Of a stretch of DNA of 64,000 nt, positions 1 through 64,000 are shown in pieces. Source of the DNA: Hysterangium stoloniferum. Lineage: Eukaryota > Basidiomycota > Agaricomycetes > Hysterangiales > Hysterangiaceae. Below the pieces are notes generated by a model. That model searched no databases. It was not told the DNA's origin and saw nothing but the letters and a program-made list of their open reading frames with translations. The number at the start of each line of letters is the position of its first letter. Within the stretch, counting starts at the first letter, position 1. The stretch lies in contig WHVD01000029.1 of the NCBI GenBank assembly GCA_015178975.1, positions 186,001 through 250,000 of the forward strand, in the 5' to 3' direction. A program made the translations under genes and the position numbers.

Positions 1-1141
1 AATATGATAACATGATTAACCGTAATCTCATATCTCATCTTGTGACTGTATAGGTTCTGCCCAGTTCACACATGTGATTGTTATATATAGTTTAGTGTTC
101 ACTAGATCTGTAGCACGTTTGTGCACAGACCATGTATTCTAGTATATAGTTAGTTCAGATGAGGAGTAGATCCCTCATCTGAAAGCCTAGTTATATCACC
201 AGTTTAGCATCTACTCACTCTACTCTTAGTGGCTATACTCCAACAGTAGAGAGTCCTCATACTGTGATCACCAGGCTAGCAGATTATTCGAACACACACC
301 TCAGTAGTAAATCATTGTTCACAACAGCCAACAGTATCACAGACACCCAAGCTATGCTATCTCATTATTGTAGGGAGTAATCCTAGCTGACCAGCCACTC
401 TATTTTGACACTATATGTACATAAGACAAGGATGTGTGGATCAACCAATGCCTATAAGAGGAATATGTCTAAGAGCTGTATCAGCAATATGCTTGGGGCA
501 TGAATGTGAATTGTGTCTGTACCTCAATGGTGAACTAATGATTATGGCAGCTACAGACTGCAGACTGCCATCACCAAATCCTACTAATGTCCATGAATAG
601 GTACACATTGGACATTACTTCTCACTTGTAATTACAATATTACATGAATCATCCAACTCAAACACTACTGCCAGAGGTGTGTTGGATACTAAGTCAAGTA
701 CTGTGGATCACCATTTATGCTGTAGCCAAATGGAAATTTAGATACAAAGACTGTGAGGATGAGCAGTATACAGGGGGGTATACCTTGAAGTGGACCCCCC
801 TGGTGAAAGCTGGTTTGGGACTGAGATAGTCACTGGGATTGGCTATGACTGGAATGAAAGTCCCAACACTGTGGCAGTTACTGTGTTTGTTGAGAACCTT
901 GGTTGTGCCACTGTTCTTCTACAATGGGGTGAGAATGAGATCATGACTTGGATTGGTGATCCAAGCAGACTGGAAGGTTCCACTCATGGTAATGGATCAC
1001 CAACAGTTTGGGGTCAGCACCCATATAGATTCTTCTTTGGAAGCACTCTCTCACTCAACTGAAGTGTCAGCTGGATAGCCATTTATCATTTAGATATCCT
1101 CAGCAATCACCATGTGCCCCCAGATTTGAAATTTAAGGGTG
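1..1141. other. Unassigned AT-rich DNA
   Basis: I see no convincing gene here. Short open frames exist but resemble no family I know and have no supporting splice structure. The style (A/T rich, many short direct repeats) matches the repeat debris that follows. It may be an eroded LTR or internal part of an old element. Confidence 0.3.
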
Positions 1142-1340
1142 TGTTGGAAATAGTGATAAAGCACCCACCTCTGTAGGGGCAGTTCACCCCTCTCTTTCTA
1201 CCAAATTATCTGTAAATGCACATTGTGGACCATGCTCAGTGAGGCTGATGCATTATTCCACCAAGAAGAACACCCACTCTATCAAAACACATGTTGTGAC
1301 TAGTAACATGGAACAGAGATGTATCATTTACCATATTTCA
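1142..1340 (+). repeat. LTR-like dispersed repeat, copy A
   Basis: Begins TGTTGGAAAT and shares its order of motifs (short CACCC block, GCAGTTCA block, then a 'TTGTGGACCATG' block followed by GATGCAT) with copies near 7.1-7.4, 20.0-20.3, 28.85-28.90 and 33.35-33.59 kb. The TGTTGG start suggests an LTR from a copia-like family. No coding part is attached. Old, partial copy. Confidence 0.5.
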
Positions 1341-1684
1341 GTCATGTTAGAGCAGTGGCTAGCCACTTCCCACTGGGCCATGCAGCTTTGATGAAGATGC
1401 TGTTAGCAAAATACAAGGTTGGAAATGTGAGCACCACTGCCCTTTGAATAACAGTATGACACAAAACTGGGCTATGCTTCTCAGTAATATGTGTAGAATC
1501 AAGTAAAACAGGACATGCTGTTGATGTCCAGTAAGAAAGGCAGTTTTTCAAGTGTGATGGTATATGAGGGTGTGAGTAGGCAATGGCTCACGAACTGAAT
1601 GAATGGCTCAAGAGCAGTTTGTTGGTTTGCCAAGAAGTTCATGGGCTGGCACACTCAATGGCCGGTCATTGGATGAATGAGTGA

Positions 1685-1880
1685 GTGAGTGAGTTAAGAA
1701 TTATCAGTTCTTCCAGCCTCAACCATCCTAGAACTTAAACTCAGAATTCATCAAAAACTCGAAGGTCATTATGATTAATACTACTACTAATAATGACCTT
1801 CAAGTTTGTGATGATCTCTGAGTTCAAGTTCTAGGATGATGGTTGAGGCTGGAAGAACTAATAATTCTTAACTCACTCAC
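1685..1880. mobile_element. Foldback/MITE-like hairpin element
   Basis: Two arms of about 90 bases (1685-1775 and 1790-1880) are near-perfect inverted repeats around a loop of about 10-15 bases rich in TACTAC. Both ends read GTGAGTGAGTTAAG on opposite strands. There is no coding capacity. The transcript would fold into one long hairpin. I could not define a clear target-site duplication because the left end sits in a GAGT microrepeat. Confidence 0.7.
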
Positions 1881-1889
1881 TTAGGGTTT

Positions 1890-2400
1890 AGAGGTACAAT
1901 ACTAGTCTCAAAAGAGAGGCATAGCAGCTCAATGAAAACCATGTAAGACATGAGAAAGTGAGTGCAAGAATGAAAAGGATATAATAAAAGATATCTAAAG
2001 ATAACACTTATCTTTGCAGCAGAACCCAAGCAACACAAAACAACAGTCCAGAGGAGAGGTGCAGAGGAGCACAGAGGCAAGGATAAAAGGGTAAAGAAAA
2101 CAAGAGATGAATAAGTGACTTGATAAATAAAGAGAGAGGCAGATAAAAAAGGAATTAAAATCAAAGTTGCTGATAAAGAAAATAATAGCTCCTGCTCACT
2201 GTGCAGTAAAATACCACAAAATTATAACAGAATGTGATAGAGGGTATCAAGAGCTACATCTTAATGTAAGACATCAAGATGATTGGAGAAAGCACTACTA
2301 CTACTACTAATGTGTTGCCCTCTGAGGTGGGGGGTTCTGCCTTTTTGTAGAAGACTCCAAAGGGTTTTTGGATGAATCCTAATTTGTGGGAAAAGACAGG
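1890..2400. other. Unassigned repeat-like DNA
   Basis: Nothing coding recognised. A block near 2315-2390 (CCTCTGAGGTGG... followed by TTTTTGTAGAAGACTCC) recurs in inverted orientation near 3180-3262, which points to pieces of one old repeat. Confidence 0.3.
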
Positions 2401-2401
2401 T

Positions 2402-2440
2402 TTTTTGTGTGGATGTGTGGATGTGTGGATGTGTGTGGGG
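2402..2440 (+). repeat. GTGTGGAT microsatellite
   Basis: Short tandem run of the 8-base unit GTGTGGAT, about four copies, ending in a G-rich stretch. Confidence 0.7.
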
Positions 2441-2670
2441 GGTGGGGCTGGCACCTACACTGCCGGCTTCTTCTGGCTAGAGGACTTTTGAATAGAAACT
2501 GGTGGAATTTTCTACAAAGGGGGATGGTCACAATTTCTCTAATATCCAAAATTTTACTGAAAAACCCTTATACATTTAAGTGTAACTACATATTCCTTCT
2601 GGCTATGAAGACATATTCTATGAGTTTATATTTCATTATCCCAAAATTTCATCTTTAAGACTTGTATGCT

Positions 2671-2855
2671 CTTTTAAATATGCACAAATGTCATGGTTAA
2701 ACAAGGTTATTTGGGTTGTTACTTAACCTTTGGGATAAAATGTATTCTCTAGTATCTCTGGACTTTTAAAATATGCACAAATGTCATGGTTAAACAAGAT
2801 TATTTGGGTTAAAACCTAATCTTTGGGATAAGATGCATTGTCTTGTATGCATATG
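2671..2855 (+). repeat. Tandem duplication of a ~95-base unit
   Basis: The block TTTAAATATGCACAAATGTC and the following GGTTAAACAAG..TTATTTGGGTT occurs twice in direct order (from about 2672 and about 2767), each followed by a TTTGGGATAA..ATG motif. Non-coding. Confidence 0.7.
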
Positions 2856-2859
2856 TATA

Positions 2860-3535
2860 TGTGAACTTCCAAATATAGTTCATATAATTTAAATTTATTT
2901 GATTTAGAAACTTAACCAGAACTATCTGGCCTACAATCCATGTTGTGGGATTTATCTCCAAAAGGATAATCTATGTGTGATTGTTTGACTAAATTTTGTC
3001 AGATACAAGATAAATATAAATATTTCCTTATTCTCCTGAATGTCACATGATGGTTTGAATTTGATGAAATATTAATTCTATAGCAAACAATTTAAATATA
3101 TATACTTGAATGGATAAATAGCTTTTTAAAGTTTTTGGTTATCTTCCAAAAACTATGGAGTCTTATATGAAAACTGTGGGAGTTTTGTACAAAGACATCA
3201 GAGTCTTGTACAAAAATGGGTTGGAATCTTTTACAAAAAAGGTGGACCCTCCACCTCAGGGGAGAATATCTTAAAAAAAAGAACTTGAGAGACATTACAT
3301 ACACCAAAAATTGAGTGGTACAATTTTAAAGAACAAAAGCACATGTTGAAGTCAATGAAAAAAAAGAACAATGGAGGTAGAATATTCTAGCAGAATATGA
3401 CAATATAATATTTGCACAATGATATAGAATAAAATAAATATAGAGACAATGAGAAAGGAACATGTGGCTACTGACCACTCAACAGAATAGAACACATGAT
3501 GTCATGTATATTGATGACAAGGTTGCAGTGTCGGG
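2860..3535. other. Unassigned AT-rich DNA
   Basis: No gene recognised. It includes the inverted partner (3180-3262) of the 2315-2390 block. Confidence 0.3.
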
Positions 3536-3539
3536 AGTC

Positions 3540-4325
3540 TCACTCCCTTACACTGTTCTAAAACATCTTCACTGCCATATCAAAACATCTTTGTTGCCAT
3601 TTCAAAACACTTTTGTCATTGTTCCCCAAATATCTCTATCACCATTGAAAACACTGTTGAAAATGTATTTGTCACTGTCAACACTGTTGACACTGTCTTG
3701 ATTGCTATTTTGATCCTTGTTTTTGATCAGCATTTCGAAGGTCTTGGTAGTTATTTTAATCCATGTTCAAAGGGTCTTTGTCATTATTTTGATTGAACAT
3801 GTAAAACTCTTCATCACTATGGACATTCACCAGGAATGAGACCTTGTTCCCCCAGTGGCACCGAAAAGGCTGTGACTGTTCAAACCATCCCCTTTGCCAT
3901 TTAAAATGTCGTCTTCACCTTTCAAACTATTGCACTCACCATTAAAACTGCACTCTTTGCCATTGACAATATTATTGCCATTGCCATTCAAAATACTGAT
4001 CCAAATGTCTTTGTCACCATTCCAAACCATATTCATTGCCATTCAAAACATCAATCAAAATTTCTTCATCACCATTCAAAACACCAATCAAAATGTCTTC
4101 ATCACTATTCCAAATTGTCTCCTTCACCATTCTCAAACATCTTCATTACCAATTGCAATGCCATTCAAAATTGTCTTGGCCACTGTTCAAAATGCTGTTC
4201 CAAAAAATCTTTGTCATCATTAAAAAGCCTCTTTGTTGTCATTCATAAATGTGATTGCTGTTCAAAAATTTCTTCATCACCATTTGAAAATGTCTTTGCC
4301 ATTCTGAAACCTCTTTGTGCTAGCT
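3540..4325 (+). repeat. Degenerate tandem array (CATTCAAAAC family)
   Basis: The stretch is built of many imperfect units resembling CATTCAAAACATCTTCATCAC, with variable spacing of about 20-36 bases. Open frames across it are by-products of the repeat and not genes. The variation between units suggests an old minisatellite-like array. Confidence 0.6.
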
Positions 4326-4924
4326 GAGACAGCAGAGATGGCACCTCAACTTGCACACTGCTTCACATTGTGGTTTCTGGGTAAAAGATCTCTTGGTTCT
4401 GGTGCCTAGTGTGCCCACAAGTATACATGGCATTTCAAACCAACAATAAGATAAGGTATTTGAAGAATATCTTAGATAAAATTTAACAAATAAAATATAG
4501 GGAAAATTAAGGAAAAATATCCCAGCATGTAGACATGAAATATATACTGACTCCCTTACATATATTGATATGTCCAAAGAGACATCCAAGTGAAAGAATC
4601 CTATGCTATCATCCATATCATCCTCTGCTTGGATTTTAAGCTTCAGAATTCTCATGTCATTTTCCACACTGGTAACCAAGATGTCTACTCTGCTATCAAG
4701 AATATTTCCATCTAATCAGCACCAACAATGGAATTGCTTTGCCAGTCCTTGGGATTAGCCAGCAAACTTCATCTTAATTTCGATACTGAATGGATTCTCT
4801 CCAAAGAGAACATCATTTCTGATGTTGTCTCTCTCTATCAGTATAAATCCATGTTTGCTGCTACACCCTATCTCCTTCCCAAGTCTTCCCACAAAGACCT
4901 TCCTCTAAAATTGATTCTTGATCC

Positions 4925-5098
4925 TCCACCTTTTCCAGTGACTGAAACACAATGTAATGAAGTCGAACATAGACAAGTCTGACATATGGAGTCTGGCAGG
5001 AAATCCAGTGAACTGACAATAGGTGCGTATAGGGTGTGGATGCATATAAGTTAGTGCCCGGAGTCTGGCAGGATTTCCAGTTGTAACAATTTGTAATA
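4925..5098 (+). repeat. 3' end of an LTR (34.7/35.6-kb family)
   Basis: Matches the last ~170 bases of the two LTRs at 34724-35533 and 35602-36409, including the GGTGCGTATAGGGTGTGG block and the terminal CCAGTTGTAACA. It abuts the copia fossil downstream and is probably nested in it or recombined with it. Only a fragment. Confidence 0.65.
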
Positions 5099-5109
5099 AA
5101 GTGTAAAAA

Positions 5110-7085
5110 GGATGGCTCAATTGACAGGTTCAAAGCTCATCTTGTTGCCAAAGGCTATGCACAGCGACCAGGGTTTGATTTCACTAATACCTTTGCTCCT
5201 ACTGCCAAATGGGCCACCTTGCATGCTGTTCTAGCTTTGGCTGCATTAGAGGATATGAAACTTGAGAGTATAGATATTTCTTCTGTGTTCTTAAATGGTG
5301 AACTTGAAGAGGAGGTGTACTTGCAACAACCTTTCACCAAGGTGCTCGTGATGAGTTTTTACTTCTCTTGAAGGGACTTTATGGTTTACATCAATCACCG
5401 TGTATCTGGCACAAGAAGTTGAATGCTGTCTTGCTCAGTTTAGGTTTCAAACAGGTACTATGTGATCATAGTATCTGGGTCTTCCAAAAGGGTGATGTCA
5501 AAGTCATTATACCAGTATTTGTAGATGACATGACTATTGCATCCAAATCCAAGGAGGCTATTAAGAAGCTCAAAGATGATCTAAAGAGTCACTTTAAATT
5601 GCATAATCTTGGTCCAATTACTTACTTATTGGGTGTTGGCATTGAAAGGGACAGGAAGAAGAGAACCATTACTCTATCACAGCAGCAATACATTTTGGAC
5701 ATGTTACAGTGTTATGGTCTTGCTGATTGCAATCCAATTAATACACCTATAGTGCCTAACTTGAAATTAAGTAAAGACCAGGCTCCAGTGTCCCTTGAGG
5801 AGATTGCATATATGAAGGACATTGCATACATCCATGCTGTTGGGTCTCTTATGTACATATTTGGCTGTTGCCACTCATCCAGACATTGTTTACACTGTTG
5901 GTGTATTGGTTAGATTCAATCACAATCCAGGAAAGGCTCATTGGCTAGCAGTAAAACATCTTTTCCACTATCTCAAAGGCACCCTTGACTTGGGTTTGAC
6001 CTATGGCCCTAGTAATGACAAGGAACTATTTGTGTCCTATTTAGATGCTGATCATGGAGGTGATAAATCTACTGGAAAATCTACTGGTGCATATGTGGTT
6101 AAAATGGGTACTGGAGCCATTAGCTAGCAGAGTAAACTGCAAACTATTGTTACACTCTCTACTACTGAAGCAGAGTATATTGCAGCAGTATCAGCAGGTG
6201 CAGAGGTATTATGGTTGTGGAACTTGTTTGAGGAATTGGGATATTCTCAAAAGGCTGCATCCACATTGTACCTTGACAACCAATCTGCTATGGCAATTGC
6301 CAGAGATCCTGAACACCATGGTCAAATGAAGCATCTTGATTTGAGGACATATTGGTTAAGACAGGAAGTTGATAGTGGGAAGATTAAAGTAGTTCATCTA
6401 CCTACTTCAGAGATGCCTGCAGATTTATTAACCAAACCATTGGCTAAGCCAAAGGTGGAATATTTGAGAAAACTATTGGGACTAGCATAGAGCTGTCTCA
6501 TCAGGTAGGAGTGTTAGAGTATGATGCTACATGTCTAACATAGTCTATTATGATCTCCATATTTTTCTGATATTTGTAGTATTTTTTCCAGCACTGTAGG
6601 TGCAGTATTGAGGGAGTTACCTTAGGTCGATACCTGCTGTATACATATGTAGGTGGTTAGATAAGCACCTAGTAGTAGAGTCCACTGTGGGTGTGAGAAA
6701 GTCTCCTTAGTGTTTACTTTCCAATCACACTCACAGGGGTGTTCTACAAAGGGTTATCCAACTGTTTCAACAAGATATGTGTAGAGATGAAGGTGTAGAG
6801 GTGAAGGCGGAGATGAGGAAACAAGTGTGGATAGTGCTAGATGCGCAGGCGGAGAAAGGATAAGGTCACAAAGAGGAAGGTGATGAAAGCACAAAGGGAA
6901 ACTAAGCAGGGCCACACTGCTATAAGTATGTCATGGAATGTTTGAACTGTGACTGGTATGCTACTGTGACTGACAACATTATGTCATAGCAATATAGTGG
7001 CTCCGGGTTCTAGCCCGCTGTACCTAAATCTATGTGAATGTATTTACTCTCTCTCAGAGCCTCTGGGAGCTAGTGCCTATCCTCT
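5110..7085 (+). mobile_element. Ty1/copia LTR retrotransposon fossil
   Basis: Residues characteristic of copia pol are visible: a reverse transcriptase region (ALAALEDMKLESIDISSVFLN-type start, KGLYGLHQSP, the catalytic FVDDM box) followed by RNase H motifs (LDADHGGD, a STTEAEYIA-type stretch, DLLTKPLAKPK). Together they cover about 5110-6490. A TGTTAGAGTATG start at about 6511 after a short purine-rich stretch fits the 3' LTR. The upstream gag, protease and integrase parts are missing or replaced by an LTR fragment. The element is broken, with several interruptions, and looks old. It is not functional as it stands. Confidence 0.85.
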
Positions 7086-7130
7086 ATAGCCTATTTAATA
7101 AGACAAATAAGGAAGAGATCTCAGGTTCCA

Positions 7131-7408
7131 AGTAATTATTAAAAATAGTATGAGTTGACTCTATTGCAATACACAATATACAAGGGTTTAATAAGCTTGT
7201 AATAAAAGTACTTTGTGTCTCAATATCTTGTGTCAGTGAGTGTAGCACCTCCTGACAATATAGGTTGGATGCTCTGGGAGGTGTATAGTGGTTCTGACAC
7301 ACATTAACCTCCAAATGCATGGTCCACAATTAGCATCTTCATATGAAAAGTTGCAATAATTGGTGGACTCCCCCTATAAAAAGGTGTGTTTCATCATCAA
7401 ATTTAACA
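7131..7408 (-). repeat. LTR-like dispersed repeat, copy B
   Basis: The reverse complement starts near a TTGATGATGAAACACACC stretch and carries the TTGTGGACCATGCAT block and the terminal ACTCATACTATTTTTAATA seen in copies at 20.0 and 33.35 kb. It interrupts the end of the copia LTR region. A ~43-base sequence with core GAGCCTCTGGGAG lies on both sides (7048-7090 and 7509-7552). Confidence 0.55.
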
Positions 7409-7628
7409 GTAATAAAACTCTGTTATATTTCTGCTTTAAATACTCTAGAAGTGATATTGGTACATTATCTGTTGTAAAATAATACATATTATTGATGTTT
7501 TGCACTTTAAGCACTCTGAGAGCCTCTGGGAGTCAGCACTTATCCTCTACAGCCAAAAAAAGGGACGGGAGCAAACCGGATCATGGCCGGCAGCTCCAGC
7601 GACTAAACGACTTTACTGATGATGCCTT

Positions 7629-8977
7629 TTGGATACCAACTTCCCTTCAGATGCATGGTTCGCCGGCGGCCCTGAACCTGTCCCCGACTCAGGCCTGATT
7701 AACGCAGCTGGACGTTTTCAAGGAGGTCCCGCTGTTGACCGTACTGGGATTAATGTTACTAAGGGCCTGCGTTACCGGTTCCGTATCATCGGTTTATCAG
7801 CTAAGGGTACGTACTTGATAATCATTCACTTGCCTGTTCAATTATCAATTCTGTATGTTAGGATTCTTCGAGTTTGCCATCTCGAACCACCTGATGACTG
7901 TTATAGAATCAGACGGTACGCACATATTTACTATCCGCAACTTGTCATGAAAGTTTATCTATCGTAGGTATTGAGACACAACCCTATGTAGTCGACTCGA
8001 TTCCCGTTTTGCCTGGCCAACGGTATAGCGTCGTTGTGAGTGATAACCAGAGAAACATCTACAATTCCCTTTCCTCACCATTGCTCTTTTCTATTTTAGG
8101 TGAATGCCAATCAGGCGGTCGCAAACTACTGTAATGGGCCATTTCAACTACCCATAAGTTTTAACTAAATGTATCATCAGGGAACTCCGCCACACAGACG
8201 GTTTTTGGTGCAACCACGAATGCCAACAACTCGAATTGACAAACCGCCGTCCGTTCCTACGTTGTTGAACATCCTTGCTAATGGTGCTACTAACGAGTGG
8301 GTGCCGTTGGTTTTGTCCTCTCACCCGCACGGAAATTGATCCATGACATAGCCCTTCATTTGGACCCAACGAAAACACGTTTACCCTTCAATCCAATGCT
8401 ATCATCGAGGTTTCATTCATTGGTGGCACTGGACATGCGTTCCATTTACAGTTCGTCGCTTATCTTTCTAACTATCAATTAACGTCACTCTAACTATGAA
8501 ATGAAATAGCGGCCATGCCTTTGATGTCATCCAGTCTGCTTCAGGCGGAGGACCTAACTTTATTGACCCTCCTCGTCCTGACGTTGTTGCCAGTGGTGGA
8601 ACTGTCGATCAACCCGTGCGAATCCGCTTCAGAACCGACAACCCTGGTGAGTCCTCATCGCCCTTCCTTGTCCGGTCGTGATTAATGCCCCTTCAGGCCA
8701 TCGTACATTGTCACACTGATTGGCATTTAGGTACGACCTGATCTTACAAATACGTCGTCCTCGGGTTTTTTGTTGATCTAAATTTGCAGAGGCTGGCCTT
8801 GCGGCTGTTTTCGCTGAGAGTCCTGCTGGTGAATATGCGCGTTGCCTTGAATCCAATTCGAATTTCTGATCTGTGTTTTCTGTAGGTATTCAAAGTGGAC
8901 CTCAATCTATCCAACCTAACGAGGTTTGGCGGGAGCTTTGCAATATTTACATCGCACTCGACCCTTCTTTGCAGTAA
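7629..8977 (+). pseudogene. Laccase / multicopper oxidase pseudogene (domains 2-3)
   Basis: Joined through typical short introns, the pieces read as the second and third cupredoxin domains of a basidiomycete laccase: PVPDSGLINAAGRF, GLRYRFRIIG, FFEFAISNHLMTVIESDG, PYVVDSIPVLPGQRYSVVV, then PSVPTLLNILANGATNE, GTGHAFHLHGHAFDVIQ (spanning an intron near 8450-8510), VRIRFRTDNPG and HCHTDWHLEAGLA with the type-1 and type-3 copper histidines. The first domain and signal peptide are absent. Repeat DNA takes their place upstream. The middle (about 8140-8400) is scrambled in frame, and the join before HCHTDWH is out of frame, apparently from a small deletion. The family oxidises phenols outside the cell with oxygen. 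This copy is very unlikely to work. Confidence 0.8.
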
Positions 8978-10307
8978 ATGCTGCCAATTCAAGTGTTTCC
9001 TTTCGCGGTGGTTAAACAGCAGTAGAAGTGAAAAGATGGACAATATCCTTCTCATTTTATATATCTTGAAAATTTAGCGCAAAATAGACACACCGTCACT
9101 TTTTACCAATGGGATGCCTTCGTGAAGAGTCCGAAGTTGTTGAGTAAAGGGCATCATTTTCTGCGGTAGCCACCGGCTTCAAGCTATAAGAATCGATCAG
9201 GTCGGGTATTCTCTACACTTGCCGATTGGTCACGTATCGCATCAAACTTCTGGAAACGCGCTTTGCAGTGTCCATGGAAATTCATGTACTAATAATAGGA
9301 ATTGTTCCGCCCTTAGATACTTCCATATCAAGCAATTTTCTCGTCGGCAGGTTTTGAGATACCATGTGCAGCCTTCCTCACATTGACAGATTTACTAACT
9401 TTTCAATCCGTATTTCGGTGTGTCTTGGAGCACTATATTTATCAAATCAGGATTGTGGAGTCCAAGCTGGGTGGAGCTCTCTGCTACTGGAGCTCACGAA
9501 CCTTCATCGACTGTAATGGTTATAAAAGACCTGAGGTTGCCATTCAACATCCAACCCTTTCGAGCCAAAACAGCAAGAAAACAGCTCTTGGCCTGACTCC
9601 TCCCACCCTTCTGGTTACAAACCCCTATAGCTTCTGATTGCTTCTGAACATTTCTCTCTCCGGTGTGGCTTACAAAGTGATGGAGTCCCGGACACGTCGC
9701 AGATTTTTAGAGGATTTCGGCACGTTTTGCGGTGAAGGCTGTCCCCCTCAACCTCATCATGTGTTTCGACGACGAAGTTCCTCACGAGAGCGGCTGATGT
9801 CGGTTGTGTTATTCTCACGAGAGCGGCGACTTCGACCATCTATACGATACGAATTTCTCATCTTCATCCTCTTACACCCGACAGGATATCCCCTTTCCGG
9901 CCAAGTGATCCTACTAATTTGCTATCGCGAAGCCTCTTTTGAAATTCTAGAGCGCGTGATTCTCCGTCTTCAAATCAATATAGCCACCGTGTCTACCATG
10001 TGTATTCAGGAGTCCTCTGTCGTCTCCATCCGGCAGTAGTCCTTCCATAGCGAAGATTCGGAACATCACAGGACTTGCATGGCGTGTCCTTCATGCGCCC
10101 TGGCATTCCATTATGGCTTTTGGATTGGTAGGATAATTTTTTTCAATTGTAGAAAGTCGTATAGTCCACATGCGACTCAAATATTCCCCCCTAGATACCA
10201 TGTGCCTACTGACAAACGGAAGAGGTATAAAGCTTTATGAATTTTAGAAGAATGCTTTGAGCAGAGTCCAATCAGCCACTCCTCGGTCCGTTCAAGTCAC
10301 TTCCACC
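8978..10307. other. Intergenic between laccase pseudogene and chitinase 1
   Basis: No gene recognised. The longest open frame (9638-10039) has no recognisable domain and no splice support. Two short direct copies of CTCACGAGAGCGG lie near 9780-9825. The block near 9155-9195 (CCACCGGCTTCAAGCTATAAG) resembles one near 31560-31590 upstream of chitinase 3, a possible relic of shared flanks. The promoter of chitinase 1 must lie at the right end. Confidence 0.4.
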
Positions 10308-11782
10308 ATGGTTATTCTCCCATTGACTGGCTTCGCGTTTCTTTCTTGCATCCTTTCTGGCGTTGCGTCGGCTCCCCCTCACCGTCTCACTAGCGATGTC
10401 ACTATGTTCAACCATGGCGGATTGAAGCCTCTGGCTCATCCCCAGTCTTCGATTTTGGACCATCCAGCGTTGGGAAACACTGCTCGTGAAATTCTGGAAA
10501 GAGCTATCCCCGGGCCCCCGCATTTTGTTGTCTACAGCGACAGATTCGTCTCCGGCCTGACGGGTCCGCCAGCGGTGTCCCAAGTCCAGGTATAGTTTCG
10601 ACCCGCATATACGATGGCTAGATCCCCAAGCTAATAAAACGCCCAGGGCTTTAACGTTTTGTTAGAATCATCTAAATTCTTTATTTCATGCGTGTGCCTC
10701 GTTTTAACTTCTGGCTGCTTTACAGCATCATGGCCTTCTTACTCACGGAAGGCGCCTTCGACAAAGCGGAAGAGTGGACACAGCTAACGGCTACTCAACG
10801 CTCTACTATTAAGGCACAGTATGCCGCGGCGGGAATTAAGCTTTTGGTGAGCGTGTTCGGCTCTACGGATGCCCCAACTTCGACTGGCGCGGACCCGATT
10901 GCCACTGCCAATACAATGGCAGCATGGGTCACTGAGTTTGGTGTCGACGGCATCGACGTCGATTATGAAGTGCGTTGTCGTCATGCCCACGGTTAAATTT
11001 TTTTTTATAGAAGCTGATTCGTCGTGTAGGACTTTAATGCCATCAACGCTGGCGACGGAAAGGCTGAAGCGTGGCTTACAAGCTTCACGCAACAACTGCG
11101 GGTGAAGCTTCCCCAAGGCCAATTTATCTTGACACACGCTCGTATGTTGCTCTGATTCCCGCGTGTCTCCTGAACCATGACAACTCTTCATGAGAATAGC
11201 GGTTGCACCTTGGTTCTCTCCCGGAAAATTCGGAGGTGGAGCGTACCTCACTGTCAACAGGAACGTCGGTAGCTTGATCGATTGGTACAATGTTCAGGTG
11301 ATTAATAGTTTGTCATTGCATTTAATCACACTGACTTAGTCCCTCTTTCAATACAGTTTTACAACCGTAAGTAACACGTCAAATACCTTTATTTTACTAT
11401 TGACTGATGAATCATGGGGCTACTAGAGGGTACAACTGAGTACACGACCTGCAGTGGTTTGCTCACAACATCGTCGAGCGTCTGGCCGCAATCTGCGGTC
11501 TTCCAGATTGCAGCGAGTGGCATACCGCTTAACAAAATTGTCATTGGAAAGCCCGCAATTGCCTCGGATGCCAGCAACGGTTTCGTATCTACCACAACGT
11601 TGGCAGGGTGTCTGTCGCAGGCCAAGTCACAAGGCTGGAGCGCTGGTGTTATGGTTTGGGAGGTAAGATGAAAGCAACACCTGGTCGATTGAATTTCTTG
11701 TTGCTAATTGAGGATGTTTCAGTTCCCTGATGCTGATGCGAATTGGATCGAGACCGTACGCTCTCAAGCATTCCCTGAATGA
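10308..11782 (+). CDS. Secreted GH18 chitinase-like protein 1
   Basis: A complete 351-residue frame can be assembled from eight exons: 10308-10589, 10647-10660, 10726-10969, 11030-11141, 11200-11297, 11357-11366, 11427-11662, 11723-11782. A signal peptide (hydrophobic stretch to about residue 20) precedes APHFVVY-like beta-strand 1. The GH18 active-site motif DGIDVDYE ends with the catalytic acid, just before an exon end. Downstream VAPWFSPGKFGGG, DWYNVQFYNQG and MVWEFPDAD fit the later barrel strands. GH18 enzymes cut chitin with retention of configuration. This one would act outside the cell or at the wall. Exons of 14 and 10 bases are present. It differs from the two paralogues by lacking the intron before YNVQ. 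The ATG chosen is the one directly before the signal peptide. Activity is inferred from family only. Confidence 0.9.
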
Positions 11783-12760
11783 AGTATTAGAATTGGTGGC
11801 ACCTTAGTTTTTAAGTTTGTATTACTGGTGGTTCGATTGGGTTATGGGAACTTTTTATGATTTCTCTGCTGCTCTTCTGAGGTCTTCTCCTATGTATCAT
11901 GTGGAATCGTTGAGAATGAGCATGTGCACTTAATTATCGCAGTCCTGCTATGATAGGATAGAGCCGCGTGGCGTGGTAAGATATCTTCAAGACCAGAATT
12001 CCGTATTAACGCGCGTCGAGACATGTGAGTCACTGGAGAGTTGCAATTGCGGATCTAAGACCCCACCATCATGAAAGCGTGCGACCAAGTAGGTTCATAA
12101 ATTAAGCCCAACGAATCCAAGTAGACATTGAAGACCAGATTGGTTTCATCAATATAGAACTCGGCGGTTTCCGTCGTGTCTTGTTCACATTATGTAATAC
12201 TCAAATTTTTGAAATTGCGTCAGAAATTTTATATATTCTGAAATATTCCCCGGACGCTTTCCAAATTATATAGAATTTGGGCATCCTCAAAGTTAAATTT
12301 TGGGAAATCAGTAAGCGAGCGCCAAGGGCTCGAACCATACGGGGATATTAGTAAGCGGGTTACTAAAGACTTGTATTAGTCATCCTCATCCGTTTACAAC
12401 GAGTTAACCGTCACCTACTCACATCCCCTCTCCAAAAATTTTAGGATCTTAAATCGGTTAAGGATCCGATGAGTGATTGGCGGAGTTTATATAAAATAAG
12501 CCTCTACTGAGCATCCTAAAAATTTTTAGAACAAGGGCTTTTCCTGGTGTCAGACAAACGGAAAGTTATATGGTCTAGGAACAGCACCACGAAAACTTAA
12601 CACTCAATGCCGGGATATGTATGAGACGCGTAACGGTCCCCAAAGGACAAACGGGTCCACACTAGTATATATACCGACATTGAGAATGCGCCCCGAAAAG
12701 AACCTACATATCATTCAATTCCTGGAATTATTTATAAAATTTCCCACACATTTTCAGGAA
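11783..12760. other. Intergenic, no gene seen
   Basis: I see no coding signal. Two similar TA-rich TTTTTAGA/AAAATTTTTAGG blocks near 12435 and 12520 lie in opposite orientation and may be remnants of a small inverted-repeat element. Confidence 0.3.
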
Positions 12761-12763
12761 AAG

Positions 12764-12960
12764 TGTAACACAGTAGACATTTTCATCAACGTTTTACCCA
12801 CCGTTGTCATCGTGTACTTCCGTCTTAGTTCCTTGATGAATACACTCAGGTTCTATCAACTTCTGGCCTGAGACTTCAGTGAGGCTGGAACTGACGGCAG
12901 CCTTCCGAAAATGTTTGTTTCCACAAATTTGGAAGGATATTCCGAGATTGAGAAGTTGGG
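12764..12960. repeat. Dispersed repeat shared with 61.97-62.13 kb
   Basis: The sequence around GATGAATACACTC..GTTCTATCAA and CTGAGACTTCAGTGAGGC..GGAA aligns without large gaps to 61972-62130, with roughly a quarter of bases changed. Neither copy has a convincing gene. Likely pieces of one transposon family of unknown type. Confidence 0.55.
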
Positions 12961-13129
12961 CCTCCACGTCGTGCTTAATCGGGTTTAATTCCAATCCAAT
13001 CACCATATTAACGACGCCTACAACCCACGAGTGTTGGAACACTTCCAGTCAAGAAAAGTTACATTAATAAAACAAAATTACTTCTAGCGATACATTGTGT
13101 AGGGATCCATATGTCCGTAAAATGAGTGT

Positions 13130-14419
13130 TCAAACCCTACGCACTCCGCGACGGTAGCCATAGCCACCATATCCTCCACTAGCAGCCGTGCTGGGGGTTG
13201 CTGTTGGAGGAAGTGAGGCTGGGGTACCACTAGGTGCCAAAGATGTAGAGAAGAAACTGAGGGTAATAGGTGTTGAGTTGTCTCCATCCGCAGCAGCAGC
13301 ATTTGCTCCACCTCCAGCGTTAGCCGGTGTCGCTGTTGGAACGGATGCTGGGTCGCTGAGAGTACTGATGGAAATGCCGGGGTTAGCAGCGGAAAGAGAA
13401 GAAAGGAAGGCGGAGGCTGACGCGGGTGTCAGTGTTATTGTGGTGCTATTAAATCCAGGGATAGCAGGTGTAGGATAGCCAGCACCGTCGGGTGATGCAG
13501 GTGATCCCGTGCCGGATGGATTAGTCGGTGAGGAAAAGAAACCGGTGGACGTCGGGGTCGTTATTGAGCTGGCATTTGAATAGACAATACCGCCTTTTCC
13601 ACCTGCTGCGGGGGGGAGTGTGACACCAGGTGCAAGTGTCGCAACTTTTGTCGGACTGAAAGTAAGAGGAGAAGACAAATCCGATGTAGACAAGGGTGTA
13701 GTGACTGTGACTGTGACTGTGGTGAAGTCAGAACAGTTTGATTCCGAGGTTGACCCTGAACCACCAATGACAGAGGTGCCATTCCCAGGAGTAGATGATG
13801 TACCGTTTGTTCCACCGAGAGCAGGGATTGTTGAGTTGCCATTATTGGAGTCATTGTCATTGCCATCAGTATCATCAGAGCAATCAGCATCGTCGGTGTC
13901 TGTGCCATTGACAGCAAGCGACGATGCCTGATTTCTAGATCCTAAAAGTCCTCCCGGTGCACCTGTACTGGCAATGCGGGAGTTCGCATCAGCTTCACTA
14001 TCGCAGGTTATTGACTAAATATTTGTAATCTAGTTAAATAAAAAAAATACAGGAATTCGTTGAATTTGAACGTACTGTGCCAACTTTGTTGACGAGGGGA
14101 AGTGCAAAGCACTGTGTGCCACTCGCGCATTCAGTCAAGACCCACTTGCTCCCAACACATTGTGCAAATGCACCTTCGACACATGCCATAGCCGAGTCTA
14201 ACAAGAAGAAATAGAATTAGATCGAGATTTCTGCTTTTCATAGACTTCTCTCTCACCATCACAAGAATCTGTCTTTTTAATCGAGGCGAATTGAGTGTTT
14301 AATTGTTGGGCGGAGATTCCGTTCTGTTTGAACGACCCAGCGTCAAGGGTTGGTGCACCGGCGACAGCGACCAAGAAGGTGAAGATAGAGAGAAAGAAAG
14401 GACCAGATATGGGAGACAT
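13130..14419 (-). CDS. Secreted CBM19-type chitin-binding, Ser/Thr-rich protein
   Basis: Exons 14257-14419, 14076-14197 and 13130-14014 give about 389 residues. There is an N-terminal signal peptide (FFLSIFTFLVAVAGAP). A six-cysteine module follows (DSCD, AMACVEGAFAQC, WVLTECASGTQCFALP, SITCDSEADA), closely matching the CBM19 pattern found in fungal chitin-binding proteins. The rest is a long Ser/Thr/Pro/Gly/Ala-rich, asparagine-rich tail with repeated TVTVTVTT and many potential O-glycosylation sites, ending GGYGGYGYRRGVRRV. This suggests a wall-attached or secreted mucin-like protein. I see no clear GPI signal. It lies between two divergent/convergent GH18 chitinases, which fits a chitin-linked role. 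The enzymatic role, if any, is unknown. Start codon: the ATG directly at the signal peptide. Confidence 0.82.
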
Positions 14420-15151
14420 TATAAAGTAGATGCTTGATCAGAGATTGGTAGGTGAGGTCGTAAAGGATGTTGAGGAGCGCCTGGCTCACTGAAGTTAGAA
14501 AAGACGTCTAGGGAGAAGAATCTGAGAGAGACAGCAGGGTCGTCCATTTCCTTTCTATATGTTGCAGAACAATAGCGCAACCTTCGTTAATGTCACTGTG
14601 GAATCAATCCGGAGCAAATACGGCAGAAGAGACTTCGTCCTATTGTGGTTTGAACAATGGGGATTTCAATCTCCGCCAGTGTCGGCAGTGTCGGCAGTGT
14701 CGGCGCTTATATATCCCTTTTGTCCTTTTGCCCCATCATTCGACGCGGTACACAACCGACTGCTTCCCCCAATGACGGCCTAGATGTTGGAGTCATGCCT
14801 TACCCATCGTCAATTGACTATTGTGTGTATCACTGCATGGTGGGACATATGCTCCATATAACATAACGGTTAGTTTTGACAGATCATGTGTCATATTCTG
14901 CCCCTAAAACTACCGTATTATGCTCTCAATTCATTACGGAACTGCCTGTCAAGCTAAGTCGTGTAAGTTGCAAACTTGAGCTCTTTTTGCGTGATACCCA
15001 CCAAAGAGCAGCAGTGAGTTCACTGAGTAGCCCTCGCTCTATTATAAACGTTATTGTATTTCACCAGTAATTCGAGGAGCCGAAGGAATTCACATGAAAA
15101 GGGGTATATGAAGACGAAAGACATGGGTATAACTTGTATATGATCCCCTCA
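14420..15151. other. Intergenic between CBM19 gene and chitinase 2
   Basis: Holds the promoter of the CBM19 gene and the 3' flank of chitinase 2. A three-copy CAGTGTCGG nonamer repeat lies at about 14680-14706. No gene recognised. Confidence 0.4.
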
Positions 15152-16660
15152 TCACGGCCATGCTTTAGAGCGAACGGTCTGTATCCAAGCAGCGTTTGCA
15201 TGTGGGAACTAAATAAAACGGTTAAAGTACTGTGTTGAAGTGACTCGGAAACTCCAGACTTACCTCCCAAGACATTGCACCACCATTCCAGCCCTTTGCA
15301 TGAGCTTGTTGCATACACCCAGCCAGTATCGATGGACTCATATATCCGTTAGATGCGTCGCCGGAATACCCTGGCTTCCCGATTACCAGCTTATTAAGAG
15401 GCACGCCGTTTGCAGCGATTTCGAATAAGGCAGATTGCGGCCATGTGTTGGAGGAATTGGTTAGTAAACCTGGGCATGTTGTATATTCATCTGACCCCTC
15501 TGCAAAAAAAAAAAACAAAAAAATTAGCATGACCAAGATATGGACTGAAGATTCACGAACGGTTATAGAACTGTGTGATGGGAAAGATGATTTAGTGATA
15601 GGGGTCAGTAAGCTCAACCCTATGTCACTGACCTGGACATTGTACTGTGAGATTATTTCATCAGCGTCACCCAAAGGCAACCAAAAGAAACATCAATTTA
15701 CCCAATCAATCAGATTCCCGACGTGTTGGTGTACTGTCAGGTATGCACCTCCTCCGAATCCGCCCGGAGAGAACCAGGGAGCGACGGCTAATATCTGTCA
15801 GTAATCGTCTGGAAGGGCCTAAACATCATCCTCACGGGCATGGGTAAGAAGGAATTGTCCCTGCGGCAGCTTGGTGCGCAGTTGCTTCGTGAAACTAATG
15901 ATCCACGCTTCGCCCTTACCATCACCTGCATTAATAGCGTCGAAGTCCTGCTGACGATCAGATTTTATTCTATTCATGTCACATAAATACGCGCAAAGTC
16001 ACCTCGTAGTCTACGTCAACACCATCCAGACCGAAATCTCTCACGAACTTTGCCATCTTATTGGCGGTTGCAATAGGATCCGCACCATATGTGGTGGGGG
16101 CATCCGTCGAGCCAAATACGCTAACAATAAGTTTGATGCCAGCCGCTGAGTATTGAGACTTGATGGATTTTCGTTGTGCTTGTGTCAACGATGCCCACTC
16201 CTGTGCTTTATCAAATGCACCAGCCAATAGAAAAAAGGCAAGTGAACTGAAACTACAACGTTAATGAAATATAGGGAAGAGGCCGTAAACATACACAACA
16301 TTAAATCCCTATCCAGACAGATAAATGTCCTGGAGATTATAATATAGCATAACATACCTTCACTTGCGATGGAGGTGGAGGTCCAGTAAAGTCATTCGTC
16401 CATTGATCAGTGTAGATGACGAAGTGCGGTCCAGGAGCGGCTGGTCTGGCTTGAACAAGAAAGTGGCGCGTGCATCTATTAGTACGTAGTACCGAGGCTG
16501 CTGTTATATTGGATACTAGGCTTGGGCTTGACTTTAATCCACCATGTCCGAACATTATTGGGCCGGTACTCAAATTACGAGGGGATATCGACAGTACGCT
16601 GCCCAAGCCAGATAACATCATACATAGCAGAGCTAGTTGAGAAGCAGAGAACACGACCAT
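15152..16660 (-). CDS. Secreted GH18 chitinase-like protein 2
   Basis: The intact frame starts at the ATG at 16658-16660 (signal peptide MVVFSASQLALLCMMLSG) and ends after VRSKAWP. Splicing runs through very short exons: 14 bases at 16295-16308 (GFNVV), 12 bases at 15633-15644 (YNVQ) and 10 bases at 15561-15570 (FYNQ with the next exon). The active-site motif DGVDVDYE is present and complete, as are VAPWFSPGGFGGG-like and LNKLVIGKPG stretches. The role is as for chitinase 1. Exon phases match chitinase 3 exactly and chitinase 1 except for one intron. The upstream 16.8-17.0 kb resembles the upstream of chitinase 3, so the promoter was copied along with the gene. I saw no disabling change. Confidence 0.88.
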
Positions 16661-18811
16661 GTTGGCCCTTAGAAGACTGATAGTCTGCAGACTGATGAGT
16701 GGATATAATGCTTCGGCATCAAACAGTTTCCTTTAAATCTAAATGGCTATTCAATAATCGTGTCAGAACACAACCGCCCTGATGTTTCCGTTGCAAGGGT
16801 TCTGGATAGCGCAGTGTTTGGGGTGCTGCTGTTTTTTCGAAGCTTGGGAACCTGCTGCCTACAGACAGGGTAATGGACGATGTTGTGCATGGCAACAATG
16901 TTGTTAAGAGAGAAAAAAGACGAAGAGACCTGCACGAGACAGGCACATTACGTCGTGGCTGTCTTGCGTAGTACGCGATAAGATTCTTTCATGTGAAACG
17001 GAGCGACAACCGATAGAAGACCTCGACTGAAAGTTCATTGGGACCATCTGTCCACGCGAGAAGCCGAACTTAGTGTGGTAGAAACAGCCAATTTTGGCTT
17101 CAGGGAGGATTCATCAGGGGGTAACGTTCACTCATGCTCCACAAGGCACTGACAGCTCAAAGATCCATGGCGCGTTTTTTCGCCAGTCCTTTGGGAGCTG
17201 CAAATTTGAGCAATGCTCACAGGTGATCAATGGTCGTAGAGGTATGGGACAAAAACTGTGTAGATACGATTTTACCAAATACTGCTTTAGTCCGGACATT
17301 AAGATTAGGATACCCCTAGTTGCGAGGTAGTCACAATGTGCTTTTAAAAGGTAACTGGTAATAAATCGGGGGAAAGGAAATGATGACAACAGATTTCACA
17401 TGCGACTGCAACGGACACATGATCTTGCTTAAATTCTCAGAGGAAACAAACCACCACCATCAAGCATCTGTTTTCCGAATAGGACGCGTCGCATTAACCC
17501 TAGTAGTCAAGATATCACCGACCCCCCGGAACCAACACGTGGCCCTTGGAAGGACTGGAATCCAAACTGAGACATAAAGCTTATCAAACCCCGCCTAATG
17601 GGTCGAGTTTTGAGGGTTGACTATCGCATGGTTATATATCCCGCGTGTATCCTACAGTTAGACTTACGATGGCAACAGAGGGAGAAGCTTCAACGGCAAT
17701 AGAGTTTTAATCTGATCTCGAGAAGCGGAACACATGAGTGGCTGTCAGCGGAAATGTAACATCAGTACTAGTGGTGTGGGGTGGGGGATTTCATTTACTT
17801 ACTGGGCGACAAATATTTGCGGCAGTGTATCCATCTTGAATCGAGTGGGGAGTGTGCCCTGGGTCCACGCCTGACACGCTCTATTGAATATCGTTTTACG
17901 GCGATATACAGTACCCCATAGGACAGATTGATCTAGCTGCTAACAGAGCTTCAAACCTGCCCCGAATCTACAAATATGTTGGAATACTCATCACGTTCAA
18001 AGGGAAGGTCTCTGACGGGGGGGTGACAACTCCTATACCCACTTCCGTTCGTAAGGTTGCAGCGCATAGAGTATGAAAGAACCAACCAACATGCGTTGTT
18101 CTGTTGTCGAGCTTTATCTTTCCGGACAAAATGAGATTGTGGGTGATAGCTGGACCATTGTGAGTTGTAGTGCAGATATGCACTAATTGCAATTAGATCT
18201 ATTATGCTACAGGCTCTTAACAACCAGATCATGATATTGCTGAATTATAAAATCCGAGAGAAGAGGGGGTGGCCTTTATCTACAGGGGTCTAAAATGAAG
18301 AACCTTTGGGGCTACGAAAGGGCATTTCTTACACGATGAAGACAGCTGGTATTAACGTTGGTAGTTAGTAACAATGGGCGGCTGCTTCAGTGTAGTAGGA
18401 TTTCAATATCAAAGGATTGAATGAAATCGTAGGGTTCAGAGTATCTTAAATAATAGACGATACGAAGTGCATATTATATAACGTAAGTACAGTGTATGGA
18501 TATAGGGAGAGAGTAAAGGGACTATGAATTGAACCAGGTTCCGAGAATAAATAACGAACATACTATTAGCAGAAGGCTTTTTGAATATTTAATTTACTTG
18601 TTACCTCTTGCTAATGAAGCACAATTTGAAGGATTAAGATGACGTGATGAATTGGACAATAGAGGCGCAGGCGAATACATCCAACATTGGTATGGAGACG
18701 CAGTTTCGAGACTTCTAGAGACCAAGAGGAAATAATTTAAAATGTCCGAGGCATGAATAACTTGACAAGAGTCACATGGAGCCACGCACCTGCGCCCATC
18801 CACAGCACAAG
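16661..18811. other. Intergenic, gene-poor
   Basis: The first ~350 bases are the promoter side of chitinase 2 and share blocks (GCTGCTGTTTT, GCACGGAG/GCACGAGA, TTGCGTA) with the promoter side of chitinase 3 at 31.14-31.32 kb. Beyond that I recognise no gene. Open frames of 60-90 codons here have no family resemblance or splice support. Confidence 0.4.
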
Positions 18812-18819
18812 GTAGACAT

Positions 18820-19767
18820 TAGTGGTTTGCAAGGCCGGGCCCAAAGCCCGAAAGCCCCGGCTGCCGAGCCCTCAAAGCCCGAGCCGAGCCGAGCCTTCAC
18901 ACAAGGCTCAGGCGGCCCGAGGGCTCAGCCCAGGATTTTGGAAGCCTGAGCCGAGCCCTTGGGCCCGGGCTTTTAGTCATACATCATGGTGCTCCACTTG
19001 GTTCAACTGCCCTGACCAAAACGGTTCAAGAGACCCAGATTCGAGGTAACTTCCAATGGCAAAGGGTGCTACATCAATGCCATCAGTGCCATCAGTGTCC
19101 CGCCCCAAACAGGGTTTACATCCAGCAAGCAACGTTGTCGACCCAGCAAACATTGCATCTGCTGAGCTGCGCTCTCACAAAGATGCTATCAATGCAAGAA
19201 GGATGGCTGAAGCTGCTGAGGCTGCTAGTGGTCAAGATAAAACAAGATCAACACTAGAAACATCTGGGCGGACATCACCAATTCTACCAACAACTGTCAC
19301 TTCATCGCTGGAACTACCCACAATGAACGTGCATTTTCGTCAGCTGGAATAACTATCAGCAAACGTCGTAGTCGGCTCAAACCTGACATTGTTGAGGCTT
19401 TACAGTTCCTCAAGTGCCTCCAATCGCCGAGAACTGATCTACCGAGAAGAACCAAGCACAATCTTGGAGTGTGTTGAGGGGAGTGGGGAGCCTGGGAGTT
19501 GGGATGACTTCATTGGAGACCTTGGAGATGATGAGGGCTTTGAGGATTTAGATGATGAGGAGGTTTTTGTTCAAAGTGTTGTGTAAGTACAACATCAGAG
19601 AAATTCAACACATTTTGCCCCCTAGAGCTGCGGCCTGAGCCTGAGCCGAGCCCGAGCCGAGCCTGAGCCCTCTACCTGGGCTCAGCTCGAGGTTTAGGAA
19701 AGCCCGAGCCCTACTAAGCCGAGCCCAAGCTGGGGTTTTGAGCCGAGCCGGGCCCTGCAAACCACTA
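18820..19767 (+). mobile_element. hAT DNA transposon, internally deleted
   Basis: The element is bounded by 12-base terminal inverted repeats (TAGTGGTTTGCA / TGCAAACCACTA) and an exact 8-base target duplication GTAGACAT (18812-18819 and 19768-19775), the size hAT elements make. Subterminal zones of 100-150 bases at both ends are dense in GAGCCCGAGCC/GGCTCGGGC repeats, likely transposase-binding sites. Inside, a short N-terminal-like piece (about 19056-19300) and the hAT dimerisation region (NERAFSSAGITISKRRSRL..IVEALQFLKC, about 19270-19590) remain. The catalytic core is missing. It must depend on a transposase elsewhere. The intact duplication suggests recent insertion. Confidence 0.85.
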
Positions 19768-19807
19768 GTAGACATTCCCCACGTACATATATGTACATAC
19801 ATACATG

Positions 19808-19951
19808 ATCATCAGTAAAATGGTATTTGTTCCGGACGGCTCCTGGAGGAGATCCCCGCATTCTAGGAAGCTCCTGGACATTGTGGAGCGTGTGGAGCAT
19901 CCCGGAATAGGGGTACCTCCTCCCAGCGTTTAATACCATTTTACTGATGAT
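19808..19951. mobile_element. MITE with ~20-base inverted ends
   Basis: Ends read ATCATCAGTAAAATGGTAT and, on the other strand, the same sequence. The 144-base interior has no coding capacity and holds AGGAAGCTCCTGGACATTG, which recurs near 42200-42240 (AGCAGGCTCCTGGACATTG). Lies 33 bases after the hAT target duplication. Confidence 0.65.
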
Positions 19952-20023
19952 GTAAGCAAATTTTATGTCGAGTCTTCTGTTTTTCTTTCAAGATGAGGTG
20001 ACTTCCAATTATTAAAAATAGTA

Positions 20024-20297
20024 TGTTGGAATTGGTGATGATGAAACCACCCTTTTCTTAGGGGCGGTTCACCTATTTCTTCACCTTTTCATAGGAGGAT
20101 GCTAATTGTGGACCATATTTTTGGAGGTTAATGCATGCCAGAACCAGTGTACACCTAAACTAGCATCCTACCTACTATGTCAGAAGGTGATTCACTAACT
20201 GACACATTGATTGAGACATAAATACTTATATTACAAGACTATTACCACCTTGTTGATTGTGTATTACAATAAGTCAACTCATAATATTTTTAATAAT
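20024..20297 (+). repeat. LTR-like dispersed repeat, copy C
   Basis: Runs from TGTTGGAATTGGTGATG to a terminal CTCATAATATTTTTAATAAT. It is close to the reverse complement of 33350-33593, and both appear near full length. An ATTATTAAAAATAGTATG stretch also sits just before the start, so the copy is bracketed by inverted AT-rich ends. LTR or MITE cannot be decided here. Confidence 0.55.
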
Positions 20298-20299
20298 CA

Positions 20300-21105
20300 C
20301 CAGCATAGGCAAGTTCACATGGGTATATCAGAAATCCAATTATCCAGACTGTAGCATAATGGTCCTTTAGGCTACTCTTTGCACAGTAAAACAATATGAC
20401 CCACAGTTAAGAGGATCATGAGCTGGTGCGATACAATTATTTATGTGATACTGTACCTGTAATGGTAAGGGGTCAGGAACTTAGAACTTCAGCCAGCGTG
20501 GTTTAGTGGTTCCCACACGCTGCCCTATTCATTTGGTAAAAAGAGTATTTATATGTGTACTCAGAAACAAGTCAAATGCTCTGGGAAAAAAGGAACGTTC
20601 AACAGCTATTGATGAGCTCTTTGGGATGGGTTTCTCAGATGAATTGTACTGAGCAATGGCCCTGAAGAAGGACTGGATCGCCGTGACCTGGGCCACCACG
20701 GCAATGCTGCGATGGGGTAAAAATAGGGTAAAAATAGGGTTGTAAGAAATAACATTCATTTTCTGACAGTTGTTGTACGAAATATAATTATTTAAATAAA
20801 TAGATAATTGCAATATAAATAATTACCAAAGATCTACGGTATTATAGTGATATCTGAGATAGTGATGACATGGAACTTCAGTAAGATTAATCAGTCAGCA
20901 TCACGCCCTTGGTCAGTATGCTACAGTTGAGCTTGAAGCCTTCATATTGTTCATATTTGTAAAACAAATTTCAAGATATCAATTCTACAGTTGATGACAT
21001 AGGCATTGACCTCAATCAATATGATGACAGATTCAAACGTTTTTTTTTCTGCACCCAAGTAAAAGTAAAAGGAGTGATTGTCTCACATTGCGGGTTATTC
21101 AGCTC
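20300..21105. other. Unassigned DNA
   Basis: No gene recognised. There is a doubled GGGTAAAAATA unit near 20714-20740. A tRNA A-box-like string (GTGGTTTAGTGGTTCCC) near 20500 has no B box and is not called. Confidence 0.3.
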
Positions 21106-21108
21106 TTG

Positions 21109-22045
21109 TCAGCATGCTTGCACTAGCTCCTTAGTCAAACCTGGTGTGCCTTGACCTGTCAATGTCTCAACCAAGGTGAGAAGAAATTCTCTATAAACTG
21201 CTCCGAGCTTTCTAAGCCTGACATCTAAGACAAGTGTTGTGGACAATCTCATCAGAAAACAATGCCCTATGAGTGAAGTGTACTGTAGCTTACCATCACT
21301 CGGTTTCAACATATGTATACATCAGAATTTCTTTTGAATGGACTTTGCTGAAAACTCCCATGGTGAGGTAGCTCTCAGCATGTGGTAAAGGCGAATGTTA
21401 CCCCAGGATTCCTCATTTTGCCTTTAACCACCTCAAGGACCTGCACCGTAGCTGGACCAGCATTTATGAATGTAATTTGAGCATCGTGATCGTCTATCAC
21501 CAGCCACCCCCCAGGCTTGAGAAATCCTGATGATGTGAATAAACACTTCATGGGCATCAGGGAAATATAGTTGTCAATAGATGTTTGTTGCTGGGACGAG
21601 GGGGCTGACATGTATGAAGACCAATCTTGCGTGAATGATATCAAAGGACTCGTCTTGAAAAGGCAGTGGGTGGATTAGGTTCAGGATGCGCATTTCTAGA
21701 TTTGACGGCAATTCTCTGAGACAACAATATTAATGAAAAGTTGGAGGAGGTAGGGTGAATTATAACGACCTTGGAATCAGCTGTAGATCGATGGCAGTGA
21801 CACAAGCTGTGGGGAACTGCAGAGCAGCCTGTATGGCCCAAAGACCACTTCCTGATCTAATTTGTAATTTTTTAAAATGATAATATTGATTTAAAATAAC
21901 ATGAGCTCCTGCCCTAATTGTAAGATTGCTTGAGGGTTAGGCTCCTTTAAGGGTGCCAATGAGAGTCTCCCGTCCCAAGTATTCCTGAAAGGCATTATGC
22001 ATCGCGTCCAATCTATCCGGATACCAGCTAGCTCACACTTTGAAT
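21109..22045 (-). pseudogene. SAM-dependent methyltransferase pseudogene
   Basis: Read on the minus strand, the pieces are in the order of a fungal class I methyltransferase: RLDAMHNAFQEYLGR (about 21955-22005), then motif-I-like SGLWAIQAALQFP and VTAIDLQLIPR (about 21775-21850), ELPSNLEMRILNLIHPLPF and ESFDIIHARLVFIHVS (about 21610-21720), LKPGGWLVIDDHDAQ (about 21480-21530) and a C-terminal remnant DGKLQ..LIGHCFL (21240-21310). These lie in different frames. Frame changes and stops fall outside any plausible intron. The glycine-rich SAM loop is partly lost. Family members methylate small molecules or act as LaeA-like regulators. This copy is almost certainly dead. Confidence 0.65.
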
Positions 22046-22229
22046 AGATAATCAACAAAAATTGTTTACCTGGATAGTTCCTTATCTGCGGTGTTGGCAT
22101 GCTGGGGGGAAACTTCGTGGATATGTGATTTCACGACACACTTATGCAAATGCACAGGAAATATACACGGTACTGCAGTGGCAATGGCAGCTGTTTAATC
22201 GGTTTGAGAGGCAGCAGCTTCAAGAGGGG

Positions 22230-24090
22230 GGGGCCATCAGTGCGAAAACAACGAATCTGCTCTGTATGGGGGAGCACTTATAGAAATCCCAGTCAATGTC
22301 GGTGATTTTAACAGCTCGACACAGTGCCTTGTGAGCAATGATCTTTGCCAGAGAGAGCACTGCCCCTGGTTGATCTGGTTGACAGGGCAAGTGAATAATC
22401 ATGTTTGTCATCAGTAGAATGAGAACAACGAACCTACTCTGTATTACCGAGCCTTTCCAGCCCCCCACTTATCCCTGATATCACTGGGAGCTTGGCGAGA
22501 GAACGCACTGTCGATGGTCCACATGTAATGTATTCAGGGGATTCTCTTAGATAGCTCAATATATGCTATAGTGTCACAGAGCTTCAACAATAAAACAAGC
22601 AAAGGTCCAGTAATTTAAATACTGATAGATTAATGAGCTGCACTATGAAGCTTAAACAACTCAAATCAATGCTTATTTTGATTATTGAAAGGTTCAATAG
22701 AGCTGTGTATGACTCTTTTAGCAAATACAAGAACTATTCCTTGAGAATAGGGGCTGGAAGCTGAATATATGCGCATTAACTTGGCAGAGACTTGATATAA
22801 GAGCTTCGGATTCTTGTATACTTATTTGTAACTATTAATAGTTATTTAAAAAGGTGTTAAATAATTTATTAATAGAGAAAATAAACTGTATTGGATTATC
22901 TGAGTGCTTGTACTTGATTAATTCAATAAACTTAGGGCTGGGCCTTGAGTAATCTAGTATTGGCAGGGATTTCAGTAAGGATACTTAGATACTTATTAGG
23001 TTTATTATCTAATTAATAAGCCTAAAGGGTAGCTGTGAGGCTGGGGAACTTAGATGATTAGCTAAGTCCAAGAGTTGCTGACAAAGATTCAAGATGCTGC
23101 AAGTGTAGGTGCTTGCAGTTAGTGTATCAGACTAAGGCTATTATTGTCCTTAGGATGATGAGGTAAGCTTCTGTGCTGTACTGTAAAATATGTGTGTGAT
23201 AGATTGGTTTTATTGGAAACTTGGCCCTCCTTATATACATTTTGATAACTCAATGATTAGCTAACTATTTAGTTTATGAGGTCATTAGTGAGATCATAAT
23301 GTCCTCATATTCTACTCATTATTTATCCTTTGTTTAACATGTGATTCCCTTCTCTGAGACAAGGGTTCTAACCTCTTGCTTGAACATGAAGGTTCAAGGC
23401 CGCGGTCCCGGGACGGAAGCAAACGATGAGTCGGCGGAACCTAATAATGACTCGGGTAGTCACGTTCGTGACTTGTGTGACTCGGGTAGTCACATTCGTG
23501 ACCTTTGTGACTTCCCAACACTGGAGGCTTATGTAATAGGTCACATGACTCCAAAAATGCGCAAACTAGGCTGCACAAGGTGCTGAAAGGTAATAACTAA
23601 GTAAATAAAATATAAATAATTAGTTAAAAATTATAATAAATTAACTAAGATATAATAGCATAATATGAGTTCATATATGCTATTATTATGCGAAGTTAAA
23701 AGGAATAAGGCCTATTTTTCACAATAAAAATATAATAAAAATTCGAAAGAATATTAAATAATCCACAGAAAATTAAGAGGATATTATGAGATAATGCTGA
23801 TACATCACACCACAGCACAGGTGAGAAATGATGTGTCATTAGCAGTGGGGGCACAACAAACCTACTCTGTATTACTGAGCCCACTATCCCTAAGATCACT
23901 GACATAGCCAGAGCATGCACTGTCTCTGGTTGACAGACCAGGTGAGTCAGGAAGTGTCATTGGTAATGCGGGAACAACGAACCTACTCTGCATTACCGAG
24001 CCTTTACAGCCCCAGCTTATCCCAGAGGTCATTGACAGCCCAGCCAGAGAAGGCACCATCTCTCGTTGACAGGCCAGGTGAGAATGAATT
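22230..24090. repeat. Small repeat family, about four copies
   Basis: The core ACAACGAACCTACTCTGTAT followed by TACCGAGCC recurs at about 22240, 22424, 23855 and 23970, each followed by a segment with CACTG and TGGTTGACAG. In the reverse strand it encodes GSVIQSRFVV, but this is a by-product of the repeat. Between the copies (22.5-23.8 kb) is AT-rich DNA with no gene. A doubled 30-base GTGACTCGGGTAGTCAC unit lies at 23450-23510. Confidence 0.55.
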
Positions 24091-24099
24091 AGAAAAGAA

Positions 24100-26190
24100 T
24101 ATTGATGATATTGATGATAATAAAGGCAGATATACCATACCCTGTTATATGCTATGATGAAAAACATTGGTTATCTGTAAAATGCAAGCTCCTGGAAGTT
24201 ACAAGCATACATTACAGATGTGATACATTCAGCGGGAAATTCCAGAAAATTGGCCAAAATCAGACACCAGACACCAGTTTACACCTGGACTATGGTTGTA
24301 CCGCCAGAATGTGTACTGCAGCTATTTGCGTTATCTCTAGAACACGTAGAATTTCTGTCAACTTGTGCATATCTTGGCGACTTATGCTTATGTTGAATAG
24401 CAAATCGCCGGCTTGCCTGGAGATCGCACACATAACGCAAATAGCTATAAAAGCATTTCCCGTCTCCTATATGTTTTATGAAGGTATTGTTTAGAAACAT
24501 GGAATGGGCGTTCTGCTGGTCTACTCAGCTTCAAGTGTTACACTCCCAGGCACTAGACACCCGGTCCGTGCACGCTCACCTCAAAGAGGTATATAAGGTG
24601 TGGGTGTAAGTCACTATATTTCTCCAGATTTACCCGTCGCGTGGTGCAAATCTCGACCTTCATACTTCTTGATGGTGTGGATGCCTTCATGTCCCCATTC
24701 ACAGGCTCTGAGACCTGGTCATAGCACGGCGACACATGGTTCTCTGTCAGTATTTGAGGCTTGTATGCGGCAAATGTTGTATGCAACGTCTCTATTTTCC
24801 TGGTTTGCTCTCCTCAGAGTGGCCAGGATTTTTTTTTGGACGTTCTGGGAGGCTAACCCTAACCCTAGCCCTTATGTAATACATGAAATCAATAACAATC
24901 TTTTCTCTGTTTTGTTGCTTGCAATTCCAAGTCAGGCAGACTACACCTTTCCCTGACCCTTCGACACAGCTTCCCTGTTAATTACTGAAAAAAGAACCAC
25001 AAAGGGGATACAAAAAACAATCACCTTCAAGGGCAACGTACACAACGCATTAAGCCAACACTCCTGAAATTCTTCTTTCATCCTTTATCCCCCACAACCA
25101 TTCGGTTATTGAGATTTCCCTTCTTCCACTCTCTAGGCGGCCACATCTCAACATGCTGATCTCCCTAGCAGAACCAAATTTGAATCAGCCTGTGAACAAC
25201 TATAATGGAGTATGATACTTTCATATACGCGAATTTTTTGTTGGGAGTCTTTCAGAACAGCATCGGCAATGCAGGAAAGATTGATATAGGAGACAAACTT
25301 GAACCTACTTGCCGTTTGTCAGTCTTGGCCTGGAGCCAAAAGGCATGAGCCAATCTGCATGTCTCTCTAGTTTCCCCATCCCTCCCTGCTCATTTTCAAA
25401 TCCTGGTTATTCATGTTCCAATTCCAGCCAAAGGTAAACTCCTCCACATCCTCGGCCCACAACTTTGCATCAATAGTTGCAATACTTACATGTCAACCAT
25501 CATTAAGCCAGCGTGCATAGTGATTCCTACAAGGTTCAGATGTTGTGTGTTCTACTTGGCACATTAAACATGAAACGTCTCCAAAATAGTCGTTTTCACT
25601 CTGTGCATCAAGGCTGTGCATCAAGGGTCACCTCGTCTCATCTAAATGCATAGAGTATGTCGAGACATGCATTGCAATAATTTGGTGCAACTGCACTACA
25701 CACTTTCAACTTCGGCGTTCTGCCTGTAGCAAAGTTATGTCTTGTTCCTCACACTATTAAACCACATGAATTTTACTGGATGCATAAACATTTCCGGTTT
25801 TCAAGTATGATACATACCAGATATGTAATTCTAATTAAATCCAATCAAATTCCAATAGATTCCAATTAAGCTCAAGTAAATTCCAGTGAATTCAGTTAAA
25901 CACCATTGTTAAACTGTTCTATTCCTGACCAATTTGTTACATCCTTTGTGGACTGTCATTCCATCCTCATTGATATTTTGAAATGATTTTAAATGATTTT
26001 GAATGTACAGCACCCAGTGTAATTACTACAAGCTTGGGACACTAAGAGTTGTTATTTTTCATCAGTATTCAGAGATACCATGGAACCCATTGCTCACCTT
26101 TTGGGGGCTCTTGGCCTCCCCCTCAGACTCCAACTCAACCTCTGCCACTTTGCACTAAAACCATGGTCAGTAAAGTCAATAAAACAAAGA
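24100..26190. other. Gene-poor DNA
   Basis: No gene recognised. There are two CCCTAA-like units near 24852, too short to call telomeric, and a degenerate AATTCCAATNAA array near 25840-25910. Confidence 0.35.
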
Positions 26191-26199
26191 AGAAAAGAA

Positions 26200-26400
26200 G
26201 TTGTGACTTACCTTTCCCGCAGCCCTCTCTGTGGCTGCTCAAGCCTTCTCTGTAGCAACCTGCACTGCCTCCTCTTCTTCCCTCTTCTTTTTCTCTTCTG
26301 CCTCCTTTTCAGCTACCAGTGCTGCCTGGTAATCCTGATCCAATGCTGCCTCCTCCTCCCTCACCCTCTTCTCCTCCTCTCACCACCGACACTGCTCAAG
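26200..26400 (-). pseudogene. Coiled-coil coding remnant, probably from a DNA transposon
   Basis: The minus strand reads EEEKRVREEEAALDQDYQAA and LVAEKEAEEKKKREEEEA, a highly charged helix, and after one stop reaches an AAAG|GTAAGT-type splice donor near 26210. Similar charged helices sit in transposon-borne genes of basidiomycetes, but the family is not certain. A fragment only. Confidence 0.35.
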
Positions 26401-26507
26401 AATTTTGTTGGGATTTATGAATGAGGACCCAAAAGTGCACAGAGTTGACTTGGAACTGTATCTGGTTACAAAATGCATGGTGAGTAATTTACACATAGAT
26501 ATGTATA

Positions 26508-28105
26508 CAGTAAGCAAGAAAAGGGTTGCAATGTTCAGTAAATTTCAACTCAAATGCTTATAACTCTAGAAATAAATTAGCTAAAATTAGGGAAAAATAT
26601 AAGTTAGAAAGCTCTGTTTCTGAACTTTAACATGATAACCAAGTTTGTTCAAAAATATTCACTCATTGTTGAGAGATTAAATATTTTATACAGGAGTATC
26701 ATTGCAACCCTTTTTTTGCTTTCATTCTGTAGATGAAAGGGCAGGTTGTACTGGTGTTTCTGATCCATTGTTAGGTTGTATTTGATTGTGTGATCATGTG
26801 ACATGTTCAAAACATTCAACATATGACAAACAGACCACAACAGTCTTGTTGATTCCAACATGCAGCCTCTTTCTACTTCTAAATGCAAACACATCCTCTC
26901 CTTCTTGGATTCTGGTCATTCTGCCCACCAGATCTCATCATCCACTGGTCTACACATTAGTATCATCTCTAGACTTTGCAGAAAACACCATCCTTCCCTG
27001 CAGAAGCCTACTGGTGAACATCCTTCCAAGCTTTGTGAGGCTGATAGTCACTATGCCCAGTATCTCATCACCTCAGGGAAGGCTGAAAATGCCTCTCAGA
27101 TCACCCAGATCCTTCAGAACACTATCAACCAGTCTCTCACATCCCAGACAACTTGGAACCACCTGAAGTTAGCTGGTATGAAAGCTGTGGTAAAGGCCAA
27201 GAAGCCCCTTCTTACCAAGAGGCATAGGAAGGAGAGGATGGATTTTGCTCTGGCTCATTTGGATTGGACTATAGAGGACTGGAAGACTGTTGTATGGTCT
27301 GATGAGACCAAAATAAATAGGCTGGGTCAGATGGGAAGAGGTGCTTGGAAGAAGTCTGAGTGATAGGCTTGTGAAGGAGACTGTAAAGTTTGGGGGTGGA
27401 TCTCTGATGATGTGGGGCTGCATGCTGTGGGAGGGAGTTGGGTATGCATGCAAGATTGATGGGAGGATGGGATGGAGAGTTATACACCAAGATTCTGCAA
27501 GATGAACTCCAGGAAAGCCTTGCCTTCTATGGCAAGAATCCCTCCACTATCATCTTCCAGCAGGATAATGATCCCAAGCACAAGTCCAAGAAAGCTACAA
27601 CTTGGTTTGAAGATCATGGATATAAGGTCCTTCCTTGGCCAGCACAGTCCCCTGACCTCAATCCTATTGAACATCTCTGGGATCATCTGAAAAAGAAGCT
27701 GGGAGAGCATGAGAGGGCCCCAGGAGGGATATTGGAGCTGTGGGAGAGGGTACAAGTAAAGTGGGATAAAATAATGCCAGAGGTGTGCCAGAATTTAATT
27801 GAAAGTATGCCTAGGAGGGTTGCAGCAGTGGTCAAGGCTAAAGGAGGTCATACCAGGTACTAGAATGCATAGCTTTATGTTTATAAAATGAAAGCAAAAA
27901 AAGGGTTGCAATGATACTCCTGTACAAAATATTTAATATCTCAACAATGAGTGGGTATTTTTGAACAAACTTGGTTATCATGTTAAAGTTCAGAAACAGG
28001 GCTTTCTAACTTATATTTTTCCCTAATTTTAGCTAATTTATTTCTAGAGTTATAAGCATTCGAGTTGAAATTTACTGAACATTGCAACCCTTTTTTTGCT
28101 TACTG
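26508..28105 (+). mobile_element. Tc1/mariner element with long inverted repeats
   Basis: A 1598-base element with TA on both sides (26506-26507 and 28106-28107). Inverted repeats of about 220 bases (to about 26730 and from about 27885) begin CAGTAAGCAA. Each long repeat itself starts and ends with a copy of GCAAAAAAAGGGTTGCAAT in opposite orientation, so four copies of this short motif sit in the element, two per end. The interior carries the transposase below. The two ends are still close in sequence, which points to a fairly young insertion. Confidence 0.9.
26860..27863 (+). pseudogene. Tc1-type (DD34E) transposase, frameshifted
   Basis: The N-terminal part has a helix-turn-helix (KCKHILSFLDSGHSAHQISS, IISRLCRKHH) and a second paired-like domain, then VVWSDETKI with the first catalytic Asp. 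The C-terminal part has FQQDNDPKH (second Asp) and LNPIEHLWD (Glu), with exactly 34 residues between the second Asp and the Glu. The frame is lost near 27350 (after AWKKS) and again near 27470 (after GRM). The middle segment (LSDRLVKETVKFGGGSLMMW) is clear in another frame. About 330 residues if whole, the usual Tc1 size. In this state no full enzyme is made. Confidence 0.88.
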
Positions 28106-28189
28106 TATATATCAGAAACTAATGTCTCACCATTGCCTCACCATGACACGTGTGTCACATCAAATGGATAACACTCACACATAACAATC

Positions 28190-28406
28190 CATAATATCCA
28201 ACAAATTTGGGCAGCAGTCAGAGGGGTGTGGTAATCAGCCTCCATGGATGGCCCCACCTTGGCGATTGGCTTTCGAGGTGTGAGTTTTGGACCCATGGTA
28301 GTACCCTATCTTCCAGATCACATGACTCTTTGACACATACATGTAGCCAATGAACCTTATCAAGTTCTAGAGCCTCTATGGGACTTCAGCCTTAAAGGGA
28401 GGGTAC
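28190..28406 (+). mobile_element. 3' internal end of an LTR element (fossil)
   Basis: Non-coding sequence leading to a purine-rich tract (AAAGGGAGGGTAC, to 28406) directly before a TGTTAG start, the arrangement of a polypurine tract before a 3' LTR. Old and partial, with no pol sequence. Confidence 0.4.
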
Positions 28407-28685
28407 TGTTAGGACTGGAAAACCCACCAGGCTCTGGACCCATCCTATATGCACCTGACTCTCTATACCTACATACATATCAGTTTACAGACTGGAAAAC
28501 CCACTGGCCTCTGGACCTCACACTATATGTGCCCAACTCACCATCTGGTACATTCTGAAGTATGTATACATAAGATAAAACTAAATAAAGTAATATTTGA
28601 CATGTGTGTATCATATGACAAAATAAACTAAACTAAACTAAACACAAATTTAAACAGAGATCAAAAAATATTCAGAGCCCTGACA
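28407..28685 (+). repeat. Probable LTR (TGTTAG...CTGACA)
   Basis: About 279 bases from TGTTAGGACTGG to CCCTGACA, following a polypurine-like tract. An internal GACTGGAAAACCCAC block is repeated (28413 and 28491). The partner LTR is not in the window. Confidence 0.4.
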
Positions 28686-28847
28686 CTAGGCCTCCCAAGT
28701 AACACTAGTACTGAACCTTTTAATTGAGTTTGAATGATGTTAAAATGAGACAAGTCAGAAGTTGAGTTGGATATTGAGTTTGAGAAGTGTTGAAAGAAAG
28801 TCGAGTCAAAGTGACAAAGTCAAGTCAAAACTGATCTTGTATGTTCA

Positions 28848-28904
28848 TAACAGAGAAGCATGAACTGCCCTAGGGAGGTGGGTGTTTTATCACCATTTCC
28901 AACA
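28848..28904 (-). repeat. LTR-like dispersed repeat, copy D (5' end only)
   Basis: The reverse complement begins TGTTGGAAATGGTGATAAAA and matches copy A (1142) for about 55 bases. The rest is missing. Confidence 0.5.
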
Positions 28905-29525
28905 AATGTATCGGCTATGGTTGGTTGATGAGGAAAGGGTGAATATATTATAAGAAGACTTGAGCAGATCCACATTGGTCATGGGGGGGCACGGTGATCG
29001 GGTGGTTCTGTATTGACCTATACTTCGAGTCTCTCTCTATCGGTTGTGGGTCTCCTTTTTAGCTTTGACCGGGCGTCCTTGTGTGGTTGAGGATATGGCT
29101 TCAGTGTAGGAAACTTCGACCAAGGGTACTATTATTACCCAATTACTTTGTGGCAAGGCATGTAAACGGATGTATGACGGCAGGTTCATTCGTATATACT
29201 GATGCAGCCCCAAGTCCCCCACCATTTCCCAATATTAAGTTCGGCAATTGCAGAAACGGAGTGCTGTGAAGCTGTGAAAGACGCTGAGAAGCAATTACAT
29301 GCTTACTTGAGCCGTCGGAGCATATTAACTTGAATGAAAAATAGCATTGACTATTACTATATGATAGCCTGTAACAATTACATCCCAAATCAGAACAAGC
29401 CAAATCCGTCAAGGATTGCCTTTTTACATCGAGTCGTAGGACTACAAATTTCACCAAAAATGTGTAACAAACCCCCAATATAAGGACAAGGAGAAGTACA
29501 TGAAATAAAAGGAGGGAATAATGCC

Positions 29526-31006
29526 TTATACTGGGAACGATTTAGAGCGGACAGTCTTTATCCAAGCAGCGTTAGCTTGCGGATACTGAGAGAGGTACCG
29601 TCAATTTCATTACGGAAACCGTTAAAAGTGACGAGCTAACCTGCCAGAACATGGCGCCGCCATTCCAGCCCTTTGCTTTGGCTTGTTTCAAACAGCCAGC
29701 AAGTGTCGCAGGTGCCATATATCCGTTGGATGCGTCACCGGAGCTTCCTGGCTTTCCAATTACCAATTTATTGAGGGGCACACCGTTTGCGGCAATTTGG
29801 AAGACGGAGGTTTCAGGCCATGTACTTGAGGATTTGGTGAGCAAACCTGAGCATGTTGTATACTCGTCCTCTGACAACTTGGCATTAGTATCAGCGTTGA
29901 GAAGGGAGAAGATGAGATTGACTTACGGTTGTAATACTGTACGGTAGTGAAGTTATTTAAAGCGATCAAAGAGATTAGTGAGACCGATATCAAATTGACT
30001 TGCCTGAAGGTTATACTGTGAACATACAATTGTTAGTTTCGCCGTGCAACGGCGAAATAAAACAACACGAGCTCACCCAATCAATCAAATTCCCAACCTT
30101 CTGGTGTACTTTCAAGTAGCCGCCTCCTCCGTACCTGCCGGGGGCGAACCAGGGGGCAACGGCTGACATATATACATGTTAGAAGTCTTCGTGGAAAGTA
30201 TATAAAGAACAGTAGTTACGAGCATGGGAAAGAATGTATTGCCCTTTGGGCAATTTAGTGCGCAACTGCTTCGTGAAATTAATAATCCAGGTTTCGGCCC
30301 TACCGTCTCCAGCGTTCATGGCATCGAAGTCCTACAAATAAGGAACAAAGTTAGACTTTCCTAATTCGAACAAGGAACCAAACCCACCTCATAATCCACA
30401 TCAATACCATCCAGATCGTAGTCCTTCACGAACTTTGCCATCTTGTTGGCGGTCGAGATCGCGTTGGCTCCATTGGTGGTCGGAGCATCTGTACCGCCAA
30501 ATACGCTGACAATGAGCTTGATACCTGCTGCCGCGTACTTAGCCTTGATGGACTTCCGCTCTGATTCTGACAACGATGCCCACTCTTGGGCTTTGTCGTA
30601 TGTCCCAGAAGTCAGAATAAAGGCAAGTGCACTAAAAAGGCACGTCAGCGAAACCGAAAACACAACACATTGCTAGGACGGACACGACATTAAAACCCTG
30701 GCAGAAAGGATCAGCATCCATGAAATCCAAAACATAGAACCAAATATGACATACTTTAACCTTGGAGACAGGTGGAGGTCCAGTGAGGCCGCTGATCCAA
30801 CTATCAGTATATACAACGAAATGCGGGGCGGATGGAGTGGTGCGAGCGATTAATTCATGTTCCTGAGGCACTGTGGTATTGGATATATCTGATGCCGTGG
30901 TTTCCTGACCAGGAATAAAAGGAATGGAAGGGAGTGCTAGTACGCTGCTCAGGCTAGAAACAACAGCACATAGCGTAGCTAGCCGAGAAAAAGAGAGTGA
31001 TACCAT
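29526..31006 (-). CDS. Secreted GH18 chitinase-like protein 3
   Basis: The intact frame runs from the ATG at 31004-31006 (signal peptide MVSLSFSRLATLCAVVSSLS) to VRSKSFPV. Nine exons include a 14-base exon (30684-30697, GFNVV), a 12-base exon (30004-30015, YNLQ) and a 10-base exon (29927-29936). The intron after YNLQ starts with GC (GCAAGT) instead of GT. The active-site motif DGIDVDYE is complete. APHFVVYTDSWISGLTGPP, VAPWFAPGRYGGGG, QDEYTTCSGLL and MFWQYPQAN fit the barrel. Function as in chitinase 1. It is separated from chitinases 1 and 2 by 13 kb of transposons, so the family was probably one cluster that later expanded by insertion. Confidence 0.9.
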
Positions 31007-32897
31007 TATGTGACTGGTAAAAATGGAAGATCAATCAAATCGACAGTCCTCTTTCCGGTCCTCTTAAATAGTTGTTGGATTACTGTGCTTAAGACGGAGA
31101 GCACCTACATTTCTACACGTATGATCAGGATTTTTTTTTTTCAGGGCGCTGCTGTTTTGCCAAGTTCTAGACTACATGCATAGGAAAATGGACAGGTGAG
31201 CAAAGGTGCGCATGACATCGATCGTGTCAAGGGATAAAGACACCAATAAACCGAGACATCGAGAAGACAAGCACGGAGTTGTGCCTGCCTTGCGTATGTG
31301 ACTGATTCACAAACCGAAACCGCCATGGCCTCCTGAAAGAAAAAATCAGGGAAAACTCCCAATCTGTGTCTCCATGACAGTGAAAGAGCATTTCTGACTT
31401 GAGAAAGGCATCCGTTCTGCACGACTTCAGCAGCAGCAACAGCGGTATTACTACGAAACACATTTTGTCAATTTTAAATTTTATCAATAGATATATATTA
31501 TAGGGTAGATACGGGTATCTGAATTTCGTGGATGGCAGTCAGATGAGGTCATTTTAGTGTTTGCCGCCGGTTTCCAAGTTATAAGACATTCCTAGAATCT
31601 TCTTCCCCAAAGACTTCTACGTCGAGTCATTTGGGAATGTGTAAAGTTCGGCGTGTCTTGAAAGTTGTCACCAGCGTTGTAATGAACCTAAATTAATCGC
31701 TTGAAATTTTTAAATTCTTTCAGAAGAAATAATCCGATTTCCTGGATATAGCTTCTTCGGGAACGATGCGTGGGAATGGTTGAAAACTTTGGCTCCGCGA
31801 AAATGCAGTTCGATTGCCTTTTTTTTTTTTCCCTTCCGCTTTTCCGCCCTTTCCCGTACTATCTTTTTGCTTCTTTTTATTATTATCCGAAACGGTAAAA
31901 CTTTGAATGATCAATATTATCTAACTTTTGAACCCCTCGCTCACATTTGCTAACAATTAGGAACTCGCTTTAAGTCGGAATGACAACTCAATCGTAAAAT
32001 AGCTCTCCACCCACTGCACGAAAGATGTCTTACGCGGGCTAATTTAATATAATACAGTGAATCAGATCATGCGAGACTCGAACTTTTTGATAAACGGTCC
32101 ACTGCTGGATTGGTCGTTCATAACCTGTGATGTAGTACCTAAGTGCCTTCTACGTAATCTGCTCTTTGTATTCTGAAAATATCACTGGCAGAGCTTGCTA
32201 AAGCCATATCAATCATATCAATCGTCCGGAAGTTGGGCAGCATGAATGCTACGATGTTTTCAAAAAAAATCATCAGCAAGGATGCATCAAAACATTATGT
32301 GTGGCGAAGTTGAGTATGGAATATATTATAGACAAACACTGACATCTCATCCCAAGGCAAATGCGACCCATAGTACAGTAAATGAAACCAAGACAGTAAT
32401 GCTTTAACTCTTTATGTATGCCACTCAATTGAGGTTGAAATACCACATGCAGAGATGGGATTGAACTGGAACATGTACTGGATTCTTCATGGAGTGTAGA
32501 AACAACGCTGTCTCATTCAGTAAGGCACACAACCACTTTGCACGCTATTTCGTAGACTGCAAGTTCATCGCGGATTCGCAGGCAAGGAGCCAGTAATAAT
32601 ATAATCACTACACTTCATGGGCGGACACCAACATCCCACATTATGTACAACAACAGCTTTAAGTCCTGCCATTTTTAAGTTGAAAGGTACCTAGAAAATA
32701 AATTAAACCACACACTGAGTCGACCACCTTTATTAGAGCATTATCTCTGTGGGAATTCCGAAGTTATATCTACTTTTGAACTGTGATCGTGTCTCTCAGG
32801 GCGTGTTCACAACCTGCCACTGCAGTTTATAAATCAAGACAATCCCGGGCTTACCAATGCAATGGTCAGATTAACCGTGATCACTGTGAAAAGGGAA
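31007..32897. other. Promoter side of chitinase 3 and gene-poor DNA
   Basis: The first ~320 bases resemble the promoter side of chitinase 2. The rest holds homopolymer runs and no recognisable gene. The lysine-rich frame at 31720-31914 is a low-complexity by-product. Confidence 0.4.
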
Positions 32898-32936
32898 CTG
32901 ACTGTTAGTTTGAGTAATGCTAGCAGTGCTTCCCAG

Positions 32937-33008
32937 GGTCAGGTGGTGTAATGGTTAACACCCCTGCTATATATGCAGAAGCCCTGGGTTCAATCCCCAG
33001 TCTGGCCA
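32937..33008 (+). ncRNA. tRNA-like cloverleaf inside the 5' LTR
   Basis: The 72 bases fold by eye into a cloverleaf: 7-bp acceptor stem (GGTCAGG with TCTGGCC, two G-U pairs), D arm GTGT/ACAC, anticodon arm CCTGC/GCAGA with one mismatch and loop TATATAT, T arm CTGGG/CCCAG around TTCAATC, then discriminator A. The Pol III A box (TGGTGTAATGG) and B box (GGTTCAATCCC) are near consensus, and a TTTT terminator follows at 33023-33026. Position 33 is A instead of the near-universal U, so it may not decode. Confidence 0.8.
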
Positions 33009-33219
33009 TTCATTATCTACACTTTTAACAGGTTATGGGCCCCGCTGTGTGCTATAGGGCATGGTTCCTGTGTGTAGAGTGAACAGCTATATTTGTGTGT
33101 GGTATAGTGGACAAGTCTGGACAAAAGAGCCAGAGAGGACCTATATCTGCTTATAGTATAGTTGAGTGCTAGCATTAAGGGAGTGTGTTAGTTTGAGTAA
33201 TGCTAGCAGTGCTTCCCAG

Positions 33220-33291
33220 GGTCAGGTGGTGTAATGGTTAACACCCCTGCTATATATGCAGAAGCCCTGGGTTCAATCCCCAGTCTGGCCA
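33220..33291 (+). ncRNA. tRNA-like cloverleaf inside the 3' LTR
   Basis: Identical to the unit at 32937-33008, with the same A and B boxes and TTTT at 33306-33309. Its position in the 3' LTR means a Pol III transcript would start near the end of the element. Confidence 0.8.
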
Positions 33292-33349
33292 TTCATTATC
33301 TACACTTTTAACACTGACTGGAGATTTGGGGCTAACTCGGGGGTGTGGT

Positions 33350-33593
33350 GAATTATATTAAAAATAGTATGAGTTGACTTATTGTAATAAAAGTGCTTGT
33401 GTGTCAATCAATGTGTCAGTTAGTGAATCACCTTCTGACATGATAGGTTTGGTGCTAGTTTAGGTGTACACTGGTTCTGTCATGCATTAGCCTCAGAATG
33501 CATGGTCCACAATTAGCATCTTCATATGAAAAAGTGAAGAAATGGGTGAACCGCCCAAAGGAAAAAGGGTGTTTTCATCACCAATTCCAACAA
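33350..33593 (-). repeat. LTR-like dispersed repeat, copy E
   Basis: The reverse complement runs TGTTGGAATTGGTGATG to TCATACTATTTTTAATA and is the closest relative of copy C (20024-20297). It starts 32 bases after the miniature LTR element's target duplication. Confidence 0.55.
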
Positions 33594-33599
33594 ATTATA

Positions 33600-34720
33600 C
33601 ACCTGTTGACTGTGGTGGGCTCAATGCAACATTGGTTGATTGACTGGAGATACCCGGAAGATGAAATGCATTCTTCCTGAAAAAAATAATAGAGATTGTC
33701 GAGTGGTCGCCACATAAATACCTGCATCCAATGCTGCCTGACATTGACTGTGCCACAAAGCCGATTCCGATCACTACTTTCTAACATTTGTCTTCAAAAT
33801 TATTTTGACTGTCATTTCTGCAAACATAAATTGTTGCGGGATAAACTCAGTGCGATTAAAGCATCCTTTGAGTCGTGGATACAACCCTACGTCCAACAGT
33901 CTAATACCTCACATCTTGCTGAATTGAGCATAGCAGATCGAATGGATAGAATTTATGTCATTCTCATATCCTGATTTTTGGGATTTTCTGCCAGTAGATG
34001 CATGGAGGTCAAATTCAGGGTTTTAGTAAACTTTCTTCACGAGATTTTTTGATATAAAGCATAGAGTACCATTTGTGAGAGCAAAAAGTGTAATGGTTGA
34101 GATGGGTACTTATTATTTTTAATACACTCACATCCATAGGATCCTAAATTATAGTAGTATGAGCAATGCACACATACTGGAAATATGTGGCTGAGATTTA
34201 TGGAATCCATGTAGATCCCACATGACATCCATGGTGGTCAAAAGTGGTTTATACCCTATAGGCTCATTCTGAATTCAGTTGGGCATATAATCCAGTGATG
34301 AGTTTCATCAATTCCAGTTGAATTCTTTTTTTTTACAGGAAACTCTGGGTTGATGTGACTCCCAATCACACCTGTTGTGTCTTCCTTCCTACCACCACCA
34401 TCATCATGTCCAGGTTGCATCCAGGGCTCTGAAAAAAAAAACCCCACTTCTTTACTCACCTTCTACTACTAGCAGCAGATTGTCTGATTGAGAATCAAAG
34501 TGATTTATTGCTGTAGATCTCTATATAACTTTGGAGTAATATATGTTTTCTTAGAGCTTTGTGGATTAATCTGTAGTGAGAAACTGGTCACTTCAAATGA
34601 AGATACATATCCAAATAAGTTTCCCTGTAGTTCAGGTGGGCAAATATATGTGGATGGGATGGTGAGACTGATGACTGTTGGCATGGGGAGGGCTGCCCAC
34701 CCAGTTCTGGTACTCCTCTT
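33600..34720. other. Unassigned DNA
   Basis: No gene recognised. Open frames of 60-96 codons lack family features. Confidence 0.3.
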
Positions 34721-34723
34721 TAA

Positions 34724-35533
34724 TGTCAAGCTTGCATACATGGAGGGTTTCCAGAGAAACCTGCAGGAAAGCTGGTAGGAATTGGCTTCAGCTTATAGGC
34801 TGCACCCTTGCAAGATCATCTTGTCCAATTTCAAACAGGTGGACAGGAATCCTGGGGAGTCTGGGTGGGGGTTCATGGGTTGAGAGGTCGGGGAGTCGAG
34901 ATAGATAGGTGAGAGGTCGAGTGATAGATGGGTTGGAGCCCATGGGCTCCAACAAGTAAGAGCAGTGTGTTTCAAAGAGAAGATTAGAGTGGAAAATATA
35001 CTAAGATTACTGGGGAGAATCTAAGCTGATTTTTTGACTGGATTGTATGTACAACGTCTGCCAGACTATATAGACTGTGGAATGAATAACATACCAAATC
35101 CAGTAATGATGAAAACTAAACTAGTAAACATAAAATGAGATAAATAAACACCAAACTTGGTGTTAGGAACAGAATGGAGCAAAGTGGAGTCCAAATCGTG
35201 ACAAGTCATAAAACCATAATGGGAATGGGGCGGGAGTGGAGTCCAAATCATGACAGGTCATTTGACTATAATGGGAATGGGGCTCAGCTAGAGGGCTGAT
35301 GGGTTTTCCGAGTGGGGTCCGGTGACTGATGTGTGGGACAGGGTTGGAGATAGACAGGGTTGGAGTCCAGCAGGTATTCCAGTGACTGATACATGAAGTA
35401 ACGAGGGTCAAGCATGGACAGGTCTGATGTACAGAGTCCGGCAGGAATTCTGGTAAACTGATAATTGGTGCATGTAGGGTGTGGGTGCATATATGTTAGT
35501 GCCCAAAGTCCAGCAGGATTTCTGGTCATAACA
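34724..35533 (+). repeat. LTR, forward copy of an inverted LTR pair
   Basis: 810 bases from TGTCAAGC to GTCATAACA. It matches the reverse complement of 35602-36409 over its whole length. It carries the GGCTTCAGCTTATAGGCTGC motif shared by several LTRs of the region and a palindromic GGAGCCCATGGGCTCC. No coding region is attached. Confidence 0.75.
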
Positions 35534-35601
35534 TTTAATATCAGTTCATATTGCTTCATTTTACAACCTTTTTAACATTTATCAATACCATCTGGACTCC
35601 C

Positions 35602-36409
35602 TGTTACAACTGGAATTCCCACTGGACTCCGGGCACTAACTTATATGCACCCACACCCTATACGCACCAATTGTCAGTTTACCAGAATTCCCACTGGACT
35701 CCATACATCAGACCTGTCCATGTTCAACCTCCGTTACTTCATGTATCAGTCACTGGAATACCCACCAGACTCCGTCCCTGTCTATCTCCATCCCCATCCC
35801 ACGCATCAGTCACCAGACCCTGCTTGGAAAACCCATCAGCCCTGTAACTGAGCCCTGTTCCTGTTATAGTCAAATGACCTGTCACAATTCAGACTCCACT
35901 CCTGCTCCATTCCTGTTATGGTTTTATGACCTGTCACAATTTGGACTCTGCTCCATTCCATCCCGTTCCTAACACCAAGTTTGGTGTTTATTTATCTCGT
36001 TTTATGTTTGTTAGTTTCATTTTCATTATTACTGGATTTGGTATGTTATTCATTCCACAGTCTATATAGTCTGGCAGATGTTGTACATACAATCCAGTCC
36101 GAAAATCAGCTTAGATTCTCCCCAGTAATCTTAGTATATTTTCTGCTCTAAATTCCTCTTTGAAACACACCACTCTTACTCGTCAGAGCCCATGGGCTCT
36201 GACGCATCTATCACTCGACCTCCGACTCATCTATCTCAACTCCCTGACCTCTCAACCCATGACCCCTGCCCAGACTCCCCAGGATTCCTGTCCACCCATT
36301 TGAAATTGGACAAGACGATCTCATGAGGGTGCAGCCTATAAGCTGAAGCCAAGTCCTACCAGCTTTCCTGCAGGTTTCTCCAGAAACCCTCCATGTACAC
36401 ACCTTAACA
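35602..36409 (-). repeat. LTR, reverse copy of an inverted LTR pair
   Basis: 808 bases. The reverse complement runs TGTTAAGG to GTTGTAACA. Its 3' end faces that of the forward copy across a 68-base spacer (35534-35601), so the two form a near-palindrome of about 1.69 kb. They differ at many scattered bases, so the pair is not a fresh duplication. Confidence 0.75.
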
Positions 36410-37055
36410 CTCCCAGTCATTTATAGTGAACAAAAAATGAGTGAGCCCCTGGTGATTTGAGTCTACTGACTGGCAATACCAATAAGGGTAAAATAAGCTC
36501 ATTTGTTTGAGAGAGAATAGTACAAAAAATCATATCTCTCCTAGTACAGTCAATAGAATTCATATCTGGGACATGACATGAATGTTCTGCTTTTACAGAT
36601 GATCAATCAATTTATGCAGGGAATTGTATTGTGGCTCTTCAGAATTTCATTTGGTGTAACAAATTCCATTTGAATTAAAGCATATGGATACTAGCAGGAA
36701 CAAAATTACACAGAAATATGAAGTGGATTATCACAATACAACTCTTACCCCTGCACCGCATTATTCACACCATATCCAGTGCACTTGGCCCTCATAGATA
36801 TACATGCATTTCCACCCCCTTACTTCACAAAAGCCAGGATAGCCACAAACTGCACCATTGACACATACTGCTTTCTCTTAAGACCCCCATCCTAACCTTC
36901 ACACTTCAATGGACATGAAATGTCTCCCTGTGAAGATCCATTCCTGGAAACTCCTTGGAGTATTTTCTAGGTACAGTATGTATATTGTAAGTTTCCAAAC
37001 CATATTCTGGACTAGCATTAGGATCCAGAATCTACTGGAACCTGACCCTTATCTC
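36410..37055. other. Unassigned DNA between LTRs
   Basis: No gene recognised. Confidence 0.3.
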
Positions 37056-37058
37056 TCA

Positions 37059-37365
37059 AGTGTTGGAAACCACTAAGCCAACATTGGCTTTGTGGTTTCC
37101 AACGTAAAGTAAACTCTGATACTCCAAAGACCCCACTTGGTTGTGAGTTCAATTCCTACCCATACCAATAGTTTCAAGCCCAAAATAAGTGGCAAAAATA
37201 ACTTGTATCTGGCATTAAGAGGGATAAAGATTTACTTAATATCTAGTTGGCCCACACATAACATTGGCTACTGGCCTTAAACAGGTCATAGGGGAGTTAC
37301 TACTGACCTTGGGGTCAGAGTTTACTTTATGTTGGTGGCTTAGTGGTTTCCAACATTAAGTACCC
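37059..37365 (+). repeat. SINE-like repeat with Pol III boxes
   Basis: An A-box-like TGGCTTTGTGG (about 37082) and a B-box-like GAGTTCAATTCC (about 37143) are spaced as in a tRNA head. The sequence begins with a hairpin (GTTGGAAACCACTAAGCCAA facing TTGGCTTTGTGGTTTCCAAC). A related TGGTGGCTTAGTGGTTTCCA lies at 37337-37358. Degenerate, with no full cloverleaf. Confidence 0.4.
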
Positions 37366-37479
37366 TTCAACTTAGTTCCCAGTTGAATATTCCACCCTCA
37401 ACTAGATGCCTCATCTTATGTCTTAGAACCCACTGGACTCTGCCCCTTCACAGCTCACTTCTCCAAGTGTCCTTGGTCG

Positions 37480-38476
37480 TTACCTAACCTGGACTCTGGT
37501 TTGGACTCCTGTGCTCTTCTAGATGCTTTGGTAATCCATGACCCAGACCCCTTGAATACATTTGCTTGCTTATTGTTTCTGCACTTATTCCCTGATCTGT
37601 CCTGGTCCTTGTTCCTCATTTACCTAACTTGTTATTATTGTTTATTTTGGAAACATTTCCAAATATGTTTTATTATACTCTCATATTTGTAGTACAATTA
37701 TTGGAACAACTATATAGCCTTCTATAGTCATATACTCACTCTACAGATTCTATCTTGAATTAGTCTTAACTTAGTCTAATCTACTCCTTTGTTCCTTCTG
37801 TATGCTCAATATCTGAAACTCCTTGGAACTCTGGTTATATACACCACTCATGTAAACATCTGTCAACTTGAAATAAGGACACCCAAACATCTGTGCAAGG
37901 ATGCAGCACATAAGCTGAAGCCAAGTCCTTCTCATACCCTGCAATGGAACCTCCTTTTATATCATCTGACTACTTGTTCCCACCCAGTGTATTTTTGGAG
38001 CCCTTGGGTCTTCTGACTTATGGTTCTCATGTATTCTTGGACTCCACAGAGTACCCAGACCAACACCTGTTCAAAGTTACAACCTGACAATCATGTGAGG
38101 GCACAGCACATGAGCTGAAGTCAATCCCTTCCCATATCCTGGTAATATTCCAACACCCAGACAATTCCCTGGAAATCCCATGGACTATTTCCTAGGAACT
38201 CCTCAGACTATTTCTAGAAAGTCCTTGGAATATTCACTGGAAAATCCAGGTAGATTTCCTGCACTTAACACTCTCAAAGTTTTGTCACACATTACATGAT
38301 GCTGTTAAGTTCCATGTTGGGACTTATTCTGGAACTATCAGGAAATAACTGGGAACTCAGATACTTCTGGGTAGGTGTTAAGAACAGAAAACTGACTGAT
38401 GTCAGTAGGCTGACAGGGACCGAACGGAAGGACTTGGCTTCAGCTTATGTGCTGCACACTCACAAGTTACCATTGG
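37480..38476. repeat. LTR fragments with the GGACTTGGCTTCAGC motif
   Basis: Contains reverse copies of the shared LTR motif near 37895-37930 and 38100-38125 and a forward LTR start TGTTAAGAACAG at 38378 with the motif at 38431. The 37.5-37.95 kb part resembles the reverse complement of 40.93-41.28 kb. These are nested remnants of several LTRs. Confidence 0.5.
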
Positions 38477-38746
38477 GTGTGTTAAATTCCTGAACAAAGC
38501 TCCACAGATAGTCCCACGAAGGTTTCTCCAGTAACTATATTCTGAACACACACTTTCCGGGTAATAGTCCCACGGACTCCCCGGGTAATAGGTCTGGGGA
38601 GTTTCCGGGAATATTAGTAGTACAAGGGAGTGTCGTATCAGAATAGTTACCAGAGAATGGGTACGACTGAGATGGACTTGGGTTCAGCTTATAGGCTGTG
38701 CCCTCATACATTCATTCGGGAATCCATATTTTGAACTGACAGAATG

Positions 38747-39466
38747 TGTTACGACCGTGTCGCAACCCTATTGGCCCCGAGGTTATCGCCACTTGTCAAC
38801 GTTTCAAGTCATCCTCTCGGAAACCATCGGCCCCGAAGCTGACGAATGTTTCACGAAGATCAAACTCCATTTATGCCCACGTCAAATAACTCGTATTGTC
38901 TGGTCAAACTTTGATACGTCCCCTTTATTATGTTGATCCGTTCAATCTTATGTTTCGCATATGTCTATCTATATTTGTAGTCCTCGAACCATTTCCTTTT
39001 ATCGTAATCCCGCTCTCGGTTATCATCGGCCTCCGAACTAATCATAAACTTCCCGTTCCTAGTCAAGCTTATTGTTAATACCGTGTTCCGCCCTTCTCCC
39101 CATTAGTATTTTCCAGACGCCTGTTACTTGTATATGAACCCGCTGTAATTGTAGTTACTAGGCAATCAGAATATCGACTCAGAATACCCTCATACACCAG
39201 TATCAGTCTCATACTAAGAATCCCCCCATCCGCCTTTGCGTGCGCTCGCCCACTCCCGGCCCCGACCCCTTGGCCCGACGCTCGACTTGTCCTTCGATTC
39301 CGATCGGTATCACGCCGAAAGGTACTCACTAGGATTAGTCTTCGCCCGCCCGAAATTTAAGGACATCCTACGGATATTTGCGAGGGCGCAGCACATAAGC
39401 TGAAGCCAAGTCCTTCCGATCGGTCCCTGTCGGCCACCGATATTAGTCAGTTTCCAGTTCTTAACA
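38747..39466 (-). repeat. Solo LTR with intact target duplication
   Basis: 720 bases. The reverse complement starts TGTTAAGAACTGG and ends GGTCGTAACA. Flanked by exact 5-base repeats GAATG (38742-38746 and 39467-39471). It is the product of LTR-LTR recombination that removed the body of an element. GC content is higher than in neighbouring LTRs. Confidence 0.85.
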
Positions 39467-39609
39467 GAATGCATGCAAGGAGATATAGATTTCGGAGTTC
39501 CCGTGGGAGTTCCGGGAATCGAGCGTGCAGACAGACAAGAGGACTAGAGACTGGGATTGAAGGGAAACTTGTTCAAGGGTCAAACTTGTTCGGGGGAAAA
39601 CTATGTAGT

Positions 39610-40286
39610 TCGAGATTGAAACTGGATTCTAAGTACATGAATATAGCAGACTTATATAGACTGTGAAATGTAATAATACCAAATCCAGTATTAATGAGAG
39701 GCAGAACTATTAAACATAAAACGAAACAAGTAAATACTAAACTAGGAATTAGAGACGGAACAGAACAGGAGCGGAGAATGAATCATGACAGGTCATTTAA
39801 CTATAACTGGAGCGGGGCTCAGTTAGAGGGGTTCCGGAAGTCCGGTCGGAGTCCGGTGACTTGGTGCACAAGATAGTGTCGGGTATAGACAGGTTTGATG
39901 TGCAGGAGGTCTGGTGGAGTCTGGTGGGTTTTCCGATGACTGGTGTGTGAGACGCAGAGACAGATCATAACAGGAGCGGGGTTCTATGCTCTGTTAGAGG
40001 GGTTCCAGGAGTCCGGTCGGAGTCCGGTGACTGGTACATAAGACACAGAGTGTCGGGTGTATGTAGGGTGGAGTCCGGAGTCTGGAGGAGTCCGAGGACT
40101 GGTGTATGAGACATAGAGTGTTAGGTGCAGACAGGTGGGGTGCGTACAGAGAGAGGCATAAACAAGTTGACGTGCAGGCTCCGGCGGGAACTCCAGTTGT
40201 AACTATACAATATAGAGGGTCGGGAGCATGTAGGATGGGGTCCAGGGGCCCAGAGGCTGGCGGGATTTCCAGTTCCTGACAGGGTG
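39610..40286 (+). repeat. Diverged LTR of the 34.7-kb family
   Basis: Shares ordered blocks (AATACCAAATCCAGTA, TGACAGGTCATTTAACTATA, GTCCGGTGACT, GGGATTTCCAG) with the inverted LTR pair. Ends CCAGTTCCTGACA. Confidence 0.55.
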
Positions 40287-40927
40287 TCCTTAAATTTTGG
40301 GCAGGCAAAAACTAGTCCTATCGAATTCCTCACGGTGAGTTACTGATCAGAAACTGAAGGATAAGTCGAGTGTTGGGCCGAGGGGTCAGAGACCAAGGGT
40401 GGGCGAGCGCATGCAGAGGTGGGGAGCAGGATACTTAGAGTGAGGCTTATGAGAGATGTATGTAGGTGTTCTGAGTCAATATTCTGATTGCCTAGTAACT
40501 ACAATTACAGTGGGTTTATATATGAGTTATCGGTGTCTAGAAACTACTACTAACTAAGGGAAGAGCAGAAAATACTATTGACAAATAAACTTGACTAAAA
40601 ACTGGTAGGTTACAATAATATCAGAAGCTTTGATTAGCTGAGAGCAGGATTACAAGAAAAGGAAATAGTCCAAGGGTTACAAGTATATACAGGCATATGT
40701 GAAACAAAGTGTAGAACAGATCATCATAATAAAAAGGGATGTATCAAAGAATAACCAGATAGTATGAGTATAACTTGACAGGGGCATAAATGGGGTTTGA
40801 TCGCTGTGAAGGTATACATCAGTGTCAGTGACCGACAGTTTCCGATATGATGACTTGATCAATAACTTGCAATGTCAGTAGATGGTAATATCCTCAGGGA
40901 CTGTTGGGTTGTGACATGGTCATAACA
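40287..40927 (+). repeat. Diverged LTR related to the 38.7-kb solo LTR
   Basis: From GTGTCCTTAAATTTTGGGC to GGTCATAACA. It aligns to the reverse complement of most of 38747-39466 but lacks its first ~110 bases and is more AT-rich. Confidence 0.6.
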
Positions 40928-41680
40928 GTAGGGTCAGGACTTGGCTTCAGCTTATATGCTGCACCACTACACAAATGCTTGGATGTCCTTAATTTAAGCG
41001 GCTGATAAGTGTTGGAGAGCTTATGGATATTCAGAGTTCTGAAGAGTTCCAAATATCAAGCATACAGAAAGAGAAGAGGAATAAGCTAACTAAGTTGATA
41101 TCAGATCTAAGGTGTAAGTACAAATGCACAGAAACTAGATTCTCTGGCTATTGTACTACAGATTGAGATCACAATAAGAACAGATTAGGATAGAAGTTCC
41201 AAATTGGGAATATAATAAACAAATGAATGAATACTTGTCAACAGACAAGTTACCAAATACAGAACAAGGGTGAAGTTCGGTATGTCTGGAGATTAGTTAG
41301 TTTCTGGAGATGGAGGATACAGTACATTGGAATATTGAAATATCCAGGAATGGATTGTAACAGATGCAATGGAAGTTGAACCTGTGAGGATGCCAATGAA
41401 GAAGATGGATTGAAAAGAAAAGAAAAATGGGGAAGGACCAGGTGATTATATATTGTTAGGGCAACACTAACAAGGCTACCAAACACAAGATAGAATATAG
41501 AAATATAAAGTGAGGAGGGGACAGCTCAATGACAGGGGAGATCACACTTGTTTTAGTGGGATTCCTAAGAGATTGAAACTAAATAAATGAGTATGTACAG
41601 GTCTACTATTTATACTATTTATTTAATATTTATTTAGTTTTTTTTATTTATTAGAAATTTGAGAAAAATACTAAAAATGG
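40928..41680. repeat. LTR fragment and AT-rich DNA
   Basis: Starts with another copy of the GGACTTGGCTTCAGCTTATA motif (about 40936). The part to about 41280 resembles the reverse complement of 37.6-37.95 kb. The rest is AT-rich with no gene. Confidence 0.4.
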
Positions 41681-41686
41681 CTTGTA

Positions 41687-41976
41687 TGCACCCTACAGTG
41701 CATAGCCGCGCTTTCGGCGCTTATGTAATCCCGCCTGGCGCTGTGTAGGTCCGCGCGGCGCGCCGGCGCTTGCGTAGGTGCCGACTGCATGTCCGTCGGT
41801 GCGTAGGCGGCGCCGTCGGCCTTATGTCGGCGCCGTCGTTTGGCCGTGCCGCTGTGTTGCGTCGCGGTGCCGTTGCGCCGCGGCGCCGTGTCGCTGCACG
41901 GCTGCTTTTCGTGCGGGCGGCAGCGCGATTACGTAATCGCGCTCGCGCCTCTGCCTGTACTGTTTGTAGGTGCATA
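41687..41976. mobile_element. GC-rich island, possible non-autonomous element
   Basis: About 290 bases of very high GC sequence full of GGCGC/GCGCC inside AT-rich DNA. The ends are imperfect inverted repeats (ATGCACCCTACA and TGTAGGTGCAT). It contains an 18-base palindrome CGCGATTACGTAATCGCG. Open frames on both strands are compositional by-products. A short CGCGCCGGCGCTTATGT relic recurs near 43187. Confidence 0.45.
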
Positions 41977-42002
41977 ATAAAATAAAATAAAATAAAATAA
42001 AC
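41974..42002 (+). repeat. AATAA microsatellite
   Basis: Five to six copies of a five-base AATAA unit, immediately after the GC-rich island. Confidence 0.8.
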
Positions 42003-42154
42003 AAAAATCAAAAAATAAATGGCAAATATATATTATATATATTGCCCTGACATATATGTGATAACCAAAAGAAATTTAACAAACAAATAAACACCTAGGG
42101 AAATGTGTGAGAGAGGCAAGGACAAAAAAACATAAAGAAGTCCACAGCACTGAT

Positions 42155-42390
42155 CAGTAAATTGGTTCTGATACAGTCAGATTCAGAAAGAAGTCCCATC
42201 CTAGCAGGCTCCTGGACATTGCAGAGTATCTGGAGCATCTCTCTCAGAATATTCCTTCCAGTGCTTGAGAGACAGTCACACATCTATACTGCTCTAAAGC
42301 TGAGTCTAGGCAGTCAGCCAACCATATCCAACAAAAGGTTCTACAACCAGTATACTGGCAGATGAAGGAGATTGCCATCAGTAAAATGGT
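42155..42390. repeat. Relative of the 19.8-kb MITE
   Basis: Contains GATCAGTAAATTGGTT at the left, CTCCTGGACATTG in the middle and CATCAGTAAAATGGTTTTAC at the right. The two end motifs are in direct orientation here, unlike the 19.8-kb element, so this is rearranged or composite. Confidence 0.45.
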
Positions 42391-42456
42391 TTTACAGTTT
42401 CTGTGCATATGGAATGTTAATGGCCATATAGAGTTGACTTGCAACTGAGTATCTAA

Positions 42457-42640
42457 AGGGTTGGTAGCTCAGTGGTAGAGCATCCAGTCAAGATTATAGA
42501 CGGTCCCAGGTTCAATTCCTGGTGTGTGACCTTAGGAGTTGACGAGGCTTCCTCACTGAGTGCTGTAATGAGGTGGATGTTTGCCTAGCTGACGCTAGGA
42601 GGGAGGGATATTTTCTAGTATTTTTATGGAGGATCCAAAC
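42457..42640 (+). repeat. tRNA-derived SINE-like sequence
   Basis: GGTTGGTAGCTCAGTGGTAG (A box) and GGTTCAATTCC (B box) sit 46 bases apart with a good T arm (CCAGG/CCTGG), but the acceptor and anticodon arms pair poorly, so I do not call a working tRNA. A non-tRNA body follows. Confidence 0.45.
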
Positions 42641-43487
42641 AGAGACAAAGATGTAGCAGAGAGCGCCGAAGGACGTGCTTGAATAATGCAGGTCAATCCC
42701 TACGCAAAAAAGATTTTCATGGAAGCGAATACAGGCGTTGGCGAACAAAACCACTGGCGGATAATCTATCGGAAGAGGATTATGATATGAGCGAAGTTGT
42801 GGTGGCTGTCATTTTCGACTAAGCTGCAGCCGATATATGTGAATTCGAGGCGTGTAATAAATAAATATAGAAAGGATACCGAACGTTGAGAATATGACAT
42901 GCAGATATGACATCCTGAAAACTAAACCTCCAAAACATTGATTCCATTGTGGGTGGCTTTGTGGCTAGTAAACTCTCCCCTCCAAAAGAATTTAGTAAAT
43001 GTGATATTAAATAAATGACTTAACGGAGTGGTCTAAATATGAATTTGGATATACCACGCGCTGATATTAAAGTGGACCTAGGATAAGACAGACATGAACT
43101 AAAATATATTCGATGTAGGCACGAATAAAACAAAGCGTAGTGGCCCGGTACAGCGCTAAGGGCTGGGGTTCTTAAAACCTGTATTACGCGCCGGCGCTTA
43201 TGTTCTTGTAATTAACTGTTCTTGCTTTCTCACCCTATCCATCACCACCCAACTTACCTTTCCACCAAGTCAGAACATCAGACGAGACATTCGTGTCGTA
43301 AGTGCTCATTCAATGTTAATGACATATTTGGTTATTTGACGACGTAGAATTTTGAGGCGTTGCGTGAACAGCTGTCATTGTCCCCATCAGTGCGGAGTCA
43401 GTTCCAACATTTCTAAACAGATAAATCTACAAGCCTTTTTTTTGTGGTTCGAAGTAATCACGTTGTTTCCTCCCAGCACAATAATTC
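42641..43487. other. Intergenic upstream of the Zn2Cys6 gene
   Basis: No gene recognised. A GTGGGTGGCTTTGTGGCTAG string at 42949 is a possible SINE-head scrap. The promoter of the regulator lies at the right end. Confidence 0.35.
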
Positions 43488-44971
43488 ATGACAGGCGATT
43501 CAAAATCGCCTGCACTGTCCAATGTTGACGGCCGAAATCAAATTGCGGGAAGCGCCGCTGACGTAGAGGGCGCGCAGCCACAAGCGAGTGGACCCTCGTT
43601 TTCTACCGCCAAAGGTAATTTATACTATAACACCTTCTGCATATTTTCCTTCAGGTGACAGAAGCCAAGATCTGAATACACATTTGTTGCCCAATGTCGA
43701 GCAAGTACCTCATCCTCTCGGAGTATACCCGAATGTAATTCCTCCAACCCCTGCAGGTGCGTATCTTATTATCGTAATCAATTGGGTTACATAGTTCTAA
43801 AAGTGCTGTCAGATTACATGCCAGCGTCTCTAAAGGACCAGCCCATTCCCGGTGGGTCAACAGCTCCTAAGCGTAAGCAGGTTAAAGTCGCAGTAAGATT
43901 CTTTCTGTGTTCGTTCTAAATAGGCTGTCTTATATTATTGTTGTCAGTGCACTAACTGTGCTGCGTCTTCTAAGGCCTGCGACGTAAGCCGTCCTTGTCA
44001 GAGATGCATCAAGTACGGTCTGACCAGCAGCTGCCAAGACGTCGTTCATAAAAAGAGAAGAAAGACAAATTTTCGACGTCCCTTTAGTGTGCAAATTCGT
44101 CAGGAGGAACTGGAGGCGCATCATCAACGTGCGCGTCCCTTTCCTCCGATTTTTTACTACCGCCTATGTGTCCTCTTTTGTAGCCGCCCCAGCAAGGCCC
44201 AACGGCCAGATGATGCCATTTACGAGCGCACCGTCATATTCAGGTGGACAGATCGTACCAATGCCCCTCAGACCGCCTGAGGGATATTACGTCGCCTTGT
44301 TTCCTATCCCACCCACATATTGGGCCGGTCTACAGGTCGCACCCCAATTTGTCGGCTCTAACGTGCATAGTGAGGGTCCTATTCCGGATGCTTATCACCG
44401 TCCGCATGGGCAGCCTATATTCGCACCTCATGGACAATTCATCTACCCGCAAATGCCTCCCGGCTTGTATCCTTACTTCGTACATCCGTTTCCTGGCCAG
44501 CTTCAGCCTCCACTGCGACCTCAGCAGCAACAACACCCATCGCCGTCCCAACAGCCACAACCCCTACCGCCTTCCCAACAGCCACAACCCCTACCGCCTT
44601 CCCAACAGCTACCACCCCTACCGCCTTCCCAACAGCCACAACCCCTACCGCCTTCCCAACAGCCACCACCCCTACCCCCTCCCCAACCTCCATCTCAGCC
44701 TCAACAAGAACAATCCCCTTCCCAACAACATCACGGAGGTCCGACAAATTACAAGGAGAAGGCCACTTCAGATGAAAACCGTACAGACGATGGCAACGAG
44801 GACCATCCACCGACGTTGCCATACAAGAAGCGCGGTCACCGAACCCCTGCTGCTGACTGCTCGGGTGCAACGAATGGCAGTAGAAAGAACGAAGATAGGT
44901 CTATAAGAAGATCAACTTGGGGAAATCACTTGCAACACAATACGAACGCAGACGATGATGATGACGTCTAA
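43488..44971 (+). CDS. Zn(II)2Cys6 transcription factor, Pro/Gln-rich
   Basis: Five exons (43488-43614, 43655-43756, 43813-43892, 43948-44128, 44184-44971) give 425 residues in one frame. The binuclear zinc cluster, near residue 104, is complete: CTNCAASSKACD, RPCQRC, KYGLTSSC with spacing C-x2-C-x6-C-x5-C-x2-C-x8-C. It is preceded by a basic KRKQVKVA and followed by KKRRKT. This cluster resembles a widespread fungal group with CTNCxxxxKxCDxxRPCxRC. The C-terminal half has a PPEGYY motif, then a proline/glutamine-rich tract with five repeats of about ten residues (SQQPQPLPP) and an acidic tail ending DADDDDDV. Nuclear DNA-binding regulator by family. The target is unknown. The start was chosen as the first ATG giving an open frame through all introns. 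Confidence 0.88.
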
Positions 44972-45532
44972 ACCATTACTGATTGATTAAGCTTGACAAG
45001 GTTGTCTGAAGATCGTTGGTGTGGGACTATATTCCAGGATTCTTTTTAAAATGTCAGCTGTTTGCTTCCTTCCTAACTGCGCCAATACCTTGCTTCCCAT
45101 GTACAATTTGTTACTTCTGGATCGTGTTTAGTGCCTATTGCTGCAGCGTGATCTATGTTGACATGTCAATGCGACTGGTGTTCAGAGCTGAACTGTTTGA
45201 CAATTGATTGACAGATTAACACAGTGATTCTTTCTCAATATGAGTCTTATATTAAGAACCTCTTGCGAGCCTTCTGCATGGAACTGGAACGTATGGCTAC
45301 CGCGGATGTGGCTGCTAGCCCAACTAACGGTTTAAATTTGCAAGTGCAGTCAAGTAGCAATTTCTCGTGTCGTTATATAAAAGAATGAGACGTATTCGCG
45401 TGTCCGTGGGGTAAGGATTTCTTCCTGCTTTGATAAGGTCAATTACGGCGTTAAATGTTTTATGTGAAAGCAATTTTTTCCTTGATAACTGTCTACTGGT
45501 AGTTAAAATTTCGTTTCAATAATTTTTAGACT

Positions 45533-47179
45533 TCATTTTCCAATCGCCTTCATCTGGGCAGGGGGATACCTATGGATATTTGATGAGGGATAAGTATTGC
45601 ATAGTATATTCGTACTCATACCTATCACCCTTGATATCTGCCTTATCAACCACCTCTCTAATTTCCTGAAGTTCTTTGGTAGTAAGATGCACGTCGCTGG
45701 ATTTCCAGTTCTCATCAAGACGTGCAATAGACGTAGTCCCTAGTAAATACTAGTCTCACTAAAAGAAGGTTATCTCATCATGTAGCAAATGTTACCTGGA
45801 ATAGGGATAATGTCCTCCCCCTGTGCTGAGACCCACGCAAGCGCAAGCTGTGCGGGCGTAATGCCTTTCTCCTCAGCAATAGCCTGCAACTTCTGCACGA
45901 TCTATGCATGTAAAATTAGGCCCCGATAGTACATTGCATCAAAGATTAGACGGTGCTCACGTTGAAGTTGTTCTGCCAATTTTCCTCTGCAAACCGAGGG
46001 TGCTGTAGCCTCCTATCACTTGGGTCAAAGTCTGCGACGGACTTATATCTCCCAGTGAGGAAACCGCGACCGAGGGGACTATAGGCCACTATCGTGATTC
46101 CCAGTTCTCTTGCGGCGGCGAGTAAACCGTCTGTCATTGCGTGAGTCGATGACTTGAGATTGTAATGTGATCATACTTCGCTCAATGTCTGTAGTCCATG
46201 GGGAATATTCAATTTGAAGGGCGGATATCTTTGCAACCTGTCATCAATGATAACAATGTGGCTTGTGTTTTTGTTAGGTGCGCAAGGTACCTTCGCTGCC
46301 TTTCTCAGAGATTCTTCACTGGGCTCTGAGATGCCGATATATGTGAATTTTCCTTCCCGGCGAAGCTCTTCGAGTGTTGAGTACGTCTCCTCGATGGGAC
46401 TAACCATAATTCTTAGAAAGGAGTATACTTTCATAGCGTCACACGTACACTTTAGGATCAACGCGATGTTGGTAGTATAGATCAGGCGTGAAACCCAGCC
46501 TGGCAATTGATTCATCGATGGACTGTCGAATGTAAGCTGCATCGCCTAAATGGACATGGTTTTTAAATAACTACCATCATAATTCTACTGGGGGTATCGA
46601 TAACGCACCTCTCACCGTGCCGGTAGGCTTTCCTGTCTCCCTGTCGAAGACATTACCGAACTTTGTGCAGAGGAAGACTTTCGAGCGATTGTCATTTTCT
46701 TTCAGCACAGAGCCTGGGGAGTTAAGCCATGGTTATCCAGTGGTAAGTAAATATTGCCTGGTTCCTCACCAATAAGGGTTTCACTGTGGGTCGGAATTGT
46801 GAATCAGCATAATCCAACGAAATATTTACGTCCACTCACTTGTGACCACATCCATAAATATCGGCACTGGTTTGATAATTAGATAAGATATAGGTACAGA
46901 AATTGAAATGAACGTGCGTGTCCCAAAGTGTGACGCCGATCTCAATAGCATGCCTCAGTACGTTTCTGCTCTCCTCGTCGGTAGTCTTGCCATAGATACT
47001 ACTCATCCCCTTTCGATAGCATTATATCAAAGCACCGATAGTTAACGAATAGAATAAATTTACCATTCCACCAAATCCTGGGGTGAGGTTTAATTCCTTA
47101 TACAAATATCTGCTATTTAGGAGAGTCACTTGCCTGGAGAGGGAACCAAACGATCTCCTAATTTGCGTTCTGACGACAT
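45533..47179 (-). CDS. Aldo/keto reductase 1
   Basis: The frame is intact across about ten exons, from MSSERKLGDRLVPSPGFGGM to YPPAQMKAIGK, roughly 335 residues, the usual AKR size. The catalytic tetrad is visible: Asp and Tyr in DTADIYGCG, Lys in FLCTKFG and His in YYQHRVDP. The cofactor side has [21 protein letters not shown]-dependent reduction of a carbonyl is the family reaction. The substrate is unknown. Two 14-base exons are needed (47064-47077, GFGGM; 46770-46783, ETLI). At least two introns start with GC. It lies in a tandem pair with the next gene, about 2.3 kb apart, with 3' flanks copied as well. Confidence 0.88.
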
Positions 47180-47869
47180 GCTGGTAGTAGGTAAAGAGGT
47201 CTTCCTGTACATAATCACGTGGGGTCATGTAATTCTTGCAATATCGTAATTGATGTCTTTTAATTGGGCAGAAGCTATGGGAAACACTACCAAAAAAAAA
47301 AAAAGAAGAAATTCGTCAATGGGATGACGTAACTGATGTCCATGCTCTATAATTAACCTGCTGTGTACACACGAAAAAAAAAATATCAACCCAAAGTACC
47401 TTTGAAATGTGAGTCTCGAAATGAAAGAACATTTTGTTGTACATAATGGATTCCATCACCAGGGCCATAATTTTCTCTCACATTTTTTCGAAGTCAGAAA
47501 TATTAATCCCGGTTGCTTATCGGCTGCTCCCCCCAGGGACAAATACTATCAAGCGGACCATGGAAATTTCGTCTCAAGATGAATATTATAACAAACCATC
47601 TTGAGCGTTCCTGAAGGTTCTATGAAGTGCTTTCAGAGATTTTGCATAAGCTGGAGTCTATGGCTATCACCGGGTGTGATGCTGTTGACCCAACTAACGG
47701 CTTATCTCGCCCTCGTTAGATACAAATGCGACGCATCCGCTTGTCGGGGAGTCGCGTATGTTCCTGCCCCAACATGAGAAGAATACTGACTTCGCTGTGT
47801 GTTATATGTGAAGCAATTTTTTCCTTGATAAGTGTTTACTGATAGTTTGTTTTCAACAATAGTTAAGTT

Positions 47870-49519
47870 TCATTTTCCAACATTCTTCATGTGGACAGGG
47901 GGATACCTATGGGGTTTTTTATGAGATACAAGTATTTGAATGGTGTATTAATGTGCTTGCCTATCACCCTTGATATTTGCCTTGTCAATTACCTCCCGAA
48001 TCTCTCGAAGTTCTGCGATGGTGAGATGCACGTCGCGGGATTTCCAGTTCTCATCAAGACGGGCAATGGATTTAGTACCTGAGAAATATCAATCTCAATA
48101 AAAGAAGAGTTAGCTAATTATGGAGCAAATTATACCAGGGATAGGGATAATGTCCTCCCCTTGTGCTGAGACCCACGCAAGTGCGAGCTGAGCGGGCGTA
48201 ATGCCTTTCCTCGCAGCAATAGCTTGCAGCTTTTCAACGATCTATGCACGTATATTTAGATTACAAGGGCACATCACACTAAACAAAAAGAGAGTACTCA
48301 CTTTAAAATTGTTCTGCCAATGTTTCTCTGCAAACCGTGGGTCCTGTAACCTCTTATCACTTAGCTCGAAGTCTGCGACGGACTTATATCTCCCAGTCAG
48401 GAAACCGCGACCGAGGGGACTATAGGCGACTATCGTGATTCCCAGTTCTCTTGCGGTGGCGAGTAAACCGTCTATCATTGCGTGAGTCGATGACTTGAGA
48501 TTGTAATGTGCTCATACTTCGCTCAATGTCTGTAGTCCATGGGGAATATTCAATTTGAAGGGCGGATATCTTTGCAACCTGTCATTAATGATAATAATGT
48601 GGCTTGTGTTGTTATTAGGTGCGCAAGGTACCTTCGCTGCCTTTCTCAGAGATTCCTCACTGGGCTCTGAGATGCCAATATATTTGAATTTTCCTTCCCG
48701 GCGAAGCTCTTCGAGTGTCGAGTACGTCTCCTCGATGGGACTACCCATACTTCTTATGAGGAAGTATACTCCCACAGCGTGACACGTACACTTTAGGATC
48801 AACGCGATGTTGATAATACAGATCAGGCGTGAAACCCAGCCTGGCGATTGATTCATCGATGGACTGTCGAATGTAAGCTGCATCGCCTAAAGGACATCTT
48901 TATTTAATAGTTATCTTCACGACTCTTCCACATGCGAATAATGCACCTCTCACCGTACCGGTCACGGTGGGTTTTCCTGTCTCCCTATCGAAGTCATGTC
49001 CGAACTTTGTGCAGAGGAAGACCTTCGAGCGATTGTCATCTTCTTTCAGCACAGAGCCTGGGGAATCAATCCATGGTTATCCAGTAGTAGGAAGGTTGTG
49101 ATTTATTCCTCACCGATAAGGGTTTCGCTGTGGTCGGAAAGTCGCCAATCGGTATAATCCAGGGAGATACATATAACTCACTTGTGACCATATCCATAAG
49201 CATCGGCACTGGCCTGATAATGAGATAACATAGCTGTAAACGATTGAAATAAACGTACGTGTCCCAAAATGTGACGCCGATCTCAATAGCATGCCTCAGT
49301 ACGTTTCTGCTTTCCTCATCAGTGGTCTTGCCATAAACGGCGCCACTCATCCCCTTCCGACAATACGATATCAAATTGTCATTAGATTTCTAATACAATA
49401 GACCTACCGACGCTCCAAATCCTGGGGCAAGTATTAATTTCTCAGATAAATGGTTGCTATTTGAATCACTTGCCTGGGCAGGGAACCAGGTGATCTCCCA
49501 ACTTGCGTTCTGGCGACAT
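47870..49519 (-). CDS. Aldo/keto reductase 2
   Basis: Tandem paralogue of the upstream AKR with the same exon pattern, including 14-base exons at 49408-49421 and 49114-49127. From [20 protein letters not shown] to [11 protein letters not shown]. Tetrad: DTADAYGYG (Asp, Tyr), CTKFG (Lys), YYQHRVDP (His), all present. It differs from copy 1 by a three-residue longer PTVTGTVRG loop and scattered changes. The FGAS in place of FGGM at the end of the first short exon removes a conserved Gly-Met. Cytosolic NADPH-dependent reductase by family. No break seen. Confidence 0.88.
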
Positions 49520-49722
49520 GCTGGCAGCAGGAAAAGAGGTCTTCCTGTACATGATCACGTGGAATCATGTAATTATTGAAACAGTCATAATCGATCTCTT
49601 TTAATTGGGCAGAAGCTGTGGGAAATACTACCGAAAAAAAAGAAAGGAAGTTCGTCAAAATGTGAGTGTTTTGATTCAGAGGATTGAAATAAAAGCATAT
49701 GTACTAGCTATAATGATATCAA

Positions 49723-51359
49723 TTACAATGCCATATTTTCCCTAATATCTCTTTCAAAGTCAGCAACGTTAACTACGGTGCCTTCTCTCCTGCTCTTTTC
49801 AGCGGCAAAAACCACCAAGTGAGCACGAAGAACATCCTCTACAGAGGTTCCTGGCCCAAGAAGCTCCTTATTATCTTGTTTCACAGCGTTCACAAATGAG
49901 CGTATCAATCCCATATCCCCTCCACCATGATGACCGCCTTGATCTTCGGGCGGAGGAGAATGACTGCTTTTAACGCGTTTACGGAAATCATTGGTTGTGA
50001 ACGTGACCATATCACCGATGAGCTCTCCGTTGCTGAAATGAATTCTGGTTTGTCTGTCGCATATAGCTGTGGAGGAATACAGAAAAGACGTTAACATTCA
50101 GTATTTATCAACGGACCTTCAGTGAAAGCAACCATGGTAAAAGATGCAGTCGATCCGTCAGAAAATTCTATGTTCACAACCTATGGTAGCGTACGTATGA
50201 ATTAAATTGATATCCAAGTTAAAACATAGTGCCTGACCTGATGGTCGACAACATCATTGGGACTCTCATAAACACAATTGCCATAAGGACCTTCTTGCAG
50301 TGCCTTTGTGATATTTTCAATGTCTGGAGGTCCATCCGTGATGACACTCGCAGGCCAACCTAGTTTTCCCTGCGAGACGGGCTCAATATAAACTACAATG
50401 CAGCGTGTCAATCGTCTCCAATAGAACATGGGTGTTTACACGGACTTTTCTTTGCACTATAGGCACATTCCCGCTCGTATGGACATTCTAGACACTTGGT
50501 TGCAGTTCCAGCTTCCGCAGGCTTGGATGATTTACGGAAATGAGACAGTGAACCGAATGACGAGACTCTGACAGGAGTAGCCGGATAGAAATAATGGCAT
50601 AATATGTCAATATCGCTGGAAAGCCATAGTTAGTACTGTGATTTACTGTCAACAAATCACAATGACTGACTGGCAGCTCTTCGTGAGAAGAGAGAATGAG
50701 CTTGTGGCCTCGCGTGACCAGTTTCCTCGTACATACGAATGAGCGAAATGGAAATATCCGACAGGTTCAACATGCACTATGTTAATCGCTTTCCCTAATT
50801 CGTTGGAGCGAATGACATCAACAATAGCCTTGTTATAAGGTGAATAACGAAGAACTGCCGAAAGCATTCAAAGGAAGTTACCGGGAAAGGGATGCGCATT
50901 ACATACCATATCCTATAGCAAATACAATGTTTCCTGCTTCCTTGATAGAACTGGCCATGCTGATGCAATCCTCTGCACTGGTGGCTAGAGGTTTCTCGCA
51001 GAGCATATGATATCCAAGGGGAGCACAAGCTACAACAACGTCCTTGTGTTGACTGTCCTGGACGGCTACTATGACCGCATCTGCCAGACGTCCAGCTGCG
51101 ACGAGGTCTTTCCAATCCGTAAAAACATTTGAAGTAGGAATTTGGTAAGTCGAAGCGAATATGGTTCGTGTACGTGTTCGGGGCTCTGCTACTGCTACAA
51201 CTTTGCAAAGAGAGGGGTTCTTCAAGGCAAATGAGGCGTACGTCTAAGATCCAAGATGTTCGATTCCCAATGGTTAGTTATCTCAACCAAATGTTTCGCT
51301 ACTTAGCTGCATACCTTTCCACGACTCCCAGCACCAATAATTGCGACCGTAACCGGCAT
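49723..51359 (-). CDS. Gfo/Idh/MocA-family oxidoreductase 1
   Basis: Seven exons from MPVTVAIIGAGSRGK to DFERDIRENMAL, about 425 residues. The N-terminal Rossmann fold has GAGSRG, then VVAVAEPR. The family signature CEKPLAT carries the Lys-Pro that contacts NAD(P). After the second domain comes a Cys-rich insert CLECPYERECAYSAKK, which could hold a metal or a disulphide and is known in some MocA relatives. GPYGNCVYESPNDVVDHQVV and GGGDMGLI follow. Such enzymes oxidise or reduce sugars and similar alcohols. The substrate is unknown. It is in tandem with a near copy downstream. The start is the ATG before the Rossmann strand, with CACGTGTA 59 bases upstream. Confidence 0.88.
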
Positions 51360-52319
51360 ATTTGAGTAGGTAACGTAATGACCTCTCAATCTAGGTATCA
51401 TTTATATGCAATTGAAACACGTGTACATTCTCGTCACGGTACCTGCATCGGAGTCATTGTTTTAGAGTCGCAGGGCCGTAGCACCCATTCCCGAAATCGG
51501 ACAAGATAAGATGATATTCAGGGACGCACGAGCTATTAATGTCTCCCACTCCGGGACATATGATTCCGGGTCGTGATTCGGTTCTATTTTTAAAAGTATT
51601 TGGTTGATCGTGCGTCCCATTTTGGTGATAAGTACGTATTCATAGCCTTCCTAAACTATTCTTCTATTCTGTTACACAGTCCGGTCTAAAGCGGAAGCCG
51701 GCTGCGACCACAGGTGACAGACAGGCATCATGGCAGCAGGCGCGGACCGCTACATGAGACTAGCTACCGTACAAAGAAATTAAATGACTGTAGCAAATGT
51801 GAAAGTGGGATGGTGGGTAGGAAATAAAAAGAATTTTCACAGATGCTGCAAGCATCCTGTGAGATGGGACATGAAGGAACAAAGACAGAGAGAAGGGAAA
51901 AGGCACCTGTGAACAATAATGGGATCACACAAAAGTGACATTGAGGAGACACGCAGGAGCTTTCGGTAAGAGGTATACTGAGTCTGCGGTCAATTTCGGG
52001 ATCATCACTACCCCCACTTTTTATGGAGGGTGACTTTAGCAACCGAGCCTCACGTCATTATTCAAAGAGCCGATGATTCAAAGCAACTTTGCTTTCGTCT
52101 GGAATGCGGGTTTGAACTTCACACACAAGGCTGCCTTCGGCGGTCTGACGTCAAACACCGTTCTTCTTTGGACGCATACTCTTCCTCTTGGGTGTACCAT
52201 AGCTTCGGAACCCTCCAGAACCCGTTTCTTCCTGATCAAAGTGTGCCGGTGTGTGAATGTGAGTGTTTTGATTCAGAGGATTGAAATAAAAGCAAATGTA
52301 CTATCTATAATGATATCCA
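51360..52319. other. Upstream region of MocA copy 1 and 3' flank of copy 2
   Basis: The block from about 52253 (GTGAGTGTTTTGATTCAGAGG) also occurs at 49655, marking the end of the duplicated unit of about 2.6 kb. Between 51.6 and 52.25 kb no gene is recognised. A minus-strand TPKRKSMRPKKNGV followed by a stop (about 52150-52195) looks like the tail of a lost gene. Confidence 0.4.
51418..51425. promoter_or_regulatory. CACGTG site, MocA 1 promoter
   Basis: CACGTGTA starts 59 bases upstream of the ATG. The same site lies at the same distance before MocA 2 and the truncated third copy. CACGTG is a bHLH-type site. The binding factor is unknown. Confidence 0.5.
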
Positions 52320-53959
52320 TTACAATGTCATATTTTCCCTAATATCTTTTTCAAAATCGGAAACGTTAACTACGGTCCCTTCTCTCCTGCTCTTTTCAGC
52401 GGCAAAAACCACCAAGTGAGCACGAAGAACATCCTCTACAGACGCTCCTGGCCCAAGAAGCTCCTTATTACCTTGTTTCACAGCGTTCACAAATGAGCGC
52501 ATCAATCCCATATCCCCCCCACCGTGATAACCGCCTTGATCTTCAGACAGAGGGGAATGACTGCTCTTAACACGTTTACGGAAATCATTGGTTGTGAACG
52601 TGACCATATCACCGATGAGCTCTCCGTTGCTGAAATGAATCCTGGTTTGTCTCTTGCATATAGCTGTGGGGGAATGCAGAGAAGACGTTAACCATTATTT
52701 AACAACGGACCTTCAGTGAAAGCAACCATGGTAAAAGATGCAGTCGATCCATCCGAAAATTCTATGTTCACAACCTACGGCAGCGTATGTATAAATTAGA
52801 AAAGACATCCAAGTTAGAATATAGTGCTTGACCTGATGATCGACAACATCATTGGGACTCTCATAAACACACTGACCATAAGGACCTTCTTGCAGTGCCT
52901 TTGTGATATTTTCAATGTCTGGAGGTCCATCCGTGATGACACTCGCAGGCCAACCTAGTTTTCCCTGCGAGACGGGTTCAATATAAGCTATATTGTAGCG
53001 TGTCAATTGTCTCGAATAGAATATGGGTGTTCACACGGACTTTTTTTTGCGCTGAAAGTACATTCCGGCTCATATGGGCATTCTAGACACTTAGTTGCAG
53101 TTCCGGCTTCCGCAGGCTTGGATGATTTACGGAAATGAGATAGTGAACCGAATGACGAGACTCTGACAGGAGTAGCCGGATAGAAATAATGGCATAATAT
53201 ATCAATATCGCTGGAAAGTCATAGTTAGTACTATTATTTACTGTCAACAAATCACAATGACTGACTGGCAGCTCTTCGTGAGAAGAGAGAATGAACTTGT
53301 GGCCTCGCGTGACCAGTTTCCTCGTACAAACGAATGAGCGAAATGGAAATATCCGACAGGTTCAACATGCACTATGTTAATCGCCTTCCCTAATTCGCTG
53401 GAGCGAATGACATCAACAATAGCCTTGTTATAAGGTGAATATCGTAGGACTTCCGAAAGGATTCAGGAAGGAAGTTGCGAGAGAAGAGATGTACATTACA
53501 TACCATGTCCTATAGCGAATACAATGTTTCCTGCTTCCTTGATAGACCTGGCCATGCTGATGCAGTCCTCTGCACTGGTGGCTAGAGGTTTCTCACAGAG
53601 GATATGATATCCAAGGTGAGCACAAGCTACAACAACGTCCTTGTGTTGACTGTCCTGGACGGCTATTATGACAGCATCTGCCAGACGTCCAGTTGCGATG
53701 AGGTCTTTCCAGTCCGTAAACACATTTGAAGTAGGAACTTGGTAAGTCGAAGCGAATATGGTTCGTGTACGTGTTCGGGGCTCTGCTACTGCTACGACTT
53801 TGCAGAGAGAGGGATTCTTCAGGGCAAATGAGGCGTATGTCTGAGATCGAGGTACGATTTCCAATCTTCAGTTTCAATCAAATATTTTGCTACTTAGCTG
53901 CATACCTTTCCACGGTTCCCAGCACCAATAATTGCGATCGTAACGGGCACAACTGACAT
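52320..53959 (-). CDS. Gfo/Idh/MocA-family oxidoreductase 2
   Basis: Near copy of the previous gene, with the same seven-exon pattern and intact frame from MSVVPVTIAIIGAGNRGK to DFEKDIRENMTL. It has GAGNRG in the Rossmann loop, CEKPLAT, the Cys-rich CLECPYEPECTFSAKK and GGGDMGLM. Differences are scattered and mostly conservative. At the extreme N-terminus it has two extra residues. It is divergent from the FAD monooxygenase, with about 410 bases between the start codons, so the two may share a promoter region. NAD(P)-dependent oxidoreductase of unknown substrate. Confidence 0.88.
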
Positions 53960-54017
53960 TGTAAAGGGTAGTAACAATCCGCGGAATGGATAGATATCAT
54001 TTTATATGTTACCGAAA

Positions 54018-54025
54018 CACGTGTA
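54018..54025. promoter_or_regulatory. CACGTG site, MocA 2 / FAD monooxygenase intergenic
   Basis: CACGTGTA 59 bases before the MocA 2 ATG, in the divergent promoter. A second shared block with core CGCACGA lies at 54121-54127 (51525-51531 before copy 1, 63890-63896 in the third copy). Confidence 0.5.
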
Positions 54026-54370
54026 GATTGTCATCACGGCACCAGCGCAATTATCGCTCTGGTCGTAGCAGCCGCCCACTGCCACGGATAAAATAAAGAT
54101 TTGTCGAGTTCTTTCAGGAACGCACGACCTATTAATGTCGCGCCATCCTTGCTACTTTTTATTAACCAGCAGCCACTCGAAGCCGAGTCGGAGCAGGTAT
54201 TAACGACCCGGCTTTTAATTTTGGCTAATGGCTGCCGTCTTATCTATCGCCGAGCCGTGGGACTACTTGCCTCAAATCACGGAAAGAAGCGTCCATTTCA
54301 ACAGGGTCCACAATCATAGGTCCTTTATGCTTGAAGGGTATGAAATTATGTCTGCATCACTCACATTGAA

Positions 54371-55759
54371 ATGTCTCTTCCAAACAAAGTGGAGGTATTA
54401 GTAGTCGGAGCTGGACCAGTTGGCCTTGCTGCAGCCATTACCCTTTCTCAATTAGGTCGCCAAGTCGCCATAGTTGACTCATCTACAACTACTCGCAAAT
54501 ATTCTCGTGCTGGAATTGTTCATTCAAGGACACTAGAGGTTTGTCTGTCTCCTGTTATTCTCGACTCGTTGTCACGACTCTGTTCCAGGTATTGAACACA
54601 ATCGGCTTAGCCGAACCCATTCTTGAATATGGTATTCGATGCACCGGAGGACGAGTTTATGGCAGTACCAACAAGATAATAGATATTGATTTGTCCGTAC
54701 TAGAAGGGGGCTACTCCGTTTCCTAGTTCCGTTCTTATTGGACAGCATGACGTCGAGAATATTTTCCGGAGCAAATTGAAGCAACATGGTACTTCAGTTT
54801 ATACCAACATGGCTGTGGTTGATATACGTAACGCGGAGAAGGATCTAGAAGTGGTTTTTGCCGATGGAAGTATTACTCACACGAAATACGTTGTCGGTGC
54901 CGATGGTGCACACTCTACAGTGCGGAAGTTTTTCCATACTTCCCAGACGCCTCCCTGACACGCTTTTTTTTAGGTCCGAAAACTAGCCAATATTAGCTTC
55001 AAGGACCCTACCACAGGCATCTCCTACGATGATTCTTCCTTCTCTCCATTATTCAACATCGTCTTCGCCGATGTCCACATTAAAAAGCCAACCCCATCCT
55101 CATTACCCCGCAATAGCGTGTACGTCCACCTCAACACATTCTTCCTCCTGGTCCCTCTTCCTTCCAGCAATGATACCCTCGACCAGCTATGGCGCATCGC
55201 ATTCGGTACCCCCATCGGTGGTCCGGAAATTCCTCACAACCCATCCCTCGAGTATCTCCAACAACAATTAGATAAACGCAATCCCTGGGACACGAGAATG
55301 GAGATTACAGACGTCGTCGCGTCATCAAGATATCGTCTGCGCTTCGCGCTTGCAGGTGCTTATTATCATCCGATGGGGATTGGGAATATTTTGCTGGCGG
55401 GAGATGCGGCGCATGTGCACTTGCCGGTTGGAGGGCAGGGGATGAATTTGGGAATTTGTGATGCTGTTTCTGCCGCGCAGGCTATCTCAGCGCATATGGA
55501 GGCCATCAAATTGAACAATCGTGACATGGGCAGCGAAGGACTGGCCGAGACAGATGCGATATTGCAGCGATATTCAGAGTCTCGGCATGCCATTGGAGAA
55601 AGGGTTGTTCGTATGACGAAGGGGATGACGGCCATGATCAACTTGAGGACTAGGTGGCAACGGGTTGTGAGGAATTTATTATTGCGTGTTATTGGGACTC
55701 TGGCGATTTTTAGGAGGACGGCGGCGTGGAGGGTGTCTGGGTTAGGAAATCGGGATTAG
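54371..55759 (+). CDS. FAD-dependent monooxygenase (PheA/TfdB type), one frameshift
   Basis: Three exons. The FAD-binding GAGPVGLAAA motif near residue 13, the VGADGAHST motif and the LLAGDAAHVHLPVGGQGMN motif are all present, as in aromatic-ring and polyketide hydroxylases using NADPH, FAD and oxygen. Introns: about 54540-54589, and about 54919-54972, after which VRKLANISFKDP continues the frame. In exon 2 the frame is lost at a run of five G (54706-54710): LSVLEGG is followed by a stop after four more codons, while the next frame continues PFPSSVLIGQHDVENIF. Four G would restore the usual EGATPFP-like reading. Either a one-base sequence error or a very recent null allele. The rest is undamaged, about 430 residues. 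Likely a partner of the MocA and AKR genes in a redox pathway. Confidence 0.75.
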
Positions 55760-56735
55760 TGGGAACAATACCATGTTGGGTTAATTTTTTTTTCAATTTA
55801 CCTTCCGTTCCTCCTGATTAAATCAAAGGAATGCCCTTTTCAACTGATCACTTTCATATTTGCCTAGCCTTTCCGGCCTCGCTTTATCTATCAACGATAT
55901 CCCTAAATATTTACACTTTCTCTTTAATGGAGCATATAACTGTATTTTGGCTGCCTGATACATGTGGTCAATACAACAGAGGAGTCATAAACTATGCACT
56001 CGCTGTTGCAGTGATGTTTTTACATAAGCGAGGTCGACCGTTGCATCTGCTGCGGACATTGACAGATATCAGAATAACTTGAGGATCGACCTCTACTTAT
56101 ATATAAGCTTTCATAGTAACCTATAAAATGATGAAAATTAAGGACAGTTGGCTGTCATATTACAGATTACAGGAAGAGGTTTATATATACCTTCTTCCGC
56201 TGTTGTGACGGGTTCCCATGTATCCAACTTAGATCAAACGTGCGGTGCCCCGAAAATTCCAGATAGATTTCAAATATTTTGACATACTAAAACCATTCTG
56301 TCTCTAAGATAATACATATTTACCAGGATCACGGAGTGTTTATTTGCAGAGCTGGCATTCATCCCTCAAATGACAAATATTCCAATTACAAAACAGTTGC
56401 CAGTCAGGCTAGGGTTTGTTATGACTATCAGTAAGTCACAGGTTCAATCTTCAAAATTAGTTAAATTGGATCTGTGCACTCCTGTCTTCTGACATGGACA
56501 GTTTCTGTGTTGGTGTTTCAAGAGGGACAAATTGGGGAAGAGTGAAAATCCTACTCCATGATGCTGATACGACTGCAAATAGTGTTCAAGGATGTTATTA
56601 TTGACCCATTAGTAAGTATTCAGCAAGGTTCCAAAAGAAGACTGACTTATGTCTTTTTGGTTCAGTGAATTGAAAAATGTATATAGTTGTATATAATGAA
56701 TAAATTTTAATCTGTAGGAAATAAATTTCTCTGAT
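55760..56735. other. 3' flank of the monooxygenase and gene-poor DNA
   Basis: No gene recognised. From about 56.1 kb the sequence becomes AT-rich and repeat-like. Confidence 0.35.
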
Positions 56736-56740
56736 TTAGA

Positions 56741-57240
56741 TCACATGCCATCACAAATATTTGGAATCGTTGATACCAAGGAAACCTGTGCAGACCAAAT
56801 TCGGACCTGGTTGACTACAGGCACATCCTTTGTTGATCCTTGAAGTTCAAGTCCATTTGAGATGCTTGGATGACAATAGAGGTGTGTCACGATCTTCATA
56901 GTCAGGATTCCAGAGGTGAGTGCTCTTCTCCTCATCTTCATCTTTGTCTGATCCCTAATTGTTGAGTCCAGAAAATCACTGTCCATCTTTGGTTCATCTT
57001 GGTATTGCACTGCCACTCCATTTTCTTAAGGTGTGTAAGCATTTGTTATTTTGTGGGGAATACCCTTTTGATTTAGGTACTCTCCAAACTCTTTGGATGC
57101 ATATTCACCATGACCATCTATCCTGAATCTGATTACATGCACTCTGGTCTCGGTCTCTGCTTTCTCAACAAATGCCTTGACCCCATCAGGACTTCGGACT
57201 TCCCCCTCAAAATGGTAATATCTACCATTCAACTTGCATC
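56741..57240 (-). mobile_element. Ty1/copia integrase fossil
   Basis: The minus strand reads VKAFVEKAETETRVHVIRFR, then DGHGEYASKEFGEYL and GIPHKITNAYTP, the catalytic-core end of a copia integrase. The remaining part shows weak continuation only. The rest of the element is absent. Broken and old, with a few interruptions in the part that remains. Confidence 0.7.
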
Positions 57241-57244
57241 ATCA

Positions 57245-58249
57245 ATAAAAATCACAGATAAATGGTTTGTAATTTAATTTGCATTTACTACCAGCGGGCC
57301 AAAAGGTTTTGAAGCTAGATCATGAAATTGTCAAACATGCGAAGCATATGAGGGAGTCTTTGTCACAAGTTTTTGGTATTCGTCTCTTGCTGTCCATTTG
57401 GATGATTTGGACTAGGCTTGAATCAAATTGAGGGATAGCCACAGGGCGAGGTTGGAGACAGTATAAAGCGAGCAAGTGAAAATTAAAGAGATGTAAGATA
57501 GAGGATCTCTAGTATTTGCTGATGCATCAGTAGATGGCTCTCCGAGTTCCCAAGGAGGGGCCTCTTAGCCAGAACATTCTTTAAGACACATTCGCCTGCA
57601 ATATGCTATTTTTGATACATCGTTAAGCATCATGAATTCGCATTGTGTGAAATCTCTAACGGGATGATCTCTGACCTGATCATTGTCATACTCATAGGCA
57701 GGTTCAAGGTGCCAGAGGTGATCATGAGAACCAAACTCTATCAGCTGGCTAAATTAAAAATAGAGCGATGAACGGGCAAGGGACTTCCATTACGTCCGCC
57801 TGCACCATCTCTAGTTGACTCCCCGACAAATGAACTATTTTTAGGAAAACTGAGTATGAGATCACTGTCTATCTTATATATTTCATGGATTTCCAGTATC
57901 ATCATGAAGTTATCTGTTTTCAAAATGTACTGGTAATCGGTCCGAGTAGATAGAAGCAGATGGGAGTAAATGACAGACGACAGTAGGATGGTTCGAAAGA
58001 ATGGAATCAAGGAAAACATGGTGGAGTACCCACCACCCCCATCACGTGGTGGGTCGGAATGAAGGCTCAGATCCTTCTTGGAATGTAACCAATTTCAAAA
58101 GGGAAACAAGGTTTGATGGCAATGCCTACTCATGGTAGTCGTACGCAGTTTAACCTCTATCTGGTCATAAATGTTCCGGAATCGATCCCGATTATCAGTC
58201 GAAAAAGGTGGAGACAGCTACTAACAAGGAGTTTTTCGAGGCATACTCA
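57245..58249. other. Unassigned, between copia fossil and next gene
   Basis: The first part may be further eroded copia sequence. A 92-codon minus-strand frame at 57741-58019 has a hydrophobic start but resembles nothing I know and is not called. A possible extra 5' exon of the next gene (an ATG at about 58129 directly at a GTAGTC donor, spliced to 58200) cannot be confirmed. Confidence 0.3.
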
Positions 58250-60350
58250 ATGCTTTGGGAATGGTCTCAAAGATACAATCACACCATCTTCCAATCAGGT
58301 TCCCGATCTACTATGAATGGTAGATTGCCCACCACTGGACAATCTACATATAATAGAACCTTTTCACCGCTCCGCCCCCTTAACATTGCTTTAAAACATT
58401 CACCATCACTGAAACCTACGATGCATGCCACTCGACTTCACCCATTCAGCACCGTCACTATTCAAGAAAACGGCGACGTTACATAGTGAGTCATGTTATC
58501 CTTGCTGCTGTTGCTGCAATTTCTTATATCTATCGTCAAGCAATCACGGCGGCGCGCCACTTCAGACAACACCGGATACCATGCGACATGCTTTCCCAAG
58601 GTGAGTTGAAAACATAACATCTGACATTGCAATAAACCATAATTAACCCACCACCATTCGCAGTCACCACACAATGACAGTCACTCCTAGCGATTTCGCT
58701 CTGGGAGATCCCTCGGGATATGTCGATGACTCTTGGTCGTATGCTCAAACTGATGGTGAAAGGTAAGCCCATTGGGCAGTTTGCCCGACTGTCCAAACAT
58801 ATTTATACCTTTTCCTTTCTTAGGATTTCACATTCAATGGGGAATGCAGGATTCTTCAGAACCGTTCAGCCTGAGGGGACAGACAGTAGTGGCAGCCCCA
58901 ACCCCAATCGTTTGTGCAACGACGAGTCCACGATGAAGTGTGTGAATGATGTCGATTATACACCTGCGCCTACCAACAGCACAAGGTAAGCTTTCTTGTG
59001 AATGGTTCATAATTTTTGTTAAAATGAATCGCACAGTTCAACGGTTTTCCCCGACCACACCGATGCTTCCAGATCGTGGACAGGGATCGAACCTCTGTAC
59101 TGTCCATCGCCTCTCCCTGGAGCGCTGCGACGCGGAGAAGTCCAAAGTACATTGTAAGTTGCGTGTGTATCTCGAAATATGGTCCAGTTAAATTCCCAAA
59201 GCCTTACTTCAAGTTACAATGAGACGCAAAGTGTGTCCATTGGATCATTGAAGCCACCGGATAAATATCTGGTCGACGGAATGTAGGTACTTCATAATGA
59301 AATCTACGACAAATAACTAACTATTGACACAAATACCCGAAAAGATATTCATCCGCCAGCCAGAGACAATCAATAACAGATCTCAGACCATCGTGGGACG
59401 GGGAATTGCACCCCACTCCTTATGGTGGGAGAAATGACTGTAGCGAACCGAGCGGAGAATCGTCCGCGGGTCCTATAGTTACCCCACAGGGTCTGGCATC
59501 TCCACCTAATAAGTCCCCATTGGGTTCATCCGCCAAACCCTCACCATCCTCATTTCCTCCTCACTGCCCCTGGGGCGGTATCTTCCTTTCCGACGGAAGG
59601 AAATACTCCTGTATGTATGCTCTGAATGGCCAAAGCGAAAGCCAGATCTTGGAGCATTGGGCACGGGAGCACGTCGCCAACGAGATATTTGCCTTCCGGG
59701 CTAGAGTCATCACAGAGTGGGATCAAGCTTGTTTCCTAAACACTCCCCAGAAGTTATGGACTGCTCTCTCGCATCTCGGGATATGTCCAAATAAACCATG
59801 CGTAGGGGAGATCTATAAGGCGACGCGGAGAATCGTCCGTGGGTCCTACGGTTACCCCACAGGGTCTGACATCGCCACCTCCAAAATCCACTTCATATTC
59901 AACCGCCAAACCCTCACCATCCTCATTTCCCTCTCACTGTCCCTGGGGCGGTATATATACCTTTCTGACGGAAACAAATACCGCTGTATGTATACGCTGG
60001 ATAGCCAAAGCGACACCCAGATCCTCGAGCATTGGGCGCGAGAGCACGTCGCCAATGAGATATTTGCCTTCCGTGCTCGAGTCATCACAGAGTGGGATCA
60101 GGCTTGTTTCCTGAACACTCCCCAGAAATTGTGGAATGCTATCTCGAATCTGGGTATATGTCCAAATGAGCCATGCGTAGGGGAGGTGTTTAAGGCGATA
60201 GGCGACCGAGAGGAAATGATTCATAGGCACCTCTTGAACCACCCGGAATGCGGGGCTGTCTTCATAGTCTCCAACGCTGCCTTCACGGTTCCGCCACAAA
60301 GAGCGTATATGGATATGGCCGTACAGCTCGGATATGGCGATCCTCGCTGA
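58250..60350 (+). CDS. Unrecognised protein with a duplicated ~85-residue domain
   Basis: Exons 58250-58485, 58541-58600, 58664-58762, 58824-58985, 59037-59153, 59202-59282 and 59345-60350 give one open frame of 586 residues. The first 340 or so residues are Ser/Thr/Pro/Asn-rich and look disordered. The C-terminal part has two copies of a domain that starts LSDGxKYxCMY, continues QILEHWAREHVANEIFAFRA and VITEWDQACFLNTPQKLW, and ends LGICPNxPCVGE. Conserved Cys and His hint at a zinc-finger-like fold, but I do not recognise the family. It arose by a 373-base tandem duplication (units from 59452 and 59825). The linker of copy 2 is read in a different frame from copy 1. The 5' end is uncertain: 58250 is the first in-frame ATG I can defend. 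Confidence 0.65.
59452..60197 (+). repeat. 373-base tandem duplication inside a gene
   Basis: Unit 1 from 59452 and unit 2 from 59825 are about 85-90 percent alike by eye. Unit 2 has two extra bases at GGTATATATACC (unit 1: GGTATCTTCC), which restores the reading frame downstream. Confidence 0.85.
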
Positions 60351-61304
60351 CAGATTTTACCTGACGGCTGGGAGCTTATCGGTGGGAGAGTACATGGAAG
60401 CTCACAGACATCCCACATAACTCCTTAGATACATGTTCAACGTATTCCATGTGCTACATAATTAAAAGTAGAATCAAATCTATTATTTGTATGACCTCAG
60501 GAAGCTCACCGTGGCCATCGATAGACTATTGTCCCGACACTGACAGTGAACATTGAATGTTTGGTGAGCTTTTGTTACATGCGGCTCACTCGGATCTAGG
60601 CGATCAAGGTTCACTGACCTGACTTGGATGTCAGCCGAAGTTTCTGTGGTCGTTCTTCCTATTATGCGAACGGCATGTCAGAATAATGAGGCTGTGAGAA
60701 GATACGAAATCAACCTTGTTCCCGATACCTCTGTGGTAGATATTCCAATCATACGAACGGCATGTCAGAATAATAAGGCTGTGAGAAGATACGAGATCAA
60801 CCTTGTGCCCGATACCCTCCATCAAATGGTCGCGTACGGTCTTGATTTTAGTTCGGCCTCGAACGGTGTGTGTATCCTTGTGTGCGACTGAGTGTTAAGG
60901 CTTTTTTGAGCTCGTGGCCCGTTCGGGAACGAAATCGCGTCTGAACCGAAACGGTAATTTCACTGATGCTCAATCAAAACCATGTCTTGACTACCTGAAA
61001 GTTGAAGAACACGTTTTGTAACGGAAGGTCAAATACATTTACATTACTATTATCAATGGCGCCATGATAAAGGAACAACAGACGTTCAGAACTATAGTTG
61101 TATTATTTGGTGGTGCTATTGGTGTCTGCAAAGCTGTTATCATGAAGCACAACAGCAAAGTCGTAGGTTCGGAGGCTAGTGTCCCTCCATTCACACTTCT
61201 TTTGATGGCATGTTAGTTCTCCATCTTCTTCCAACAATAATGCAGTCATTTATTTGCTATATACACATAGATATTAATACAAGATTTAACTAGCTAAGAG
61301 TGCA
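60351..61304. other. Intergenic
   Basis: Apart from the 87-base tandem repeat listed separately I see no gene. Confidence 0.35.
60649..60822 (+). repeat. Two-copy 87-base tandem repeat in an open frame
   Basis: Two units with an 87-base period (marker CGAACGGCATGTCAG at 60667 and 60754) both read as 29 residues containing RTACQNN and AVRRYEINLVPDT. The plus-strand frame is open from 60628 to 60891. The period being a multiple of three and base changes mostly keeping the peptide hint at coding, but no family is recognised and no introns can be placed. Confidence 0.5.
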
Positions 61305-61522
61305 CTATGTCTGAGATCGAGGTGCGATTTCCAATTCCAATCTTCAGTCTCAATCAAAAATTTTGCTATTTGGCTGCATACCTTTCCACGATTCCCAGCA
61401 CCCATCATTGCGATCATAATAGGCACATCGGACATCGTAAAGTGTAGTAGCAATCCGTGGAATGGATAGATATCATTTTATATGTTACCAAAACACGTGT
61501 AGATTATCATCGCGGCACCGGC
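61305..61522 (-). pseudogene. Third MocA copy: exon 1 and promoter, truncated
   Basis: Exon 1 (61382-61435) encodes MSDVPIMIAMMGAGNRGK with an intact Rossmann GAGNRG and splice donor. Intron 1 follows, and homology to MocA 2 stops at its end. The promoter side up to 61522 matches MocA 2, including CACGTGTA at 61494-61501, 59 bases from the ATG. The rest of the gene is missing. Confidence 0.8.
61494..61501. promoter_or_regulatory. CACGTG site in the truncated third MocA copy
   Basis: Same octamer and same 59-base distance to the start codon as in the two complete genes. Confidence 0.45.
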
Positions 61523-63814
61523 TGAAGGTGAAAAGGCATTCAGAAGGAGCACCCAGGACTCGCATCCGCCTTACTGGTCCGTCTCACCGAACCTCAGATG
61601 GCGGAATGGTGGGCATCAGGAAAGGTGGAGTTTTTAGCATTGCCTTCCTGGGAGTCATTCGTCAAGAAGGTAAAAGATCATTGAGGGAAAGTGACAAAAG
61701 GCATGGAGTTGGACTGTGGACTCAGGACTTCAATAAGATGAGAAAATGGTGCTCCCTAAGATATGTGACAGAGGGTCCCCTGACAGGTATCATCTTCATC
61801 ACCCATTGTGGTTCTCTGAATTGCAACTCATCTACTGTAATGGTCCTACACATCTGCCAACTTGGCTGTTGGGGATGCTGTATTTTTCAAAGCAGGGAGG
61901 GGTGTAAGCCTGGTGAGGCTTACCACAATGGACCTTTAATATTTAGTATCCACTTCCTTAGATAATTATGATAAATGTGCATAGTAGTTTTTTTCATCAT
62001 CATTTTACCTACTGTAACTATTGTGTACTTCCATCTCTGTTCATAGATGAATATACTCGAGTCCTATCAATGTTTGGACTGAGACTCAGTGAGGCAGCAA
62101 TTGATGGCAGCCTTTCACAGGAATTAATATCAATAATGACTCACAGGGAAGCACAAGCTATTCAAGTCCAATAGGCAGAACTCAAGCACAGTGGAGCACT
62201 TTGAAAAAAATGCTACAATATGTCACGAATGTGGTGTTGCACACAGCACATCCTCAGAGGTCCTTGACCCTGGAAATACTGCTACTGCTGGTGACTATAA
62301 TGCAACATCTGAATTGCCACAACCAAAATTAAATAACAACCCCTCAACCCACAACAAGTCAGCCAGGATGGTCAAATGGACATGACTGGTCAATTTAAAT
62401 TGTCAGAGGATTCACCAACCATAATATTCCACCCAGTGGGGGGAATGTATAATGTGCCAATGGCTTATTCTCCTCAAACAGGAGTAAGGTCTGGAGTGGC
62501 TTCACACTGGTCTAGTCTCTTCATCAGGAAAGTGGGAAGATCAGGAAATCTCCTGTCTATGTTGTCTAGAGCAATCTAGGAGAGCTAGCTAGCTCAGCTA
62601 GTGTAAGACTGTCGGTATCAGCCTCACTCAGTCAGTAGCAGACAGGACAAGAGTATCATGTTTTTGGTGGTGCTTAATTTTTTAGACTGATGTATGGTGT
62701 AGCTAATATATAGAATGTGGAACCATTGAATGATCATGACAATGGAAATCAAAAAGAGGAATGAGGGTTCTAGATCATGGTAGTCAAGAAAAGAGGAGAA
62801 GAGAATCGAGATCTTGATCTGGTTCAACCAGGAGGGGGACCACTAGGAGAGTGAGCTCTTGATCAAGTCCAATTGCGGGTTGGGACTTGATCAGGGGAAT
62901 AATGGGAGGATCACCAGGGGTGGCTAGGGGTCAGTGCTGTGGCTCTGCATGTGTGGAAAGATGGCCAGGACTACACTGGCCAGGATTACAGCTAGACACA
63001 CTACTTTCGCAAGATCCCTATTTACTAGTCAGTATAAAAGCTTACTATAGATCTAGGAAGTCTACATAATGGGTGTAGACATTTCCAAATCCCTGATGTT
63101 AGCAGCCGCATGAAATTTAGGCTACACTTCAAAATGTTGATATTGAACCAAGAGTTCAATACATCGCAAATCCCGCCCTTAAGAAAAGCTAAATGGTAGA
63201 GTTGACTCGGATTTTGTCCACAAGTAAGACTAATTCATTTCAATAATTGCGTCCTTTTTTTCTGGGAGCCTGAGTATCAATTGGCATTGCCACTGTGTCA
63301 CCCCAGCGGCCCTGTAGAACGCCACAGAGAGCATCCCAGGAAACTGCTAAGCGATTATTAGCAACTAGATTGTTGCCGTGCGATACTTACATTTTTTTCA
63401 AGGTGTTAATTGACAGAGTGGCAAGTCAAAATTTAAATAATTGCTGGAAATTACACCATTTCACGAGAGAACAACACATACAAAACACAGTATGCCTCTT
63501 TTTATACACAGTGTTCCCATGAATCAAATAATAATTAAATCAATGAGTATTTACAGAAAAATAGAATTACTACCGATACCAACTATACAGCCCCAGATCC
63601 TGTTATCAATGCAGGTGCACAGTGGCTTTCTCGGCATACACAACCCCACACAGATGAATACATCCGGAGAAACTACCATTACTATCAATAGGACAACTAT
63701 TATTGCTTCCGGGGCAGAGCACCATACAAAGGATAGAAAGTGAGAGAATGGGAGGGAAAGTATTTGTAGGGAAGTTGGGGTGTACGGCCGGGACACTATT
63801 GTGCTCCAGTACAC
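61523..63814. other. ~2.3-kb insertion splitting the third MocA promoter
   Basis: Sequence homologous to the MocA 2 promoter stops at about 61522 and resumes at about 63815. What lies between has no clear gene. The 61968-62130 part is a copy of the repeat at 12764-12960. I found no clear inverted ends or target duplication, so the insertion type is unknown. Confidence 0.55.
61972..62130. repeat. Dispersed repeat shared with 12.76-12.96 kb
   Basis: Carries GTGTACTTCCATCTCTGTTC, GATGAATATACTCGAGTCCT and CTGAGACTCAGTGAGGCAGC in the same order and spacing as the 12.76-kb copy. Confidence 0.55.
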
Positions 63815-63930
63815 GCAATTATTGCTCTGGTCGTAGCAGCTGCCCACTGAAATGGATAAAATAGATATTTGTCCGAGTTCTTTCAGGAACGCACGACCTA
63901 CTACTGTCTCCCACCTTTCTATTCAGCGCC
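63815..63930 (-). pseudogene. Third MocA copy: distal promoter part
   Basis: GCAATTATTGCTCTGGTCG through CTTTCAGGAACGCACGACCTA matches 54049-54140 upstream of MocA 2, completing the promoter begun at 61436-61522. Carries the shared CGCACGA block at 63890-63896. Confidence 0.75.
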
Positions 63931-64000
63931 ATGATTACCCATGCATGTAATCTCCACACCCGAAACCAGTCTCACAAACGTGGCACGTTCGAAATTCATT

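Follow-up and report, generated by a model that had tools for sequence, protein, structure and literature searches.

A 411-bp element at positions 32903–33313 of the 64-kb stretch of DNA analysed here (the window) is interpreted as a Helenus-type TRIM (TRIMp3), that is, a non-autonomous LTR retrotransposon that would be transcribed by Pol III and moved in trans by an element of the Copia superfamily. A probability of about 0.82 is assigned to this reading. Its parts are held with different confidence: the element very probably belongs to the Helenus kind, an assignment that follows the published feature description, and Pol III is, by a more modest degree of belief, the probable main polymerase of the element. 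The identity of the element is supported by two identical LTRs that run from TG to CA and each contain a tRNA-like unit with its A and B boxes, by a 5-bp duplication and by a predicted primer site for initiator-methionine tRNA (tRNA-iMet).

Kojima (2024, Biology 13:119, PMC10886601) gave the name 'Helenus' to miniature LTR elements with tRNA-like LTRs, which that paper reports from fungi, animals and plants; TRIMp3 is the name proposed there for those TRIMs that carry a Pol III promoter. In the same account, 113 Helenus families are from Pucciniales and some are from three Agaricomycetes. Furthermore, the Pol III function of Helenus is described as not validated and the conclusion as one that needs experiments, and PMC10886601 leaves open the question of Pol III as maker of LTR-element genome RNA. 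A clean, apparently recent insertion of the Helenus kind is a handy test object for LTR-element genomes made by Pol III.

Structure of the element

The element has the order LTR–interior–LTR (Table 1) and is present as a single copy in the window. A repeat search of positions 32500–33700 returned one direct-repeat family, consisting of two 128-nt members whose starts lie 283 nt apart. This search and a script recheck both found the LTRs identical at 128 of 128 bases, in agreement with the earlier note, which had been made from the sequence alone. Because all 128 bases are identical, the insertion appears to be recent. Both LTRs run from TG to CA. With two LTRs, a total length below 1000 bp and no coding capacity, the element has the dimensions of a TRIM, and the absence of genes claimed previously is borne out by the lack of any stop-to-stop frame of at least 90 aa inside it.

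The claimed 5-base target duplication can be read directly from the sequence as CTGAC on either side of the element. If the ends may lie anywhere within 120 nt, 153 of 2000 random places yield TG..CA termini plus a 5-bp match; once the repeat fixes them, the chance of a 5-base flank match is ~1/1024. The duplication counts as evidence because the LTR repeat fixes the ends of the element.

The position of the duplication also bears on a competing explanation, which the earlier note had singled out for checking: that the two repeats are separate insertions of one 128-bp tRNA-headed SINE, in the same orientation and 155 bp apart. A tRNA head that includes the A and B boxes is indeed present in each repeat. 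However, CTGAC brackets the pair, and a scan of each 128-base unit in the window, covering duplications of the 5-bp type, found none with TG/CA ends around either LTR alone, which argues against two SINE insertions. Furthermore, no tail is visible by eye, and a predicted 12-base initiator-tRNA primer site adjoins the first copy. Given the duplication pattern and the primer site, two SINE insertions are regarded as highly improbable. The miniature LTR element with tRNA-like units that had been proposed is instead supported, both by the covariance model discussed below and by the duplication around the LTR pair.

The interior lacks a run of four Ts, which is unremarkable at a length of 155 nt. 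Its first 15 bases would presumably pair with the anticodon stem-loop of initiator-Met tRNA, 14 of them fitting the human tRNA and 13 the yeast tRNA. The 12-base stretch GGTTATGGGCCC directly abuts the 5′ LTR and has no second exact match on either strand of the window; with up to two mismatches, three matches are present in the window against 4.0 expected by chance. By its sequence, GGTTATGGGCCC would suit priming by a truncated tRNA, as in those Copia-type elements that are primed in this way. The earlier note had placed a primer site at this position, and its probable fit to tRNA-iMet is an addition of the present analysis. The purine tract claimed alongside it was recovered in part: AAGGGAG lies 2 nt from the 3′ LTR, but the tract is weak and no clear one is present.

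Table 1. Coordinates of the features of the element and its target site within the window.
Feature	Position	Strand	Basis or remarks
Target-site duplication CTGAC, left copy	32898..32902	.	Read from sequence
5′ LTR	32903..33030	+	128 bp, TGTTAG...TAACA; 100% identical to 3′ LTR
tRNA-like unit of 5′ LTR, anticodon TAT	32937..33008	+	ARAGORN; RF00005, 46.8 bits
A box TGGTGTAATGG	32944..32954	+	Match to consensus
B box GTTCAATCC	32988..32996	+	Match to consensus
TTTT in 5′ LTR, possible weak Pol III terminator	33023..33026	+	Sequence scan
Interior	33031..33185	+	155 bp; no coding frame of at least 90 aa; no run of four Ts
Predicted primer-binding site GGTTATGGGCCC, truncated tRNA-iMet (anticodon stem-loop)	33031..33042	+	Complementarity to tRNA-iMet
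Candidate polypurine tract AAGGGAG, weak	33177..33183	+	Sequence scan; TG between tract and 3′ LTR
3′ LTR	33186..33313	+	128 bp; 100% identical to 5′ LTR
tRNA-like unit of 3′ LTR	33220..33291	+	ARAGORN; RF00005, 46.8 bits
TTTT in 3′ LTR, possible end of genome-length RNA	33306..33309	+	Sequence scan
Target-site duplication CTGAC, right copy	33314..33318	.	Read from sequence

The tRNA-like unit of the LTRs

The complete 72-base cloverleaf that the earlier note had described in both LTRs was called by ARAGORN in each of them. The covariance-model check that accompanied this claim was likewise favourable, with a score of 46.8 bits for either unit (E = 7.4e-07 per unit) in the Rfam tRNA model RF00005, the gathering score of which is 29. 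Standard pairing holds at 20 of the 21 stem positions; the remaining one, outermost in the anticodon stem, is a C–A opposition. Both boxes, A and B, are close to consensus, and the TTTT starts 14 bases past the end of the cloverleaf, both as previously claimed. A script that searched both strands of the window for the two boxes followed by TTTT at a set spacing found this pattern at two places, which are the two LTRs. Rfam found tRNA only, and no 5S rRNA, in the LTRs, so the element lacks the small-RNA gene that characterises Cassandra.

Could the two units be tandem tRNA-Ile(UAU) genes or pseudogenes that arose by local duplication? The two ARAGORN calls and the anticodon TAT would suit such an origin. 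However, the repeat is longer than the tRNA-like part, by 34 nt on the upstream and 22 nt on the downstream side; it also begins with TG and ends with CA, and a 5-bp duplication lies outside the pair. Furthermore, the tRNA-like body agrees with a tRNA-Ile sequence at 43 of 72 positions, compared with 45 of 72 for each of human Gln, Glu and His, the best of the nine tRNAs compared. The extent of the repeat, the outer duplication, the similarity of the body and the folding in context all disfavour functional tRNA-Ile genes, and tandem genes or pseudogenes are given almost no credence. The LTRs of such elements are nevertheless reported as tRNA genes by tRNA gene callers.

A further tRNA-like unit, at 42465–42522 (+), is eroded and scores 28.8 bits, just below the gathering score of 29. 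It retains the D arm with the A box and the T arm with the B box, the anticodon arm is missing, and it may be the head of a SINE or an old relic. Examined as a solo LTR, it gives a single candidate that has both TG..CA ends and a 5-bp match; this is uninformative, because 253 of 1000 random places yield one as well.

Folding of the tRNA-like unit

Compared with shuffled sequences, the 72-nt unit folds with a moderate z of −2.18, and 7 of the 200 shuffles equal or surpass its folding. The corresponding values for the 100-nt and 128-nt stretches are −0.90 and −0.79. The mean pair probability of the cloverleaf is 0.95 in the 72-nt unit alone, 0.42 in a 100-nt transcript, 0.25 in the LTR and, for either copy, 0.24 in a 382-nt RNA. 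Because the fold predicted for the whole LTR differs from the cloverleaf, the modelling leans towards a role for the tRNA-like part as a promoter in DNA rather than as a tRNA-like product. This lean is soft, since the cloverleaf can be imposed at a cost of only 1.5 kcal/mol in 100 nt and 3.2 kcal/mol in 128 nt; the cost is 6.6 to 8.4 kcal/mol in 382 nt. Given the small enforcing cost, the RNA may still adopt a tRNA fold, and a modified or protein-bound RNA could take another fold.

Transcription and proposed life cycle

In Schizosaccharomyces pombe, Pol III termination is ~90% at five Ts and negligible at four Ts, according to the data given in PMC4982682. As four Ts hardly stop this Pol III, read-through of the TTTT in the 5′ LTR into a genome-length RNA is plausible. 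The first run of five Ts downstream of the element is at 33975.

In the proposed cycle, TFIIIC and Pol III would act through the two promoter boxes in the 5′ LTR, and transcription would start ~10–20 nt upstream of the A box. Pol III would pass the weak TTTT of the 5′ LTR, cross the interior and terminate either in the 3′ LTR, at its TTTT, or further downstream. The resulting RNA would be ~380 nt or more in length, with an R region of nearly the whole LTR, a U3 of ~25 nt and a U5 of ~4 nt. A Copia reverse transcriptase would prime from the truncated initiator tRNA, strand transfer would take place within R, and a Copia integrase would produce the 5-bp duplication. In this cycle the tRNA-like part would act as a promoter and not as a tRNA. 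If four Ts do not stop Pol III at the 5′ LTR, those of the 3′ LTR would not do so either; the RNA may then overrun the end of the element, which strand transfer within R should survive.

This particular route is put forward tentatively and is itself rather doubtful: Pol III would make the genome RNA by passing a weak TTTT in the 5′ LTR and then either halting at its 3′ LTR counterpart or running past it, with R as nearly the whole LTR and U5 of ~4 nt. If four Ts suffice to stop the Pol III of the host, most RNAs would be dead-end products of ~95 nt. If the route is correct, the strength of Pol III termination in the host would determine how many short tRNA-like RNAs are made for each transposition-competent one.

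The same Helenus-type TRIM might alternatively owe its genome RNA to Pol II, acting from a cryptic LTR promoter or a neighbouring gene, with the tRNA-like part being a passive SINE relic captured by the LTR or the source of a short Pol III side product. An efficient terminator directly behind the tRNA-like part, where the TTTT lies, would stop Pol III, and the Pol III function of Helenus awaits validation in the account of PMC10886601. Set against this are the retained A and B boxes and standard stem pairs, the weak effect of four Ts on the S. pombe enzyme (PMC4982682) and the composition of the LTR, 72 of whose 128 bp are tRNA-like, which would leave scant space for a Pol II promoter. Transcription of the genome RNA by Pol II is considered unlikely, though far from negligible, and a Pol III-transcribed Helenus element moved by Copia proteins remains the preferred reading.

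Searches for relatives and a mobilising partner

The flanks of the element, joined without it, match no other place in the window across the junction, so no empty site was found there. A 25-base core of the LTR has no exact match in viral contigs or in prokaryotic genome contigs, the latter being expected for a eukaryotic element. Similarly, a pattern of B box plus primer site has no match in viral contigs, and the whole element has none among plasmids. The 17 bases that join the LTR end to the primer site occur in one viral-contig stretch (L001), which was read as a chance match and rejected; it has no LTR pair and no tRNA, and it belongs to a coding-like frame of a contig with 38% G+C.

With regard to the partner, the primer type and the duplication length fit a Copia element, and no partner was found within the 64-kb window. 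A Copia reverse-transcriptase remnant lies at 5308–5910 (+) (RVT_2, E = 7.6e-30), and a search of both strands of the window found no exact copy of GGTTATGGGCCC near it.

Genomic surroundings

A dispersed repeat at 33356–33598 lies just downstream of the element and starts downstream of the insertion junction. Pieces of it match 20018–20295 (−), 7137–7408 (+), 1142–1253 (−) and 28861–28907 (+) at identities of 71–100%, the two longest at 86% and 77%. A large inverted repeat follows at 34737–36397, with 665-nt arms (86%), outer 136-nt arms (91%) and a 68-nt centre. A 44-nt inverted repeat (98%) at 1684–1881 forms a MITE-like hairpin and is the source of matches to miRNA models that fall under their gathering scores.

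Thirty of the 111 stop-to-stop frames of at least 90 aa in the window were scanned against Pfam, with an E-value cut-off of 0.001 for the first 10 and of 0.01 for the remaining 20. Matches were obtained in 6 of the 30 frames: RVT_2, HTH_Tnp_Tc3_2, DDE_3, FAD_binding_3, Aldo_ket_red and Glyco_hydro_18, the last of which is weak and lies under the curated cut-off. Such matches would suit a fungal host but do not prove one. PDB searches of window frames returned flavin monooxygenases for one and no match for another. The frames matching the Tc3-type HTH and DDE_3 are bracketed by 231-nt inverted repeats (96%) at 26501–28112, and from these sequence features the region is classified as a Tc1/mariner-like DNA transposon. 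At 45597–53767, direct repeats ~2.3 and 2.6 kb apart share 78–93% identity, and one unit contains the aldo/keto reductase match; judged by sequence, they are probably tandem gene duplicates.

Comparison with known elements

Drosophila Copia and yeast Ty5 are autonomous, gene-bearing elements with Pol II LTR promoters, unlike the present element. They resemble it in the kind of primer predicted for it, since in both the anticodon region of a tRNA primes reverse transcription (PMC10886601), and for Ty5 the primer is tRNA-iMet, as stated by a title in the reference list of that paper. PbTRIM of the red harvester ant is also miniature and gene-free, with a primer site and a purine tract, but it has 4-bp duplications and a tRNA-Leu primer site, and the excerpted description in PMC3532108 does not mention a tRNA-like LTR.

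Two TRIMs with 5S rRNA sequences are closer in design. Cassandra, from plants, is likewise miniature and has the promoter of a small-RNA gene in each LTR; unlike the present element, it carries 5S rRNA and not tRNA, measures 565–860 bp and is called the only validated TRIMp3 lineage (PMC10886601). Ajax, a nemertean TRIM with partial 5S, shares the architecture, 5-bp duplications and a similar length (421–434 bp), but it is 5S-derived, has a tRNA-Leu primer and is described from two nemerteans only (PMC10886601). The earlier note had recognised the idea of Cassandra realised with a tRNA-like unit, and this kind of element corresponds to Helenus, published in February 2024 (PMC10886601). No further paper on Helenus or TRIMp3 was found among open-licence PMC papers, and in a 2025 paper on rust-fungus transposons (PMC12210899) a term search returned one mention of TRIMs and none of Helenus.

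As characterised in PMC10886601, fungal Helenus elements mostly have anticodon-loop primer sites, with tRNA-iMet dominant, and this primer type links them to the Copia superfamily, as in Drosophila Copia and yeast Ty5. Their length is 311–1263 bp, and duplications are 5 bp in fungal and plant members. The present element agrees with this description (PMC10886601) in that it has no genes, both of its LTRs contain a tRNA-like sequence that includes A and B boxes, a 5-bp duplication flanks it, its length lies within the fungal range and its predicted primer site is of the fungal anticodon-loop, iMet type. It differs in its anticodon TAT, which is absent among the types of Table 2 of that paper, and in its A box, which begins TGGTG, in contrast with the TRGCY of most Helenus elements. 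As PMC10886601 says 'most', the missing TRGCY does not exclude the element from Helenus, and the box motifs YGG and GGTTC are both present. The departures from fungal Helenus are the A box without TRGCY, the weak purine tract and the failure to find a partner in the window, and the element agrees with most of the testable features. It is a further example of a kind of element that has been known since February 2024.
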